Shown piece after piece: positions 1 to 64,000 of a stretch of DNA of 64,000 nt; the first letter of the stretch is position 1; each line of letters opens with the position of its first letter. A program made the position numbers and the translations under genes. Origin of the DNA: an uncultured Lachnospiraceae bacterium (lineage in GTDB: Bacteria; Bacillota; Clostridia; Lachnospirales; Lachnospiraceae); assembly GCA_949472775.1 (NCBI GenBank), contig CASWVG010000011.1, forward strand, positions 1 through 64,000, given 5' to 3'. Below the pieces are notes generated by a model, which was given only the letters and a program-made list of their open reading frames with translations, was not told the origin of the DNA and ran no database searches.

Positions 1-40
1 GAGATCTACAATCTTTCCCTTCACGACGCTCTTCCGATCT
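1..40. other. Illumina adapter contamination at contig end
   Basis: These 40 bases match the 3' part of the Illumina TruSeq universal adapter, ending in CGCTCTTCCGATCT, at 38 of 40 positions by my alignment from memory. The mismatches are at 11 (A for C) and 21 (T for A). This is library adapter left on a read and carried into the assembly, not genomic DNA. Genomic sequence starts at about 41. Open frames that run through it should be ignored. Confidence 0.95.
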
Positions 41-41
41 T

Positions 42-1379
42 ATTCTGGAGATGGCTTTTTATGGCTTCAGCACGGCAATGCAGAACCGCAGGGGAACAGA
101 CAGAGAGGACAGTGGCACAGGCGGGGAAGAACCCGAAGAACAGACGACGAAACAGAAAAGGAAGCAGGAACGGCTGGCTTATATGCTGGAGCAGCATGCA
201 GCATACGCCACGGCGACGCAGCTTGGGGTCGTGACCATCAATCTGCTGTTGGGCGCGTTTATTCTGTATCGGCTGAACAACTATTTTTCTTATCTGGTAT
301 CGGATCAGGTGAGCGTCCGTTTCGGCGCGCTTGCCGGGTGGCAGATGCATGTGCTGGCGGTTGCGGTTCCTTTTATTGTGACAATTTTTCTGCTGTACAT
401 AATTATGACAATCGGCGTTATGGTACCGAAGAAAGCGGCAGCGAAGCACCCGGATAAATGGCTTCACGCGCTGGTTACGCCTTTTTATTACTATGTGCGC
501 ATTGTATCGCCCTTCAGCAGTCTGATCTTTGTCACATCAAAGATGGTTCTGCATCTGTTTGGTGTGCGGGACGCGGACGACAGGGAGGATGTGACGGAGG
601 AAGAGATCCTCTCCATGGTGAGCGTTGGGCACGAGCAGGGTATTCTGCACGCCAGCGAGGCGGAGATGATCACAAATATCTTTGAGTATGGCGACAAGGA
701 AGCCAAGGATATCATGATCAACCGCAACAATCTGATTGCCATAGACTGTACCATGACGCTGCAGCAGGCGGCGGCTTTTATTGTGGAGGCGCACAACAGC
801 CGTTTCCCTGTCTACGACGAAACCATAGACCACATCATCGGCATTCTGCATCTGAAGGATGTGATGCGGATGCAGATGAACGAAAAGATGCGTAACCGTC
901 CCATAGGAAAGATAAAGGGACTTTTACGCGAACCGCGCTTTATTACGGAGAAACGTAAGATCAACGATCTCTTTCAAGTGATGCAGAAAGAGAAAATCCA
1001 GATGGTCATTGTCATCGACGAGTATGGGCAGACGGCAGGACTGGTGGCCCTGGAGGATATTCTGGAAGAGATTGTCGGTAATATTCAGGACGAGTACGAC
1101 GAGGACGCGACCTATATCAAAGAGAGCGGAACAGATCACTACGTGATTCAGGGTATGATGCCGCTGGAGGAGCTGGAGGAAAAGATTCAGGTGTCCTTTG
1201 AGGATGAACCCTTTGATACGGTGAACGGCTTTGTGATCTCGCAGTTGGAGCATATCCCCGAGGAAGGGGAGGACTTTGAGTTTGTGTACAGTGGCTATAC
1301 CTTCCGCATTATGGAAGTGAAGGACCATATGATTCAGACGGTGTCCGCGAGGAAGAACCGGGAGGACGGGGAAATGTAA
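42..1379 (+). CDS. CNNM/CorC (hemolysin C)-family membrane protein, 5' truncated
   Basis: Membrane protein of the CNNM/CorC/HlyC family, members of which are linked to Mg2+/Co2+ efflux. The frame is already open where genomic sequence begins. The first residues, around AFYGFSTAMQN, resemble the end of the first membrane helix of the family rather than a natural N-terminus, so the start is missing. Counting from the first ATG at 51: membrane segments near residues 58-78 and 99-125, a CBS pair at about 210-275 and 285-345 (with VIDEYGQTAGLVALEDILEE), and the C-terminal CorC/HlyC domain at about 355-435. CBS pairs in this family bind adenine nucleotides. The true substrate cannot be read from sequence. 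It is followed by yebC after 145 bases. Confidence 0.85.
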   Translation: MLEMAFYGFSTAMQNRRGTDREDSGTGGEEPEEQTTKQKRKQERLAYMLEQHAAYATATQLGVVTINLLLGAFILYRLNNYFSYLVSDQVSVRFGALAGWQMHVLAVAVPFIVTIFLLYIIMTIGVMVPKKAAAKHPDKWLHALVTPFYYYVRIVSPFSSLIFVTSKMVLHLFGVRDADDREDVTEEEILSMVSVGHEQGILHASEAEMITNIFEYGDKEAKDIMINRNNLIAIDCTMTLQQAAAFIVEAHNSRFPVYDETIDHIIGILHLKDVMRMQMNEKMRNRPIGKIKGLLREPRFITEKRKINDLFQVMQKEKIQMVIVIDEYGQTAGLVALEDILEEIVGNIQDEYDEDATYIKESGTDHYVIQGMMPLEELEEKIQVSFEDEPFDTVNGFVISQLEHIPEEGEDFEFVYSGYTFRIMEVKDHMIQTVSARKNREDGEM

Positions 1380-1452
1380 CCTGTAACCTCCTAAAAGCGC
1401 GGATAGAAATGAATGTGTAAACCGCCGGATAAAGTGGTATAGATGAGAAACG

Positions 1453-1474
1453 AAATCTGCCATACAGCAGATTT
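1453..1474 (+). other. Hairpin in the leader of yebC
   Basis: Perfect 8-bp stem AAATCTGC / GCAGATTT with a six-base loop (CATACA), in the 145-base gap before yebC. No T tract follows, so it is not an obvious terminator. A similar hairpin (AAATCCTGC/GCAGGATTT) precedes parE at 56841. I see no other feature in this gap. Confidence 0.4.
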
Positions 1475-1524
1475 GTGAAGGTAAGATAGCAAAAATACAG
1501 GACATTTGGAAAGGACGGAGAGAG

Positions 1525-2253
1525 ATGTCAGGACATTCAAAATTTGCGAATATCAAACACAAGAAGGAAAAGAACGACGCGGCGAAAGGTAAGATTTTTA
1601 CCATCATCGGCAGAGAAATTGCGGTGGCTGTGAAGGAGGGCGGTCCGGATCCGGCGAATAACTTTAAGCTGGCGCAGGTGATTGCCAAGGCGAAGGCAAA
1701 TAACATGCCGAACGATACCATCGACAGGGGCATCAAAAAGGCAGCCGGAGAAGGTGGAAACGTGGATTATAAATATGTCACTTACGAGGGGTATGGTCCA
1801 AACGGTGTGGCTATTATTGTGGACGCTCTGACGGACAATACCAATCGGACAGCCGCCAATGTGAGGAGCGCTTTTACCAAGGGTAACGGCAGCATCGGAA
1901 CACAGGGCTGCGTTTCCTTTATGTTTGACAAAAAGGGTCTTATCATTATTGATAAAGAAGAGTGTGAAATGGATGCGGATGATCTGATGATGACCGCACT
2001 TGACGCCGGTGCCGAGGATTTCTCCGAGGAGGAGGACAGTTACGAAGTCTATACGGATCCCGACCAGTGGAGCGAGGTGGACGCGGCATTGAAGGAGGCG
2101 GGGGTAACGCCGGTCTCCTCCGAGGTGACGATGATTCCGCAGACGTGGGTGGAGCTGACTGACGAGGGTGCGATCAAGAATCTGCAGAAGACACTGGATC
2201 TGTTGGAAGATGACGACGACGTGCAGGCGGTATATCATAACTGGGATGAATAA
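1525..2253 (+). CDS. yebC: YebC/TACO1-family protein
   Basis: Full-length YebC/PmpR-family protein of 242 residues. It opens with the family signature SGHSKFANIKHKKEKNDAAK, followed by the conserved middle (TYEGYGPNGVAIIVD, DNTNRTAANVRSAF) and the acidic C-terminal part (LLEDDDDVQAVYHNW). The family was first described as DNA-binding transcriptional regulators. More recent work on YebC/TACO1 members points to a translation factor that relieves ribosome stalling, for example at proline runs. Sequence alone cannot separate these roles. The start is preceded by AAGGACGGAGAG at good spacing. The gene is followed by a long structured gap before metY. Confidence 0.93.
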   Translation: MSGHSKFANIKHKKEKNDAAKGKIFTIIGREIAVAVKEGGPDPANNFKLAQVIAKAKANNMPNDTIDRGIKKAAGEGGNVDYKYVTYEGYGPNGVAIIVDALTDNTNRTAANVRSAFTKGNGSIGTQGCVSFMFDKKGLIIIDKEECEMDADDLMMTALDAGAEDFSEEEDSYEVYTDPDQWSEVDAALKEAGVTPVSSEVTMIPQTWVELTDEGAIKNLQKTLDLLEDDDDVQAVYHNWDE

Positions 2254-2255
2254 CA

Positions 2256-2354
2256 GCGCAAAAAGTGCTTCTAAAGACGCCAAGAAGCACTATTTCGCGC
2301 GGGAGAAGAAGTTTTAAAGACGTCGCGCCACAGGACGCGATGCCAGAAACTTCT
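2256..2354 (+). other. Two large hairpins in the yebC-metY gap
   Basis: Hairpin 1 (2256-2300): AGTGCTTCT (2264-2272) pairs perfectly with AGAAGCACT (2283-2291), and the stem extends through AAA/TTT to GCGC (2256-2259) / GCGC (2297-2300). Hairpin 2 (2307-2354): outer stem AGAAGTTT / AAACTTCT with an inner stem GTCGCG / CGCGAT containing one G-T pair. Neither has a following T run, so simple termination is unlikely. A third hairpin, a copy of the dispersed element, follows at 2368. Together they form a structured leader of about 140 bases before metY. It does not match the SAM riboswitch signatures I know. Confidence 0.5.
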
Positions 2355-2367
2355 GAATCTCACACTG

Positions 2368-2394
2368 GAGAATGCTTGAAAAACAGCATTCTTC
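2368..2394 (+). repeat. Dispersed intergenic hairpin, copy 1 (before metY)
   Basis: GAGAATGCT (2368-2376), loop TGAAAAAC, then AGCATTCTT (2385-2393). This belongs to a family with the consensus GGAGAAT-R-C, loop of 3-14 bases, G-Y-ATTCTYC. Other copies lie at 8838, 11488, 14099, 22864 and 40952, with a half copy at 27246. All are in gaps between same-strand genes. This copy ends 19 bases before the metY start codon. Confidence 0.6.
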
Positions 2395-2413
2395 GGATGA
2401 AGTGGAGGGCAGG

Positions 2414-3697
2414 ATGAGCAAACCATATAAGAAAGAGACAATTTGTATACAGTCTGGGTGGAAGCCGAAGAACGGGGAGGCGAGAGTGCTCCCGATTTAC
2501 CAGAGCACGACTTTTAAATACGGAAGCTCGGAGCAGATGGGGCGGCTTTTTGATCTGGAGGAGAGCGGGTATTTCTATTCCCGGTTACAGAATCCGACCA
2601 ATGACTTTGTAGCGCAGAAGATTTGCGAGCTGGAGGGCGGTGTGGCGGCTATGCTCACCTCTTCCGGACAGGCGGCAAACCATTATGCCGTTTTTAATAT
2701 ATGCGAGGCGGGCGATCATGTGGTGATGAGCTCCACGGTTTACGGCGGCAGCTTTAATCTGATCACCTGCACCATGAAGAAGATGGGAATTGAGTGTACG
2801 GTGGTTGATCCAGACGCGCCCGCGGAGGAACTGGAGAAAGCTTTTCAGGAGAATACGAAATGCGTGTTTGCGGAAACCATTGCGAATCCGGCGCTGGTGG
2901 TTCTCGACATAGAAAAATTTGCGACGCTGGCCCATGCCCATCAGGTGCCGCTGATCATGGACAATACTTTTGCCACACCGATCAACTGTAATCCCTTCAA
3001 ATGGGGGGCGGATATCGTGACCCATTCCACCACGAAATATATGGATGGACATGCCATGGCTGTGGGCGGCTGTATTGTGGATTCCGGCAATTTTGACTGG
3101 GCAGCGCATCCGGAGAAATTTCCCGGGCTGTGCACGCCGGATGATTCCTATCACGGTATCGTTTATACAGAGAAATTCGGAAAGGCTGCTTACATCACAA
3201 AGGCGACGAGCCAGCTTATGCGCGATCTCGGTTCCATCCAGTCGCCTCAGAACGCGTTCCTTTTGAATGTCGGGCTGGAGACACTTCCCTTGCGCATGGA
3301 GAGACACTGTGACAATGCACAGAAATGCGCGGAGTTTTTGCAGAGTCATGAAAAAGTGGCGTGGGTGAATTATCCAGGACTGCCTGGCAATCAGTATTAC
3401 GATCTGGCGCAAAAATATATGCCGAAGGGTACCTGTGGCGTGATTTCCTTTGGTCTGAAGGGCGGCAGGGAAGCCGCGGCGAAAATGATGGATCATCTGG
3501 AACTGGCAGCTATTGTGACCCATGTGGCGGATGCCAGAACAAGCGTTCTGCACCCGGCAAGTCATACGCACAGACAGATGAATGATGAACAATTGAAAGA
3601 GGCGGGGGTAGCGCCTGATCTGATCAGACTTTCTGTGGGGATCGAGCATATCGACGATATTATTGCGGATCTTGCGCAGGCACTCTCCGCTTTATAA
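2414..3697 (+). CDS. metY: O-acetylhomoserine sulfhydrylase (MetY-type, PLP-dependent)
   Basis: Cys/Met-metabolism PLP enzyme of 427 residues that makes homocysteine from O-acetylhomoserine and sulfide, the direct sulfhydrylation route to methionine. Family features in order: YSRLQNPTNDFVAQK for PLP phosphate contacts, LTSSGQAANHYAVFNI, MDNTFATP, the PLP lysine in HSTTKYMDGH, and a C-terminal SVGIEHIDDIIADLAQAL. I chose ATG 2414 because GGAGGGCAGG lies just upstream. The longer frame from 2372 would start inside a hairpin. Length and sequence fit O-acetylhomoserine aminocarboxypropyltransferase better than cystathionine gamma-synthase. Its product is the substrate of the MetH-like enzyme at 41 kb. 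Confidence 0.93.
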   Translation: MSKPYKKETICIQSGWKPKNGEARVLPIYQSTTFKYGSSEQMGRLFDLEESGYFYSRLQNPTNDFVAQKICELEGGVAAMLTSSGQAANHYAVFNICEAGDHVVMSSTVYGGSFNLITCTMKKMGIECTVVDPDAPAEELEKAFQENTKCVFAETIANPALVVLDIEKFATLAHAHQVPLIMDNTFATPINCNPFKWGADIVTHSTTKYMDGHAMAVGGCIVDSGNFDWAAHPEKFPGLCTPDDSYHGIVYTEKFGKAAYITKATSQLMRDLGSIQSPQNAFLLNVGLETLPLRMERHCDNAQKCAEFLQSHEKVAWVNYPGLPGNQYYDLAQKYMPKGTCGVISFGLKGGREAAAKMMDHLELAAIVTHVADARTSVLHPASHTHRQMNDEQLKEAGVAPDLIRLSVGIEHIDDIIADLAQALSAL

Positions 3698-3712
3698 GAG
3701 AAGGATAACATT

Positions 3713-5188
3713 ATGACTTATCGGAAAACATGGTTTGATTATGTGCTCTGGGCGGTTTACGCGGGGCTTTGCGTGGCGTTACTGGCTTATGTGGGAAAAC
3801 ATATCTATGTGTTCTATGTAGGAACGTCTCTTGCGAAGCTTGGCACATTTCTGCCATTTCCGCTGATACTTTGTCTCTATCCGGGCATTCGCCTGTCTTC
3901 ACAGGCAATCAGAAAAAAGCACCATCTTTCCGCGCATACGGTGGCTATGACAGAATCGCTTGTGGTTTCCGTATCCTTTGTATTTGGTCTTATAATAAGA
4001 CTGAGGGAAGCGTTTTTCATGGTGTCGGTTCCCCAGACGGGAGAATACTATGAAATGGCGGTTGTGAGGACAGGGGCATCGAATCCGGCTCTGGCGCACG
4101 GGATGAGTGACCTGTTTGTGCGTGCTCTCAGGATAGTCTTTTCCTTCCTGGGGAACGGTATGATGGCAGCTATGCTGTTCCAGATTTTTTTACAGCTTCT
4201 TACCCTGTTATTTGCCTATCTCGCAGTGAAAAGGGCGGCCGGTCGTTTTGCCGCCTGTACGGTACTTTTGCTACTTGCGTTTTCTAATACATTTATCAGT
4301 AAAATTTTTATCATTGATCCGGAGTGCATGATGCTGACCCTTTTGCTTGCGGGTCTTTGTCTTGTTTTCCGTTTTGTGAAGGCAGCGCTTTGCGGTCAAA
4401 GTGGTTTCGGCAGTCTGCAGGGGGCGGTTATTCTGGGCGTTATTTTAGGCGTTTTATGCTACCTGGACTGCAGCATGGCAATTCTGTTCCTGTTTCTGGG
4501 AGGTCTTTTTACCGGGAAAATGAACGTGAACGGCGGGCGGAAACGACTGGTCGGGAGATTGTCACTGGTACTGGCAGGCAGCGCGGCCGGATTTCTTTGT
4601 GCCATCGGGATTGACGCGTCACTTAGCGGTGTCAGCTTTTATCAAGGGCTTATATTCTGGAGCAGGCCCTACCTTAATTTGGGTATGGGCGCGAGGATAT
4701 TCAGTGTGATAGGGATGGCATATCCTTTTTTTGCGGTTCTCTTTATTCTGGCATCTTTTTTGGTGTTTGAGTTTATACGGGGCGGACGTGAGCAGGACTT
4801 TTCTGTGTGGCTTCTGCCCTGTATTCTCCTGTCACCTGTGTTTCTGATGGACTTCAGTATCGTGGGATTAAGCGGCGTGGTGCTTTTTTTGTGGAGTGTT
4901 CTGGCGGCGCTTGGATTGAAGAACGCTGTGTTTGGCGGGCAGGCGGAAGCTTTGCGGGAAAAAATCGAGGAGATCAATGCGGCGGCAGCGCCTATTCCCG
5001 TGCTTGTGACACCCGAGGCGGCATCCGCTCCCACGGCGGCTCCGGCGGAAAAACCGCGTTTTATCGAGAATCCCCTGCCGCTTCCGAAAAAGCACGTGAA
5101 GCGGGAGATGGATTACGATTACGAGGTGCCAGAGGTGGATATGCACTATCAGGTGGAAGTTGTCAATGGGGATGATTTCGATTTTTGA
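3713..5188 (+). CDS. Polytopic membrane protein of unknown function
   Basis: 491 residues, starting 15 bases after metY, so probably cotranscribed. About ten hydrophobic segments cover residues 10-415. They are followed by a cytoplasmic-looking, Ala/Pro-rich, then charged tail that ends in an acidic Tyr-rich stretch (YDYEVPEVDMHYQVEVV). The layout, with an extracytoplasmic loop after the third or fourth helix, resembles membrane glycosyltransferases of the GT-C type. I see no diagnostic DxD or similar motif, so that is only a possibility. A terminator-like hairpin follows at 5249. Confidence 0.6.
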   Translation: MTYRKTWFDYVLWAVYAGLCVALLAYVGKHIYVFYVGTSLAKLGTFLPFPLILCLYPGIRLSSQAIRKKHHLSAHTVAMTESLVVSVSFVFGLIIRLREAFFMVSVPQTGEYYEMAVVRTGASNPALAHGMSDLFVRALRIVFSFLGNGMMAAMLFQIFLQLLTLLFAYLAVKRAAGRFAACTVLLLLAFSNTFISKIFIIDPECMMLTLLLAGLCLVFRFVKAALCGQSGFGSLQGAVILGVILGVLCYLDCSMAILFLFLGGLFTGKMNVNGGRKRLVGRLSLVLAGSAAGFLCAIGIDASLSGVSFYQGLIFWSRPYLNLGMGARIFSVIGMAYPFFAVLFILASFLVFEFIRGGREQDFSVWLLPCILLSPVFLMDFSIVGLSGVVLFLWSVLAALGLKNAVFGGQAEALREKIEEINAAAAPIPVLVTPEAASAPTAAPAEKPRFIENPLPLPKKHVKREMDYDYEVPEVDMHYQVEVVNGDDFDF

Positions 5189-5195
5189 AGCCATT

Positions 5196-5224
5196 TTGAA
5201 CAGTTTTTCCGCTTAACTTATATA
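5196..5224 (+). promoter_or_regulatory. Possible sigma-A promoter before tepA
   Basis: TTGAAC (5196-5201), a 17-base spacer, and TATATA (5219-5224), overlapping a TATAAT at 5221-5226. A transcript from here would meet the terminator hairpin at 5249 about 20 bases after its start. Either this is an attenuated leader for tepA or one of the two signals is fortuitous. Confidence 0.4.
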
Positions 5225-5248
5225 ATTTCTTAAATGAGTCATACTAAG

Positions 5249-5274
5249 AGAGAGCCACACAGGCTCTCTTTTTT
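5249..5274 (+). terminator. Intrinsic terminator after the 3.7-5.2 kb gene
   Basis: Stem AGAGAGCC (5249-5256) / GGCTCTCT (5262-5269), loop ACACA, then a run of six T (5269-5274). A classical rho-independent terminator, 61 bases after the stop codon of the polytopic membrane protein and upstream of tepA. Confidence 0.8.
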
Positions 5275-5347
5275 GCGCGAACGAGAAATGCGAAGCATTT
5301 TGAATCTGCTTATGAGACAACTGAACAGAACCGAAAGGAGCACATGC

Positions 5348-6097
5348 ATGGGAAACAATAAGAATACGAAAAACAAAGAAAACCAGAACAGGGACGAAAA
5401 CGAGAAGGAGAAGAAGCGGGACAACGAGAAGCAGAAGGACGAACGGATTGAGAAGGTTGGGCAGGTGACATTAGATGAGAACGCGCTGCACCATAAAATA
5501 CATCTGCTCACGATCATCGGGGAAATCGAGGGGCATGACAACTTAAGCAGCAATGCGAAAACGACCAAGTATGAGCATATCCTGCCACAGCTTGCGGCGA
5601 TCGAGGACAGCGGAGAGGTGGATGGGGTGCTGATCCTTTTAAATACCATGGGCGGTGATGTGGAGGCCGGGCTTGCCATTGCGGAGATGATCGCGTCCCT
5701 GAGCAAACCGACGGTTTCCCTTGTACTTGGCGGAAGCCATTCCATCGGCGTGCCGATTGCGGTGAGTACCGATTATTCCTATATTGTGCCGACGGGAACC
5801 ATGGTGATCCATCCGGTGCGTCTGAGCGGCATGGTGATCGGCGTGCAACAGACCTTTGACTATTTTAAGCAGATCCAGAACCGTATCACAGGCTTTGTGT
5901 GCGAGCACTGTAAGATTCCGAAACCCCGCCTGGAAGAGCTGATGATGGAGACAGGGATGCTGACGAAGGATGTCGGGACAGTGCTTGTGGGAAGAGAGGC
6001 CGTGGAGGAAGGTATAATCTGCGAGGTTGGCGGTATCAGCGATGCCATCGGGAAGCTCCATGATATGGTAGAAAAGAAAAAGGCGGATACAAAATAA
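5348..6097 (+). CDS. tepA: ClpP-like serine protease TepA
   Basis: TepA/YmfB-type member of the ClpP clan, 249 residues. A strongly charged, Lys/Glu/Asn-rich N-terminus (residues 1-40) precedes the protease fold. Likely catalytic residues are Ser132 in GGSHSIG and His155 in TMVIHPVRLSG. In Bacillus, TepA has been linked to degradation of exported precursor or signal-peptide material, and the gene also lies directly before spoIIIE there. I chose ATG 5348 because GAAAGGAG precedes it. The longer frame from 5234 starts inside the terminator hairpin. No ClpX/ClpA partner is encoded nearby. Confidence 0.87.
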   Translation: MGNNKNTKNKENQNRDENEKEKKRDNEKQKDERIEKVGQVTLDENALHHKIHLLTIIGEIEGHDNLSSNAKTTKYEHILPQLAAIEDSGEVDGVLILLNTMGGDVEAGLAIAEMIASLSKPTVSLVLGGSHSIGVPIAVSTDYSYIVPTGTMVIHPVRLSGMVIGVQQTFDYFKQIQNRITGFVCEHCKIPKPRLEELMMETGMLTKDVGTVLVGREAVEEGIICEVGGISDAIGKLHDMVEKKKADTK

Positions 6098-6100
6098 GGG

Positions 6101-6129
6101 ATGACAAGCTCCTGGGAAGATGCTATACT
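6101..6129 (+). promoter_or_regulatory. Sigma-A promoter before spoIIIE
   Basis: ATGACA (6101-6106), a 17-base spacer, and TATACT (6124-6129), with the extended -10 dinucleotide TG at 6121-6122. It lies in the gap between tepA and spoIIIE. Predicted transcript start is near 6136, giving a leader of about 46 bases. Confidence 0.6.
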
Positions 6130-6181
6130 AAGATTGGCATTTTGGGTTTAATGAAATTTTAGTTGCATGTTGGAGGCAGTT

Positions 6182-8839
6182 ATGGCGGCTCAGGGGACAA
6201 GAGGGTCATCAGCAAAGAAACAGAATACAGGCAGAAGCAGGGCGAATACGGCATCCTCCCGGGCAAAATCCCGGAATACGCGACAGGATATGCCCATGGA
6301 TCCGGCTGTCAGAAATGAAATTCTGCTGATTGTACTGGCGGCTCTCGCCCTTATTTTATTTTTGTGTAATTTTGGATTGGTGGGGAAGTTTGGCAGCGCG
6401 GTCAGCAGTGTGATGTTCGGCGTCTTCGGTCTGTTGGCCTATGTGGCGCCGGTCATTATTTTTCTGATGATCGCATTCGGTATGTTGAATGCGGGAAATC
6501 ATATTGCCACTAGAAAACTGGTAGCCGGCATTCTGTTTTTTCTTCTCCTTGGAATGAGTTTTGAATTTTTCAGCACGAATCCGTCTGAGGCGGAAAGTTA
6601 TCAGATTGCCGAGATTTACAGCCGTTGCAGCAAGGGGCATAAAGGCGGCGGCATACTGGCCGGTTCGCTTGCCTACCTGTCCTGTAAATTTCTCGGTACA
6701 GTTGGCACAGTACTTCTGATTCTGGTATTGGGCATTATCTGTCTGGTGATTGTCACAGAAAAGTCCTTTATCGGCGGTGTGGCGGCAGGTGGCCGGAAGG
6801 TGTACGAGCGTTCTTTAGAGGATGCGGCTTACCGCAGGGAACGGGCTGCGAAACGCCGGGAAGAACTGTCTGAAAGACGGGAGCGTGAAGCAAGGGAACG
6901 CAGACAGCGGGAGGAGGAGATAGAAAATGAAAAGCTTCTCCGCATGGATAAAAAAGTGTCCGGTGTCATGCTGGATACGGCGCTTGGCAGGGAGCCGGAG
7001 AGAGTGTTAGTTGAAAAAGTGCGGGATGATATCCATGAGATTACGATAAATTATGACGAAGAGGATATAGAAGAGCATACCCCGCTAAGAGAACGGGAAC
7101 AGCATTCTTTCCATTACATAGAACAGGAATCCGACGAGCTCGACGAGATACATGTCTCAGGGGAAGATACAGAGCCGGAACCGGAACCTGAGATGGAAAT
7201 AGAGCCGGTGCGCCCTAAAAAACCGATGGACTCCTATCAGCCCATGACGGGCAATCAGATGGCCGTTTCAAGCGGCAGAACGCGTCCGGCAGCGGTGAGC
7301 CGTCCGACAACACAGAAGAGTGGAACGGCCGTATCTTCTGGAAAGAGTGCCAGGGACCGTTACCGTTTCCCCACGCCGGATCTTCTCGCGCCCCGGAAAA
7401 AGACGAAGGGTGCGGATTCCGACAGGGAGCTTAGGGAGACGGCTGCGCGCCTGGAACAGATTCTTGGCAATTTCGGTGTGAAGGTGAGCGTGACACAGTA
7501 CAGCAGGGGACCTTCCGTGACCCGCTATGAGCTGCAGCCGGAGCAGGGCGTCAAGGTCAGCAAGATCGTCGGGCTTGCCGACGATATCAAGCTGAATCTG
7601 GCGGCTACGGATATCCGTATCGAAGCGCCCATTCCCGGAAAAGCGGCGGTGGGTATCGAGGTGCCGAATAAAGAAAATACGGCGGTGCCTTTCCGGGATC
7701 TGGTGGAGTCACCGGAATTTGATAAGTTTCAGGCAAACTTAATCTTTGCGGTGGGAAAGGATATTGCCGGAAAGACCGTGCTTGCAGATATCGCGAAAAT
7801 GCCCCATCTCCTCATTGCGGGCGCTACCGGGTCTGGAAAATCTGTCTGTATCAATACCATTATTATGGGGATATTGTTTAAGGCGCACCCGGAGGATGTA
7901 AAACTGATTATGATTGATCCTAAGGTGGTGGAACTTAGCGTATACAATGGCATTCCCCATCTGATGCTTCCAGTGGTGACAGATCCGAAGAAAGCTGCCG
8001 CGGCGCTGCACTGGGGCGTGGCTGAGATGACGGAGCGCTACAAGAAGTTTGCGGATTTCAATGTGAGAGATTTAAAGGGTTACAATAAAAAAGTGGAGAG
8101 CATGCAGGCTTCGGGAGATCCCGATGCACCGGAAAAGATGCCGCAGATTCTCATTATTGTGGACGAGCTGGCGGATCTGATGATGGTGTCGCCGGGAGAG
8201 GTGGAGGAATCCATCTGCCGTCTGGCACAGCTTGCGAGAGCCTGTGGTATCCATCTGATCATTGCGACACAGCGTCCTTCCGTGGATGTCATTACGGGGC
8301 TGATCAAGGCGAATATGCCGAGCCGCGTGGCATTTGCGGTGTCCAGCGGTGTGGATTCCCGCACCATTCTGGATATGGTGGGGGCGGAGAAACTGCTCGG
8401 CAAGGGAGACATGCTCTTTTACCCGCAGGGGTATCCGAAACCAGCACGTATACAGGGGCCTTTTGTCTCGGATGATGAAGTCTCGGATGTGGTAGAGTTT
8501 TTGAAGGATTATGCGCCGGAGAGTGCGGCTGACGAGACGGTGGAAGAACAGATCAACAATATAGCTGTGGAGTCTGGGCAGTCAGGGACGTCCGGCGCAG
8601 CGGGCGATGCGGATTCTGCGTATGACGAATACTTTGCGGAGGCGGGACGGTTTATTATCGAGAAGGACAAGGCTTCCATCGGTATGCTGCAACGTATGTT
8701 CAAGATCGGCTTTAACAGGGCTGCACGCATTATGGACCAGCTCTGTGACGCCGGGGTTGTGGGCGAGGAAGAAGGAACCAAGCCGCGCAGGATTCTGATG
8801 AGCGCGGAGGAGTTTGAACAGATTCTCGGAGGTGAGTGA
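6182..8839 (+). CDS. spoIIIE: DNA translocase FtsK/SpoIIIE
   Basis: Membrane-anchored hexameric DNA pump of 885 residues that moves chromosomes through the division or sporulation septum. Four or so membrane helices lie at about residues 45-190, then a charged linker rich in Arg/Glu (about 200-420), then the RecA-like motor with Walker A GATGSGKS (547-554) and Walker B ILIIVDELADL (about 655-665). The C-terminal gamma winged helix (ASIGMLQRMFKIGFNRAARI) reads polarity sequences in DNA. The ATG at 6182 follows TTGGAGG. The ATG at 6167 lies before that ribosome site and is unlikely. Neighbour order (tepA before it) matches Bacillus spoIIIE, hence the symbol, but a vegetative FtsK role is equally possible. 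Confidence 0.93.
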   Translation: MAAQGTRGSSAKKQNTGRSRANTASSRAKSRNTRQDMPMDPAVRNEILLIVLAALALILFLCNFGLVGKFGSAVSSVMFGVFGLLAYVAPVIIFLMIAFGMLNAGNHIATRKLVAGILFFLLLGMSFEFFSTNPSEAESYQIAEIYSRCSKGHKGGGILAGSLAYLSCKFLGTVGTVLLILVLGIICLVIVTEKSFIGGVAAGGRKVYERSLEDAAYRRERAAKRREELSERREREARERRQREEEIENEKLLRMDKKVSGVMLDTALGREPERVLVEKVRDDIHEITINYDEEDIEEHTPLREREQHSFHYIEQESDELDEIHVSGEDTEPEPEPEMEIEPVRPKKPMDSYQPMTGNQMAVSSGRTRPAAVSRPTTQKSGTAVSSGKSARDRYRFPTPDLLAPRKKTKGADSDRELRETAARLEQILGNFGVKVSVTQYSRGPSVTRYELQPEQGVKVSKIVGLADDIKLNLAATDIRIEAPIPGKAAVGIEVPNKENTAVPFRDLVESPEFDKFQANLIFAVGKDIAGKTVLADIAKMPHLLIAGATGSGKSVCINTIIMGILFKAHPEDVKLIMIDPKVVELSVYNGIPHLMLPVVTDPKKAAAALHWGVAEMTERYKKFADFNVRDLKGYNKKVESMQASGDPDAPEKMPQILIIVDELADLMMVSPGEVEESICRLAQLARACGIHLIIATQRPSVDVITGLIKANMPSRVAFAVSSGVDSRTILDMVGAEKLLGKGDMLFYPQGYPKPARIQGPFVSDDEVSDVVEFLKDYAPESAADETVEEQINNIAVESGQSGTSGAAGDADSAYDEYFAEAGRFIIEKDKASIGMLQRMFKIGFNRAARIMDQLCDAGVVGEEEGTKPRRILMSAEEFEQILGGE

Positions 8840-8864
8840 GAATACTTGAAATGCGGTATTCTTC
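8838..8864 (+). repeat. Dispersed intergenic hairpin, copy 2 (before fhs)
   Basis: GAGAATAC (8838-8845), loop TTGAAATGCG, GTATTCTT (8856-8863), then C. The stem overlaps the spoIIIE stop codon (8837-8839). Relative to copy 1 the sixth pair has changed from G-C to A-T on both sides, a compensatory change that supports a selected stem. Confidence 0.6.
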
Positions 8865-8890
8865 GCGCAGGCTTCTGAAAGGAGAGGCAT

Positions 8891-10561
8891 ATGAAGACAG
8901 ATATAGAGATCGCCCAGGCGGCGGAACTGACCCCGATCACGGAAGTGGCGCGGCAGATTGGTATCGAACAGGAAGATCTGGAGGTTTACGGCAAATATAA
9001 GGCGAAACTTTCGGAGGAGTACATAGAGAAGATCAAAAAGAACCCGGAGGGACGGCTGGTTCTGGTGACGGCAATCAACCCCACTCCTGCGGGGGAAGGG
9101 AAGACCACGATTACCGTTGGACTTGGACAGGCATTTGCCAGGCTTGGGAAAAAAGCTGTGATCGCCTTGCGGGAGCCTTCTCTTGGACCGTGCTTCGGCA
9201 TTAAGGGCGGCGCGGCAGGCGGCGGTTACTCCCAGGTGGTGCCGATGGAGGATCTGAATCTTCATTTTACGGGTGATTTCCATGCGATTACCGCCGCGAA
9301 CAATCTGTTGGCGGCGCTTCTGGACAATCACATCCAACAGGGAAATCTGCTGCGGATTGATCCCAGACAGATCGTGTGGAAGCGGTGTCTTGACATGAAC
9401 GACAGGGCGCTTCGCAATATCGTGATCGGTATGGGCGGCAAGGCCAACGGCATGGTGCGGGAGGATCACTTCATTATCACGGTTGCTTCCGAGATCATGG
9501 CGATTCTATGTCTCGCCTCGGATTTTAAGGATCTGAAGGAACGTCTGTCGCGGATCATCGTGGCGTACGATTATTCCGGCGAGCCTGTGACGGCGAAGGA
9601 TCTGCAGGCGGTTGGCGCCATGGCGGCGCTCTTGAAGGACGCCATGAAGCCGAACCTGATCCAGACGCTGGAGCATACGCCGGCGCTCGTACATGGCGGT
9701 CCCTTCGCCAATATCGCCCATGGCTGCAATTCCGTGATGGCCACGAAGACAGCTCTCAAAATGGCGGATTATGTCATTACGGAGGCTGGATTCGGCGCCG
9801 ATCTGGGGGCGGAGAAATTCTTCGATATCAAGTGCCGGATGGCGGATTTAAAGCCGGACGCAGTGGTGCTTGTGGCCACCGTCAGGGCTCTGAAATACAA
9901 CGGCGGCGTGCCGAAGGAAGATCTGTCCAGAAAGGATATGAAGGCGCTGCAGGCGGGTATCGTGAATCTGGAGAAGCATATCTCGAATATCCATAAATAC
10001 GGGGTCCCCATTGTGGTTGCGCTGAATGCTTTCGCCTCGGACACGCAGGAAGAAATCGACTATGTGAAAACGTTCTGCGAGGACAGGGACTGTGCCTTTT
10101 CCCTTGCGGAAGTCTGGGAAAAAGGCGGGGAAGGCGGAGAGGCGCTTGCGGGCAAGGTGCTCGATACGTTGGAAAACAAGGTAAGCCTTTTCTCACCGCT
10201 CTATGAGGATGAGCTGTCCCTGACGGAGAAGATTCATACCGTGGCGTCGGAGATTTACGGCGCCGGCGGGGTAACCTATACGGCTGCGGCAAAAAAGCAG
10301 CTTGAGAAACTGGAGAGCGCCGGATTTAGAAAACTGCCTGTATGTATCGCAAAGACACAGTATTCACTTTCGGATGACCCGAAACTTTTAGGACGTCCGG
10401 TAGGTTTTGAGATGCATGTGCGGGAGGTCTATGTGTCGGCGGGCGCGGGCTTTGTGGTGGCGCTGACAGGAGATGTGATGACCATGCCCGGACTGCCGAA
10501 GACTCCGGCGGCATACAGGATTGATGTGGACGACGATGGGAAGATTGTAGGATTATTCTAA
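8891..10561 (+). CDS. fhs: Formate--tetrahydrofolate ligase
   Basis: 556 residues, the normal family length. It makes 10-formyl-THF from formate, THF and ATP in one-carbon metabolism, and also in the methyl branch of the Wood-Ljungdahl pathway in acetogens. Visible signatures are the P-loop-like [11 protein letters not shown] (about residues 57-67), [20 protein letters not shown], and [22 protein letters not shown]. The ribosome site GAAAGGAG precedes ATG 8891. folD follows after 59 bases, so the two consecutive steps of the THF one-carbon pathway are probably cotranscribed. Presence of fhs alone does not prove acetogenesis, because no carbonyl-branch genes are in the window. Confidence 0.97.
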
Positions 10562-10620
10562 AGAGTGAAAGAAGCTTGTACTGATTTGAGATAGAGGAAT
10601 AAGAGAAAGGATGATAAAGC

Positions 10621-11460
10621 ATGCCACAGATTATAGACGGAAAAGCTATTTCGACGCAGATTAAGGATGAGGTGAAGGAACAGATTGCAGAGCTCGCTGC
10701 GCAGGGGAAGAAGGTATGCCTTGCGGTGATACAGGTGGGCAGTGACCCTGCTTCCAGCGTTTATGTGGGAAATAAAAAGAAGGCATGCGCCTATGTGGGA
10801 ATAGAATCCCTCGCCTATGAGCTTGCGGAGGAGACGACGCAGGAAGAGCTTCTCTCCCTGATCGGGGAATTGAATGCCAAGGAAGAGGTGAACGGCATTC
10901 TGGTACAGCTCCCTCTGCCGGAACAGATCGACGAGGATGCGGTGATCCGCGCCATTGACCCGAAGAAGGATGTGGACGGGTTCCATCCCCAGAGTGTCGG
11001 TGCGCTCTGCATCGGACAGCCGGGGTTCGTTTCCTGTACACCTGCCGGAATCATCCAGCTTTTGAAGCGTTCTGGCATAGAGATCGCGGGCAAAGAGTGT
11101 GTGGTGATCGGCAGAAGCAATATCGTGGGCAAGCCCATGGCGCTGTTGCTGCTTCGGGAAAATGGCACGGTGACGGTGACCCACTCCCAGACAAAAGATT
11201 TGAAGGAAGTGACGAAGCGCGCCGACATTCTCGTAGTGGCGGTGGGTAAGCCGAAGATGATTACGAGAGAGTACGTGAAAGAAGGCGCGGTGGTAATTGA
11301 CGTGGGCATCCACCGCAACGAAAACAATAAACTGTGCGGTGACGTGGACTATGAGGACGTGGCGCCCGTGTGCAGTGCGATCACGCCTGTGCCCGGCGGT
11401 GTCGGACCCATGACGATCGCCATGCTCATGTATAACTGTGCAAATTCTGTGTCTATGTAA
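10621..11460 (+). CDS. folD: Methylene-THF dehydrogenase / methenyl-THF cyclohydrolase
   Basis: Bifunctional FolD of 279 residues that interconverts 10-formyl-, methenyl- and methylene-THF using NADP. Key motifs: the catalytic region YVGNKKKACAYVGIES containing the conserved lysine, QLPLPEQID, the dinucleotide-binding GRSNIVGKPMALLLL, and the C-terminal PVPGGVGPMTIAML. AGAAAGGATG precedes the start. The 59-base gap after fhs begins with AGAGTGAAAGAAGCTT, similar to the first arm of the structured element before metH (40885), but lacks the GGAGAAT hairpin. Confidence 0.97.
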   Translation: MPQIIDGKAISTQIKDEVKEQIAELAAQGKKVCLAVIQVGSDPASSVYVGNKKKACAYVGIESLAYELAEETTQEELLSLIGELNAKEEVNGILVQLPLPEQIDEDAVIRAIDPKKDVDGFHPQSVGALCIGQPGFVSCTPAGIIQLLKRSGIEIAGKECVVIGRSNIVGKPMALLLLRENGTVTVTHSQTKDLKEVTKRADILVVAVGKPKMITREYVKEGAVVIDVGIHRNENNKLCGDVDYEDVAPVCSAITPVPGGVGPMTIAMLMYNCANSVSM

Positions 11461-11487
11461 AAAGCGTCACCAAGCGGAGACGATTCA

Positions 11488-11533
11488 GAGAATACTGCGC
11501 ATTCTTCCCGGTTTTTGCGAGCTTAGGAAGAAT
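11488..11533 (+). repeat. Dispersed intergenic hairpin, copy 3, with a competing stem
   Basis: GAGAAT (11488-11493), a short interior, and ATTCTT (11501-11506) form a degenerate copy of the dispersed hairpin. The right arm, ATTCTTCC (11501-11508), also pairs perfectly with GGAAGAAT (11526-11533) across a 17-base loop. The two stems exclude each other. Location is between folD and the zinc-ribbon protein gene. Confidence 0.45.
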
Positions 11534-11559
11534 GGAAATATCAGAGAAGGGAATGGCCT

Positions 11560-12987
11560 ATGAAGTGCCCCCATTGCGGACATGAGATGCCGGACGGTTA
11601 TCTGCTCTGCGACAAGTGCGGAGAGGAGATCCGGATCGTTCCGGATTTCGAGCCGGAAATAGAAAACAGCATAACGGAAACGCTTTCCACGCTTGTCTCC
11701 TCGCAGGAGGAGCCGGAGGAAGCCGACGAAGAGAACAGGGCCGATGCCGGAATGGCTAAAAGAATCCGGAAACCGCAGATAATTCTTGCGTTTGCGATTC
11801 TCTTTCTGGCGGCGCTGATTTCCTATGCGCTCTACGCTTACCATATTCATACAGTGGATTATCAGATAGACAAGGCGGTGTCTTTTGCACAGAAAGGGGC
11901 ATACAGCGAGGCGATTGCCTGTCTGGAAGCCGCCTATGCGGATTATCCGGAGGAGGCAAGGATTCTCTTTCTGGAAGCGGATTACTATTATCTGCTGCAG
12001 ATGGATAACTATGCGCTGTCGGCCCTTATGAAAATTATAGATATGGATACCGTGCCCAGATACGCGGAGGAGGATGTGGAAGAGGCATATGGAAAGATCG
12101 TCACGATCTATGCCAATCAGAAAGAGTACGGGCTGATCAATGACTTGTTGCGGGAATGTAACAATGAGAGGATCGTGAGCATGTTCCAGAGTTATCTGGC
12201 TATGGAGCCGGAATTCAGCTATGTGGAGGGAAGCTATGCCGAAGTGATTCCGTTAAAGCTCAGCTCCAACACGGCCGGGACAATCTACTATACCATGGAT
12301 GGAACGAAGCCCGATAAAAACAGCAAGATATATACATCGCCCCTCTTCCTGGAAACGGGAGAGTATACAGTCAGCGCCTTTTTTGTCAACGATTATGGGA
12401 TCGAGAGCGATATCGTCACGAAAACCTATGTGATCAATCTGGCCGTGCCAAACGCCCCGGAAGTGGAACTTTACAGTGGCGAGTATACGGAGGCGACCAT
12501 GATTGCCGTGGAGCCCGCAGAGGGCTGTAAGACTTTCTATACGACGGACGAGTCGGAGCCGACTGCGGACAGTGTGCCCTATACAGGACCGATTCCTATG
12601 CCTCTTGGCAAGACACTGTTCAAGTTTGTAAATATCAGCAGCGAAGGGATTGCCAGTGAAGTGACGACACGTACCTTCACACTCAGACTGCGGGGAGCCA
12701 TCCCGACGGAAACAGCGGTGACCAATTTGGTCAACCGACTGGTGGAGATCAAGTATCTGGACGACGTGACAGGCAGGAATCCGAGGCAGAGCGGCGTTTT
12801 AAGTTACCAGTTCAGCTCCGTGCTCCGGGTGGGGGAAGAAGATTATTATACCATTAATGAGTATTACGACGATGGCACGGGACTTTTAAGCCGCACGGAC
12901 AAGGTTTTCCTCGTGCAGGTCTACAACGGGACGGCTGCACAGCTTGGCTATGACGAGGCCGGCGCGTTTATGGCGAACATATTGTAA
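11560..12987 (+). CDS. Zinc-ribbon membrane protein with two chitobiase C-terminal-type domains
   Basis: 475 residues. A four-cysteine zinc ribbon starts the protein (CPHCGHEMPDGYLLCDKCG). An acidic stretch and one membrane segment follow (about residues 70-90). A helical, TPR-like region covers about 95-215, and two beta-sandwich repeats of the chitobiase/beta-hexosaminidase C-terminal type lie at about 230-300 (TIYYTMDGTKPDKNSKIYTS) and 310-385 (TFYTTDESEPTADSVPYTG). A C-terminal domain of about 80 residues is unassigned. Topology suggests the zinc ribbon is cytoplasmic and the beta domains are outside the cell. Function unknown; a cell-wall or sensor role is a guess. Confidence 0.75.
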   Translation: MKCPHCGHEMPDGYLLCDKCGEEIRIVPDFEPEIENSITETLSTLVSSQEEPEEADEENRADAGMAKRIRKPQIILAFAILFLAALISYALYAYHIHTVDYQIDKAVSFAQKGAYSEAIACLEAAYADYPEEARILFLEADYYYLLQMDNYALSALMKIIDMDTVPRYAEEDVEEAYGKIVTIYANQKEYGLINDLLRECNNERIVSMFQSYLAMEPEFSYVEGSYAEVIPLKLSSNTAGTIYYTMDGTKPDKNSKIYTSPLFLETGEYTVSAFFVNDYGIESDIVTKTYVINLAVPNAPEVELYSGEYTEATMIAVEPAEGCKTFYTTDESEPTADSVPYTGPIPMPLGKTLFKFVNISSEGIASEVTTRTFTLRLRGAIPTETAVTNLVNRLVEIKYLDDVTGRNPRQSGVLSYQFSSVLRVGEEDYYTINEYYDDGTGLLSRTDKVFLVQVYNGTAAQLGYDEAGAFMANIL

Positions 12988-13108
12988 CAGTCTGGCCTGA
13001 GCATAGTCACACGGGCAGACCGTACTTACACGGGTCTGGCAGGAAGATGATGCGCTGAGGGAACGTACGCATATGGGTAAAAGTAGCTGTGAAACTAAAT
13101 ATTTCATC
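12988..13108 (+). other. Structured gap upstream of the nfnA promoter
   Basis: This 121-base stretch lies before the nfnA promoter, so it is probably the 3' end of the preceding transcript. It holds two imperfect direct repeats of ACACGGG, and CAGACC can pair with GGTCTG around 13014-13042. There is no T-run terminator and no riboswitch I recognise. Confidence 0.3.
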
Positions 13109-13137
13109 TTGCCAAAAACGTTAACTTTCGCTATTAT
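13109..13137 (+). promoter_or_regulatory. Sigma-A promoter of nfnAB
   Basis: TTGCCA (13109-13114), a 17-base spacer, and TATTAT (13132-13137), each one base from consensus. Predicted start is near 13144, giving a leader of about 72 bases before the nfnA start. Confidence 0.6.
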
Positions 13138-13215
13138 GGAATAGTTCGGATTTAATAACAGAAAAGAAAAGGGTAACTGTGAAAATATAAAACAGTTGCG
13201 AGAAGGAGTGTTGAG

Positions 13216-14100
13216 ATGTACAGGATTACAAGAGCAGAAGAACTTGCGGCGAATATCTATCTCATGGATGTGGAAGCGCCACGTGTGGCGAAGTCATGCC
13301 AGCCGGGACAGTTTGTCATTGTCAGAATGGACGGGGACGGGGAGAGAATCCCTCTGACCATCTGCGATTATGACAGGGAGAAGGGAACCATTACGATCGT
13401 ATTCCAGGTGGTGGGCGCGGCTACGGAGTTGATGCGCAATTTGAAAGAAGGAGACAGTTTTCAGGATTTTGTGGGACCGCTCGGCTGTCCTTCCGAGTTC
13501 GTGAATGAAGATATCCAGGCTCTCAGGGAGAAAAAGATTCTCTTTGTGGCCGGGGGACTTGGCACGGCGCCCGTTTATCCGCAGGTAAAGTGGCTGCATG
13601 AGAACGGGATTGACGCGGACGTGATCGTGGGTGCAAAGACGAAGGATCTGCTCATTATGGAGGAGGAGATGAAGGCGGTAGCCGGAAATCTCTATGTCAC
13701 CACCGACGACGGTTCCTATGGCAGAAGCGGCATGGTGACGAAGGTGATTGAGGATCTGATCGAATCCGAAGGAAAATCTTACGACGTATGCGTAGCGATC
13801 GGACCTATGATTATGATGAAATTTGTCTGCCTTACAACAAAGAAATATGATCTGCCCACTGTTGTCAGCATGAATCCCATTATGGTGGACGGCACGGGTA
13901 TGTGCGGCGCATGCCGTCTGACTGTGGACGGGGAAGTGAAATTCGCCTGCGTGGACGGCCCCGAGTTTGACGGGCACAAGGTGGATTTCGACCAGGCGAT
14001 GAAGCGCCAGCAGATGTATAAGACGAAGGAAGGCAGAGATTACCTGAAAGCCAAAGAGGGCGACACCCATCACGGCGGGTGCGGAAATTGCGGAGAGTGA
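13216..14100 (+). CDS. nfnA: NfnA-type FAD/NAD-binding subunit of the bifurcating transhydrogenase
   Basis: 294 residues, ferredoxin-NADP reductase fold. FAD-binding motif RIPLTICDYD lies near residue 50, the nucleotide-binding stretch VAGGLGTAPVYPQVKWL near 115, and a [2Fe-2S] cysteine cluster (GMCGACRLTVDG ... FACVDGPEFDG) near 225-255. This matches the small subunit of NADH-dependent reduced ferredoxin:NADP oxidoreductase, which couples NADPH with NADH and ferredoxin. The same family includes the sulfide dehydrogenase and dihydroorotate dehydrogenase electron-transfer subunits, but the adjacent nfnB fixes the likely role. The tail ends in GGCGNCGE, an extra cysteine pair whose role is unclear. 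Confidence 0.88.
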   Translation: MYRITRAEELAANIYLMDVEAPRVAKSCQPGQFVIVRMDGDGERIPLTICDYDREKGTITIVFQVVGAATELMRNLKEGDSFQDFVGPLGCPSEFVNEDIQALREKKILFVAGGLGTAPVYPQVKWLHENGIDADVIVGAKTKDLLIMEEEMKAVAGNLYVTTDDGSYGRSGMVTKVIEDLIESEGKSYDVCVAIGPMIMMKFVCLTTKKYDLPTVVSMNPIMVDGTGMCGACRLTVDGEVKFACVDGPEFDGHKVDFDQAMKRQQMYKTKEGRDYLKAKEGDTHHGGCGNCGE

Positions 14101-14125
14101 AAATGCCAAAGAAGTGGGCATTCTC
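14099..14125 (+). repeat. Dispersed intergenic hairpin, copy 4 (nfnA-nfnB)
   Basis: GAAAATGCC (14099-14107), loop AAAGAAGT G, GGCATTCTC (14117-14125): nine positions with one A-C mismatch. It overlaps the nfnA stop codon (14098-14100), as copy 2 overlaps the spoIIIE stop. A second hairpin follows in the same gap: GTTTGTG / CACAAAC with a CC/GG extension and one bulged T, about 14141-14172. Confidence 0.5.
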
Positions 14126-14208
14126 CATACAGAATTGTAAGGTTTGTGTCCGCGCGCTGCCTGGCACAAACATGGTTTATATAAATGCAGTGCAGAAATG
14201 AGGAAAAA

Positions 14209-15597
14209 ATGGAAGCAGATGTATTAAAGAAGGTTCCTGTGCGTGAGCAGGACGCGAAAGTACGTGCGACGAATTTCGAGGAAGTATGTCTCGGTTATGA
14301 TAAAGAGGAGGCGATGTGCGAGGCGACCCGCTGCATCAACTGCAAAAATGCGCAGTGCATCAAAGGTTGTCCTGTCGCTATCAATATTCCCGGTTTTATA
14401 GAGAAAGTGAAGGAGGGCGATATCGCCGCCGCTTACCAGATTATAAGCGAATCTTCGGCGCTTCCCGCTGTCTGCGGTCGTGTATGCCCGCAGGAGAGTC
14501 AGTGCGAGGGTAAGTGCATCCGCGGCATCAAGGGGGAGCCTGTCTCCATCGGCAAGCTGGAGCGTTTCGTTGCCGACTGGGCCAGAGAAAACGGCGTAAA
14601 GCCTGAAGGTGCATCCGAAAAGAAAGGCAAAAAGGTAGCTGTCATCGGTTCCGGTCCGGCAGGTCTGACCTGTGCAGGGGATCTTGCGAAGATGGGCTAT
14701 GAGGTGACCATCTTTGAGGCACTCCATGAGCCGGGCGGCGTGCTTGTATATGGTATTCCGGAGTTCCGTCTGCCCAAGCAGGACGTGGTGGCGAAGGAGA
14801 TCGAGAACGTAAAGAGCCTCGGCGTGAAGATTGAGACTAATGTGGTAGTCGGCAAATCTGTCACCATCGACGAGCTGATGGAGGACGAAGGATTCGACGC
14901 CGTGTTCATCGGTTCCGGCGCAGGTCTTCCGAAGTTTATGGGGATTCCCGGGGAGCAGGCGCTTGGCGTGTTCTCCGCCAACGAGTATCTGACAAGAAGC
15001 AATCTGATGAAGGCATTTGACGAGACTTCCAACACGCCCATTATGCGCGGCAAGAAGGTAGCCGTTGTGGGCGGTGGAAACGTGGCGATGGACGCCGCGA
15101 GAACCGCGCTGCGTCTCGGTGCGGAAGTGCATATCGTATACCGCAGAAGTGAGGAGGAGCTGCCTGCCCGTGTGGAGGAAGTACACCATGCGAAGGAGGA
15201 GGGGATCATCTTTGATCTTCTGACCAACCCGACGGAAATTGTGGCGGACGAGAACGGCTGGGTGTCCGGCATGAAATGCGTGCGCATGGAACTGGGCGAG
15301 CCCGATGCATCCGGCAGACGGCGTCCGGTGGTGATCGAGGGATCTGAATTTCTGATGGAAGTGGATACGGTTATTATGTCGCTCGGCACGTCTCCGAATC
15401 CGCTGATCTCTTCTACCACGGAAGGGCTTGAGGTTAATAAGTATAAGTGTATCGTCGCCGAGGAGGATTTTGGCGCGACGACGAAAGAGGGCGTCTATGC
15501 GGGTGGTGACGCGGTGACAGGCGCGGCTACTGTAATCCTTGCCATGGGAGCTGGAAAGGCGGCGGCAAAGGGTATCGACGAATATCTCTCAAAATAA
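14209..15597 (+). CDS. nfnB: NfnB-type subunit (glutamate synthase small-chain-like), bifurcating transhydrogenase
   Basis: Iron-sulfur flavoprotein of about 462 residues. The N-terminus carries two sets of cysteines for [4Fe-4S] clusters (CINCKNAQCIKGCP and CGRVCPQESQCEGKC). An FAD Rossmann motif (VIGSGPAGLTCAGDLAKMGY) and an NADPH motif (VVGGGNVAMDAARTALRLG) follow. Such proteins are often annotated as the NADPH-dependent glutamate synthase small chain (gltA). The adjacent nfnA and the absence of a large glutamate synthase subunit favour NfnB. I prefer ATG 14209, with GAGG five to six bases upstream, over 14185. A terminator follows at 15611. Confidence 0.88.
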   Translation: MEADVLKKVPVREQDAKVRATNFEEVCLGYDKEEAMCEATRCINCKNAQCIKGCPVAINIPGFIEKVKEGDIAAAYQIISESSALPAVCGRVCPQESQCEGKCIRGIKGEPVSIGKLERFVADWARENGVKPEGASEKKGKKVAVIGSGPAGLTCAGDLAKMGYEVTIFEALHEPGGVLVYGIPEFRLPKQDVVAKEIENVKSLGVKIETNVVVGKSVTIDELMEDEGFDAVFIGSGAGLPKFMGIPGEQALGVFSANEYLTRSNLMKAFDETSNTPIMRGKKVAVVGGGNVAMDAARTALRLGAEVHIVYRRSEEELPARVEEVHHAKEEGIIFDLLTNPTEIVADENGWVSGMKCVRMELGEPDASGRRRPVVIEGSEFLMEVDTVIMSLGTSPNPLISSTTEGLEVNKYKCIVAEEDFGATTKEGVYAGGDAVTGAATVILAMGAGKAAAKGIDEYLSK

Positions 15598-15610
15598 AGC
15601 TGTGTATCAG

Positions 15611-15645
15611 GTCTGCCTGTCGGAACGTGACGGGCAGGCTTTTAT
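15611..15645 (+). terminator. Terminator after nfnB
   Basis: GTCTGCCTGTC (15611-15621) / GACGGGCAGGC (15629-15639), 11 pairs including two G-T, loop GGAACGT, then TTTTATC. It starts 14 bases after the nfnB stop and closes the nfnAB unit. Confidence 0.8.
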
Positions 15646-15810
15646 CATTTATAATAAGAAATTCTTAATGATTTGCATGACACAATCTTTATATCTTTCC
15701 TGTATGATGGTAAGTAGAATGCAGGGCAGCATATCAGGATATGGATGTCTGCAAAAACGGCAGAGCGGTGTTTGACCATCATGCCATTGGTAAGGAAAGG
15801 TGTGGTATTT

Positions 15811-16872
15811 ATGAAATTGACTGATTCGGACAACGATAAAAAGTGGGAAGAGCAGGAGGAAACGGATCATATCCTGCAAAAGGCGCTGACCACGAAAGTA
15901 CTTCTCGGGGTGATTGCCGTTCTCCTGATTTTTATTCTCATTCTGCTCACCGTAGTTGTCAGCGGTCGTAAGAACCGGCAGGAAAAGACAGACAGTGATC
16001 TCCAACAGTCCATTACGGACTACGCCAGAGAACAGCAGGAGCTGGAGGAGCAGGTCCTCTCGGAGGAGGAGCAAAAACCTGCGGTGGACAAGCCTGTGCC
16101 TGAAGAGCCGGAAGAGGAAGAAGAGGAGGAGCCGGAAGAAGAACCGGTTTCCGCGGACAATGAAAAAACGGCGATTGTGGTGGATATCGAGGATGAGAAC
16201 GACGAGGCTTACACGAAAGAATTTATCTTAAAGGAAGCCTATCCTTATTTTGCGGATAACAAGCAGGACGCCATCTGGGATCTGGCCCATTTAAAGCGCT
16301 ACGTGAAGCTCTCCAAAGGACTTGAGGGCACCGGGGACTATTATTATCAGGGCGACGTGGACAGCGAGGGGAAACCCAACGGTACGGGGCTTGCCATCTA
16401 TGAAAAGAACAGCTACTATTTCGGGGAGTGGAGCCATGGGATGAGAAGTGGCAAAGGCACCTGGTTCCGCTTTTACATCAACCAGAAGAATAAGGCAAAC
16501 GCCATGGGCATTTATATGTCCCACAGCTACTCCGGGGAATGGGCTGATAATCTGCCAAACGGCCAGGGGGCGGAGCACTACGATGTGGATATCTCCAGAC
16601 TTGCGCCCACACAGGGCAGAATCCTGCAGAATGTGGTTGGAAATTTTACAAACGGGCTATATGACGGGGACATGTACGCCAATACCGTAGATTATACCGG
16701 AAATGTACAGGAGTGGGACGCCATTGCAACAGAGGGAGTCTTTACATTGTGGCGGGATATGAGCGCCATCGGCGAGTGCTCTGTGTGGCGTTACAGGGAC
16801 GACCATTCTGTCTGCCTCGACATAGACAAGTCGGAAAATAAAAATCAGGGCATCCGGGAACTGTTAAAGTGA
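15811..16872 (+). CDS. Single-pass membrane protein with MORN-like repeats
   Basis: 353 residues from ATG 15811, which follows AAGGAAAGG. A short cytoplasmic start is followed by one membrane segment (about residues 27-52), a Glu-rich acidic linker (about 70-130), and an extracellular region with MORN-like repeats (GDVDSEGKPNGTGLAIYE, FGEWSHGMRSGKGTW, YSGEWADNLPNGQGAEHY). MORN repeats are usually protein- or membrane-contact surfaces, and here they would sit outside the cell. The specific partner is unknown. The longer frame from 15745 has no ribosome site. Confidence 0.7.
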   Translation: MKLTDSDNDKKWEEQEETDHILQKALTTKVLLGVIAVLLIFILILLTVVVSGRKNRQEKTDSDLQQSITDYAREQQELEEQVLSEEEQKPAVDKPVPEEPEEEEEEEPEEEPVSADNEKTAIVVDIEDENDEAYTKEFILKEAYPYFADNKQDAIWDLAHLKRYVKLSKGLEGTGDYYYQGDVDSEGKPNGTGLAIYEKNSYYFGEWSHGMRSGKGTWFRFYINQKNKANAMGIYMSHSYSGEWADNLPNGQGAEHYDVDISRLAPTQGRILQNVVGNFTNGLYDGDMYANTVDYTGNVQEWDAIATEGVFTLWRDMSAIGECSVWRYRDDHSVCLDIDKSENKNQGIRELLK

Positions 16873-16960
16873 GGATCTTGTAGACTTTGTAATCGACTGT
16901 GATTGTTGATTATTCGGAACTGGAAATGAAAAACCATATTAGAATATAGCACTTAACTGC

Positions 16961-17013
16961 GAAGCAATAAGGCGCAGCCCTGGTGAATACAAGGGGTTGC
17001 GCCTTATTGCTTC
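16961..17013 (+). terminator. Very strong hairpin ending the MORN-gene unit
   Basis: A 16-bp perfect stem runs from GAAGCAATAAGGCGCA (16961-16976) to its complement at 16998-17013. It is extended by GCCC/GGGT pairing, with a 13-base loop. No long T run follows (only ATTATA), so intrinsic termination may be weak. It lies 53 bases before the -35 of the surface-protein promoter and would insulate it. The rest of the gap (16873-16960) shows nothing recognisable. Confidence 0.6.
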
Positions 17014-17065
17014 ATTATACAGAAAATTGTGGCAGCGTGAACTTTTGAAAGAGCTGGGTTACTGT

Positions 17066-17094
17066 TTGACAATTTGGGCGGGGGGGGGTAGAAT
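17066..17094 (+). promoter_or_regulatory. Surface-protein promoter with a poly-G spacer (possible phase variation)
   Basis: TTGACA (17066-17071) and TAGAAT (17089-17094) are separated by exactly 17 bases, the optimum for sigma-A. The spacer ends in nine consecutive G (17080-17088). Slipped-strand changes in that tract would make the spacer 16, 18 or more bases and change promoter strength. This is the known design of several phase-variable adhesin and porin promoters in other bacteria. Predicted start is near 17101, about 65 bases before the ATG. Confidence 0.7.
17080..17088 (+). repeat. Nine-G homopolymer in a promoter spacer
   Basis: G9, preceded by GGGC, so 12 of 13 consecutive bases are G. 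I noticed no other such G tract in this window. Homopolymers of this length are prone to slippage and to sequencing error, so read-level length counts matter. Confidence 0.85.
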
Positions 17095-17165
17095 ACATTT
17101 ATGTGTCGTTACGGGAGCGGCTTGTGACCGGTGGCGGGACGAAATCTTTTGAGGAGGAGAAACGA

Positions 17166-20100
17166 ATGGGTAGACACAAAAGTCTGTTTCAGGTAAAGAG
17201 GCTGCTTGCTGTAGCGCTTGCAGTGACAATGGCGGTGGTTTCGGCACCTGTTACGGCACAGGCGGCGCCAGGTGAAAATCCTGGGCAGGAAGTGATGACG
17301 GCAGGCACGGAGGATTCTTCCGCACAGGGTAATATGGAAGCGGGAGAAGAGGAGACGCAAAAGCCGTCCGGCGATGCGGCAGGGGATCCCGCTGACAGCG
17401 CGCAGGCAGGCGACGCGCAGCAGACACCCGAGGAAACAGGAAAGCAGGAAGATGTGCCTGCCGGGGAAGATTCGGAACCAGATGCCGGGAATCAGGAAGG
17501 AGATTCTGCGTTGGAGGATTCGGAATCAGAGACGGAAAAGCAGGAAGAGGACTCTGCGTTGGAGGATTCGGAATCAGAGACGGGAAAAAAGGAAGAGGAC
17601 TCTGCGTTGGAGGATTCGGAATCGGAGTCAGAAAAACAGGAAGAGACGCCGGATGCCGGGGATGTGAAAGAGGATGCAGCACAGGGAGAGGCGGAGGAAA
17701 CGTTGGAAGAGCCTGCCGTTGCGAAAGAGACACAAGTACTGCCTCTGACTTCTGCGGATGACATTGCGAGCGGCAGCTATGCGGAAAATGGCTCTGATGT
17801 TTCATGGGTGATTGATAAAGACGGAAAGCTGACGGTGACAGGAACCGGGGATTTCGCGGAATCTGGCAGAAGCTCGAATCGACCCAAAGTGCCTTGGTAC
17901 GAGTATGCGGCGCTGATCCTTTCCGCGGAAATTAAAGTAGCGGACATGACTGATGCGAGCTTTATGTTTTACAAGTGTGAAAATCTGAAAAGCATTGATG
18001 TAAGCGGTTTTAAAACCGACAGTGTAACGAAAATGGCCTCTATGCTTGACGGATGTAAAAACTTGACAGAGCTTAATGCGAGCGGCTTTGATACCAGTAA
18101 TGTGACGGATATGTCCCGTATGTTTTACGGGTGCACAAACTTGACAGAGCTCAATATAAGTGGCTTTGACACTGGCAATGTGACGAATATGTTATATATG
18201 TTTTGGGGGTGTTCCGGTCTGACAGCGCTTAATATAAGCAGTTTTGATACCAGCAGCGTGACGGACATGTCCTACATGTTTAGCGCACGCAGACTGAAAA
18301 AGCTTGATGTAAGCGGCTTTAAAACCAGTAACGTGACAAGAATGAAGTCTATGTTTTACGGGTGTTCTGATCTGGAAGAACTTGATGTAAGCGGCTTTGA
18401 CACTAGCAGCGTGACGGATATGAACCAAATGTTTTGCGGGTGTTCCAAATTGACGGAACTTGATGTAAGCAGCTTTGATACCAGTAGTGTGACAGACATG
18501 TCTAATATGTTTTACGGGTGTTCCAGTCTGACGGGGCTTAATGTAAGTGATTTTGTCACCAGTAGTGTAACGAAGATGTCCGGGATGTTTTACGATTGCC
18601 GATCTATGGCAAAAGTTGATGTAAGCGGCTTTGACACAAGCAGTGTGACGTATATGGCTGCTATGTTTGGTGGATGTTCCAATCTGACAGCGCTTGATAT
18701 AAACGGTTTTGATACCAGCAAGGTGACGGGTATGTCCAGTATGTTTTTCGAGTGTTCCGGTCTGACAGCGCTTGATGTAAGTGGCTTTGACACCAGTAGC
18801 GTGACGGATATGAATCAAATGTTTCGTGGGTGCTCTAACTTGGCAGAGCTTAATGTAAGCGGTTTTAAAACTTGTAACGTGACGGATATGTCTTCTATGT
18901 TTTTCGAGTGTTCCAGCTTGGCAGAGCTTAACTTAAGCGGTTTTGAGACCGACAGTGTGACGAGTATGCACTCCATGCTTGGCGGATGTGAGAGCTTGAG
19001 ATATCTGGATTTAAGCTGTGAAATGAACATAAAGGATAGAAATGGGGAAGAATTGGGGGAAGAGGATGAAATATATTATTTTTTTGATGGAACAAACCCA
19101 GAGATTATTTACACACCCCGTAACCTTAAAGCGAAAGTGATATTGTCGTCTGAAGATGGGGATGTCTGGTATGATTGTAATAGCAAAGCATATTCGGAAC
19201 TGCCGCGTAATTTGGAAACAAGTATTGTACTGACAAAAAATAAAACGGCACAGGTATCAACAATTGCAGCTATCAAATCCAAGACGGTTTACCGCTGTGG
19301 AGAACCATTGAATACAGATGATCTGGCGGTGTACTATTATGATGCCGAGGGTTCAGTTACACGTGTCACAGAAGGCTATACGACTAATGCAGCCGAAATA
19401 GATATGTCTGTTCCCGGAAGGAAGATACTGAAAGTAACCTATCAGAATATGTCCGCGGAAGTAGAAATTGAGATAAAAAGTATTGCGGAAACATTTTTCA
19501 CGGTCGCCTTTGAGGGAACCGGCAAAGACGACATAGCCGCGGGAACGCCGAAAGAGGTGAAAGAGGGCGAAAACTACATATTTACCTTGACAAAAGCCGA
19601 GGGATATACCTACACGGTGACGGCGGTTATGGGAACGCAGTCCGTAACGCCGGTTGCCGACGCGACAGGCGGTGTCTACACGATTGCCAATGTGACTGCC
19701 AACCTCGTGATTACGGTCAATAAGACGGCGGACCAGCCCCAGGAGCCCGGGAAAAAGATCTGTACGGTCACTTTTGAGGGAACCGGCAGGGACGATGTAG
19801 CTGCGGGGACGCCAAAAGAGGTGAAAGAGGGCGAAAACTATACATTTACCTTGATAAAAACCGAGGGATATGCCTACACTGTGACGGCGATTATGGGAAC
19901 ACAGTCCGTAACACCATCCGTGGATGCGACAGGAAACATCTACACGATTTCTGGCGTAACCGCTGACCTTATAATTACCATATCCAAAACGGCAGGCCAG
20001 ACCCCGGATGTGCCAGACCTGCCGGAGGAAGACAGAACTGGCTTGAAGATAAAATTCGTGCATGAGGAAGACGCGGAAAGCATTTATACCGGTAAGGCGA

Positions 20101-21656
20101 TCCAGCCGGAGATCAGAGTGTACTACAACGGCAAAATCCTCATCGCGGGTGTGGATTACACAGTAAAATACACCAATAATATCAAGGTTGGAACGGCTAA
20201 GATTAGCGTGACGGGGAAAGGTAATTTCAGCAAGGCAAACAACCAGACTACATTCCGGATCACAGAAAAAAATATTTCGGACAGTAATCTGACGCTCTGC
20301 GGTGCAGGTGCTGATGCCGATGGAAAAGAGACGGTAAAATTTGCAAATGCCTCCAGATTGGCCCCGGTCCTGTATTATAACAACAGTAAGCTTACCAATA
20401 AAGACTATGTTATAAAAACTGCAGACGGGAACGAAATAACAAACAAGAAGCTTGGCAGCAACGATAATAATACAGTCATTAAAATTGTGGGTAAGCCTGG
20501 TGGGAACTTTACAGGGAGCCGTGAAGTTACACTTCATGTGGTGGATAAGAAAGATCTGAAGAAGTTTGGGGTGACTGTTGATAAAAATAAAATAAACACG
20601 GTGACCTATAATGGAGGATCGCATTATATCCATGAAATAGGTGGAGCCCTAACGGTGACGGCCAAGGATGAAAACAAAACGAAGATGGAGTACGGAAAAG
20701 ATTTTGCCGTAGTCTACCAGAGTGACTTGGTAAGCGCCGGAACCAAGAAATTTACGGTTGTAGGTATGGGGCTTTATACAGGAAGTGTCAGTAAGTCCTA
20801 TACGGTGAAACCATCCAAAGATGAAACGCTGATGATTCAGTATGATGGCAGCGCTGTAAGCGGAAACAAAATAAATGGTTCGTTAACCTTTGCAAGTGCG
20901 GGAGTGACTATTGGAGACAAACTTACTATTACAGGCAGCGACGGTAGACTTCTGAGAGAGGGCAAGGACTATAAACTAACATACAGCGGGAATAAGAAAG
21001 CAAACCCGAATGCGAAGTGCACAGTGTCGTTCCTCGGTAATTATAAAGGACATAGCAAGATAACTTTGAGCTATGAAATCGGTAAGGCGGATTTAGGCAG
21101 GACAGATGTGGTCATAGCCGATCAGTTATATAAGAACAAGCCAGGAATCTATAAATCCGTCCCGTATGTGATCGAGGATAAGTTGGGATCCAACTCACTG
21201 TTAAAACCTTCCAACTATAAAATCACCTATTATACCCAGGATCCTACAAATAACGAAAATGCGTTGCAGATGAAGGGGGCAAACAAGGTCGGAGACGGGG
21301 ATACCGTGTGGGTAAAGCTGGAGGCGAAAGGAAATTATACAGGCACGAAAATTGTAAGTTATAAGGTCCGCAGTGCCCAGGATCTCTCCAGAGCCCGGAT
21401 AACGTTTCAAGATGCTGAGGGCAAAACGGTTAAGAATGCGGTGTATACAGGAAGCATGATCGCGGAAGGCCAGATGAAAGCGGTGGTCGATGGAGCTTTG
21501 GCGGAAAATGAGAAAGATGATATCGAAGTCATATACGTTGACAATATCAAAAAGGGAAAGGCGACAGTGATTGTAAAAGCGACGGGCAGAGACGGCTGTA
21601 AGTATGTAGGCAGCAAAAAGACAACATTTAGTATCGTAGCCCGTAATCTGAACTGA
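17166..21656 (+). CDS. Large secreted BspA-like leucine-rich repeat surface protein
   Basis: 1496 residues from ATG 17166, preceded by GAGGAGGAG. Signal peptide about residues 1-35 (Lys/Arg start, hydrophobic core, AQAAP). A low-complexity acidic stretch with three 16-residue repeats follows (about 113-160). From residue 274 there are 13 units of 26 residues (consensus LTELDVSGFDTSSVTDMSxM), the BspA-like/DUF285 leucine-rich repeat. Next come a bacterial Ig-like domain (about 700-775), two near-identical modules of about 80 residues (FEGTGKDDIAAGTPKEVKEG), and several beta-rich repeats to the end. There is no LPxTG motif or C-terminal membrane helix, so anchoring is unclear. BspA-like proteins in other bacteria bind host proteins and other bacteria. 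It stands alone between two strong hairpins. Confidence 0.88.
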   Translation: MGRHKSLFQVKRLLAVALAVTMAVVSAPVTAQAAPGENPGQEVMTAGTEDSSAQGNMEAGEEETQKPSGDAAGDPADSAQAGDAQQTPEETGKQEDVPAGEDSEPDAGNQEGDSALEDSESETEKQEEDSALEDSESETGKKEEDSALEDSESESEKQEETPDAGDVKEDAAQGEAEETLEEPAVAKETQVLPLTSADDIASGSYAENGSDVSWVIDKDGKLTVTGTGDFAESGRSSNRPKVPWYEYAALILSAEIKVADMTDASFMFYKCENLKSIDVSGFKTDSVTKMASMLDGCKNLTELNASGFDTSNVTDMSRMFYGCTNLTELNISGFDTGNVTNMLYMFWGCSGLTALNISSFDTSSVTDMSYMFSARRLKKLDVSGFKTSNVTRMKSMFYGCSDLEELDVSGFDTSSVTDMNQMFCGCSKLTELDVSSFDTSSVTDMSNMFYGCSSLTGLNVSDFVTSSVTKMSGMFYDCRSMAKVDVSGFDTSSVTYMAAMFGGCSNLTALDINGFDTSKVTGMSSMFFECSGLTALDVSGFDTSSVTDMNQMFRGCSNLAELNVSGFKTCNVTDMSSMFFECSSLAELNLSGFETDSVTSMHSMLGGCESLRYLDLSCEMNIKDRNGEELGEEDEIYYFFDGTNPEIIYTPRNLKAKVILSSEDGDVWYDCNSKAYSELPRNLETSIVLTKNKTAQVSTIAAIKSKTVYRCGEPLNTDDLAVYYYDAEGSVTRVTEGYTTNAAEIDMSVPGRKILKVTYQNMSAEVEIEIKSIAETFFTVAFEGTGKDDIAAGTPKEVKEGENYIFTLTKAEGYTYTVTAVMGTQSVTPVADATGGVYTIANVTANLVITVNKTADQPQEPGKKICTVTFEGTGRDDVAAGTPKEVKEGENYTFTLIKTEGYAYTVTAIMGTQSVTPSVDATGNIYTISGVTADLIITISKTAGQTPDVPDLPEEDRTGLKIKFVHEEDAESIYTGKAIQPEIRVYYNGKILIAGVDYTVKYTNNIKVGTAKISVTGKGNFSKANNQTTFRITEKNISDSNLTLCGAGADADGKETVKFANASRLAPVLYYNNSKLTNKDYVIKTADGNEITNKKLGSNDNNTVIKIVGKPGGNFTGSREVTLHVVDKKDLKKFGVTVDKNKINTVTYNGGSHYIHEIGGALTVTAKDENKTKMEYGKDFAVVYQSDLVSAGTKKFTVVGMGLYTGSVSKSYTVKPSKDETLMIQYDGSAVSGNKINGSLTFASAGVTIGDKLTITGSDGRLLREGKDYKLTYSGNKKANPNAKCTVSFLGNYKGHSKITLSYEIGKADLGRTDVVIADQLYKNKPGIYKSVPYVIEDKLGSNSLLKPSNYKITYYTQDPTNNENALQMKGANKVGDGDTVWVKLEAKGNYTGTKIVSYKVRSAQDLSRARITFQDAEGKTVKNAVYTGSMIAEGQMKAVVDGALAENEKDDIEVIYVDNIKKGKATVIVKATGRDGCKYVGSKKTTFSIVARNLN
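17502..17645 (+). repeat. Three tandem 48-bp coding repeats
   Basis: Units at 17502-17549, 17550-17597 and 17598-17645, nearly identical, each encoding a variant of DSALEDSESETEKQEE. They lie in the acidic linker after the signal peptide. Because 48 is a multiple of 3, copy-number change would lengthen or shorten the linker without a frameshift. Confidence 0.9.
17985..18995 (+). repeat. Thirteen tandem 78-bp leucine-rich-repeat units
   Basis: Unit starts recur every 78 bases (for example 17985, 18063, 18141) and run to 18995. The total of 1011 bases equals twelve 26-residue units and one 25-residue unit; the short one ends in FSARR instead of the usual YGCSx. The units remain similar at DNA level, so recombination could change their number in frame. 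Confidence 0.9.
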
Positions 21657-21669
21657 CAATGTTTAAAAT

Positions 21670-21710
21670 AAATCCCTGCGGAACCGGATTTTCCGGAACC
21701 GCAGGGATTT
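21670..21710 (+). terminator. Hairpin terminator after the surface protein
   Basis: AAATCCCTGCGG (21670-21681) / CCGCAGGGATTT (21699-21710), a perfect 12-bp stem extended by CCGG/CCGG beyond an AA/AA mismatch. The + strand T run is short (ATTTATG). On the - strand the stem is followed by TATTTTAAAC. It starts 14 bases after the stop codon. Confidence 0.65.
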
Positions 21711-21882
21711 ATGAAAATCAGAGTATTGGAAACGGGCCGTAACAGAGCGTCGGATTCCCATATTAAAGTGGTAAAAACAGCTATAAACAGTTGCAATTTA
21801 CATAAAATGATAATAAAATAAAACCGTACGGATGTTTTTGTGTGCAGGATTTCCAATTCGTAAGATAAGGAGGGTGTGGTTT

Positions 21883-22389
21883 ATGCCCCAATATCAGAGC
21901 AGCGAAGCTAAGGCGGAGAATAACCGTTCTTCCGCGTACACACTTCTGGCAGTCGGCGGCGTTGGTTTTATTGCGGTATTGCTCATTTTTTTTAATGTGA
22001 TACCGGTTTACAGAAATGCTGGCATTACCAGGTATCTGGTCTGTGGCGTTATGGGCGCGATGTTTGTCCTTTTTATCGTGTTCGGCTTTGTGTCCATGCG
22101 GGATTCCAAACTGCTTTTGGTGAAAGCGAAATCTGAGAACTCCCTTCGCTCGGAGATGGCCAGATGGTGTAAGGATAATCTGGACTGCGCTGTCATAGAC
22201 ACGGCGATTCTGGAGGAAGGGGAGACCCTTGCAGATCTGACGGAGGAGGAGAGATATTACAGGCGCACGGAACAGATGCGGGCGGCCATTGACGATAAAT
22301 TCATGAATCTGGACGAGGCGTTCGTGGACGACTTTGTAGACGGATATTATCAGGAAATGTATGAAGATAACGGTGATAACAGTCGGTAA
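21883..22389 (+). CDS. Small two-helix membrane protein of unknown function, overlapping rlmH
   Basis: 168 residues from ATG 21883, which follows AAGGAGGG. Two membrane helices lie at about 20-40 and 52-75. A soluble C-terminal half of about 95 residues is rich in Glu/Asp (LADLTEEERYYRRTEQM, FVDDFVDGYYQEMYE). Its end overlaps the rlmH start by 29 bases, so translation is coupled. I do not recognise the family. Alternative start 21832 lacks a ribosome site. Confidence 0.65.
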   Translation: MPQYQSSEAKAENNRSSAYTLLAVGGVGFIAVLLIFFNVIPVYRNAGITRYLVCGVMGAMFVLFIVFGFVSMRDSKLLLVKAKSENSLRSEMARWCKDNLDCAVIDTAILEEGETLADLTEEERYYRRTEQMRAAIDDKFMNLDEAFVDDFVDGYYQEMYEDNGDNSR

Positions 22390-22840
22390 ACTGAAGGAGA
22401 AGTTTTTTCGCGAGGCGGTGTCCGAGTATGAGAAGAGACTGGGACGCTACTGTAAGCTGGATATTAGGGAGGCGGCGGATGAGAGAACCCCGGACGGCGC
22501 TTCCGAAACAGAGACAGAGCAGATTCTGCAAAAGGAAGGGGAGCGCATTGCAAAGTTTTTGCCGGACAGCGCTTATGTGGTGACGCTTGAGATCGAAGGG
22601 CGGAAATTCACCTCGGAGGGCTTTGCCGGGGAGATCGAGCGGCTTTTCGTAAATGGCGTCGGGCATATTGTTTTTGTGATTGGCGGTTCTCTTGGTTTAC
22701 ATAATTCTATAAAGCGCCGGGCTGATCTGGCGGTCAGCTTTTCGGATATGACATTCCCGCACCAGTTGATGCGGGTTGTTTTGTTGGAACAGATCTACCG
22801 GGCGTTCCGGATCATAAACGGGGAACCGTACCATAAATAA
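22361..22840 (+). CDS. rlmH: 23S rRNA pseudouridine-1915 N3-methyltransferase RlmH
   Basis: 159 residues, the normal size for this SPOUT-fold methyltransferase, which modifies helix 69 of 23S rRNA using S-adenosylmethionine. Signature stretches: KITVITVGKLKEKFFREAV at the start, VFVIGGSLGLHNSIKRRAD in the knotted cofactor site, and the C-terminal FPHQLMRVVLLEQIYRAFRI plus NGEPYHK. It overlaps the upstream membrane-protein gene by 29 bases. The stop is followed directly by two tandem hairpins. Confidence 0.96.
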   Translation: MKITVITVGKLKEKFFREAVSEYEKRLGRYCKLDIREAADERTPDGASETETEQILQKEGERIAKFLPDSAYVVTLEIEGRKFTSEGFAGEIERLFVNGVGHIVFVIGGSLGLHNSIKRRADLAVSFSDMTFPHQLMRVVLLEQIYRAFRIINGEPYHK

Positions 22841-22884
22841 ATCGAGCATAGAACGCTCGATTGGGAGAATACTTTGTATTCTCC
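22840..22884 (+). repeat. Tandem hairpins after rlmH, including dispersed hairpin copy 5
   Basis: First hairpin: AATCGAGC (22840-22847) / GCTCGATT (22855-22862), loop ATAGAAC. Second: GGAGAATAC (22864-22872), loop TTT, GTATTCTCC (22876-22884), nine perfect pairs, the best-formed copy of the dispersed element. Neither is followed by a T tract. yqfC starts 36 bases later. Confidence 0.6.
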
Positions 22885-22920
22885 GGGCATTAATTCAGTT
22901 GTAGATACATATAGTGTAAC

Positions 22921-23220
22921 ATGAGAAAAGAGAACAGACGCCAAACATTTTCGCCGTTTACCAGATCGAAGGAGCTTATCGTGGAATCCCTGAAGTTACC
23001 AAAGGATACTATGCTGGGGGCGGCTATTGTGACTATTACGGGGAACCGTGAGGCTTTTATCGAAAACTATAAGGGGATATTGGAATACACGACGGAGTCT
23101 ATTGTGCTGCAGGGCAAGAATGCCCGGATCTGCTTTGAGGGGAGCAGTCTGTCCATCGACTATTATACCAATGAAGACATGAAAATCAGCGGAAAGATCG
23201 ACGCGCTCCGCTATATCTGA
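22921..23220 (+). CDS. yqfC: Sporulation protein YqfC (YabP/YqfC family)
   Basis: 99 residues, family length. Typical features are LPKDTMLGAAIVTITGNREAFIENYKG and a beta-rich C-terminal part. yqfC and yqfD belong to the sporulation sigma-E set in Bacillus. Here the order yqfC, yqfD, phoH, yqfF, ybeY is conserved. No clear ribosome site precedes ATG 22921. The preceding bases (GATACATATA) faintly resemble a sigma-E -10, but I cannot place a convincing -35, so I do not list a promoter. Confidence 0.87.
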   Translation: MRKENRRQTFSPFTRSKELIVESLKLPKDTMLGAAIVTITGNREAFIENYKGILEYTTESIVLQGKNARICFEGSSLSIDYYTNEDMKISGKIDALRYI

Positions 23221-23242
23221 GCGCGCGTGCAGGGGATGGTCT

Positions 23243-24487
23243 ATGCTTCATTGGATACAGTATTTGAGAGGGTATGTTGCCGTTAAAGTGTGGGGCTATT
23301 CTGTGGAGCGTCTATTAAATCTCTGCGGCAACCACGATGTTCTGGTCTGGGATATCGAGGATCACGGCGACTACCATACCATGCGTATGAGCATAGCGGG
23401 ATTTTTTGCCTTGAAGCCGCTCTTAAAAAAAACAGGGACGAGGGCGGCTGTGATCGGCAAATACGGCATGCCTTTTTTTGTGTCAAAAATGTTGGGAAGA
23501 AAGTTGTTTGTGGCGGGTCTTTTAGGCTGTATCCTGTTCTGGTGTCTTGCGTCCCGCTTTATCTGGGATATCCGGATTGAGGGGAATTTTGCCCTGACAG
23601 AAGACGTGCTGATGGATTATCTGGAAGAACAGGGCATCCACACGGCGATGAAAAAGAGCGCGCTGGAGATCGCGGAGCTGGAGCAGGCACTCCGGGAGGA
23701 CTACGATCTGATTACGTGGACTTCTGTGCAGCTTCGGGGCACCACGCTGTTAATCCACATCAAGGAAAATGAGATGCCGGTCTATGATAACCGGAATAAG
23801 GCGGATTCCGATAAAGGCATGGATCTGGTGGCTGAAAAAGAAGGTGTGGTAACTTATATCATCACCAGAAGCGGTGTGCCTCAGGTGGCGTGCGGGGACA
23901 GCGTGCAGAAGGGAGATGTGCTGGTGAGCGGCGCGGTTCCCGTCTACAACGAGGATACGACGGTGCGCCGGTACCAGTATGTACAGGCAGACGCAGACAT
24001 TACTTTAAGTTACGCGCGGAACCTCTCGCTGGAGGAGGAGGTCGCCTATGATGAGAAATGTTACACAGGGGAGAGCATTGAAATTCCGGTAGTGGGAACG
24101 GGGGAGAAGGAAGTCGCTTTCCGCATCCGCAAGGTTCCCTACGATTTTTATGATACGAGTGAGGAGAAAAAGCAGGTGCAACTTCTGGATCATTTGTATC
24201 TGCCGGTGTACTACGGAAAGAGAACGGTGCAGGAGTATGAAATCGTGCCGAAAATGCACACGGAGGAGGAGATGAAGACTCTCCTGCAGGGGCGATGGCG
24301 AAAAATTATCGCAACTTTAAATGAAAAAGGGGTACAAATTGCAGAAAAAAATGTTACAATAAAAAAGAATGAAAAAAAATGGGTGTTACATGCCCATATG
24401 CAGCTTGAGGAATCGGCGGTGAAACTGACACCGACTATCACGCCGCCTGTGAAGGAAGACGAAGAGGAGAACCCGCAGACGGATTGA
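23243..24487 (+). CDS. yqfD: Sporulation protein YqfD
   Basis: 414 residues. A cytoplasmic N-terminal domain (about 1-85, with YVAVKVWGYSVERLLNLC) is followed by one membrane segment (about 88-110, LFVAGLLGCILFWCLASRF) and a large extracytoplasmic domain (WDIRIEGNFALTEDVLMDYL, then beta-rich). It is paired with yqfC 22 bases upstream, as in other endospore formers. Exact function is not established; it is needed for efficient sporulation in some species. A phoH gene follows after 27 bases. Confidence 0.9.
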   Translation: MLHWIQYLRGYVAVKVWGYSVERLLNLCGNHDVLVWDIEDHGDYHTMRMSIAGFFALKPLLKKTGTRAAVIGKYGMPFFVSKMLGRKLFVAGLLGCILFWCLASRFIWDIRIEGNFALTEDVLMDYLEEQGIHTAMKKSALEIAELEQALREDYDLITWTSVQLRGTTLLIHIKENEMPVYDNRNKADSDKGMDLVAEKEGVVTYIITRSGVPQVACGDSVQKGDVLVSGAVPVYNEDTTVRRYQYVQADADITLSYARNLSLEEEVAYDEKCYTGESIEIPVVGTGEKEVAFRIRKVPYDFYDTSEEKKQVQLLDHLYLPVYYGKRTVQEYEIVPKMHTEEEMKTLLQGRWRKIIATLNEKGVQIAEKNVTIKKNEKKWVLHAHMQLEESAVKLTPTITPPVKEDEEENPQTD

Positions 24488-24514
24488 TCAAGCTGTGATT
24501 TTGAAAGGCGGGGA

Positions 24515-25525
24515 ATGGACGCGTTTACAGTCAGTATGGATGTGCCGGTGGAGCACATGAGGAACTTGTTTGGGGAGTTTGATTCCCATATCAAAAGAAT
24601 TGAGAACGATCTGCATGTGATGATTGTGGACCGCGACGGTGCGGTCCGGATATCCGGGGAGCGGGAAGCGGCAACCAGGGCGGCACGGATTGTCAAGGAG
24701 CTTCTCGCCCTGTCAAAGAGAGGTGCGATTTTGGAGGAACAGAGCGTGGATTATGCCATTGAGCTTGGCAGAGAGCACAAGGAGGACATGCTGCTTGCCA
24801 TGGACAGCGACTGCATCTGCCATACCGTGAGCGGCAAACCGATCAAACCAAAGACGCTTGGGCAGAAACAGTATGTGGATGCCATGCGTGAAAATATGAT
24901 TGTTTTCGGGGTGGGTCCCGCCGGTACGGGTAAGACCTATCTGGCGATGGCGATGGCGGTGACGGCTTTTAAAAATAACGAGGTCAGCCGCATCATTCTG
25001 ACAAGGCCGGCTATTGAGGCGGGAGAGAAGCTGGGCTTTCTTCCCGGCGATCTGCAGAGCAAGGTAGACCCCTATCTGCGCCCGCTTTACGACGCGCTTT
25101 ACCAGATTATGGGGGCGGAGAGTTTTGCGCGGAATATGGAAAAGGGACTGATTGAGGTGGCGCCGCTGGCATATATGCGCGGGCGGACGCTGGATAATGC
25201 CTATATTATACTGGACGAGGCACAGAATACCACGCCAGCACAGATGAAAATGTTTCTGACGAGAATCGGGTTCGGCTCCAAGGTTGTGGTTACCGGGGAT
25301 GCCTCCCAGAAGGATCTGGCACCGGACATGAAATCCGGGCTGGACGTGGCGGTGCGGGTGCTCTCTAAGGTGGACGATATTTCGTTTTGCAATTTGAGCA
25401 GCAAGGATGTTGTCAGGCATCCGCTTGTGCAGAGGATCGTGAAGGCATACGACGATTACGAAGCGAAAGAGAAACGACGAATTGAACAAAAAACAGGAAA
25501 CAGGAATTACAGGCGTGGAAAATAA
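24515..25525 (+). CDS. phoH: PhoH-family ATPase (YbeZ type)
   Basis: 336 residues. The N-terminal region (about 1-110) precedes the ATPase core with Walker A GPAGTGKT (about 130) and Walker B AYIILDEAQNTTPAQ (about 230), then TGDASQKDL. This type associates with YbeY and ribosome/RNA metabolism in other bacteria, which fits ybeY lying two genes downstream. The 3' end overlaps the next frame by 44 bases, so translation is probably coupled. Confidence 0.93.
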   Translation: MDAFTVSMDVPVEHMRNLFGEFDSHIKRIENDLHVMIVDRDGAVRISGEREAATRAARIVKELLALSKRGAILEEQSVDYAIELGREHKEDMLLAMDSDCICHTVSGKPIKPKTLGQKQYVDAMRENMIVFGVGPAGTGKTYLAMAMAVTAFKNNEVSRIILTRPAIEAGEKLGFLPGDLQSKVDPYLRPLYDALYQIMGAESFARNMEKGLIEVAPLAYMRGRTLDNAYIILDEAQNTTPAQMKMFLTRIGFGSKVVVTGDASQKDLAPDMKSGLDVAVRVLSKVDDISFCNLSSKDVVRHPLVQRIVKAYDDYEAKEKRRIEQKTGNRNYRRGK

Positions 25526-26729
25526 TATTAATCTTCAGAAAAACAGCAATATCATAAAGAGAATCGTTGTGTTTATGTTCATGTTCGCCCTGTCGGGCGT
25601 GATCGTGTGGCTCGGCAGCGAGCTTTACCACAACCAGACGGATATGATGATACGGAATATCGTCATGACTCTGACGGGAAGCGGAATCGTTATCTTCGCC
25701 TATGTGATGGGCGAGACGAGCGGCTTTTTTGTCTATCGGAATGAAGGACGCTATGGGAGATTCGCCCTTACCTATCTGGCATGTCTGACGGCGGCGGTGT
25801 TTCTGCCGTTTCTGCCAGTCACGGGCTGGCCCTATCTCGTGTTTTTCGTGTTGTTGAGCGTTTTCTCGAACGGCATAACAGGACTTGTGGCGGGGAGTAT
25901 GTGCCTGCTTTTGTCCGTGAATTTTGCGGGCTGTGACTACGCGATTTTCTGGCTCTATTTTATCAGCGGCATGGCGGGGATACTTGTGTTTTCCACATTG
26001 GATGAGGAGTTCAAGGTGGGGATTCCGATGCTGATTTCCCTGTTGGTTCTGGCCTTAAGTCTCACGGCAAATGTGATTCTCTTTGCGAAGGAGCGGCTTT
26101 CCATCGCCCAGTTTATGATACCAGGCATCAATCTGATGGTATGCTGTATCCTGCTTCTGATCAGCTTGAAGATGGTCAGTTCCATGGTGATCCACAGGTA
26201 CCGGGACAGATATATGGAGATCAACGATCCGGAATGCCCTCTGCTTGTACAGCTCAAGGAACTTTCAAAAGAAGAGTATTATCACGCGATCCACACGGCA
26301 TATCTGGGGGATAAGGTCGCAAGGAGCCTTGGAATTGACGACGCGGCGGTGAAGGCATGCGGGTATTATCACAGAATCGGGAAACTGACAGGGGAAAACA
26401 CATGGGAAAATGTGTCTGCCATCTGTGAAAAGTACCATTTTCCGCCGAAGACTAAGCAGATCTTAAAAGAGTATGTGGATCCGGACGCAAAGATTGTCTC
26501 CAAGGAGACAATTGTCGTTCTGCTTGCGGACTGTATCGTGTCCTCCATTTTGTATCTGTTCGCAAAAGATCCCAAGGCGGAGCTGGATTACGAGCAGTTA
26601 ATCGACACGGTATTTAAAAAGAAGTTTGAGACGGACGAGCTCTGGGGGAATGAGATTTCCATAAGGCAGATTTGTGATATGAAAAAAATATTTATCAAGG
26701 AGAAGCTTTACTATGACTTCTTACGTTGA
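25482..26729 (+). CDS. Short, catalytically degenerate YqfF/PgpH-like 7TM-HD protein
   Basis: 415 residues at the position normally held by yqfF (pgpH), a c-di-AMP phosphodiesterase of about 700 residues. The large extracytoplasmic domain is absent: after about 20 residues the protein enters a block of about seven membrane helices (20-235). The C-terminal HD-like domain keeps the first His region (YYHAIHTAYLGDKVARSLG) and an ADCIVSS stretch, but the HD pair reads HRIGK (His near residue 297) and the usual QHHG segment is replaced by ILKEYVDP. Metal-dependent hydrolysis therefore looks lost. The TTG start at 25482 overlaps phoH; GTG 25515 is an alternative. The 3' end overlaps ybeY by 17 bases. 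It may still sense or bind c-di-AMP, which is inference. Confidence 0.8.
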   Translation: MNKKQETGITGVENNINLQKNSNIIKRIVVFMFMFALSGVIVWLGSELYHNQTDMMIRNIVMTLTGSGIVIFAYVMGETSGFFVYRNEGRYGRFALTYLACLTAAVFLPFLPVTGWPYLVFFVLLSVFSNGITGLVAGSMCLLLSVNFAGCDYAIFWLYFISGMAGILVFSTLDEEFKVGIPMLISLLVLALSLTANVILFAKERLSIAQFMIPGINLMVCCILLLISLKMVSSMVIHRYRDRYMEINDPECPLLVQLKELSKEEYYHAIHTAYLGDKVARSLGIDDAAVKACGYYHRIGKLTGENTWENVSAICEKYHFPPKTKQILKEYVDPDAKIVSKETIVVLLADCIVSSILYLFAKDPKAELDYEQLIDTVFKKKFETDELWGNEISIRQICDMKKIFIKEKLYYDFLR

Positions 26730-27213
26730 GAATGAGACAGAGCAGTCCTTTTCTTTTGACGAGAAGGCGCTGCTTGACCTTGTCGCACAGGCTGTTCTGG
26801 ACAGCGAGAACTGCCCCTACGAGACCACGGTGAATCTTCTTATAACGGACGGCGCGGGCATCCGGGAATACAATAAAAATTACAGGAACATCGACGCGGA
26901 GACGGATGTTCTCTCCTTTCCCAATCTGGAGTTTGAGACGCCGGGGGATTTTTCTGGCGTGGAGGAGAGGGCGGCGGACTGTTTTGACCCGGACAGCGGG
27001 GAACTGGTTCTGGGAGATATCATTCTGAACACGGCGCGGGTGAAGGAACAGGCGGCTGAGTACGGGCACAGCGAACGCAGGGAGTTCGCCTTTCTTCTGG
27101 CACACAGTCTGTTTCATCTGTGTGGCTACGACCATATGGAGCCGGAAGAGGCGGCACTGATGGAGGACAAGCAGGAGAGAGTACTGCAGAGTCTTCAGAT
27201 TACAAGGGCGTAA
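26713..27213 (+). CDS. ybeY: rRNA maturation endoribonuclease YbeY
   Basis: 166 residues with the zinc motif HSLFHLCGYDH (H-x3-H-x5-H) near the C-terminus and YRNIDAETDVLSFPN in the middle. YbeY takes part in 16S rRNA 3'-end processing and ribosome quality control. The ribosome site AAGGAG lies inside the preceding gene. phoH-yqfF-ybeY is a conserved block in Firmicutes. Confidence 0.95.
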   Translation: MTSYVENETEQSFSFDEKALLDLVAQAVLDSENCPYETTVNLLITDGAGIREYNKNYRNIDAETDVLSFPNLEFETPGDFSGVEERAADCFDPDSGELVLGDIILNTARVKEQAAEYGHSERREFAFLLAHSLFHLCGYDHMEPEEAALMEDKQERVLQSLQITRA

Positions 27214-27216
27214 AGG

Positions 27217-27257
27217 GAAAAGAGCTTCTGCGACGCAGCTATGGTGCATTCTCCGCA
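27217..27257 (+). repeat. Shortened copy of the structured intergenic element (before the flippase gene)
   Basis: GAAAAGAGCTTCT (27217-27229) is identical to 40889-40901, and GCATTCTCCGCA (27246-27257) is identical to 40971-40982. Here they are 29 bases apart (start to start) instead of 82, so the middle of the element and the GGAGAAT left arm are missing. This is the clearest sign that the element before metH and this gap share ancestry. Confidence 0.55.
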
Positions 27258-27290
27258 CAGAGAAAGTCAGTATGCAGACAGAGGATAACG

Positions 27291-28937
27291 ATGAATATAC
27301 AGTGGATGGCGAAAAATTTGAAAAACAGAATTGTCCTCTCGGCGGGGATTGTTTCTTATATGCTCCTTCTCCTTCTGCGGATTCCGCTCTCAAGATTTAT
27401 TGGGGATGAAGGGGTAGGACTTTTTGCCCCGGCATTTGAGCTGTTTGTATTGACTACACTGGTCATATCTTATGGCATGTCTAATGCCATGGCGGGTATC
27501 ATCCGCTACCGGGTCAAGCGGGAGCGGTATCGGAATGCGGATAAGGTATTTAAGACAGCATTTGTTATGAATCTGTTTCTGGGCACGGTGATGGCGTTAT
27601 TTCTGTTGCTTTTTTCTTCATGGATCGCGGAAACGATTGTTCTGGAGCGTCTGAGCCGCATGGCGGTGATGGCGGCGGCGCCCTCTGTATTTTTTGCGGC
27701 GCTGACCGGTATTTTCAGAGGTTACTTTAACGGTTACGGCATGGGTGTGCTGACGGCGCATTCCCAATATATCGAAAAGATCGCCATGTTTGCGGGTGCG
27801 ATTATCGGCGGCAGGGCATTTTATGGTTATGGGCAGAAAGTGGCGGCTCTCTACCAGGTGGAGGCGCACAGTTATGCTTACGGGGCGCTTGGCGCCATGC
27901 TCGGCATTTTTATTTCGCAGGTGATAGCCGTACTGCATCTGCTTGTGGTCTATGTGATCTATGCGGGAGCCTTTAAGGGGAGACCGGGACAGGACAACAG
28001 CAGGCGTGCCGAGACACGTTTTGAGATCCAGCGAATGCTTATCATCAATATGGTGCCGCTTGCAGCGGTGGCTGTGCTCTCGAATCTGTTTATGATTGCG
28101 GATCAGCGTTATTTGAACTACTGTATGAATGTGACGGAGCAGGGGAGTGTGCGCACGGCCCAGTGGGGATGTTATTATGGTAAGTTTGCTCCTCTTCTCG
28201 GCATATGTACGGCGTTTTGCTGTCTGTCTGTACACGGACTGACGGGAAAGGTCGCGAATGCCTACGAGAGGGAAGAGCACCGCAATATGCGGGAGCGGCT
28301 GGGCAAGGCGGTACGAAACGCGTCCATGGTGTCTTTTCCGGCTGCGATATATCTGGCTGTCCTCGGAAAGCCCTTCTCCATCTGCTGTTATGGGAGAACA
28401 ACGGCACAGTCCGCGGTCCTGGCGGGCTGGCTTTCAAAAGGAGCGGTTCTGGCGGTTTTATTTACGTTCAGTTTTCTGTTCGGGCAGATTCTTTATAAAA
28501 TGCGTATGACAAGAGAACTGTTTCTTGCAGCGTCAGCTTCCTTTGTGGTACATCTGGCTGCCGCCTATTTTATGACGCAGCGTGGGCATATGGGGGTGGA
28601 CGGGCTGCTTTGCGCCTTGATTTTATTTTTTGGTTTTTACATGGTTCTGACCTTTGTATTCCTGAACCGGCGCGTGAAATACAGGCCAGACTGGTTTATA
28701 GGCGTTTTGTTTCCGTTTGCGTCCGCAGCGGTTTCCGGGCTGATTGTGTACCTGATCAACCGGCTGCTCTCGGGCTTTGCGGGTGCGGTGCCCTGCATTA
28801 TTATTTCCCTGTTTCTGGGGGTTGTTTTTCATATTTTTGCCCTTATGCTTCTCCGGGTGATCAGCGAGACGGAGCTGCAGGAGATGCCGCTTGGGTTTTT
28901 GTTTATTATGCTTGGCAGAACAATGGGCATTTTGTAA
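27291..28937 (+). CDS. SpoVB/MurJ-like lipid-linked oligosaccharide flippase (MOP superfamily)
   Basis: 548 residues and about 14 membrane helices, typical of the polysaccharide-transport branch of the MOP superfamily. Conserved features include LRIPLSRFIGDEGVGLFAPA at the first helix pair and FRGYFNGYGMGVLTAHSQYIE. Closest in style to SpoVB, which helps build the spore cortex in Bacillus; MurJ-type lipid II flipping or polysaccharide export cannot be excluded. ATG 27291 follows AGAGGATAACG; the frame from 27120 would overlap ybeY by 94 bases and lacks support. The BofC-like neighbour favours a sporulation context. Confidence 0.8.
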   Translation: MNIQWMAKNLKNRIVLSAGIVSYMLLLLLRIPLSRFIGDEGVGLFAPAFELFVLTTLVISYGMSNAMAGIIRYRVKRERYRNADKVFKTAFVMNLFLGTVMALFLLLFSSWIAETIVLERLSRMAVMAAAPSVFFAALTGIFRGYFNGYGMGVLTAHSQYIEKIAMFAGAIIGGRAFYGYGQKVAALYQVEAHSYAYGALGAMLGIFISQVIAVLHLLVVYVIYAGAFKGRPGQDNSRRAETRFEIQRMLIINMVPLAAVAVLSNLFMIADQRYLNYCMNVTEQGSVRTAQWGCYYGKFAPLLGICTAFCCLSVHGLTGKVANAYEREEHRNMRERLGKAVRNASMVSFPAAIYLAVLGKPFSICCYGRTTAQSAVLAGWLSKGAVLAVLFTFSFLFGQILYKMRMTRELFLAASASFVVHLAAAYFMTQRGHMGVDGLLCALILFFGFYMVLTFVFLNRRVKYRPDWFIGVLFPFASAAVSGLIVYLINRLLSGFAGAVPCIIISLFLGVVFHIFALMLLRVISETELQEMPLGFLFIMLGRTMGIL

Positions 28938-29009
28938 GATTGTTGTATAAAAAAACAGAATTGGCTGATACTGATTACAGGAAATCCGACAAGAGAGGTT
29001 TAAAACGGA

Positions 29010-29750
29010 ATGAAGCTTGTAAAACGTATCAGTCTTTTTATGACATTGTCTATGGTCATGCTCGGTCTTGGCGGCTGGGGGGCGTTAAAGGCGGAGGAGT
29101 TTTTTTATCCGCACCGGTACAGGAACAGTTATGAGCAGGCGGGGAATGGAGCGGAGGACAGTTTCCGGCAGTCGGTATCGCAGTTTGTGGATACGGCGGT
29201 CTCTCATACAACCCCGTCTGAAAAAGTTATAGAGACAGATAGGACGGCAGAGGAGCAGATCATCGATGTGGAGGAAGAACAGATCATCGAGGCGGCTGCA
29301 TCGCAGGAGCCGGTTGTGACCGCGGATACGAGGTATCTGCTGGAACTGGTGGATCTGTCAGAGGGAACTGTGACGGAGAGCGAGGAGACGATTCCCGTCA
29401 TGTACATTGGCTTAAACAGGGAGGAGCTTCTGGAGGCGTTGTCCGCTTATGAGGACAATCCGCCTTTGACGGAACTGGAACAGGGTTTTGAGACGATCGA
29501 GCTGACCGCCTTTTCCAAAGACAGGGTGGCGGTCTGCAAGTATTATAAGGAGCAGCAGACGCAAGGGTTTTATCTGATGGTGGCGGATCATTTTATCGTG
29601 GTGTACGAGGATGACAGAAGCACCCTTTATATGAATACGGATATTTTGCTGGAACGGCTGCCGGATGTTATTCAGCGAGAAATTATGGCTGGGAAATTTG
29701 TGGCAAGTGAGGAAGAGCTCTATTTATTTCTGGAGTCGTATTCCAGTTAG
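29010..29750 (+). CDS. BofC C-terminal-domain-like exported protein
   Basis: 246 residues. An N-terminal membrane or signal segment (about 7-27) is followed by a low-complexity linker with two similar IIDVEEEQIIEA-type stretches. C-terminal modules follow: about 135-190 (PVMYIGLNREELLEALSAY) and 190-246 (VVYEDDRSTLYMNTDIL ... ASEEELYLFLESYSS). The last part resembles the BofC C-terminal domain. In Bacillus, BofC restrains SpoIVB signalling in the sigma-K checkpoint. Assignment rests on pattern memory of the family, so the exact role is uncertain. Its position after a SpoVB-like gene fits sporulation. Confidence 0.6.
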   Translation: MKLVKRISLFMTLSMVMLGLGGWGALKAEEFFYPHRYRNSYEQAGNGAEDSFRQSVSQFVDTAVSHTTPSEKVIETDRTAEEQIIDVEEEQIIEAAASQEPVVTADTRYLLELVDLSEGTVTESEETIPVMYIGLNREELLEALSAYEDNPPLTELEQGFETIELTAFSKDRVAVCKYYKEQQTQGFYLMVADHFIVVYEDDRSTLYMNTDILLERLPDVIQREIMAGKFVASEEELYLFLESYSS

Positions 29751-29760
29751 CATAGCATTG

Positions 29761-29797
29761 CTTAAATGGATTTACTGAGCCCTCCATTTTACTTAAG
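29761..29797 (+). other. Hairpin between the BofC-like and HI0933-type genes
   Basis: AAATGGA (29764-29770) / TCCATTT (29783-29789), extended by CTTAA / TTAAG at the base. No T run follows on the + strand. It overlaps a spurious upstream start codon (29766) of the next gene. Confidence 0.35.
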
Positions 29798-29825
29798 AGA
29801 GAGCCAGGAGAAAGGGACCTTGAAT

Positions 29826-31058
29826 ATGAGCAGACAGGTTGCGGTGATAGGCGGCGGCGCGGCGGGCATGATGGCGGCGATTCAGACCGCCGGGGCAGGC
29901 GCGGCGGTGACCATATATGAAAAAAACGACAGAGTGGGAAAAAAGATTTTGTCCACGGGAAACGGCAGATGCAATTTTTCCAATGAGGCGATGGGGAAAG
30001 AATTTTACCATGGAAGCGGTAAGGCTCTGGCGGATGAGATTCTTTCCGCCTTTGATGTGGCGCGGACGAAAGACTTTTTTTCATCTCTTGGTATGCGGAT
30101 CAAGGCGCGGGACGGTTATCTGTATCCGGCAAGCGATCAGGCGTCCACGGTGCTCGATCTGCTGCGGTATGAACTTGACAGACGTCATGTGACAGTACAT
30201 ACGGAGGAGGCGGTCAGGTCGCTTTCCTTTGATGAGGGTAGAAAACAATTTCTGATTGGACGGCGGGGAAAGGAGGCATTTTATGATGCGGTCATTCTCT
30301 GCTGCGGCGGCAAGGCTGCGCCGAATACCGGCTCTGACGGGAGCGGCTTTCGACTGGCAGAACGGTTCGGACACCGGATTGTCAGACCCGTACCCGCCCT
30401 TGCCGCGCTTGTCTGTAAGGAGCCGTTTTATAAACAGGTGGCGGGGGTGCGATGCGATGCGGAACTCACCCTGCAGGTGGCAGGAAAAGAAGCGGCCAGG
30501 GAGCGGGGCGAGCTGCAGCTTACAGATTATGGGCTTTCCGGCATACCGGCGTTTCAGCTCTGCCGGACGGCGGCTTATGCACTCCTTGATAAAAAGCCTG
30601 TCATGGCGCAGGTATCTTTTCTTCCCGACTTTGATAAAGCGTCCTGCGACTCCTTCTTCAGGGAAAGGATTTCATCACACGGTGAAGACGGGATGGACAT
30701 GTTCTTGACCGGTATAGTCAATAAAAAAATCAACCGACTGCTTCTGAAACTGGCAGGCATCAGGGAGACAGAGCGGGTAAAAGATGTCTCCCCGGCGGCA
30801 TTTGCCAGACTGAAGGGCCTGTATCTCGGTCTGGAGACGACGGTTATGGGAACAAACGACTTTGACCGGGCGCAGGTATGCGCGGGCGGTGTGGACTGCA
30901 GCGAGGTGACGGAATATCTCATGTCGAAAAAGCGGCCGGGGCTCTATTTTGCGGGCGAAATTCTGGATATCGACGGGCTCTGTGGCGGCTATAACTTACA
31001 GTGGGCCTGGAGCAGCGGAGCGGTTGCCGGAAGGGCGGCGGCATCTGATATTATGTAA
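29826..31058 (+). CDS. HI0933-family NAD(P)/FAD-dependent oxidoreductase (YhiN-like)
   Basis: 410 residues from ATG 29826, which follows AGGAGAAAGG. FAD Rossmann motif VIGGGAAGMMAAIQTA at the N-terminus, the family signature GKKILSTGNGRCNFSNE, and a C-terminal GEILDIDGLCGGYNLQWAW that closes the FAD site. Widespread family of unknown substrate. It is followed by a second, unrelated FAD protein, so the two may be cotranscribed. The frame from 29766 would start inside a hairpin. Confidence 0.88.
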   Translation: MSRQVAVIGGGAAGMMAAIQTAGAGAAVTIYEKNDRVGKKILSTGNGRCNFSNEAMGKEFYHGSGKALADEILSAFDVARTKDFFSSLGMRIKARDGYLYPASDQASTVLDLLRYELDRRHVTVHTEEAVRSLSFDEGRKQFLIGRRGKEAFYDAVILCCGGKAAPNTGSDGSGFRLAERFGHRIVRPVPALAALVCKEPFYKQVAGVRCDAELTLQVAGKEAARERGELQLTDYGLSGIPAFQLCRTAAYALLDKKPVMAQVSFLPDFDKASCDSFFRERISSHGEDGMDMFLTGIVNKKINRLLLKLAGIRETERVKDVSPAAFARLKGLYLGLETTVMGTNDFDRAQVCAGGVDCSEVTEYLMSKKRPGLYFAGEILDIDGLCGGYNLQWAWSSGAVAGRAAASDIM

Positions 31059-31159
31059 GACGGTAAAACCGTGACATGGAAAACACACGGCGCGATGAAG
31101 TGGATTTGATATTCCCGACGTGTATCATCGCGATAAACTGTTCTGACGTGGAGGTAACT

Positions 31160-32911
31160 ATGATTCGGATACAACAGATCAAACTGGCGGCGGACTGTAA
31201 AGACGAGCGGGCGGCACTTCTCAAAAAGGCGGCAAAGCTACTGCGGATGGAACCTGCCTCCATACAGTCTCTCTCCATTGTAAAAAGATCGATAGACGCC
31301 AGAAAAAAGCCGGATATCTGCCGGGTTTACACGGTGGATGTGAAAGTGGCAGGCGAGCAGGCCGTCTTGCGGAAGCTTCGGGGAAAAAACGGACAGATGC
31401 AGCTTGTGGAAGAGACGGCGTATTGCTTCCCTGCATTTGAAGGGACGGCTGGTGACAGCGGACGGAAAACCGAAGCGATTGCTGGCAGAAAGACGATTAT
31501 GGGAGAAACGTCACTGGGACAGGGGCGTCCTGTGATTGTCGGGACAGGACCGGCGGGTCTTTTCTGCGGATATATGCTTGCGAAGGCGGGGCTGCGTCCT
31601 TTGCTGTTGGAACGTGGAAAAGAGGTACATAAGAGGCGCGAGGACGTGGAGCGTTTCTGGCGGGAAGGCGTTCTGGATCCTGGCTCCAATGTGCAGTTTG
31701 GGGAGGGAGGCGCAGGTACCTTTTCCGACGGAAAGCTGACTACTACAGTCAAAGACCCGAAAGGACGTATGCGGAAAGTTTTACGCATTTTTGTGGAAGC
31801 CGGTGCGCCGGAAGAGATTTTGTACGAGGCAAAACCTCATATCGGTACGGATATTTTAATTCATGTCATAGAAAATCTGCGCAGGCAGATCCTGGAATGG
31901 GGCGGCGAGGTACGGTTCGAGTCGCAGATGACGGCACTTCTTTTGGAAGAGGATCGGACGGCGGGGACTTCCACGCAGAACCGCCGGATTGCGGGCGTTT
32001 CTGTAAACGGGGAAGAAATACGAAGCAGTGTGGTCGTTCTTGCCATTGGTCACAGCGCGCGGGACACTTTCCGGATGCTTCACGAACTGCAAGTACCTAT
32101 GGAAGCAAAGTCTTTCGCGGTGGGTCTTCGCATGGAGCATCCCAGGGACATAATTGACAGGATGCAATATGGGGACTGCGGTCTTTTGCTTCCGGCGGCA
32201 GTGTACAAGGTGACGGCGCAGACCGCTTCCGGCAGAGGTGTCTATTCCTTCTGTATGTGCCCCGGCGGTTATGTTGTCAACGCATCCTCGGAACCGGGAA
32301 GAACGACGGTAAACGGTATGAGTTACAGCGGGCGGGACGGCACAAACAGCAACAGCGCCATGATCGTCACCGTGTCGCCAGAGGACTATGAAGCATACGG
32401 CGGGACGGGCCCCCTTGCGGGCATTGCGTTCCAGCGGCATCTGGAGGAACGGGCCTACGAAATCGGCCAGGGTGCGGTGCCTGTGGAGCGGTACGGGGAT
32501 TTCAGGGCGGCGGTCTGCGGCGGCGCGGATGCGGAAAAGCTGAACCGACAAGAGGGGATGCGATTTCCCTTGATGCCGGGCTTTTCACCCGCCATCAAGG
32601 GAGCCTGGCAGTTTGCCCCGGTACATGATATTCTGCCTGATTTTTTGAATCAGGCGCTTGTGGAAGGGATTAACTTAATTGGTCAAAAGATGCCCGGCTT
32701 TGCCCACAGTGATGCGTATCTGTCCGGCGTGGAGAGCAGAACCTCCTCTCCAATAAGGATTCTGCGGGACGAGATGGGACAGTCCGCACTGAAAGGGCTT
32801 TTCCCCTGCGGCGAGGGCGCCGGCTACGCGGGCGGCATCACATCTGCGGCGATGGACGGCATTCTGATTGCGGAGAAGGTTGCGGCGGCTTATGCTCCTG
32901 TGGTAGAATAA
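31160..32911 (+). CDS. FAD-dependent dehydrogenase of unknown substrate (COG2509-like)
   Basis: 583 residues from ATG 31160, which follows GTGGAGGTAACT. An N-terminal domain of about 100 residues (SIQSLSIVKRSIDARKKPDI) precedes the FAD Rossmann motif VIVGTGPAGLFCGYMLAKAG. Further FAD-family signatures are NVQFGEGGAGTFSDGKLTT and, near the end, PCGEGAGYAGGITSAAMDG. This matches the uncharacterised FAD-dependent dehydrogenase family, commonly about 530-600 residues. Its role is unknown. proB follows after 39 bases. Confidence 0.85.
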   Translation: MIRIQQIKLAADCKDERAALLKKAAKLLRMEPASIQSLSIVKRSIDARKKPDICRVYTVDVKVAGEQAVLRKLRGKNGQMQLVEETAYCFPAFEGTAGDSGRKTEAIAGRKTIMGETSLGQGRPVIVGTGPAGLFCGYMLAKAGLRPLLLERGKEVHKRREDVERFWREGVLDPGSNVQFGEGGAGTFSDGKLTTTVKDPKGRMRKVLRIFVEAGAPEEILYEAKPHIGTDILIHVIENLRRQILEWGGEVRFESQMTALLLEEDRTAGTSTQNRRIAGVSVNGEEIRSSVVVLAIGHSARDTFRMLHELQVPMEAKSFAVGLRMEHPRDIIDRMQYGDCGLLLPAAVYKVTAQTASGRGVYSFCMCPGGYVVNASSEPGRTTVNGMSYSGRDGTNSNSAMIVTVSPEDYEAYGGTGPLAGIAFQRHLEERAYEIGQGAVPVERYGDFRAAVCGGADAEKLNRQEGMRFPLMPGFSPAIKGAWQFAPVHDILPDFLNQALVEGINLIGQKMPGFAHSDAYLSGVESRTSSPIRILRDEMGQSALKGLFPCGEGAGYAGGITSAAMDGILIAEKVAAAYAPVVE

Positions 32912-32950
32912 ATCGTTATGGATGAAAAATGAGAAAGGACATGATTACAA

Positions 32951-33808
32951 GTGGTAGACAGAAAAGCCTTACTAAAAGATAAAAAAAGAATCGTGGTAAA
33001 GATAGGTTCCTCTTCTTTGCAGCACAAAGAGACGGGAGATCTGGATTACACGAAGCTGGATGTGCTTGTGCGGGAGCTCTGTAACCTGAGAAACATGGGG
33101 AAAGACGTGGTACTTGTCACCTCCGGCGCGATTGCCGTGGGAGAGAAGGCAATCCTGCCAAACCGGGAGGAGGACAATCCCATCGCCGTAAAGCAGGCGT
33201 GCGCCGCGGTAGGACAGGCGAGACTGATGATGATATACCAGAAAATTTTCGCGGAGTACAATCAAGTGGCGGCACAGATTCTGATGACGAAAAACACGAT
33301 CGTCGATAATCTGAACCGTTACAATGCCCGGAATACGTTCGCGGAACTTTTTAAGCTGGGCGTGATTCCGATTGTGAATGAGAACGATACGATAGCCACC
33401 TACGAGATTGAGATCGGCGACAACGATACGCTGTCGGCTATTGTTGCCGCTCTGGTGGATGCGGATGCGCTCCTTCTGCTGTCGGATATCGACGGACTTT
33501 ACACAGACGATCCCCGCACCAATCCCGATGTCAAGTATATCGAGGTGGTGGAGGAACTGACAGACGAATTGATGAATATGGGCAAAGCGTCCACCGGGAG
33601 CAGCGTTGGCACTGGCGGTATGACAACCAAGCTGCAGGCGGCAAAGATTGCCAGCAGCACAGGAGTGGACATGGTGATTGCCAACAGTAAAGATATCAAA
33701 GTGATCCATCGAATTTTAAGCGGGCAGAATATCGGGACATTATTTTTGGCACACAGAAATGAAGAGTTCGATCTGCCCCTTTATGTGCAGCAGATGCACG
33801 CGCATTAA
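32951..33808 (+). CDS. proB: Glutamate 5-kinase, PUA-less form
   Basis: 285 residues with the amino-acid-kinase fold: VVKIGSSSLQ, LVTSGAIAVGEKAI, VNENDTIAT, and DIDGLYTDDPRTNPD. First step of proline synthesis (glutamate to gamma-glutamyl phosphate). The C-terminal PUA domain of the E. coli enzyme is missing, as in many Clostridia; the end (YVQQMHAH) looks natural rather than truncated. Start is GTG 32951, with AAAGGA 11 bases upstream. proA is 2.1 kb downstream, separated by three unrelated genes. Confidence 0.94.
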   Translation: MVDRKALLKDKKRIVVKIGSSSLQHKETGDLDYTKLDVLVRELCNLRNMGKDVVLVTSGAIAVGEKAILPNREEDNPIAVKQACAAVGQARLMMIYQKIFAEYNQVAAQILMTKNTIVDNLNRYNARNTFAELFKLGVIPIVNENDTIATYEIEIGDNDTLSAIVAALVDADALLLLSDIDGLYTDDPRTNPDVKYIEVVEELTDELMNMGKASTGSSVGTGGMTTKLQAAKIASSTGVDMVIANSKDIKVIHRILSGQNIGTLFLAHRNEEFDLPLYVQQMHAH

Positions 33809-33832
33809 CATTTATCATCCGGAGGAGACAAT

Positions 33833-34759
33833 ATGGCAAAGAGAATGTTGGACTGTGTAGCTTCTGACTTGAGGAATTTTACGAAAGATGACTATCTGGG
33901 CGCCATTGCGGGAAGCGAAGGACGCGTACTTGCATGTGAGTGTATTGGTATTACCATGCCCATACTTACAGACGTTACCAATGCGGAACTGGCGGCTTCT
34001 CTCGGCGCCGACCTGTTACTGCTCAACATGTTTGACGTGAACCAGCCGGTGATAAACGGTCTGCCGAAAGTGGAACCAGCCAAGACTGTGCAGGAATTAA
34101 AACGCCTTACCGGACGGATGATCGGCATCAATCTGGAGCCGGTGGAAGAACAGACGGCACGGGAAAATGACGATACGCCCTGGGCGATGTCGGCGGGGCG
34201 CATGGCCACGGTCGAAAATGCAGTCCGCGCCTCGGAAATGGGCGTGGATATGGTGCTTCTGACAGGAAATCCCGGAAATGGCGTGAGCAACCGGGCAATT
34301 ACCGATTCGTTGAGAGCCATATCGGCACGGCTTAAGGATGATCTGATACTGGCGGCAGGGAAGATGCATGCCTCCGGCGTGCCGGGGGAAGGCGGCGAAC
34401 ACATCATTACAAAGGAAGATGTGGATGAATTTATGGATGCGGGAGCGGATATTATTCTTCTTCCGGCGCCGGGCACCGTACCGGGAATTACCATGGAGTA
34501 TGTGCGGGAGCTGATTGCCCATGCCCACGAAAAAGGCGCGCTCACGATCACAGCCATCGGCACTTCGCAGGAAGGGGCGGATGTGGACACGATCAGGCAG
34601 ATCGCGCTGATGTGTAAGATGGCGGGAACTGACATTCATCACATCGGGGACACCGGTTACCCGGGAATGGCGCTGCCGGAAAACATTATGGCTTATTCTG
34701 TGGCAATCAGAGGCGTGCGGCACACGTATCACAGGATGGCGGCGTCTGTCAACAGGTGA
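33833..34759 (+). CDS. TIM-barrel-like protein of unknown function
   Basis: 308 residues. Alternating strand and helix segments with glycine-rich turns suggest a barrel: GADLLLLNMFDVNQPVING, MIGINLEPVEEQ, GVDMVLLTGNPGNGVSN, GADIILLPAPGTVPGITMEY, LTITAIGTSQEGADVDTIRQ. A conserved-looking DIHHIGDTGYPGMALPENIM follows. I do not recognise the enzyme. Relatives may be annotated vaguely as hydrolase-like or DUF proteins. It sits 24 bases after proB and before folate and proline genes, so a link to amino-acid or one-carbon metabolism is possible but unproven. Confidence 0.65.
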   Translation: MAKRMLDCVASDLRNFTKDDYLGAIAGSEGRVLACECIGITMPILTDVTNAELAASLGADLLLLNMFDVNQPVINGLPKVEPAKTVQELKRLTGRMIGINLEPVEEQTARENDDTPWAMSAGRMATVENAVRASEMGVDMVLLTGNPGNGVSNRAITDSLRAISARLKDDLILAAGKMHASGVPGEGGEHIITKEDVDEFMDAGADIILLPAPGTVPGITMEYVRELIAHAHEKGALTITAIGTSQEGADVDTIRQIALMCKMAGTDIHHIGDTGYPGMALPENIMAYSVAIRGVRHTYHRMAASVNR

Positions 34760-34806
34760 TAGCCGGAAAAGACTTAACAGAAATTGTGCGGCAGGAGAAG
34801 ATAACA

Positions 34807-35022
34807 ATGAATGTAGAACAGATGACGGCGCGGATCAACGAATTATACCATAAATCCCAGAAGGAAGGTCTTACTCCTGAGGAGAAGGAGGAGCAGGCGG
34901 CGCTGCGGCAGGCATACGTTGCGAATGTGCGGGCGAACCTCCGGGGGCAGCTTGATAATATCTCCATTGTGGAGAAGGACGGCAGTATCACAAATCTGGG
35001 CGAGAAGAAGCGGCATGGGTGA
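34807..35022 (+). CDS. DUF896 (YnzC-like) small protein
   Basis: 71 residues. The conserved DUF896 helical hairpin is clear: MTARINELYHKSQKEGLTPE, then EEQAALRQAYVANVRANLRG, with LDNISIVEKDG after it. Family members in Bacillus include an SOS-induced small protein, but general function is unknown. ATG 34807 follows GCAGGAGAAG. Its stop codon overlaps the start of the 5-FCL gene (ATG at 35015, TGA at 35020), so the two are translationally coupled. Confidence 0.85.
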   Translation: MNVEQMTARINELYHKSQKEGLTPEEKEEQAALRQAYVANVRANLRGQLDNISIVEKDGSITNLGEKKRHG

Positions 35023-35836
35023 GCGTGTGGGACAGGAAATTGCGGAGTCGGTTGGGGAGCAGAAAGACGTGAAGTCCGCTGCCGCAAAAGATCGGGCAGC
35101 GGAAAAGAAACGATGCCGCGCGGCGGCTCTTTCGCGGCGGGACAGCATGACGGCACAGCAGCGAAGAGACTGCAGTGACAGAATCATAGAGAACCTGACA
35201 AACCAGTCCTGCTATCAGAATGCGGACGCCGTTCTCACATATATCAGCTTTCGCAGTGAAGTAGATACCATTCCTCTGCTTAAACAGGCTTTTTCAGACG
35301 GTAAGGCAGTGTTTGCCCCGAAGGTTACAGGGAAAGAAATGGAGTTCTATCGGATTTTTTCTACAGATGACCTGGCGGCGGGATATCGGGGGATTCTGGA
35401 GCCGGCAGGCGGTCTGTCCTTTGATGTGTGGATGACTGACCAAGAGAGTCAACGCCATGGCAGTCAGCAGGAGAAACCGGCAGAAACCAAGAAGTGGACG
35501 AGGAAGGAAAAGCCGGCTGCCGCAGAAATGGACGAGGATGAGACGGCATTTACGCATATATTGATTTGCCTGCCCGGATCTGCTTTTGATAAGACGCGGC
35601 ACCGGATCGGCTACGGCGGCGGGTTTTATGACAGATATTTAAGCAGATTATTACTGGGAAGTGAAAATATGGATGCGACAGCACAGCCGCAGGCGTTGGC
35701 AAAGGGAACAAAACATTTCCGGATGAAGGTTATGACTGCCGCATTGGCGTACGACTGCCAGATATTTGAGAAAATCCCGTGGGAAGCGCACGACATGTGC
35801 CCTGCGCGGATTATCACGGAGTCAAAAATTATCTGA
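35015..35836 (+). CDS. 5-formyltetrahydrofolate cyclo-ligase with an internal charged insertion
   Basis: 273 residues, longer than the usual 180-200. Recycles 5-formyl-THF to methenyl-THF with ATP. Signatures: AEKKRCRAAALSRRDSM, VLTYISFRSEVDT, and the C-terminal RIGYGGGFYDRYLS. Between the strand ending near FDVWMTD (about residue 143) and THILICLPGSAFD there is a Lys/Glu/Gln-rich insertion of about 40 residues. An additional stretch before the first motif (about 1-30) is also charged. Translationally coupled to the DUF896 gene. Connects to fhs, folD and metH by folate chemistry. Confidence 0.85.
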   Translation: MGERVGQEIAESVGEQKDVKSAAAKDRAAEKKRCRAAALSRRDSMTAQQRRDCSDRIIENLTNQSCYQNADAVLTYISFRSEVDTIPLLKQAFSDGKAVFAPKVTGKEMEFYRIFSTDDLAAGYRGILEPAGGLSFDVWMTDQESQRHGSQQEKPAETKKWTRKEKPAAAEMDEDETAFTHILICLPGSAFDKTRHRIGYGGGFYDRYLSRLLLGSENMDATAQPQALAKGTKHFRMKVMTAALAYDCQIFEKIPWEAHDMCPARIITESKII

Positions 35837-35914
35837 AGTTTTCTGGCTGATACGGCTATAGAAATCCGGGGATTGGCAAAAGCCGGACAAAAAGGACAGA
35901 GAGGACAGCAAAAA

Positions 35915-37192
35915 ATGGAAAAAACACTGACAGACTTAGAGATCAACAAATATTTGACAGACCTGGGCTTGAAAGCGCAGACTGCAAAAACTGTTTTGCA
36001 GGGACTGGACACGGCGCAGAAAAATCACGCTCTTGTACAGGCGGCGGATGCGCTTGTGCAGGAGAGCGAAAGAATCCTTTCGGCAAATGAAAAAGACTAT
36101 GTGCGCGCAAAGGAAAACGGCATGGCGGAGGGGCTTCTTGACCGTCTGAAACTGACGCCCGCGAGAATAGAGGCGATCGCGGAAGGGCTCAGACAAATTG
36201 CCTCTCTGCCGGATCCTGTGGGAGAGGTGATGGAGACCTTTGACCGTCCAAACGGCCTTCACATCGAAAAGGTGCGGGTTCCCATGGGCGTGGTCGGTAT
36301 CATCTGCGAGGCAAGACCGAATGTGACGGCGGACGCTTTCGGTCTTGGTTTTAAGACGGGAAACGCTGTGATTTTAAAAGGTGGCAGGGACGCCTTATGC
36401 TCCAACCAGGCGATCACTGCGGTAATCGGCGAAGCGTTTGAAAGAGAGGGCATCGACAAAAACGTGGTTCAGTTAATGGAAAATAACGACAGAACAGTAA
36501 CCACGGCTTTTATGAAGCTGAAAGAGTATGTGGATGTGCTGATTCCCCGGGGCGGAGCCGGACTGATCCGATCGGTTGTGGAGAACAGCACGATACCCGT
36601 GATCGAGACGGGCACGGGAAACTGTCATATTTATATTGATGAGACGGCTGACCTTACAAAGGCACTTCCCATCGTCATCAATGCCAAAACCCAGCGTATC
36701 GGTGTGTGCAATGCCTGCGAATCCCTGCTTGTGCATGAAAAAATCGCAAAGAAAATTCTGCCCGCTCTGGGGGAAGCCCTTCTGGAAAAGCAGGTGGAGA
36801 TCCGGGGAGACGAGACAGTGCGGGCGCAGATACCGGAGGCGCATGCCGTGACGGAAGCGGATTACGGCACAGAGTATCTGGATCTGATTCTCTCCGTAAA
36901 AACCGTAGCTTCTCTGGAGGAGGCGATTGCTCACATCAACAAATACAATACCGGGCATTCCGACGCCATTCTGACAGAGGATAGAGCCCATGCACAGAAG
37001 TTTTTGCGGGAAGTGGATTCGGCGTGCGTGTATGTCAACGCATCCACCCGTTTTACAGACGGTTTTGAATTTGGTTTCGGAGCGGAGATCGGCATCAGCA
37101 CCCAGAAACTCCATGCCAGAGGGCCGATGGGGCTTAAGGAACTGACTTCCTATAAATATCAGATTACAGGAGACGGGCAGGTGCGTCCATAG
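35915..37192 (+). CDS. proA: Glutamate-5-semialdehyde dehydrogenase
   Basis: 425 residues. Second step of proline synthesis, reducing gamma-glutamyl phosphate with NADPH. Signatures: [28 protein letters not shown], and the catalytic cysteine in [14 protein letters not shown]. It ends in the typical [22 protein letters not shown] 35915 is preceded by AGAGGACAG; the TTG at 35873 lacks support. No terminator is obvious before the long AT-rich gap that follows. Confidence 0.96.
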
Positions 37193-37412
37193 GAAAATCA
37201 TTACTTATATAAAGGAAATATCTGTAGAAAAAGGCTCGCGATATAGCCCTGCTAAAAGTTATGTAAACCAAGTTTTGCAAAGCATACCTCAAAAAGTGCA
37301 ATCTGTGCCCTTTTGCTAGAAAAAGAATGTCTTTTTTGTATAATAAAATAGCACTTTATAAATGTAGAGAAAATAAAGACGGATCTGATACGATACAAAT
37401 GGTATTTGTGAA

Positions 37413-37428
37413 AAATAATATATTATTT
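37413..37428. promoter_or_regulatory. 16-bp perfect AT palindrome upstream of the chemoreceptor
   Basis: AAATAATATATTATTT is its own reverse complement. It is flanked by two direct copies of ATTTGTG (about 37403 and 37425). It lies about 70 bases upstream of the predicted start of the chemoreceptor transcript, a plausible operator position. The surrounding gap (37193-37602, 410 bases) contains no gene I can support. Confidence 0.4.
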
Positions 37429-37460
37429 GTGCAAAATTTCCGTTTTTTCGGGATTGTATC

Positions 37461-37489
37461 TTTAAAAATACAAAAGAACATGATATAAT
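37461..37489 (+). promoter_or_regulatory. Promoter of the chemoreceptor gene
   Basis: TTTAAA (37461-37466), a 17-base spacer, and a consensus TATAAT (37484-37489) with the extended -10 TG at 37481-37482. A second, weaker candidate with TATAAT at 37340-37345 lies upstream. I find no convincing sigma-D (motility) promoter. The leader of about 105 bases contains CCCACG (37530-37535) / CGTGGG (37567-37572) with a T-rich loop. Confidence 0.55.
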
Positions 37490-37602
37490 CGTTATATTGA
37501 TCTGGCATTTATATTGGGCAGATATCTAACCCACGAATAAGCGATAATTTTTTTCTTTTAAGATCACGTGGGAAGGGGTAAAAACATATAGCATAAGGAG
37601 AC

Positions 37603-39324
37603 GTGAGGATGAAAAAACAGAAGAAACTGAGCGTAATGGCGCAGCTTGTGATGCTTTGTGTGATTCCTTTGATAATCATGGTTGCGTTTATCACCGTGTA
37701 TTCGATCGGTACGATGAGAAATCAGATGCGCGATGCGACGATGGAAGGCCTTGAAAATCTTTGCCGGAGTGTGTATGCCGCATATGAGGCGCTGGATCCG
37801 GGCGATTACCGGATGGAGGGCGACACGCTCTATAAGGGAAATTACTGCGTATCCGAAAATGTGGACATTATCGATAGCTTCGTGGACGGGAGTGCCGCGG
37901 ATGTGACACTTTTCTTCGGCGATACCAGACGTGCCACTTCCCTGCGCGATAAAGATACGGGGGAGCGCATCCTTGGGACGAAAGCCTCTGACGAGGTTAT
38001 CCAGACTGTACTCAGGGAGGGAAAACATTACCAGACAGACAGCGTTGTCATCAACGGAGAAGCTTACTATGCGTTTTACATGCCGGCGATAGATGCCAGC
38101 GGAAAATGCGTAGGTATGGTTTTTGCGGGACAGCCTGCCACTGAGGCCAATGCAAGAATCAATAAAAGTTCCATGATGATTCTTGGAATTGCCGCATTGA
38201 TTCTTTTCATTGCTCTGATTGTCTGTGTGAAGATTGCAAGTGCGATCGCAAGGGTAATCAGTCAGACAGAGGGGCTTTTGTCTTCTTTGGCCGAGGGTGA
38301 ACTGAATCTGACTGTAAATGAGAGAATCCTGAAGAGAAGCGATGAGATCGGTATTATGGGCCAGGCCGTACAGAGACTGCTGGAGGAGCTGCAGAATATT
38401 ATTGGCAGTATTAAGAGGAACACCGATACACTGATGACTCAGGGCGATAATCTGGAGAGCATGGCATCCCAGACATCGGCGACTGCGGATGAAATTGGCA
38501 ATGCGGTCGGGGACATTTCCAAAGGCGCCGTCAACATGGCGGAGGATATTGAAGCCGCTACCATGCAGATTGCCAATATGGGAGAGATCATCGAGAAGAT
38601 CACGGACAGTGTCAAGGAATTGGATGAGCTCTCCAACCAGATGCATGTGGCGGATGTGGAATCTTCAAGAATTATCAATGAGCTGAGCGTGTCCAACGAC
38701 AGAACCACCGAAGCAATCAAAAAGATCGAAGTTTCCGTACATACAACCAACGAGTCTGTTACCAAGATCCAGGATGCGGTTGACTTGATTGCGTCTATCG
38801 CCAGTGAAACCAGCCTGCTCGCCTTGAATGCAAGTATTGAGGCGGCGAGAGCCGGAGAGGCAGGGCGCGGGTTTGCCGTGGTTGCGACCCAGATTTCCAA
38901 GCTGTCTGAAGATTCCGCGCAGTCTACCAAGACGATTGAAGACATCATACATCAACTGACCGCTGATTCCGAAGCCTCCGTTCAGATTATGAATGAAGTA
39001 AACGAAATTATTGTGGAACAGCAGCAGAAACTGGCGCAGACGAAGGAGAAGTTCGGCGATGTGAGCAACGGCATAGAGAACTCCAGAAAAGAGACAGGTG
39101 TGATCAGCGATCAGGCGGAGGAATGTAACCGGGAGAGAGAAAAGGTTGTGGATGTGATCCAGAATCTGTCCGCCGTATCGCAGGAGAATGCGGCGTCTAC
39201 CGAGGAGACCAATGCTTCCATGGAAGAAATGAACGCTACCATCAATCTGTTAGCTGAAGCTGCAAGTGAATTGAAATCAATGGCACAGAATCTGGAAGAC
39301 GATGTATCCTTCTTTAAACTGTAA
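37603..39324 (+). CDS. Methyl-accepting chemotaxis protein
   Basis: 573 residues from ATG 37603, preceded by AAGGAGACGTGAGG. Membrane segments at about 8-31 and 186-206 bracket an extracellular single-Cache-like sensor domain (about 32-185). A HAMP domain follows (about 207-260) and then the long coiled-coil signalling domain, with the tip [20 protein letters not shown]. The ligand is unknown. No flagellar or che genes are in the window, so it is an isolated receptor gene. Terminator at 39351. Confidence 0.92.
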
Positions 39325-39350
39325 TATTTTTTATAAATGTAGCGCATATG

Positions 39351-39391
39351 TGGGAGTCCTTTCGAGGCTCCCATTTCTTTTTTTGTTTTTT
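39351..39391 (+). terminator. Terminator after the chemoreceptor
   Basis: TGGGAGTC (39351-39358) / GGCTCCCA (39366-39373), loop CTTTCGA, then a T-rich run (39374-39391) with only a few other bases. It ends just before the -35 of the next promoter. Confidence 0.85.
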
Positions 39392-39392
39392 C

Positions 39393-39440
39393 TTGACAGA
39401 ACACTGGATTTCATATTATAATATGAACAATTAAACATAT
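39393..39440 (+). promoter_or_regulatory. Promoter and probable metal-regulator operator
   Basis: TTGACA (39393-39398), an 18-base spacer, TATAAT (39417-39422). The -10 is buried in a perfect 14-bp palindrome CATATTATAATATG (39412-39425). ATATG (39421-39425) also forms an inverted pair with CATAT (39436-39440). AT-rich inverted repeats overlapping the -10 are typical of SmtB/ArsR-type repressor sites, so the next gene probably represses itself. Confidence 0.65.
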
Positions 39441-39470
39441 ATAAGCCCGAATTGAGGAAGGAGAATATTT

Positions 39471-39776
39471 GTGGAGGAATCATATAAAGAGGAAGCGATT
39501 TATGGGCTGGCAGAACTTTTTAAAATATTCGGCGACCCTACCAGGATCAGAATTTTATATGCCATGCTTGATACGGAGCGGTGCGTGAATGATATTGCGG
39601 GGCATTTGCAAATGAGCCAGTCCTCTGTCAGTCATCAGCTTCGGATTTTGAAGACCTCCAAGCTTGTGAAGAGCCGGAGAGAGGGTAAGTCGATTTATTA
39701 TTCTCTGGATGATGAGCATGTCCGCTCGATCCTCAGTATGGGAATGGAACATATTATGGAAGGGAACAGAGCCTGA
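39471..39776 (+). CDS. SmtB/CzrA-like zinc-type ArsR-family repressor
   Basis: 101 residues, winged helix: FGDPTRIRILYAML, then the recognition region MSQSSVSHQLRILKTSKLV and the wing SRREGKSIYYSL. The C-terminal helix carries Asp81-x-His83-x10-His94-x2-Glu97, the alpha-5 zinc site of SmtB-type sensors. A lone Cys38 lies in the alpha-3 region but without the paired cysteines of CadC, so zinc rather than cadmium/lead sensing is likely. Start is GTG 39471, after GGAAGGAG. It is followed by an HMA protein gene but no metal-export ATPase. Confidence 0.88.
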   Translation: MEESYKEEAIYGLAELFKIFGDPTRIRILYAMLDTERCVNDIAGHLQMSQSSVSHQLRILKTSKLVKSRREGKSIYYSLDDEHVRSILSMGMEHIMEGNRA

Positions 39777-39825
39777 GAGTAGAGCTGCAATTTCAGCAGG
39801 AAACTGTGAAAGGAGAAAACAAAAA

Positions 39826-40044
39826 ATGACAAAAACTTACAAAATTGAGGTGGACTGCGCTAACTGTGCAGAGAAGATGCAGGAAGCTGCGAAGAAAACG
39901 GAAGGCGTGGCGGAAGCTACCGTGAGTTTTATGACCCAGAAAATGAAAGTGGAGTTTACGGAAGGTGCGGACGAAAAAAGCGTTATGAAGCAGGTTTTGA
40001 AAGCATGCCGGAAGGTAGAGCCTGACTGTGATATCGCCATTTGA
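39826..40044 (+). CDS. Small heavy-metal-associated (HMA) domain protein
   Basis: 72 residues, one ferredoxin-like HMA domain. The metal-binding pair is Cys11 and Cys14 in DCANCAEK, without the preceding Met of copper chaperones. In related bacteria such a protein usually sits between an ArsR-type repressor and a Zn/Cd-exporting P-type ATPase, or forms the N-terminus of one. Here the ATPase is absent and the next gene is an unrelated lipoprotein. GAAAGGAG precedes the ATG. Confidence 0.85.
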   Translation: MTKTYKIEVDCANCAEKMQEAAKKTEGVAEATVSFMTQKMKVEFTEGADEKSVMKQVLKACRKVEPDCDIAI

Positions 40045-40061
40045 CAAACATAGTTTCGTGC

Positions 40062-40107
40062 ACAGATTAATGGAGCGGCTGGTCGTGGGAGATCTGTCGC
40101 TCTTTTT
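40062..40107 (+). terminator. Possible terminator after the HMA gene
   Basis: ACAGAT (40062-40067) / ATCTGT (40092-40097) or, alternatively, GAGCG (40073-40077) / CGCTC (40098-40102), followed by five T (40103-40107). Both stems are short with long loops, so this is a weak candidate. It would end the two-gene metal unit. Confidence 0.4.
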
Positions 40108-40186
40108 ATCTGCTTGAAACAGTTGAGCCTACGGCTTTACTGTTACGGAAACTTTAATCTTCTTACTTTTACCATGAAAGAAAAGG

Positions 40187-40215
40187 TTGACGAATTTGGC
40201 GGAAATCAGTAGTAT
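40187..40215 (+). promoter_or_regulatory. Promoter of the lipoprotein gene
   Basis: TTGACG (40187-40192), a 17-base spacer, TAGTAT (40210-40215). Predicted start near 40222, about 43 bases before the TTG start codon. Confidence 0.55.
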
Positions 40216-40264
40216 GTTTAGATAGGGGATTTGTGAATTTTTATATTTTCGGAGGATAACAGTT

Positions 40265-40885
40265 TTGACAAAATACAAGATGACGCTGGTCTGCCTGCTT
40301 TTTGCTTTTCTGCTCACGGCCTGCGGAGAGAACGAGGAACTGACAGCTTACCAGGAGGATATGAATACCTTTTTTGAGCGGGCGGCTGAGTACAATGATA
40401 AGATGAATGCCATTGACCGAGAATCTGATACTGCGGTGATAGAACTGCTTGGGTATCTGGACGCCTTTGCCGAAGACATCCAGTGGATGGCGGAACTGGA
40501 AGTGCCGGAACAGTTTTCTGCGGTGGAAAGTCTTGCCGATGAGGCGGATGAAAATATGAAAGAGGCAGTGGCTCTTTTCCATGCGGCTTACGAAGGGGAA
40601 TCTTATGATGAGGGTTCCGAGCAGGCGGCGCTGGAATATTATGACAGAACCAATATACGCATCCAGTATATTATCACGATTTTGCACGGGGAGATTCCCG
40701 AAGGGGAGGGCGTTACCTATACGGAAGAGAATCCTCTTCTGGGCGGTGGTTATCTGAATAAAAAGGATGAGGATGGTGAGACGGAAGAGTCCGGGGAGCC
40801 GGAGGATGCGCAGACCGAAGAGGATGGCGGAGACGTGCCGGAGGATGATTTTGACACGGACGATACGGTTTTCTACGAGGAATAG
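40265..40885 (+). CDS. Lipoprotein of unknown function
   Basis: 206 residues. A lipoprotein signal peptide with lipobox LLTAC (Cys near residue 20) is followed by a helical region (about 25-150) and an extremely acidic, low-complexity C-terminal tail. Start is TTG 40265, with GGAGG nine to ten bases upstream. It has its own promoter. I recognise no domain. Its last bases overlap the structured element that leads to metH. Confidence 0.7.
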   Translation: MTKYKMTLVCLLFAFLLTACGENEELTAYQEDMNTFFERAAEYNDKMNAIDRESDTAVIELLGYLDAFAEDIQWMAELEVPEQFSAVESLADEADENMKEAVALFHAAYEGESYDEGSEQAALEYYDRTNIRIQYIITILHGEIPEGEGVTYTEENPLLGGGYLNKKDEDGETEESGEPEDAQTEEDGGDVPEDDFDTDDTVFYEE

Positions 40886-40982
40886 AGTGAAAAGAGCTTC
40901 TAGCCACTCACAGCAGAGGCTGTTTCGTGGAGAAGTTCTATATTTCACTCAGGAGAATTCCTAAAATACGGCATTCTCCGCA
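40885..40982 (+). repeat. Large nested hairpin plus dispersed hairpin copy 6 (before metH)
   Basis: Nested stems: GAGTGAAA (40885-40892) / TTTCACTC (40943-40950); AGCTTCT (40895-40901) / AGAAGTT (40931-40937); CCAC (40904-40907) / GTGG (40927-40930); CAGC (40911-40914) / GCTG (40919-40922) with loop AGAG. Next comes GGAGAAT (40952-40958) / ATTCTCC (40973-40979), the dispersed hairpin. The metH ATG is 22 bases further. The lack of a T run argues against a terminator. Parts are identical to 27217-27257. Confidence 0.6.
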
Positions 40983-41004
40983 TAGATTTGAGAGGCAGAG
41001 ATAT

Positions 41005-43464
41005 ATGAACAGACAAGAATTTCAGACGTTACTAAAAAATACGCCCCTGTTTCTGGATGGCGCAACCGGCTCCAATCTGCAAAAACAGGGCATGCCGGCG
41101 GGTGTCTGCCCGGAACAGTGGATTTTGGAACACAGAGATATTATGATCAGGCTGCAGCGGGACTTTGTGTCGGCAGGCAGCGATATTGTCTACGCGCCTA
41201 CTTTTACGTCCAATCGGATCAAGCTGAAAGAATACGGCATGGAAGGGCAGATCGAACAGATCAACCGGGATCTGGTCGGAATTTCCAGAGAGGCGGTCGG
41301 CGGGAAGGCATATATTGCGGGTGATCTGACCATGACAGGCGAACAGCTTGCCCCTATGGGAAAACTGGATTTCGAGGAACTGGTTGAGGTATATAAGGAA
41401 CAGATCCGTTATCTTGTCGAGGCGGGTGTGGATCTGCTGGTGATAGAGACGATGATGAGCCTGCAGGAGACGAGGGCTGCTGTGATCGCGGCGAAGGAGG
41501 TCTGTGACCTGGCTGTGATGGCGACTCTTACCTTTGAGGCGGACGGCAGGACGCTGTTTGGCACCGATGCGGTTACCGCGGCGGTTGTGCTGGAGAGTCT
41601 TGGCGTTGCGGCGGTGGGGACAAACTGTTCCACAGGGCCGGACAAGATGGCGGATACGGTGCGCTGCATGGCGGAAGTTACCGGCATTCCCATTATCGCC
41701 AAACCAAACGCCGGACTGCCTTCCCTGGATGCGGAGGGCAATACGGTTTACGACATGGGGGCTGAGGAATTTGGCCGTCATATGCGGGATCTGGTTTCGG
41801 CTGGCGCTTCCGTGCTCGGCGGCTGCTGCGGCACAACGCCGGCACATATCCGGGCGGCAAAGGAGGCGGTACAGGATATGGCCGTCATGCACCGGGCAAA
41901 GCCGAAAAAACGATTTTTGACGAGTGAGCGGCAGACGGTGGCATTCGGGCTGGAAGATCCCTTTATCGTAGTTGGCGAGCGCATAAATCCCACCGGGAAA
42001 AAGAAGCTGCAGGCGGCGCTCAAGGAAGGCTCCCTGGAGATGGTGTCCGACTTTGCGGAGGCACAGGAAGCCTGCGGCGCAAGCATTCTGGATGTGAACA
42101 TGGGGATGAGCGGCATCGACGAGAAAGCCATGATGTTAAAGGCCATCGAGACGGTGAGCGGGGTTACGAGCCTGCCCCTGTCCATTGATTCCAGTCATGT
42201 GGACGTGCTGGAGGCGGCGCTCCGCAGATATCCGGGCCGTGCGCTGATCAATTCTATCTCCGGCGAACAGGCGAAGCAGGACGCTCTGCTTGCCATTGCC
42301 AAAAAGTACGGCGCCATGTTTATTCTCCTGCCTTTGTCGGATGCGGGACTTCCCAAGGACCTGGAGGAAAAGACGAACATTATAGAAAGCATACAGGAAA
42401 AAGCCTATGCGCTCGGCCTGACAAAAGAAGATATTGTGGTGGACGGCCTGGTGGCTACCGTGGGAGCCAATAAGAACGCGGCCATAGAGACGCTTGAGAC
42501 GATCCGCTACTGTAAGGAGAAAGGGCTTGCCACGATCTGCGGCCTCTCCAATATTTCTTTCGGTCTGCCGGAGAGAGGTTTTGTAAACACCGCCTTTCTC
42601 ACTATGGCAATCCGTGAGGGCCTGACAATGGCCATTGCAAACCCTTCGCAGGAGCTTCTGATGAGCTGCGCTTTCGCATCGGATCTGCTTCTGAATAAGG
42701 AGGAAGCGGATACCCGGTATATCCGGCTGATGGATGCCCTGCGGGAGAAGAAAGAGGCGGCCGGGGAGACCGCGCCAAAGGAGACGGGAATCCGTCTGAA
42801 TAAGGCGGCGCCAGAGGAGAGCGCTTCCTCGCCCCGTGACAGACTCTACACCGATGTTCTCAAGGGAAAGCGGGATATCATCGTGGAGGACACAAAGAAG
42901 GCGATGGAGCAGGGCTTTGAGGCAAAGGCGCTTCTCGATGAAGTTCTTCTGCCCGCCATCAACGAGGTTGGTGAGCTGTTTGACAAGGGAAAATATTTCC
43001 TGCCCCAGCTCATTGCCAGCGCGGAGGCGATGAAGGCTTCTATTGAATATATGGAACCTGTTCTTTTACAGGCCAAGTCGGGAACAGATATGCCGACTGT
43101 GGTGATTGCCACCGTGGAGGGCGATATCCACGACATCGGGAAAAATCTGGTGGCGCTGATGTTGAAAAATTACGGTTTTCATGTGATTGATCTGGGCAAG
43201 GATGTGCCCAAGGAAAGAATCATTGAGGCGGCCAGGGAACATCACGCGCAGGTCATTGCGCTCTCTGCGCTGATGACCACCACCATGCAGCAGATGCGCC
43301 ATGTAATCGATTACGCGAAGGAGCGGGAGATTGAGGCGAAGATCATCATCGGCGGTGCGGTCATAACGGAGGAGTATGCGCAGGAGATCGGCGCGGATGG
43401 GTATTCCAAGGATGCGGCCGATGCGGTAAAGCTGACCCAGAAGTTGCTGGGTCTGGATGAGTAG
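41005..43464 (+). CDS. metH: Cobalamin-dependent methionine synthase-like protein lacking the reactivation domain
   Basis: 819 residues from ATG 41005. Three MetH modules in order: homocysteine-binding barrel (about 1-300) with FLDGATGSNLQKQG and the zinc site VLGGCCGTTPAHI; pterin-binding barrel (about 315-580) with VGERINPTGKKKL and DVNMGMSG; cobalamin cap and binding domain (about 610-819), with KGKYFLPQL and the B12 motif DIHDIGKNL near residue 708. The C-terminal S-adenosylmethionine reactivation domain of E. coli MetH is absent, as in many Clostridia, so reactivation must come from another protein. Uses homocysteine (from metY) and methyl-THF. Confidence 0.88.
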   Translation: MNRQEFQTLLKNTPLFLDGATGSNLQKQGMPAGVCPEQWILEHRDIMIRLQRDFVSAGSDIVYAPTFTSNRIKLKEYGMEGQIEQINRDLVGISREAVGGKAYIAGDLTMTGEQLAPMGKLDFEELVEVYKEQIRYLVEAGVDLLVIETMMSLQETRAAVIAAKEVCDLAVMATLTFEADGRTLFGTDAVTAAVVLESLGVAAVGTNCSTGPDKMADTVRCMAEVTGIPIIAKPNAGLPSLDAEGNTVYDMGAEEFGRHMRDLVSAGASVLGGCCGTTPAHIRAAKEAVQDMAVMHRAKPKKRFLTSERQTVAFGLEDPFIVVGERINPTGKKKLQAALKEGSLEMVSDFAEAQEACGASILDVNMGMSGIDEKAMMLKAIETVSGVTSLPLSIDSSHVDVLEAALRRYPGRALINSISGEQAKQDALLAIAKKYGAMFILLPLSDAGLPKDLEEKTNIIESIQEKAYALGLTKEDIVVDGLVATVGANKNAAIETLETIRYCKEKGLATICGLSNISFGLPERGFVNTAFLTMAIREGLTMAIANPSQELLMSCAFASDLLLNKEEADTRYIRLMDALREKKEAAGETAPKETGIRLNKAAPEESASSPRDRLYTDVLKGKRDIIVEDTKKAMEQGFEAKALLDEVLLPAINEVGELFDKGKYFLPQLIASAEAMKASIEYMEPVLLQAKSGTDMPTVVIATVEGDIHDIGKNLVALMLKNYGFHVIDLGKDVPKERIIEAAREHHAQVIALSALMTTTMQQMRHVIDYAKEREIEAKIIIGGAVITEEYAQEIGADGYSKDAADAVKLTQKLLGLDE

Positions 43465-43563
43465 ATAGCAATAACGAAATCGGTTTTAGAAAACCTTGCA
43501 TGGTAACTTTAAAAGTAAAAAACAGTTATGACCAGAAAATAGATAGAGGAGAGGATAACGTAT

Positions 43564-45183
43564 ATGATAGGTGCAGATGCAATCGTAAAATGCCTGGAGG
43601 CGGAAGGCGTTGAATATGTGTTTGGTTACCCGGGTGTAGCCATATGTCCCTTTTACAACAGTATCCTGGATTCTGACATCCAGACCATTCTGATCCGCAC
43701 GGAACAGAATGCGGCCCATGCGGCCAGCGGACTTGCCAGAGTATCTGGGAAAGTCGGTGTATGTGCCGTGACATCCGGTCCCGGCGCAACCAATCTGATT
43801 ACGGGTGTTGCCACAGCCTTTGCGGACAGCATACCGCTCGTATGTATCACGGGACAGGTGAACAGCGAACTGCTCGGCTCCGATGTGTTTCAGGAGGCGG
43901 ACATCACCGGCGCGGTGGAATCCTTTGTCAAATACAGCTATCTTGTGAAAGATGCGGCGGATATTCCGCAGATCTTCAAGGAAGCATTTCATCTGGCGTC
44001 CACAGGCCGTAAAGGACCTGTGCTGATCGACATTCCCATAGATATCCAAAATGCGCCTGTTGGGAAATTCAAGTATCCCGATGAAGTCAACATGCGCACT
44101 TACAAGCCCACAGTAAAGGGCAACATGGCCCAGATCAAGAAAGTCATAAAAGAGCTGGCAAAGTCCAAGCGTCCTCTGATCTGTGCAGGCGGCGGCGTGC
44201 TCTTAAGCCAGGCGGAGGAAAGTCTCCGCGCTTTTTCCGAGAAGTACCGCATTCCCGTGGTTTCGACCATGATGGGAATCGGGGCCATGCCGACTGAGCA
44301 TCCCATGTATTATGGCATGGTTGGCAATAATGGCAAGCCTTTTGCAAACCGGGCCATGAATGAATCGGACCTTCTCCTCATGGTGGGCGCGCGGGTGGCT
44401 GACAGGGCCGTGAACCAGCCCGATCTGATTACGGAAAATAAAGTGCTTGTCCATATCGACGTAGATCCGGCAGAGATTGGCAAAAATGTAGGACCCGCCA
44501 TTCCGCTGGTTGGTGACGCGAAACATATTTTTGAAGATATTGCGACGCAGGAGTTTTCCTGCGAGCACGAGGAGTGGATACAGACGTTAAATACCTATCG
44601 CGATACGATGCAGCCGGTGCGCAGGCCGAATCCCGCCTATGTGGATCCGGCGGCCTTCATCACCATGCTTTCCCGTGAGATGGATGATAATGCGGTATAT
44701 GTGGCAGATGTGGGACAGAACCAGATCTGGTCCTGCGGCTATCACATCGTAAAGAAAGGTCGTTTTTTGACCACAGGCGGCATGGGAACTATGGGCTATT
44801 CCATCCCGGCGGCTATGGGCGCGAAGCTGGCTGACAAAGGCCGTCAGGTGATAGCGGTCTGTGGGGACGGCTCCTTCCAGATGTCCATGATGGAGCTGGC
44901 TACCATGCGGCAGTTTGACGTTCCTGTAAAAATCATTGTACTGAAAAACAATTATCTTGGCATGGTGCGTGAATACCAGCACTATACCTACAAGGATAAC
45001 TATTCCGTTGTGGATCTGTCGGGAAGCCCGGATCTGGAAAAACTGTCCGCTGCCTTCGGCCTTAAGTTTATGCGGCAGGAGACGATGGAAGGTGCGCAGG
45101 ACACGATCAGAGCCTTTTTGGAGAAGGATGAATCAGTGCTTCTGGAATGTCTGATTGATCCGATGGATCTGGTTAAAGGGTGA
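43564..45183 (+). CDS. ilvB: Acetolactate synthase catalytic subunit
   Basis: 539 residues, thiamine-diphosphate enzyme. Catalytic glutamate Glu47 in RTEQNAAHAASG; central FAD/transhydrogenase-like domain; TPP motif CGDGSFQMSMMELATM near residue 440, followed by the conserved VLKNNYLGMVREYQ. First common step of valine, leucine and isoleucine synthesis. Two small-subunit genes follow, which favours the biosynthetic over the catabolic enzyme. GAGAGGATAACG precedes the ATG. The 99-base gap before it shows only a small GGTTTT/AAAACC hairpin; no T-box or leader peptide is visible. Confidence 0.93.
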   Translation: MIGADAIVKCLEAEGVEYVFGYPGVAICPFYNSILDSDIQTILIRTEQNAAHAASGLARVSGKVGVCAVTSGPGATNLITGVATAFADSIPLVCITGQVNSELLGSDVFQEADITGAVESFVKYSYLVKDAADIPQIFKEAFHLASTGRKGPVLIDIPIDIQNAPVGKFKYPDEVNMRTYKPTVKGNMAQIKKVIKELAKSKRPLICAGGGVLLSQAEESLRAFSEKYRIPVVSTMMGIGAMPTEHPMYYGMVGNNGKPFANRAMNESDLLLMVGARVADRAVNQPDLITENKVLVHIDVDPAEIGKNVGPAIPLVGDAKHIFEDIATQEFSCEHEEWIQTLNTYRDTMQPVRRPNPAYVDPAAFITMLSREMDDNAVYVADVGQNQIWSCGYHIVKKGRFLTTGGMGTMGYSIPAAMGAKLADKGRQVIAVCGDGSFQMSMMELATMRQFDVPVKIIVLKNNYLGMVREYQHYTYKDNYSVVDLSGSPDLEKLSAAFGLKFMRQETMEGAQDTIRAFLEKDESVLLECLIDPMDLVKG

Positions 45184-45199
45184 GAATCATTATATTTAT

Positions 45200-45230
45200 G
45201 GAGGACAGTGTGAAAAATCACACACGCTCC
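45200..45230 (+). other. Hairpin between ilvB and the first ilvN
   Basis: GTGTGA (45208-45213), loop AAAA, TCACAC (45218-45223), closed by an outer GGAG (45200-45203) / CTCC (45227-45230). It begins 17 bases after the ilvB stop and ends 14 bases before the ilvN ATG, next to the ribosome site. It could tune the ratio of the two subunits. Confidence 0.4.
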
Positions 45231-45244
45231 GGAATGGAGATAAT

Positions 45245-45733
45245 ATGAAAAAAATATATTCCGTACTGGTAGAAAACAGATCCGGTGTACTCTGCAAGGT
45301 GGCGGGACTGTTTTCCAGAAGATGTTTCAATATTGATTCCCTGGCTGTGGGGGAGACGGAGGATACATGCGTATCCCGTATGACCATTGTCAGCTCCGGG
45401 GATGAGCGCACCATTGAGCAGATCGAAAAACAGCTCAACAAAAAGATCGATGTCATCAAGGTGAAGACGTTCGATGAGCCTGCGAGCGTAAGCCGCGAGC
45501 TGATGCTGATGAAGGTGAAATATAATAAAAACAACAGGCGGGACATTATGGAGACCTGCGATATCATGCATGCGGACATTGTGGATATGTCCAAAAACAT
45601 GCTGATCATCCAGATCTGTGATGTGCCGGAGCGGATCAGACTTTTTATCAGTATGATGCAGGGAATCAGTATCGTGGAGATGGCGCGCACAGGAACCCTT
45701 GCGCTTCAGAAGTGCCTGGAGGCGGACGAATAG
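45245..45733 (+). CDS. ilvN: Acetolactate synthase regulatory subunit, copy 1
   Basis: 162 residues: N-terminal ACT domain (VLVENRSGVLCKVAGLFSRR, then FNIDSLAVGETED) and a C-terminal ACT-like half. The Asn and Gly of the ENRSG turn and the Asn of FNI, which line the valine site in characterised small subunits, are kept. ATG 45245 follows AATGGAGATA. The middle (LMKVKYNKNNRRDIMETCD) is more diverged than in copy 2. It lies 61 bases after ilvB and is probably cotranscribed with it. Confidence 0.88.
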   Translation: MKKIYSVLVENRSGVLCKVAGLFSRRCFNIDSLAVGETEDTCVSRMTIVSSGDERTIEQIEKQLNKKIDVIKVKTFDEPASVSRELMLMKVKYNKNNRRDIMETCDIMHADIVDMSKNMLIIQICDVPERIRLFISMMQGISIVEMARTGTLALQKCLEADE

Positions 45734-45734
45734 G

Positions 45735-45763
45735 TTGACTTTTTCCCCTTAAGTTGCTACAAT
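45735..45763 (+). promoter_or_regulatory. Internal promoter before the second ilvN and ilvC
   Basis: TTGACT (45735-45740), a 17-base spacer, TACAAT (45758-45763), starting one base after the ilvN copy 1 stop codon. A leader hairpin TTGCAGA (45794-45800) / TCTGCAA (45812-45818) follows, and its right arm can alternatively pair (CTGTC, 45809-45813) with GACAG (45768-45772). ilvN copy 2 and ilvC may thus be expressed separately from ilvB. Confidence 0.6.
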
Positions 45764-45838
45764 TATTGACAGTGTTTATACCGAAAGGTCAGATTGCAGA
45801 AAGATGTGCTGTCTGCAAACGGAAGGAAGGGTGCTTGT

Positions 45839-46339
45839 ATGCAGAAAAAGGTTTTTCAGTTGTTGGTGGATAATACATCGGGCGTTTTAAGCCGCATTGC
45901 CGGCCTTTTTTCCAGACGCGGTTACAATATTGAAAGCATTACCGCGGGTGCAACGGCGGATCCCCGCTATACCCGCATTACCATCGTTACTTCCGGGGAT
46001 GATGAGATCCTGGAGCAGATCGAAAAACAGGTGGCTAAGCTGGTAGACGTGCGTGACATCAAGGAGTTAAAGCCCGGGGAGAGCGTGTACAGAGAGCTTG
46101 CTCTGATTAAGGTGAGAGTGACTTCCGCCAGAGACCGTATTGATGTGTTTGCGGTGGCAAATGCGTACCGTGCAGACCCTGTGGATGTCTCCCCCGGCAG
46201 CATTACCATCGAGCTGATCGGTGATCAGGACAAGATTGACGCTTTTATCGCGGTTCTGGACGGTTATGAGATTCTGGAGGTTGCGCGTACTGGTATTGCA
46301 GGATTGACCAGAGGTATCGACCAGGTCACATATTTGTAG
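45839..46339 (+). CDS. ilvN: Acetolactate synthase regulatory subunit, copy 2
   Basis: 166 residues. A more canonical small subunit than copy 1: LLVDNTSGVLSRIAGLFSRR, then GYNIESITAGATADPRYTRI, and RVTSARDRIDVFAVANAYRA in the second half. Valine-site residues are kept. ATG 45839 follows GGAAGGAAGG. It has a likely promoter of its own and is followed by ilvC after 70 bases. Tandem, clearly diverged small subunits with a single ilvB are unusual and suggest two regulatory states or pairing with another large subunit elsewhere. Confidence 0.92.
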   Translation: MQKKVFQLLVDNTSGVLSRIAGLFSRRGYNIESITAGATADPRYTRITIVTSGDDEILEQIEKQVAKLVDVRDIKELKPGESVYRELALIKVRVTSARDRIDVFAVANAYRADPVDVSPGSITIELIGDQDKIDAFIAVLDGYEILEVARTGIAGLTRGIDQVTYL

Positions 46340-46343
46340 TTAG

Positions 46344-47426
<1,083 letters not shown>

Positions 47427-47470
47427 CTGCACTGTCCTTAATTGGAAGGTATAAAAATAAGATAATATGG

Positions 47471-47509
47471 GGCATTCCGCCGTTTATCCGGGCGGGATGC
47501 CTTTCTTCT
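47471..47509 (+). terminator. Terminator after ilvC
   Basis: GGCATTCCGCC (47471-47481) / GGCGGGATGCC (47491-47501), one G-T pair, loop GTTTATCCG, then TTTCTTCTTT. It ends the ilv transcription unit. Confidence 0.8.
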
Positions 47510-47623
47510 TTGGGGTATTTTGGTATTTTATTTAGAATTTCTTAAGAACTGACAGCGGTTTCTGTTTAGATTCGCCGTTTATACTATAAACCATCTAAAA
47601 GAAAGTTGAGTGAGGAACAGGCA

Positions 47624-48334
47624 ATGGATTACCATATTTTGATTGTGGAGGATGACAGAGATATCCGGGAAGGCATAGAAATCTACTTGAAAAATCAAGG
47701 ATATGTTGTTTTTCAGGCCGTGGACGGCGTGGATGGTCTTTCCGTGATCGGGAAGGAAACGATCCATCTGGCGATTGTGGACGTGATGATGCCAAGGATG
47801 GACGGGATCAATATGATGATGCGGGTGCGGGAGCTTGGATACGAGTTTCCGGTGATTATGCTCTCTGCCAAGTCAGAAGAGGTGGACAAGATCATGGGCT
47901 TAAATATGGGAGCGGACGACTATGTGACGAAACCGTTTACCACCATGGAACTTCTGGCCAGAGTCAATTCCCATTTACGGCGTTACAGTCGCTTTCTGGA
48001 AATGAAAGACGGTAAAAGAGCGGAAGATGAGACGCGTGTCTATACGATCGGCGGGCTGGAAGTGCACGAGGACACCGTCGAGGTATTTCTGGACGGCAAT
48101 CCCGTGAAGCTGACGCCCACAGAGTTCAAAATCCTTCTGCTTCTGATCAAAAGTCCCGGCAGGGTTTATTCCGCGGAGGAGATTTACGAGCGGGTCTGGA
48201 ACGAGCAGGCGATTAACACGGACACAATCATGGTACATGTCAGAAAAATCCGGGAGAAGATCGAGATGAATCCCCGGGAACCAAAATATCTGAAGGTGGT
48301 GTGGGGCGTTGGGTACAAAATCGAAAAACAGTGA
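47624..48334 (+). CDS. OmpR/PhoB-type response regulator
   Basis: 236 residues. Receiver domain with the acidic pair ILIVEDDRDIREG, phospho-acceptor Asp in VDVMMPRMDG (about residue 51), and the lysine in DDYVTKPF. A winged-helix DNA-binding domain follows (TPTEFKILLLLIKSPGRVYS, TIMVHVRKIREKIE). I chose ATG 47624, preceded by GAGGAACAGG, over GTG 47606. Its end overlaps the sensor kinase start by 26 bases, so they form a coupled two-component pair. Confidence 0.92.
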   Translation: MDYHILIVEDDRDIREGIEIYLKNQGYVVFQAVDGVDGLSVIGKETIHLAIVDVMMPRMDGINMMMRVRELGYEFPVIMLSAKSEEVDKIMGLNMGADDYVTKPFTTMELLARVNSHLRRYSRFLEMKDGKRAEDETRVYTIGGLEVHEDTVEVFLDGNPVKLTPTEFKILLLLIKSPGRVYSAEEIYERVWNEQAINTDTIMVHVRKIREKIEMNPREPKYLKVVWGVGYKIEKQ

Positions 48335-50675
48335 GATTAAAAAGTTAAGCAGGCGGGAGAGGATACCGGGGATTGTTGCCGTGGCGGTTCTGATCCTTTC
48401 CGCTTCTCTGACTTTTCTGTCACAATATCCGGGGTTTAAGGCGCGGGCCGCAGTAGACGAGCCAAATATTCTTTCAGGGAGCGAGTTTTTGCACGAAATT
48501 TATCAGGCCAATATTGTACTCTACAAGCAGTTATGCGACTGGAGATCCTTTTCCAAAACCGGAGAGGCGGCGTCCGGAGAGGACATATACCTCAGTGCAG
48601 AGGTCAGAAAAGCGGAGGATGTTGACGAGTACTATAATTTCGACGGAGAATACGAAACGCCCCTTTCTTATGCGGGAGAACATCTGGATGAGCTGCTTTA
48701 CCAGTGGAATCTTTCTCTGCAGAACGGCCTGGCAAAGCAACTCGACTATGAGATTATGGACTGGGAGAGCGGACAGACCTTTTCCAATACCGAGCGCGCG
48801 CTGCATTATCTTGGGACAGAGGAGGAAACCGTTTACCTGGACGACTATTATTCCTATTACATTAAGCTGGACTTCGATGAAAGCGGGCTTTTAGAGCATG
48901 TATGGGTGCGGGGCGAGGATGCGGATACCCTTGTGGAGAGTGTGAAGCGTGTGATGCGGAGTCGTTATCTGGAGAGAAGCCTCTATGAGTCACTGTCATA
49001 CTCCGCATACGGCGGCATCAACTGGGAGGATTCCGTCTACTATACGTCGGTTGACGGCGGTGCAGTGATGCAGATGGAGCTGGCGGTTTTGAATACGCCG
49101 AAAAATTGTACTGTCTGCTATGCGTTGACGGAGGCGCAGTTGGAAGACGTGAAGGCGTCCTCCCGCCTGTTTCTCTCCATGAGTACGGCGGGTAACTATT
49201 TGAACAGCGGTATTCAGAATATTTTCCGGCTTCTGCTTATCGTTCTGGGAATGACAGCCATGCTTCTGCCGTTCTGGAAAAAATATCGCCTGCATGCATC
49301 CAATCTTTTGCCGCTCCATATAGAGGTGCTGACGGTGCTGGTATTCGCCACGTTTCTCATTCTGGGAGAACTGTCCGCCACACTTGTCATGTATTCTATG
49401 TCGGACAGTTGGGAGTACAGCCTGCCTTATATGCTTCGTAGCACATTTCCGGGGCTGACGGCGGTGGTGGGAGCAAAAACCATTGTGTGGGTGATCAACC
49501 TGCTGTTTCTGACGATGGCATTTACCCTGTGGTTTACTCTGATCACCGCATACGCGCAGATCTATGTGTTCGGTATCCGGGGGTATATGAGGAAACGGTG
49601 TCTCTGTTACAGAACGTTCCGTTATATGAGGGTTACAATCAGAAAAAAGCGGGCACATATCAAGCGGGAATTTCTGCATTTGGATCTGGAACAGAATCTG
49701 AATGTGCCGCTGTTTCAGATGCTTTTAGCCAATTTTGTGATCCTTGTGGCAATCAGTTTCTTCTGGCTGTTCGGTATGGTTTTGCTGATTCCCTATACCG
49801 TATTTCTCTATGGTCTTTTGAGAAAGTATATCCGTATCGTACAGGGCCAGTATGGGGAAATGCTCAAAGCAGCCCATTCGGTGGCTGAGGGAAATTTACA
49901 GACAGAGATCGTGGGAGACTGGGGAATGTTTTCTGCTTTTCAGGAAGAACTCTCGGCGATTCAGAGCGGCTTTTCCAATGCGGTGGAGGAGGAGGTAAAA
50001 AGCCAGCGCATGCGCACGGAGCTGATTACCAATGTGTCCCATGATTTAAAGACGCCCCTCACCGCCATCATCACTTACACGGAACTCTTACGGGAGGAGG
50101 GTGTCACGGAAGCGCAGCGGAAAGAATACCTGGCGGTACTTCACAGAAAATCACTGCGGTTAAAGACGCTGATCGAAGATCTGTTTGAGGTGAGCAAAGC
50201 AAACAGCGGCAATGTGGCTTTCCATACGGAAAAGGTGGATATCTGCCATCTGGTGAGGCAGATGTATCTGGAATATGAGGATAGGGCGATAGAGGCCGGT
50301 CTGGTTTTTCGTTTCCAGTTCCCGGAGCAGAAAATATTTCTGATGCTGGACGGGGAAAAAACAAGCCGCATTTTTGACAATTTATACACCAACATTATCA
50401 AGTACGCCATGCACGATACCAGAGTATATGTGAAGGTGGAATGCGTGGCGGAAGATGTCCGCATCGAGCTGAAAAATATTTCCGGCTATGAGCTGAATAT
50501 TCCGGCCGAGAGCCTGACGGAGCGGTTTGTCAGGGGCGACAGTGCAAGAAGCAGTGAGGGCAGCGGCCTTGGCCTTGCCATCGCCAGAAGTTTTGTGGAA
50601 CTGCAGGGCGGAAAGATGGAGATCGAGATCGACGGCGATCTGTTTAAAGTGCACTTACTCTGGAAGGGACTGTGA
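48309..50675 (+). CDS. Membrane sensor histidine kinase
   Basis: 788 residues, unusually large for an OmpR partner. Membrane segment about 20-38, a large extracytoplasmic domain (about 39-295), then a cluster of about six membrane helices (297-520). The cytoplasmic kinase has an H-box (VSHDLKTPLTAIITY, His near residue 578), N-box (RIFDNLYTNIIKYAM) and G-box (EGSGLGLAIARSF). The putative start is TTG 48309 inside the regulator gene. The 3' end overlaps the convergent LysR gene by 21 bases. Signal unknown. Confidence 0.88.
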   Translation: MGTKSKNSEIKKLSRRERIPGIVAVAVLILSASLTFLSQYPGFKARAAVDEPNILSGSEFLHEIYQANIVLYKQLCDWRSFSKTGEAASGEDIYLSAEVRKAEDVDEYYNFDGEYETPLSYAGEHLDELLYQWNLSLQNGLAKQLDYEIMDWESGQTFSNTERALHYLGTEEETVYLDDYYSYYIKLDFDESGLLEHVWVRGEDADTLVESVKRVMRSRYLERSLYESLSYSAYGGINWEDSVYYTSVDGGAVMQMELAVLNTPKNCTVCYALTEAQLEDVKASSRLFLSMSTAGNYLNSGIQNIFRLLLIVLGMTAMLLPFWKKYRLHASNLLPLHIEVLTVLVFATFLILGELSATLVMYSMSDSWEYSLPYMLRSTFPGLTAVVGAKTIVWVINLLFLTMAFTLWFTLITAYAQIYVFGIRGYMRKRCLCYRTFRYMRVTIRKKRAHIKREFLHLDLEQNLNVPLFQMLLANFVILVAISFFWLFGMVLLIPYTVFLYGLLRKYIRIVQGQYGEMLKAAHSVAEGNLQTEIVGDWGMFSAFQEELSAIQSGFSNAVEEEVKSQRMRTELITNVSHDLKTPLTAIITYTELLREEGVTEAQRKEYLAVLHRKSLRLKTLIEDLFEVSKANSGNVAFHTEKVDICHLVRQMYLEYEDRAIEAGLVFRFQFPEQKIFLMLDGEKTSRIFDNLYTNIIKYAMHDTRVYVKVECVAEDVRIELKNISGYELNIPAESLTERFVRGDSARSSEGSGLGLAIARSFVELQGGKMEIEIDGDLFKVHLLWKGL

Positions 50676-51557
50676 GTCCGGCCTGGCGTCCTTTTCTATA
50701 AATTTTAATATGTTTTCATTCACTGGCTGAATGCAGTGATACAAAAAACCGATTTCGCGTGGGGATATGGGTCTGGACAGTTTTATTTCTATTAGGGAGC
50801 CTTCCCGTAGTTCCTGTTCTACAAACTGTTTTACGACACAGGATACCCCGATCCCCATTTTCGCGAACTCAATCAGCAGATCCATCTCGTTCACTTCAAG
50901 GATATGCAGCGGGGTAATTTTATTTTGGGCATAATAGCTGTTTAGATGTCTGCGGGAGACGTTGTCCTGATCGAGCAGCATGATATTGCCCTGTTCAAAA
51001 ATCTGGTCATTGTCACAGCTTAGCTTATCCCGATAAGCCGGCGTACAGACAAAGATATATTCGATGACGCCAAGAGAATGATAGACCGCCGCGCCCGGAT
51101 TTTCCAGCTTCGCCACAAGCGCCAGATCAATGTTTCCCTGCTCCACCATGGAACAGGCGGCAGAGGAGGACGTACAGGTGATGGAAATGTCGGTATTGGG
51201 ATACCGTCCCGTAAATTCTTTGAGATAGGGCATGAGAAAATGCTTGCACAGCACATTGCTGGCGGCAATCCGCAGATATCCAGTGTGCTGGCTGCGTTTC
51301 AGCCGCTCTTCCGTGTCTGCGAGTATCTGAAACGCTTTCTTTGTGTTTTCATATAGTTTTCTTCCGTTTTCTGTCAGCTCCACCCCTTTCGACTTTCTGA
51401 AAAAAAGAGTGGTATTTAGGTTTTCCTCCAATTTTTTGATGGTTATGCTTACCGCAGGCTGTGAAATATATAACTGTGCGGCGGCTTTGGAAATGCTTTT
51501 GCATTCGGCAGCGGCGAGAAAAATTTTATATCTGGAAAGATTATCCAGGGCATCCAT
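50655..51557 (-). CDS. LysR-type transcriptional regulator, divergent from leuC
   Basis: 300 residues on the minus strand. N-terminal helix-turn-helix (KSISKAAAQLYISQPAVSIT, about 18-37) and a periplasmic-binding-protein-like effector domain. Divergent from leuCD, with LysR-type T-N11-A sites in between, so it probably controls leuCD and perhaps itself; a leucine-pathway intermediate as co-inducer is inference. GGAGG precedes the start; an ATG three codons upstream is too close to it. The 3' end overlaps the histidine kinase gene tail-to-tail with no terminator between. Confidence 0.9.
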   Translation of the reverse strand: MDALDNLSRYKIFLAAAECKSISKAAAQLYISQPAVSITIKKLEENLNTTLFFRKSKGVELTENGRKLYENTKKAFQILADTEERLKRSQHTGYLRIAASNVLCKHFLMPYLKEFTGRYPNTDISITCTSSSAACSMVEQGNIDLALVAKLENPGAAVYHSLGVIEYIFVCTPAYRDKLSCDNDQIFEQGNIMLLDQDNVSRRHLNSYYAQNKITPLHILEVNEMDLLIEFAKMGIGVSCVVKQFVEQELREGSLIEIKLSRPISPREIGFLYHCIQPVNENILKFIEKDARPDSQSLPE

Positions 51558-51581
51558 ATCATGGCCTCCATTTATAATTTA

Positions 51582-51602
51582 AATTTATATATTTCATAAA
51601 TT
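51582..51602. promoter_or_regulatory. LysR-type binding palindrome
   Basis: AATTTA (51582-51587), nine bases, TAAATT (51597-51602): a dyad containing the T-N11-A core typical of LysR-family sites. It lies between the divergent regulator gene and leuC, just upstream of the leuC -35. Confidence 0.5.
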
Positions 51603-51610
51603 ACATATAT

Positions 51611-51639
51611 TTGAATTATATCATCGGCTGCACTATAAT
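51611..51639 (+). promoter_or_regulatory. leuC promoter
   Basis: TTGAAT (51611-51616), a 17-base spacer, and a perfect TATAAT (51634-51639). It is nine bases after the LysR-type dyad, a position expected for activation. Predicted start is near 51646, giving a leader of about 118 bases. Confidence 0.7.
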
Positions 51640-51664
51640 GCAAGAAAGCACAGAACTTTCAGAT

Positions 51665-51713
51665 ACAGACGGGGAAGTATTTCCAGAGGGATTGTGTCTG
51701 TACGGACAGACGG
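51665..51713 (+). promoter_or_regulatory. leuC leader with mutually exclusive hairpins
   Basis: ACAGACGG occurs at 51665-51672 and again at 51706-51713. GTCTGT (51696-51701) can pair with ACAGAC of either copy, giving two stems that exclude each other (loops of 25 and 4 bases). Such a layout can act as a switch, but no T run follows and no leader peptide with leucine codons is visible. Confidence 0.35.
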
Positions 51714-51763
51714 AATTGTGATAAACTAATCAGTAAGCGCAGAGAGAAGAGGAGGAAACTGCT

Positions 51764-53029
51764 ATGGGAATGACGATGACACAGAAAATACTGGCGGCGC
51801 ACGCCGGTCTGGATACGGTGGAGGCAGGACAGCTCATCGAAGCCGACCTGGATCTGGTGCTGGGCAACGATATTACCAGCCCGGTGGCGATTCACGAAAT
51901 GGAAAAAATGAAGGTGGACGGTGTGTTTGACAAGGACAAGATCGCGCTGGTGCCGGATCATTTCGTCCCCAATAAAGATATCAAGTCCGCAGAACACTGT
52001 AAATGTGTGCGGGAATTTGCGAAGAAAAACGAGATTACCAATTATTTTGAGGTGGGACAGATGGGCATTGAGCACGCCCTTCTCCCGGAGCAGGGTCTGA
52101 CCGTGGCGGGTGACGTGATCATCGGTGCGGATTCCCACACCTGTACATACGGTGCGCTTGGTGCGTTCTCCACAGGTGTCGGCAGTACGGACATGGCGGC
52201 GGGAATGGCTACCGGCAAGGCGTGGTTCAAGGTGCCTTCCGCCATCAGATTCAATCTGACGGGCAAGCCTTCCGAGTGGGTCAGCGGCAAGGACGTGATC
52301 CTGCACATCATCGGCATGATCGGCGTGGACGGCGCGCTCTATAAATCCATGGAGTTTACCGGGGACGGCATTGCGAACCTTTCCATGGACGACCGGTTCA
52401 CCATCGCCAATATGGCTATCGAGGCAGGCGGAAAGAACGGTATTTTCCCTGTGGATGAGCTTGCCGCTGCCTATATGAAGGAACACAGCACGAGAACATA
52501 TAAAGTTTATGAGGCGGATGCAGATGCCGTTTATGACGAGGAGTACACCATTGACTTAAGTACCCTTCGTCCCACGGTGGCATTCCCCCATCTGCCGGAA
52601 AATACAAAAACCATTGACGAGATTGCGGAGGAGATCAAAATTGACCAGGTGGTGATCGGCTCCTGCACCAACGGCAGACTGGACGATCTGCGGATTGCGG
52701 CAAAAGTCCTGAAGGACAGACATGTGGCACAGGGTATGCGCTGTATCGTGATCCCGGCCACACAGAAAATCTACTTACAGGCCATGGAAGAGGGACTTTT
52801 AAAAACCTTTATCGAGGCGGGCGCCATTGTCAGCACGCCTACCTGCGGGCCGTGTCTCGGCGGTTACATGGGCATACTTGCGGAGGGTGAGCGCTGCGTG
52901 TCCACCACCAACCGCAATTTCGTGGGCCGTATGGGACATGTCAATTCGGAAATATATCTGGCAAGCCCTGCAGTTGCGGCGGCCAGTGCGGTGACAGGAA
53001 AAATTTCCTGCCCCTGTCAGCTGCCTTGA
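51764..53029 (+). CDS. leuC: 3-isopropylmalate dehydratase large subunit (LeuC2 type)
   Basis: 421 residues, the shorter archaeal/clostridial form. Aconitase-fold iron-sulfur cysteines: one in [13 protein letters not shown] (about residue 300) and a pair in [11 protein letters not shown] (about 363-366). [20 protein letters not shown] is the substrate-loop signature. Isomerises 2-isopropylmalate to 3-isopropylmalate in leucine synthesis together with LeuD. The close homologue homoaconitase cannot be ruled out by sequence alone, but the ilv context favours leucine. GAGGAGGAAA precedes the ATG. Confidence 0.95.
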
Positions 53030-53154
53030 GTTCTGCTGACGGGAAGCGGATGGATGAGGGAACAGACTGCAGACGGCAGTGAAGCTGTCCGCCGAAACAG
53101 GAGCTCGAATAAAAGGAACCGAGAGAAAAGAAAAAAGAGAAAGGAAAACGGGTC

Positions 53155-53643
53155 ATGAAAGCAGCAAAAGGAACAGTGTTTAAATATGGAGATAATGTGG
53201 ATACGGATGTGATCATCCCGGCGCGTTACTTAAATTCTTCCGATCCGGCGGAGCTGGCCACACATTGTATGGAGGATATCGACAAGGAGTTTATAAATAA
53301 AGTAAAGAAGGGCGACATCATTGTGGCCACAAAGAATTTCGGCTGCGGTTCTTCGAGAGAACATGCGCCCATCGCCATCAAGGCGGCAGGCGTAAGCTGT
53401 GTGATTGCGGAAACCTTTGCCCGGATCTTTTACAGAAACGCCATCAACATCGGACTGCCTATCGTGGAATGCCCTGCGGCTGCAGCAGCGATCGAGGCCG
53501 GAGACGAGGTGGAAGTGGATTTTGATTCCGGCGTGATCACCGACGTGACCAAGGGAACGACCTATCAGGGACAGGCGTTTCCCGCGTTCATGCAGCGGAT
53601 TATCGCGGCGGAAGGTCTGGTTAACTATATCAATCAAAAGTGA
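53155..53643 (+). CDS. leuD: 3-isopropylmalate dehydratase small subunit
   Basis: 162 residues. Signatures: [17 protein letters not shown], the aconitase swivel motif [12 protein letters not shown], and [20 protein letters not shown]. Partner of leuC, 125 bases upstream. That gap holds only small imperfect hairpins. GAGAAAGGAAAA precedes the start. leuA and leuB are not in the window. Confidence 0.96.
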
Positions 53644-53650
53644 AATATCT

Positions 53651-53700
53651 CGCGGCAGTCGCCAGGGTCATGCAAGCACGGCTCTGGCTCGCTGCTCGCG
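53651..53700 (+). other. Imperfect hairpin after leuD
   Basis: Nested pairing: CGCG (53651-53654) / CGCG (53697-53700), GCAG (53655-53658) / CTGC (53692-53695), CCAGGG (53662-53667) / CTCTGG (53682-53687). About 14-15 pairs with one bulge. No T run, so termination is doubtful. The next gene starts 17 bases later. Confidence 0.4.
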
Positions 53701-53716
53701 GGAATAACAGGGTGGT

Positions 53717-54505
53717 ATGATGATTTACAGGGTCGGTGACGGCGATAATCCCGCTTATGACTATAGCAGTCAATTAAAGCCCGCCAAAAATGCCGAAGGC
53801 CAGGAGAAATTCAGTCTGGACCGGCAGAAGGAACAGGATGTTCCGAAAAAGAAAGAGGAGAAGGGCGAAGATAAAAAACTGCATCAGAAACCAGGTGTCG
53901 ATATCAGGACGCAGGGCGGTGTGAAACTGGAGCTGTCCGGCGGCCGGATAGACGAACCGGAGCAGAAGGCGGATCGTACTGCGAAAGCTCAAAACGCAGG
54001 GGACGGTTTGTTCGACGCCGTACTGTCTCTTTTTAAGAGTCTGTTTGAGGCGGTGGGGCACTTTTTTTATAAGGTCTGGAATGATCCGCCGCCAGAAACG
54101 TTTTCCGAGGACGTGACACCGGAGGAGGCAGAGCGTTATACCGAGGAATACTATGCCATGAAAGGTATTCCAAGACCAGAGGCTGCTGTAACGGGAAAAG
54201 ATGAAGCATCTGCAGGCGCAGATGTCCCGGAAGCGGCGGGAAAAGTTACGGAAAACGTAAGCGCGCAGGAAGAGAAAGCCGCCTTCGAGGCAGAGCAGGC
54301 AGAACGTGACGAAAAGATCCGAAAGCACCTCCGCTCCGGGAATCTGGATCAGGTGATCAGCCTGCTTACAGATGACGGAAAACGTTCTGTCGCTAAAAAT
54401 TCTACACTGTTAACGTATTATGACAAAAACGGAAAACTGACGCAGATTAATGCGTCGGACAGAGAGCGGATCCTGCACGGGGACCGCCATGTAAAAACGC
54501 TGTGA
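53717..54505 (+). CDS. Conserved-looking hypothetical protein
   Basis: 262 residues, no domain I recognise. The N-terminal third is Lys/Glu/Gln-rich (YDYSSQLKPAKNAEGQEKFS). A hydrophobic or amphipathic stretch occurs at about 95-120 (FDAVLSLFKSLFEAVGHFFY), then an Ala/Glu-rich middle and a more ordered C-terminus (DQVISLLTDDGKRSVAKNST, TYYDKNGKLTQIN). No signal peptide. A peripheral membrane association is possible. AGGGTGGT lies before the double ATG at 53717/53720. The stop codon lies inside a bidirectional terminator. Confidence 0.55.
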   Translation: MMIYRVGDGDNPAYDYSSQLKPAKNAEGQEKFSLDRQKEQDVPKKKEEKGEDKKLHQKPGVDIRTQGGVKLELSGGRIDEPEQKADRTAKAQNAGDGLFDAVLSLFKSLFEAVGHFFYKVWNDPPPETFSEDVTPEEAERYTEEYYAMKGIPRPEAAVTGKDEASAGADVPEAAGKVTENVSAQEEKAAFEAEQAERDEKIRKHLRSGNLDQVISLLTDDGKRSVAKNSTLLTYYDKNGKLTQINASDRERILHGDRHVKTL

Positions 54506-54546
54506 TATTTGCGGCAGTGACCGCTTATAATACCACAGCGTTTTTT
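54493..54546. terminator. Bidirectional terminator between convergent genes
   Basis: AAAAACGCTGTG (54493-54504) / CACAGCGTTTTT (54534-54545), 12 perfect pairs, with a small inner GCGG/CCGC stem. T runs occur on both strands. The stem contains the end of the + strand gene, and the minus-strand cyclase stop (54525) lies in its loop, so both genes share one terminator. Confidence 0.85.
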
Positions 54547-55643
54547 CCATTCCGTTTCCCACGGTAGAGGTTGTAATCAGCCCTTGTGATCGTTTCTTCT
54601 ACAGATTCTTTTCCATTATACAGGGCGATGCCAAGCGTGAGAGAGCAGTGAATCCATTTATCGTTCAGTTCAAACACACGGTTTGCCACATTTCTGCGGA
54701 TATTTTCCGCAATGCGCAGGGAGCTTTCCTCCGAAGCGTTGTTGATCAGAATCAGAATTTCCTCGCCGCCCCAGCGGCAGACATAACCGTGCCCTTTCAC
54801 CTGTTCGGCAGTAATGCGGGCGACTCCCTTCAAAACCACGTCCCCGAAATCATGTCCATAGGTGTCGTTTACCTTCTTGAAATTATCAATATCACACATA
54901 ATCAAGGCAAAACTGGAAGCTGATTCCACAGCCTGATTGAGGAAGATATCCATGCTCCGGCGGTTGTAAAGCCCGGTCAGAGGATCTGTGCTGGCAAGCT
55001 TATCGAGAATTGCGTTCTGGTGTTTAAGCTGGCTACTGGAAAGCTTCATTTCAAACACGAAAACCAGCGAAAAGAGAATCAGGAACACAAAGGCACAGAG
55101 CGAATTAAACACATAGAGCGACAGTTCCAGGGCGATATTGTCTATCATGACAAGAGGTTCTCCAAAGAAAGAGAGAAATTTACATGCCAGAAAGGCAACC
55201 GCCGAAAAAACAGCGGACACGGTAGCAATGGTAAATTTCCTGCGCTGGATAGCCAGCGTGTAGCAAATATAAAAACCGACAGGTACAATGGCAATGATAT
55301 ACTGTGCAAATCCGAATTGCCATCCGAGACAGATCGTTGCGGCAAAGGAGTGCAGAATAACTTCAATGTATGTAATCACGTAGATCGTCAGATAATGCTC
55401 CCGTTCGCCCCACATCAGCCAGAAGCAGACGGCATAAGTCAGCACGCTGAAAATATTGAAATAGAATAAGGGCATAATATGAAAAACAAAAAAAATGACA
55501 AGCAAAAGAACATGCACCGATGCGATAGAACCGATCAGCGCATGGAATTTTAAACGATTTGTGATCTGTGTTTTACCTGTCAGAACATCTTTTAATTTGT
55601 TAAAGCCTTTTTTCAAGCGGGTTTTCCATTGTTTCTTATTCAT
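54525..55643 (-). CDS. Membrane diguanylate cyclase (GGDEF domain)
   Basis: 372 residues on the minus strand. About six membrane helices (35-205) are followed by a GGDEF domain (about 210-372) with LASTDPLTGLYNRRSMDIF and the active-site motif RWGGEEILIL (GGEEI). It makes c-di-GMP from two GTP. The RxxD inhibitory I-site expected five residues before GGEEI is absent (VKGHGYVC occupies that place), so product inhibition may be lacking. Promoter at 55691-55719 on the same strand. Confidence 0.92.
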   Translation of the reverse strand: MNKKQWKTRLKKGFNKLKDVLTGKTQITNRLKFHALIGSIASVHVLLLVIFFVFHIMPLFYFNIFSVLTYAVCFWLMWGEREHYLTIYVITYIEVILHSFAATICLGWQFGFAQYIIAIVPVGFYICYTLAIQRRKFTIATVSAVFSAVAFLACKFLSFFGEPLVMIDNIALELSLYVFNSLCAFVFLILFSLVFVFEMKLSSSQLKHQNAILDKLASTDPLTGLYNRRSMDIFLNQAVESASSFALIMCDIDNFKKVNDTYGHDFGDVVLKGVARITAEQVKGHGYVCRWGGEEILILINNASEESSLRIAENIRRNVANRVFELNDKWIHCSLTLGIALYNGKESVEETITRADYNLYRGKRNGKNAVVL

Positions 55644-55690
55644 ATGCGGATTCCTGTTTGTAAGGTTTCATACATAATTAATTTATTTTT

Positions 55691-55719
55691 ATTATACTCT
55701 TGCTTATTTTATTTGTAAA
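55691..55719 (-). promoter_or_regulatory. Promoter of the diguanylate cyclase gene
   Basis: On the minus strand: TTTACA (55719-55714), a 17-base spacer, TATAAT (55696-55691), about 48 bases upstream of the start codon at 55643. It is divergent from the promoter at 55819. Confidence 0.65.
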
Positions 55720-55818
55720 TATTTCTGCTGTCAAGCGGTGTGACCGTTTATGCCGTAAATTGCACGAATTATACCAATTATTTCTTTCAGCTTTATATAA
55801 CGCGCGAAAAGAAAACAC

Positions 55819-55847
55819 TTGTTCGATCTTCTGATTTCTGGTATACT
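55819..55847 (+). promoter_or_regulatory. Promoter placed for a leaderless transcript
   Basis: TTGTTC (55819-55824), a 17-base spacer, TATACT (55842-55847) with an extended -10 TGG (55839-55841). Only six bases separate the -10 from the ATG at 55854, so transcription is predicted to start at or next to the start codon. Confidence 0.6.
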
Positions 55848-55853
55848 TTCTAT

Positions 55854-56591
55854 ATGGATAAGAATGCATTTGAAAGCGCGAAACTGAAAGTGCTCCTGAA
55901 ACAGAATGATCCCCACGGCTTCGGTACCTTGCGGGAGAAGACGGTTCACGCGGTGATGAAGCTTTATTATGAGCCGGACGAGGACTGCCATGAGGTGCCA
56001 GTGGAGGGATATATTGCGGATATTTACAGGGACGGGCATATCATTGAGATACAGAACGGGAACTTTGGCAAACTGCGTCCGAAATTATCTGCCTTTCTGC
56101 CTCTTTACACAGTTACAGTGGTTCTGCCGATCCCGCATTTTAAATGGCTGATCTGGATGAACGAGGAGAGCGGAGAACTTTCCGACAAACATAAGTCCCC
56201 GGTGACAGGAAACGCCTACCACGCTTTTGCGGAATTATATCGGATCAAACCGTTTTTAAAAGACCCGAACCTGTCCTTTGCCTTTCCTCTGATCGACATG
56301 GACGAGTACCGGCTCTTAAACGGCTGGAGCCACAACAAAAAACGAGGGTCCACGCGCTATGACAGGATGCCCCTTTCCCTCTATGACGAGATCCGGGTGG
56401 ATAGAACAGAGGATTTCATGCAGTTTGTTCCGATTGACTTAGAGGAACCTTTCACAATTACAGATTTTGCGAAAGCGGCGGGGATCAGGCGTGATCTTGC
56501 CGCGGACGCCGTGCCGATCCTGATGTATCTGGATATCCTGCAAAGGGACGGAAAGCGGGGGCGCGAATACCTGTATCGGGTGGAAGAGTGA
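55854..56591 (+). CDS. Unknown protein with possible PD-(D/E)XK-like core and C-terminal winged helix
   Basis: 245 residues from ATG 55854. No ribosome site precedes it, and the promoter implies a leaderless mRNA. The N-terminal half runs helix (LREKTVHAVMKLYYEP), strand (VEGYIADIYRDG), strand (HIIEIQNGNFGKLRPKLSAF), helix. The E, then D, then E-x-Q spacing resembles restriction-endonuclease-fold proteins. The C-terminal 60 residues (FTITDFAKAAGIRRDLAADA ... RGREYLYRVEE) look like a winged helix-turn-helix. A DNA-related role is therefore plausible, but I cannot name a family. The frame from 55740 has no support. Confidence 0.6.
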   Translation: MDKNAFESAKLKVLLKQNDPHGFGTLREKTVHAVMKLYYEPDEDCHEVPVEGYIADIYRDGHIIEIQNGNFGKLRPKLSAFLPLYTVTVVLPIPHFKWLIWMNEESGELSDKHKSPVTGNAYHAFAELYRIKPFLKDPNLSFAFPLIDMDEYRLLNGWSHNKKRGSTRYDRMPLSLYDEIRVDRTEDFMQFVPIDLEEPFTITDFAKAAGIRRDLAADAVPILMYLDILQRDGKRGREYLYRVEE

Positions 56592-56689
56592 GTGGACGTT
56601 TAAACGAACGAAAAGTTTTGACGAAACGCGCAAATGGTAGCTGTTAAGTGCCTGCTTTCTCCTGCATCACTTGCAAATCTCAATACAAC

Positions 56690-56706
56690 GCCATTTTTAT
56701 AATGGC
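56690..56706 (+). other. Small hairpin in the 56592-56916 gap
   Basis: GCCATT (56690-56695) / AATGGC (56701-56706), loop TTTAT. This 325-base gap contains no gene I can support. It holds this hairpin, the parE promoter (56768) and a leader hairpin (56841). The hairpin is a poor terminator candidate for the preceding gene because no T run follows. Confidence 0.3.
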
Positions 56707-56767
56707 ATGCATCTGCCAAAAGCGGATGAAAAGCCACATGGCAAGTTACACAATATAGTACTTTTTC

Positions 56768-56797
56768 TTTACAAAAATACCAGATGTATGGTATGCT
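56768..56797 (+). promoter_or_regulatory. parE promoter
   Basis: TTTACA (56768-56773), an 18-base spacer, TATGCT (56792-56797) with the extended -10 TG at 56789-56790. Predicted start near 56804, giving a leader of about 113 bases that contains the hairpin at 56841. Confidence 0.5.
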
Positions 56798-56840
56798 ACG
56801 CATAGCAACGGCAGTGTACAGACAGCGGTAAATATGAAGG

Positions 56841-56861
56841 AAATCCTGCAACGCAGGATTT
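56841..56861 (+). other. Leader hairpin before parE
   Basis: AAATCCTGC (56841-56849), loop AAC, GCAGGATTT (56853-56861): nine perfect pairs, followed only by TCGG. It sits 55 bases before the start codon. It resembles the hairpin before yebC at 1453 (AAATCTGC/GCAGATTT). Confidence 0.4.
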
Positions 56862-56916
56862 TCGGGGCAAATACCTTTGCATTGGTCTGATACTGCAAAG
56901 TGAGGTTAAATTTAAA

Positions 56917-58845
56917 ATGGCAAAGACAGATAACAGTACATATGACGCCTCCAGCATCACAGTCCTGGAGGGATTGGAAGCGGTCCGGGTCCGTCCGGGC
57001 ATGTACATCGGCAGCGTCTCCACCAAAGGGTTGAACCATCTGATCTACGAGATCATGGACAATGCGGTGGATGAGCATCTGGCGGGGTTTTGCAGCACCA
57101 TAAAAGTGACACTGGAGGCGGACGGCTCCGCCACCGTCTCGGATAACGGACGCGGTATTCCCGTCGGCATGCACGAGAAGGGCATCAGTGCGGAGCGGCT
57201 CGTTTTCACCACGCTTCACGCGGGCGGCAAATTTGACAACGACGCCTATAAGACCAGCGGCGGACTTCACGGTGTAGGTTCCTCGGTGGTTAACGCGCTG
57301 TCCACTTACCTTCATGTGACCGTTAAAACCGGCGGGCAGATCTATGAGGATCATTATGAGCGCGGCATTCCCACACTGGAATTAAAGGACGGGCTTCTTC
57401 CTGTCGTCGGAAAGACAAGGGAGTCAGGCACCACCATCAATTTCCTGCCGGACGACACCATCTTTGATAAGACCCGTTTCAAGGAGGATGACGTAAAGAG
57501 CCGGCTTCACGAGACCGCATACTTAAATCCGGAACTTACGATTATTTATGAGGATAAGAGAGGCGCGGAGGTTGAACATATCGAGTACCATGAGCCGGAA
57601 GGCATTGTCGGCTTTATCAAAGATATGAACAAGAGCCGCGAGGCGATTCACGATGTGATTTACTTCAAGGGGGAAGCGGAAGGGATCACCGTAGAGTGCG
57701 CGTTCCAGTATGTGAACGAGTTCCATGAGAATGTGCTTGGATTCTGTAATAATATTTATAACGCCGAGGGCGGCACGCACCTGACAGGTTTTAAGACCAT
57801 GTTCACAAACGTGATTAACACCTACGCCAGAGGACTTAACATCTTAAAGGAAAAGGATGTGAACTTTACCGGGGCAGATGTTCGAAACGGCATGACTGCC
57901 GTGGTTTCCATCAAACATCCCGATCCCCGTTTCGAGGGACAGACCAAGACCAAGCTGGACAATCAGGATGCCACGAAGGTGGTCAGCAAGGTGACGGGCG
58001 ACGAGATTGTCCGCTTCTTCGACCGCAACCTGGAAACATTAAAGAGCATTATCGGCTGCGCGGAGAAGGCGGCAAAGATTCGGAAAACCGAGGAGAAAGC
58101 CAAGACCAACCTGCTGACTAAACAAAAGTTCTCCTTCGACTCCAACGGAAAGCTTGCCAACTGCGAATCGAAGGACGCCTCCAAGTGCGAAATCTTTATC
58201 GTGGAGGGAGATTCTGCGGGCGGCAGCGCAAAGACTGCCAGAAACCGCATGTATCAGGCGATCCTGCCGATCCGCGGTAAGATTCTGAATGTGGAGAAGG
58301 CAAGTATCGATAAGGTGTTAGCCAACGCCGAGATCAAGACGATGATTAACGCGTTCGGCTGCGGCTTTTCGGAAGGCTACGGCAATGACTTTGACATTAC
58401 AAAGCTGCGCTATGACAAGATTATCATTATGGCCGATGCGGACGTGGACGGCGCCCATATTTCCACCTTGCTGCTCACCTTATTTTATCGTTTCATGCCG
58501 GAACTGATCTACGAGGGGCATGTCTATATCGCCATGCCGCCCCTCTATAAAGCTATGCCTTCTAAGGGGGCGGAAGAGTATCTCTACGACGACAAGGCAC
58601 TGGAAAAGTATCGGAAACGGCACAAAGGCCCCTTTACGCTGCAGCGATATAAGGGTCTTGGAGAGATGGATGCGGAACAGCTCTGGGAGACCACCCTTGA
58701 TCCCGAAAAGAGAATGTTAAAGCAGGTGGAAATTGAGGACGCCCGCATGGCCAGCGAGGTGACGGAGATGCTGATGGGTACGGAGGTGCCGCCCAGAAAA
58801 GCATTTATTTACAAAAACGCACAGGAAGCGGAACTGGACGTCTGA
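56917..58845 (+). CDS. parE: DNA topoisomerase IV (type IIA) subunit B
   Basis: 642 residues. GHKL ATPase motifs: IYEIMDNAVDEHLAG, VSDNGRGIPVGMHEKG, GGLHGVGSSVVNALS. The TOPRIM metal site is EGDSAGGSAKTAR and DADVDGAHIS. Directly paired with the A subunit gene 152 bases downstream. ParE versus GyrB is judged from pair length and from the A subunit's degenerate GyrA box; naming as a second gyrase is possible. Has its own promoter. Confidence 0.85.
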   Translation: MAKTDNSTYDASSITVLEGLEAVRVRPGMYIGSVSTKGLNHLIYEIMDNAVDEHLAGFCSTIKVTLEADGSATVSDNGRGIPVGMHEKGISAERLVFTTLHAGGKFDNDAYKTSGGLHGVGSSVVNALSTYLHVTVKTGGQIYEDHYERGIPTLELKDGLLPVVGKTRESGTTINFLPDDTIFDKTRFKEDDVKSRLHETAYLNPELTIIYEDKRGAEVEHIEYHEPEGIVGFIKDMNKSREAIHDVIYFKGEAEGITVECAFQYVNEFHENVLGFCNNIYNAEGGTHLTGFKTMFTNVINTYARGLNILKEKDVNFTGADVRNGMTAVVSIKHPDPRFEGQTKTKLDNQDATKVVSKVTGDEIVRFFDRNLETLKSIIGCAEKAAKIRKTEEKAKTNLLTKQKFSFDSNGKLANCESKDASKCEIFIVEGDSAGGSAKTARNRMYQAILPIRGKILNVEKASIDKVLANAEIKTMINAFGCGFSEGYGNDFDITKLRYDKIIIMADADVDGAHISTLLLTLFYRFMPELIYEGHVYIAMPPLYKAMPSKGAEEYLYDDKALEKYRKRHKGPFTLQRYKGLGEMDAEQLWETTLDPEKRMLKQVEIEDARMASEVTEMLMGTEVPPRKAFIYKNAQEAELDV

Positions 58846-58997
58846 CTGCTTTTGGGTAATAAATGTTCCTGCGGATTTAGGCAGACAATGGTTACCGGAA
58901 TCTGACAGAAGAATCTGCAGGGTGATAAAATAAAATTGGGAAATAGAGACGAGGGAATGGTTTTCCAGGAAGACAGAGTATAAGAGAGAGAAGAAAC

Positions 58998-61238
58998 ATG
59001 AACGACAGAATTATCAAAACAGAGTATTCCGATGTCATGCAGAAATCCTATATCGACTACGCCATGAGTGTGATCATCGCGAGAGCCCTGCCGGACGCAA
59101 GGGACGGCTTAAAGCCGGTGCAGAGACGGACGCTCTACGACATGCACGAGCTTGGCATCCGTTATGACAGACCCTATAGGAAATCGGCCCGTATCGTGGG
59201 CGACACCATGGGTAAATACCATCCCCACGGCGACAGTTCCATCTATGAGGCGCTGGTGGTTATGTCACAGGACTTCAAGAAAGGCCTGCCCTTGATCGAC
59301 GGCCACGGCAATTTCGGCAATATCGAGGGGGACGGCGCGGCGGCCATGCGTTACACGGAAGCCCGTCTGGAACGGATCACCCAGGAGGCTTTTCTGGCGG
59401 ATCTGGACAAGGATGTGGTGGACTTTATTCCCAATTTTGACGAGACAGAAAAAGAGCCGAGCGTGCTTCCCGTGAAGATACCGAATCTGCTTGTGAACGG
59501 TTCCGAAGGTATTGCGGTCGGCATGGCGACCAACATCCCGCCCCACAATCTGGCGGAGGTGATCGACGCTACAAAGGCATATATGCTGGACGAAAATATT
59601 ACGACCAGGGAGTTGATGCGTTACGTGAAGGGACCCGATTTCCCCACGGGCGGCATTGTGATCAATCAGGACGAGCTTATGGAAATCTATGAGACGGGAA
59701 TGGGCAAGATCAGGCTGCGTGGCAAGGTGGAAGTGGAAAAAGCCAAAGGCGGCAAGACAAACCTCGTTATCACCGAGATCCCCTACACCATGATCGGCGC
59801 AAATATCGGCAAGTTCCTGATGGATGTGGCTGCTCTTGCGGAGACGAAAAAAACGCAGGACATCGTGGATATCACGAACCAGTCCTCCAAAGAGGGCATC
59901 CGCATTGTGATTGAACTGCGCAAGGATGCCGACGTGGAAAACTTTAAAAATATGCTCTACAAAAAGACCCGTCTGGAGGACACCTTCGGCGTCAATATGC
60001 TTGCTATCTCAGACGGACGCCCGGAAACCATGGGACTGAAAGCGATCATCCGGGAGAGCGTCAATTTCCAGTACGAAGTGGCGGGGAGAAAGTACCGGAA
60101 CCTGTTGGAAAAGGAGCTGGAGCGCAAGGAAATACAGGAAGGTCTCATCAAGGCATGCAACGTAATCGATCTGATTATCGAGATCCTACGCGGTTCCAAG
60201 GATCGCGCCATGGCGAAAGCATGTCTGGTGGAAGGGAAAACCGACGGCATCAAGTTCAAATCCAAGGAATCCAAGGTGATGGCGTCACAGCTTATGTTTA
60301 CGGAGAAACAGGCCACCGCTATTCTGGAGATGCGTCTCTATAAGCTGATCGGTCTGGAGATTGAAGCCCTCATAGGTGAGCATGAGGACACCATGGCGAA
60401 TATTTACCGCTATGAGGATATTCTGGCAAGAAGAGACTCCATGGCACAGGTCATCATGAATGAGTTGGATGAAATAAAAGAAAAATATAAGCGTAAAAGA
60501 AGAACGCAGATCACCAACGCCCAGGAGGCTGTCTATATAGAGAAAAAAGTGGAGGAGATGGATATCGTCTTCCTGATGGACCGTTTTGGTTATGCAAAGA
60601 CGATAGACACCGCCACCTACGAGCGCAACAAGGAGGCGGCGGATACGGAAAACCGCTATGCCTTTGTCTGCAAAAATACAGGAAAGGTCTGTCTGTTTAC
60701 CAATACAGGGCAGCTCCACACCGTAAAGGCAATGGATCTGCCTTTCGGAAAATTCCGCGATAAGGGCGTGCCCATCGACAATGTGAGCAATTTTGATTCC
60801 GCCAGGGAATCTATCGTCTATGCCGCAAGCCAGAGCGACTTAAATCTCTACCGCGTGATTTTCGCCACAAAGCAGGCGATGCTCAAGGTGGTGGACGGCG
60901 GCGAGTTCGACGTGGCCAAACGCACGGTGGCAGCGACGAAACTGGCGGATGGAGACGAGGTGGTGAGCGTAACCGCATTCAAGGAGCAGCGAAATATGAT
61001 CCTGCAGTCCAAAGCGGGCTACTTCCTGCGGTTCCCTGTAGAGGAAATCCCCGAGAAAAAGAAGGGCGCCATCGGTGTGCGGGGTATGAAACTTTCCGCA
61101 AAAGATGAAATTGAAGCTGTCTATTATTCGCAAAATGCTGTGGAGCAGACAATCGAGTACGGTGACAGGACACTTGAATTAAACAAAATCAAGCTGGGAC
61201 ACCGTGACGGTAAAGGAGTAAAACTCAGACTGCAATAG
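58998..61238 (+). CDS. parC: DNA topoisomerase IV (type IIA) subunit A
   Basis: 746 residues, shorter than most GyrA. Quinolone-resistance region [12 protein letters not shown] has the unsubstituted Ser at the main resistance position, and the active-site Tyr is in [13 protein letters not shown]. The C-terminal beta-propeller lacks a canonical GyrA box QRRGGKG; the nearest stretch is [13 protein letters not shown]. This favours relaxing/decatenating topoisomerase IV over supercoiling gyrase, but is not proof. The 152-base gap before it shows no promoter I can support. AGAGAGAAGAA precedes the ATG. Confidence 0.85.
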
Positions 61239-61362
61239 GCACGAATATCATGCGTACTCTTAATTCCTGCGCAATATTTATAATAAATTGTTCAGATATC
61301 TGCTTCGGAATATAAGTGCGCGCATAATGCCGTGTTAATCGAACTGAGAGTCAGGAGAAGAC

Positions 61363-61911
61363 ATGAGAGTGATAGCGGGAACGGCGAGAAGCCTTCGTTT
61401 AAAAACCCCTGAAGGGATGGATACCAGACCTACCACGGACCGGATCAAGGAGACCCTTTTTAATATGCTGCAGCCATACCTTGGCGGGGCGCTGTTTGTG
61501 GATCTGTTCAGCGGCAGCGGCGGAATCGGCATCGAAGCGTTGAGCCGCGGCGCAAGGCACGCTTATTTTGTGGAAAATGAAAAACGGGCGCTTTCGTGCA
61601 TTCAGGAAAACCTGCAGTTCACCCACCTTGCAAAGCAGGCGACTGTCTTGAAAACAGACGTACTTTCCGCACTTTACGGCATCCATGAGAAGGAAGCGGA
61701 CATTGTCTTTATGGATCCGCCCTACGACTGCGGGCATGAGGAGCGGGCGCTTGCGGCGCTGCGGAATATGCCCTGGGTGACGGAGAATACCCTGATTGTG
61801 ATCGAGACGTCCCTTCATGCGGATCTTTCCTTTCTGGAGAGCTTAGGTTTTTCTTTGGAAAAGGAGAAGCGGTATAAGACAAACCAGCATGTTTTTTGTC
61901 GGAAAATGTAG
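61363..61911 (+). CDS. rsmD: 16S rRNA (guanine-966-N2)-methyltransferase RsmD
   Basis: 182 residues. Rossmann-like methyltransferase: MRVIAGTARSLRLKTPEG start, FVDLFSGSGGIGIEALSRGA cofactor motif, and the catalytic DPPY in VFMDPPYDCG. Order rsmD-coaD is conserved across Firmicutes. GTCAGGAGAAG precedes the ATG. The 124-base gap before it shows nothing clear. Confidence 0.95.
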   Translation: MRVIAGTARSLRLKTPEGMDTRPTTDRIKETLFNMLQPYLGGALFVDLFSGSGGIGIEALSRGARHAYFVENEKRALSCIQENLQFTHLAKQATVLKTDVLSALYGIHEKEADIVFMDPPYDCGHEERALAALRNMPWVTENTLIVIETSLHADLSFLESLGFSLEKEKRYKTNQHVFCRKM

Positions 61912-62047
61912 TACTGCGCAATATTTTCTCAAAAAAATGCAGAAAATTTGAAAATAAGTAAAGACATTTCGGTAAAATTGTTTTAATATGATATCATGAG
62001 TTTGGTTGTGTTTCGGAGTTTCGTGACTAAAAATGTGAGGGCTTTCT

Positions 62048-62533
62048 ATGAAGGCAGCGATTTATCCGGGAAGTTTCGACCCGGTGACCTACGGACATCT
62101 GGATATTATCAGGCGGGCTGCCGAGATTTTTGACGAATTGACAGTGAGCGTCCTGAACAATAAAACAAAGACTCCATTGTTTTCTGTGGAAGAACGTGTT
62201 AAAATGTTAGAGGAAGCGACCCGCGATCTGCCCAATGTAACGATAGATTCTTTCAGCGGCCTGTTGATTGACTATGCCGCCAGGAAGGACATCCATGTGG
62301 CGATCAGAGGGTTGCGTGCTATTACCGATTTTGAATACGAATTGCAGATCGCACAGACGAACCGTAAATTTTCTGATGGGAAATTGGATACGGTGTTTTT
62401 GACGACCAGTCTCGAATACGCATACTTAAGTTCTTCCACCGTCAAGGAAATTGCAAGCTTTAACGGGGATATCTCCGAGTGTGTGCCTGATTTTGTGGGG
62501 CGGATGCTATATGAGAAATATAGAAAACTGTGA
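62048..62533 (+). CDS. coaD: Phosphopantetheine adenylyltransferase
   Basis: 161 residues. Nucleotidyltransferase motif [19 protein letters not shown] at the N-terminus, [18 protein letters not shown], and the C-terminal [11 protein letters not shown]. Penultimate step of coenzyme A synthesis, joining 4'-phosphopantetheine and ATP. Family length, start preceded by GTGAGGG. The 136-base gap before it is AT-rich, but I could not fit a -35/-10 pair I trust. Confidence 0.97.
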
Positions 62534-62580
62534 AGACACTGATCAGTTACAAATACGGATATAAGAGATAGGAGCAGGCA

Positions 62581-63186
62581 ATGAGCAGTAGAATTGAACA
62601 ACTGATCGATGAGATTGAGGACTATATTGACGGCTGTAAATTCCAGCCGCTTTCCAAGACCAATATTATCGTAAATAAAGAAGAGATCGATGAACTTTTG
62701 CGGGAACTTCGCATGAAGACCCCGGATGAGATCAAGCGCTATCAGAAGATTATCTCCAATAAAGAAGCTATCCTGAACGACGCCCGCACGAAAGCTGAGG
62801 CGCTTATTAAAGATGCGACGGTGCAGACTACAGAGCTGATTAATGAGCACGAAATTATGCAGCAGGCCTATGCGCAGGCAAACGAAGTGGTGCGTATGGC
62901 AACCATGCAGGCACAGGAAATCCTGAACAATGCGACCATGGAGGCAAACGGTGTCAAGACTTCGGCCATGCAGTACCTCGACGAAATGCTTTCCAATCTG
63001 GAAAACGCCATGACAACCACGCTCACGGCGGCTACCGAGCATTATGAAAGCTTTTTCAACACGATCAGCGGCTACAATGAGATTGTGAAAGCGAACCGCG
63101 CGGAGCTGCGTCCTGTGGAAGTGGAAAAAATGCTTAAGGAGGCCGAGGGGGAAGCGGAACCCGGGCCGGAGCTGAATCTGATGTAA
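62581..63186 (+). CDS. Coiled-coil protein of unknown function downstream of coaD
   Basis: 201 residues. After a short ordered N-terminus (IEQLIDEIEDYIDGC ... SKTNIIVNKEEIDELLREL) the protein is almost entirely charged helix with Ala/Glu/Gln heptads (about 60-165), like DivIVA-type or V-ATPase subunit H/E-like proteins. Such genes are often annotated simply as ATPase, which the sequence does not support because there is no nucleotide-binding motif. Conserved-looking position beside coaD suggests a cell-envelope or division scaffold, as inference. ATAGGAGCAGGCA precedes the ATG. Confidence 0.65.
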   Translation: MSSRIEQLIDEIEDYIDGCKFQPLSKTNIIVNKEEIDELLRELRMKTPDEIKRYQKIISNKEAILNDARTKAEALIKDATVQTTELINEHEIMQQAYAQANEVVRMATMQAQEILNNATMEANGVKTSAMQYLDEMLSNLENAMTTTLTAATEHYESFFNTISGYNEIVKANRAELRPVEVEKMLKEAEGEAEPGPELNLM

Positions 63187-63231
63187 CGATGAAAAACCGC
63201 AAAAATGAATCGCGGATGAAAAAAGACAGGT

Positions 63232-63267
63232 GGGCCGGTTTCCTTTCGAAGCCGGCTTGTTCTTTTT
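63232..63267 (+). terminator. Terminator just upstream of the amidase gene
   Basis: GCCGGTTTC (63234-63242) / GAAGCCGGC (63248-63256), one G-T pair, loop CTTTC, then TTGTTCTTTTT. A good intrinsic terminator. The amidase start codon lies only 18 bases after it, so it may act as an attenuator if the amidase is read from upstream. Confidence 0.75.
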
Positions 63268-63284
63268 ATCAAATTTGGAAGATT

Positions 63285-64000
63285 ATGGAGCGTATGAAGA
63301 ATATTTTTAGAAAACGTTTGCAAAAAAACAACATAAACGCGTTGGCGTATCAGACGACAGTTTATATGCTCTGCCTCTTTTTTTCCATCTGTCTTCTTTT
63401 TGGTATTTCTGCCCGCATATATGCGGACAATCTGCCTTGTGTAAAAGCGGCGGAAGCGGCGGCTGACGGAGAACCGGTACCAGCGCCGGAAGATCCTGCG
63501 GGGGACGGGATCGAGGAACTGCCGGAAGAGAAGCTGGTGGTCGTCATAGATCCCGGACACGGCGGCGAAGAGGAAGGCGGCATGTACGACTCTTTCGTGG
63601 AGAAGGACATGACGCTGATTACCGCCAGAGCCATGAAGGAAGAGTTGGAAAAATATGAGGATATTACGGTATATCTGACAAGGGAAGATGACCGGAAACT
63701 GTCCCTTGAGGAGCGCGTAGCATATGCCAAAGAAGTGCAGGCGGATTTTCTCTTCTGCCTTCATTATAATCTCTCACAGGATCACAACACGCTTTTCGGG
63801 GCGGAATGCTGGGTGTCCGCTTTCGGGAAGCATTACAGCGAAGGGTATGCCTTTGCCGACATTGAAATCGGGGCGCTTGAAGAGCTTGGGCTTTACTCGA
63901 GAGGCATCAAGACCAGACTCGGAAAAAAGGGGACGGATTACTACGGCATCATACGGCATGCTGTGGAGCAGGAGCTGACCTGCGTGCTGATTGAACACTG
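63285..64000 (+). CDS. N-acetylmuramoyl-L-alanine amidase, cut by the window edge
   Basis: Open to the end of the window, 238 complete codons visible. An N-terminal membrane or signal segment (about residues 27-48) is followed by an acidic/Pro linker and an Amidase_3 domain: VVVIDPGHGGEEEGG with the first zinc His, Glu in FVEKDMTL, LFCLHYN with the second His, and LIEH at the edge probably leading to the catalytic Glu region. The third motif is LHYN rather than the common IHAN. It cleaves the amide bond between muramic acid and the stem peptide. ATG 63285 has GGAAG close upstream; ATG 63294 is an alternative. Confidence 0.88.
   Translation, partial: MERMKNIFRKRLQKNNINALAYQTTVYMLCLFFSICLLFGISARIYADNLPCVKAAEAAADGEPVPAPEDPAGDGIEELPEEKLVVVIDPGHGGEEEGGMYDSFVEKDMTLITARAMKEELEKYEDITVYLTREDDRKLSLEERVAYAKEVQADFLFCLHYNLSQDHNTLFGAECWVSAFGKHYSEGYAFADIEIGALEELGLYSRGIKTRLGKKGTDYYGIIRHAVEQELTCVLIEH

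Follow-up and report, generated by a model that had tools for sequence, protein, structure and literature searches.

The window analysed here, a stretch of 64,000 nucleotides at the start of contig CASWVG010000011.1 from an uncultured Lachnospiraceae bacterium (assembly GCA_949472775.1), carries a near-consensus promoter whose spacer ends in an uninterrupted run of nine G residues, and this raises the question of whether the run is a slippage-prone switch for the surface-protein gene that follows it, a fixed element of promoter structure, or an accident of sequence or assembly. A homopolymer becomes long enough to slip at about 8 or more bases, and the G9 tract falls within this range. The promoter, the gene and the hairpins on either side are arranged as follows.

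16961..17013, + strand: strong inverted repeat that separates the promoter from the MORN-repeat gene upstream and may be a terminator or insulator (fold of -40.1 kcal/mol, z -9.48)
17066..17071, + strand: -35 hexamer TTGACA, perfect consensus (sequence and promoter scan)
17072..17079, + strand: non-repeat part of the spacer, ATTTGGGC (sequence)
17080..17088, + strand: G9 homopolymer, the proposed slippage tract, which completes the 17-base spacer (sequence; recurrence elsewhere)
17089..17094, + strand: -10 hexamer TAGAAT, immediately next to the last G of the tract (sequence and promoter scan)
17151..17159, + strand: ribosome-binding site GAGGAGGAG (sequence)
17166..21656, + strand: gene of a secreted surface protein of 1496 amino acids (translation; PF03382, 7.5e-118; TIGR02167, 5.3e-130)
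21668..21712, + strand: hairpin just past the stop codon, candidate terminator without a T-run (-32.2 kcal/mol, z -8.57)

The letters and coordinates agree with the preliminary description, in which TTGACA and TAGAAT lie 17 bases apart and the last nine spacer bases are all G. The spacer (17072-17088) consists of ATTTGGGC followed by G9, which places a homopolymer between the -35 and -10 boxes, and the two hexamers match the consensus at 11 of 12 positions at 17-base spacing, with the proviso that assembled homopolymer lengths may be off by one base. GAGGAGGAG precedes the ATG at 17166 that opens the reading frame. The product combines a signal peptide and an acidic stretch of low complexity with DUF285/PARCEL leucine-rich repeats and a long C-terminal part; no LPXTG motif was seen by eye at the C-terminus. 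The 26-residue leucine-rich repeats score above the curated cut-offs of DUF285 (PF03382; 387.6 bits against a cut-off of 25) and of TIGR02167, 'PARCEL repeat-containing surface protein' (421.9 bits against a cut-off of 30), and the protein thus belongs to the DUF285/PARCEL group. The earlier label 'BspA-like' is loosely right, as there are also matches to LRR_5 of the BspA type, but DUF285 and TIGR02167 are the best families. Both the length and the signal peptide of the proposed single secreted product were borne out, and the single-gene unit is supported by the second strong hairpin (21668-21712), which follows the stop codon. The upstream hairpin (16961-17013) said to insulate the unit is real, but insulation by it is only plausible, because no T-run follows it and a terminator scan of positions 16850-17200 found none. 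The upstream neighbours of the gene are an oxidoreductase-type gene and the MORN-repeat gene, and downstream lie a 185-residue ORF and genes of the RlmH, YabP and YqfD families.

The arrangement recurs widely in the genus. The pattern TTGACAN{0,30}GGGGGGGGTA (TTGACA-N0-30-G8-TA) has 72 matches in 35 of the 77 genus genomes, against none for its reversed-pattern control in the same 77 genomes, and in 59 of the 72 matches the spacer is 16-20 bases long, though the pattern permits 8 to 38 (31 possible lengths). A looser pattern was found in 40 of the 77 genomes, and its reversed form in 10. That the promoter is a normal constitutive one with a G run by chance might be entertained for the window on the grounds that its genome (G000; 3.36 Mb in 119 contigs, 84.55% complete) holds 51 TTGACA-N17-TANAAT sites (3 matches when reversed), one of which might hold such a run. 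This explanation is very improbable and is already contradicted by the counts, with five such promoters in G000, 72 matches in the genus, no reversed controls and a marked bias in the genes downstream. A poly-C counterpart of the promoter was also considered and set aside as rare (4 matches against 72 for poly-G in the 77 genomes, plus one reversed match); one of the four coincides in part with a known G-run site read on the other strand. The habit is therefore strand-specific.

Similar promoters are also present outside the genus. A stricter pattern matched in 21 of 397 genomes of the family, three of these from the genus itself, with no control matches, and most of the -10 boxes in this sample are zero or one change from TATAAT, although the pattern required merely TANNNT. 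A scan of named records returned at least 114 stretches with similar promoters and supplies examples, not frequencies; among the matches listed, they occur in records titled Clostridia, Bacilli, Spirochaetaceae, Alphaproteobacteria and others. Poly-G spacer promoters in other phyla were noted in metagenome-assembled genomes (MAGs) titled Treponema sp. (L111, L160, L163), Lentisphaerae (L138), Alphaproteobacteria (L140) and Rickettsiales (L147), the last three of which hold two each within one stretch. Around one promoter, 600 bases of a genome of this genus (G067; L247) recur without change in a record titled 'uncultured Lachnospiraceae bacterium' (L152). Similarly, 600 identical bases surround another promoter in a second genome of this genus (G038; L067) and in a MAG titled 'Bacillus sp.' (L133), a title that is probably a mislabel.

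The genes that these promoters precede are strongly biased. The sites taken forward comprise 104 tracts with at least five of six matches to the -35 and at least four of six to the -10 consensus (84 from the genus and 20 from other genera, failing tracts being left uncounted), and the fetched set omits six loose-pattern sites that lie no more than 300 bases from the start of a contig. A crude hydrophobicity test classes the downstream ORF as signal-peptide-like at 58 of 78 genus sites, compared with 60 of 222 control ORFs (Fisher p 3e-13). The 78 are those of the 84 genus sites that have an ORF no more than 350 bases downstream, and they count orthologues several times; the control ORFs, of at least 150 residues, have a higher length floor. 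Among the matches listed in the named-record scan, 69 of 104 downstream ORFs are signal-peptide-like, compared with 91 of 392 controls. Both this bias and the window gene itself indicate that the promoters control surface or secreted products. Pfam searches of 88 downstream proteins from the genus and other genera, many of them shortened by the fetched length, found LRR_5 (11 proteins), DUF285 (8), DUF6709 (5) and a solute-binding family (4); the 88 were drawn from the 104 sites, leaving out those that lacked an ORF or a ribosome site, had the ORF more than 300 bases away or showed a repeated N-terminus. A signal-peptide type resembling KKLFQVKRILA is common to a number of the long downstream proteins.

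The genome of the window contains 20 runs of eight or more G residues, of which five are in promoter-spacer position, with spacers of 17 (the window), 18 (C7:85901), 18 (C17:31924), 19 (C52:5022) and 19 bases (C7:50113, where the -10 box lies two bases beyond the tract). Downstream of all five is an ORF with a signal peptide and a length of 1146 residues or more; in four cases it runs off the fetched sequence. Further tracts lie within the N-terminal coding part of secreted-protein genes at C39:24591 (L049), C43:3068 (L050), C68:1717 (L036), C67:249 (L035) and C62:80 (L033). The signal peptide is out of register with a frame of 1542 residues or more at the C39 locus and in frame at the C43 and C68 loci, and the C67 and C62 loci are cut by contig ends. 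These N-terminal coding tracts are probably translational switches alongside the promoter ones. The remaining runs include two in Shine-Dalgarno position, two at contig starts and others in various coding or intergenic places. The two contig starts (C82 and C97) are poly-G junk that looks like a sequencing artefact, and the accessible text of a study of Bifidobacterium breve describes Illumina reads in which G-tracts are followed by artefactual G repeats (PMC9187656). Both observations lend some substance to the view that miscalls created or lengthened the tract in the window. This view is nonetheless scarcely credible, given that the window tract is interior to a 68.9-kb contig with its flanks intact, and that the arrangement is conserved across species in separate assemblies, at promoter spacing and with no reversed counterparts.

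If the tract slips, its length should differ between relatives whose flanking sequence has changed little, and this is observed in the genus. The tracts in related promoters range from G7 to G11, and among 13 groups of orthologues and paralogues, more than one tract length occurs in 8 and a uniform length in 5. For example, in two cross-species pairs (L061/L228, with G10 and G11, and L225/L074, with G9 and G10), the tract is the sole indel in about 190 aligned bases. For the window promoter, no close direct orthologue was found and the comparison is with paralogues and diverged relatives, which share the stretch from around the -10 box to the signal peptide. Two similar poly-G promoters were also seen 1.4 kb apart in one genome (G071:C1:209316 and 210701; L259 and L260), with 90.7% identity over 43 bases. 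One of the uniform groups spans four species, all with G9 and a 19-base spacer, and such groups show less variation than free drift would give. A DUF6709 search that is independent of the tract was used instead of a neutrality p-value, because the original sites had been chosen for having a tract. Among its six matches, which score 55-60 bits, five short orthologues (G066, G068, G069, G071 and G073) retain the tract, as G7 once and G9 four times, with 65-90% pairwise identity around it, and the sixth, a 430-residue frame of other architecture in G015, has no run of six or more G residues in the approximately 150 bases viewed above the frame. Tract length and the rest of the spacer are weakly and not significantly anticorrelated (rho -0.18, p 0.19, 56 distinct strings).

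Tracts are also found at other loci of the DUF285 family. We viewed 25 such loci, one per genome, from 30 genomes with a match, and 4 of these have an upstream tract in a promoter-like position (one being the window and one having a poor -35). In another three loci the tract lies in the coding region, and all three have the signal peptide in one frame and the repeats in another. No tract was found in the other 18, in about five of which the 5' end is out of view.

The distribution of spacer lengths bears on the state of the switch. Ordinary promoters peak at 17 bases, both among exact TTGACA-TATAAT pairs in G000 (26 of 51 at 17, 7 at 16, 5 at 18 and 1 at 19) and among tract-free promoters in the fetched loci (18 of 57 at 17, in 635 kb with overlaps included). 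This upholds the prediction made earlier that the 17-base spacer of the window is of optimal length and corresponds to an ON state, with the amendment that it is a minority state among the genus copies, many of which are at 16 or 19. The tract promoters in the fetched loci have spacers of 19 (30 of 82), 16 (14), 18 (14) and 17 bases (8), and after group weighting the 71 counted comprise 20.4 at 19, 16.1 at 16, 13.8 at 18 and 9.0 at 17. The window copy is thus at the predicted optimum and most of its relatives are predicted to be off it, and the spread over 16-19 is as expected of putative switches in mixed states. The commonest spacer among tract promoters is 19, not 17, and therefore either most copies are weak or off, or the optimum of poly-G promoters is shifted to longer spacers.

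G runs have A-like geometry, and the tract might be a fixed structural spacer, in which a stiff A-like run suits a longer spacer of 18-19 bases, a regulator or a response to supercoiling, and no switching takes place. This would fit with 19 being not only the most frequent length but also common to members of several related groups, and with the rarity of ordinary 19-base promoters in G000, where the single such pair among 51 is itself a poly-G promoter. Such a spacer is, however, unlikely to be the explanation, as tract length differs in most of the groups (8 of 13), states of 16, 17 and 18 bases are common, and similar tracts are found within the coding frames of this protein family, where promoter geometry cannot apply.

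Because the arrangement recurs with differing numbers of G residues before many surface-protein genes of the genus, we consider it very probable that the promoter is phase-variable, such that slippage of the G run would alter the -35/-10 spacing and the expression of the surface protein. The phase-variable switch first proposed from the window alone thus gains support from comparison, namely from its presence in 35 of 77 genomes, the bias toward signal-peptide genes, the cross-species differences in tract length and the coding-frame tracts in the same family. In the mechanism we envisage, slipped-strand mispairing at replication would add or remove a base in the G run, which in turn would reset the -35/-10 spacing and hence the strength of a SigA-type promoter. 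In the 17-base state assembled here the surface protein would be made, and a 16- or 19-base state is predicted to give little or none of it. The window promoter would be one of five such elements in G000, beside the poly-G runs in the frames of other secreted proteins, and if these switch independently, a clonal population could display many surface combinations. The benefit may perhaps lie in evasion of immunity or phage, or in varied adhesion.

Promoters of this kind have precedents. In Neisseria meningitidis porA, a poly-G tract lies in the -35/-10 spacer and one-base changes alter transcription, according to the accessible text of PMC3899988 and PMC7864442. The same portions of the latter describe a poly-G tract between the -35 and -10 boxes of Treponema pallidum tp0126, an OmpW homologue, with optimal transcription at 17 bases, and a tract of 7-11 G residues, mostly 9, at tprL (PMC7864442). 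The position of the poly-G spacer in tp0126, and the tract range and commonest length in tprL, are, as far as described there, the same as those seen here. However, porA is a single gene for a Gram-negative porin and T. pallidum a spirochaete pathogen with outer-membrane proteins, whereas here several genes of a single genome have the same layout, and the setting is a Lachnospiraceae genus with secreted leucine-rich-repeat proteins. In Bifidobacterium breve UCC2003, slippage in coding G-tracts of sortase-pilus genes governs surface structures, and the accessible sections of that paper mention further promoter-spacer G-tracts in passing, without data (PMC9187656). Like the present genus, B. breve is a Gram-positive gut commensal, but it belongs to a different phylum and the tracts tested there, as far as those sections go, are coding. 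Invertible promoters of gut bacteria, which have been surveyed gut-wide, also bring about phase variation, by recombinase-driven inversion. Those of Clostridioides difficile, as presented in the accessible text of PMC9286219, are inverted by a recombinase, whereas homopolymer slippage is proposed here. The earlier statement that the mechanism is established in several Gram-negative genera holds for porA and has to be widened to a spirochaete (tp0126; PMC7864442) and to the passing mention in B. breve (PMC9187656), within the accessible text of these sources. That it is not well described in gut Clostridia agrees with our finding no account of switching by poly-G promoters in Lachnospiraceae in the accessible text of the open-licence PMC literature. 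Thus, the mechanism is already known from porA and tp0126, and what is unusual is the setting, the multi-gene array, and the fact that a single protein family carries tracts in promoters as well as in reading frames.

Slippage switches have mostly been studied in pathogens, and here several poly-G promoter switches appear to be present in some genomes of a commensal genus of Lachnospiraceae. We lean, with some reserve, toward a broader reading in which independent poly-G switches, in promoters and in frames of the same protein family, would give the whole genus a combinatorial surface coat, with most promoters off 17 (at 16, 18 or 19) and a minority ON; together with the occurrences in Spirochaetaceae, Bacilli and other largely host-associated lineages, this would make such switching a general commensal habit and not a speciality of pathogens. 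If true, a clonal gut population would be mixed in its surface proteins, with consequences for recognition by the immune system, for resistance to phage and for the persistence of strains.

Two other placements of G runs in G000 were noted. The G8 runs in Shine-Dalgarno position before a start codon (L048, C22:35377, and L034, C62:18668) possibly tune translation. A G10 run (L046, C3:50390) lies behind a pilin-like gene and before a gene that resembles one for a prepilin peptidase, and it follows an inverted repeat recognized by eye, without a clear -35 box.
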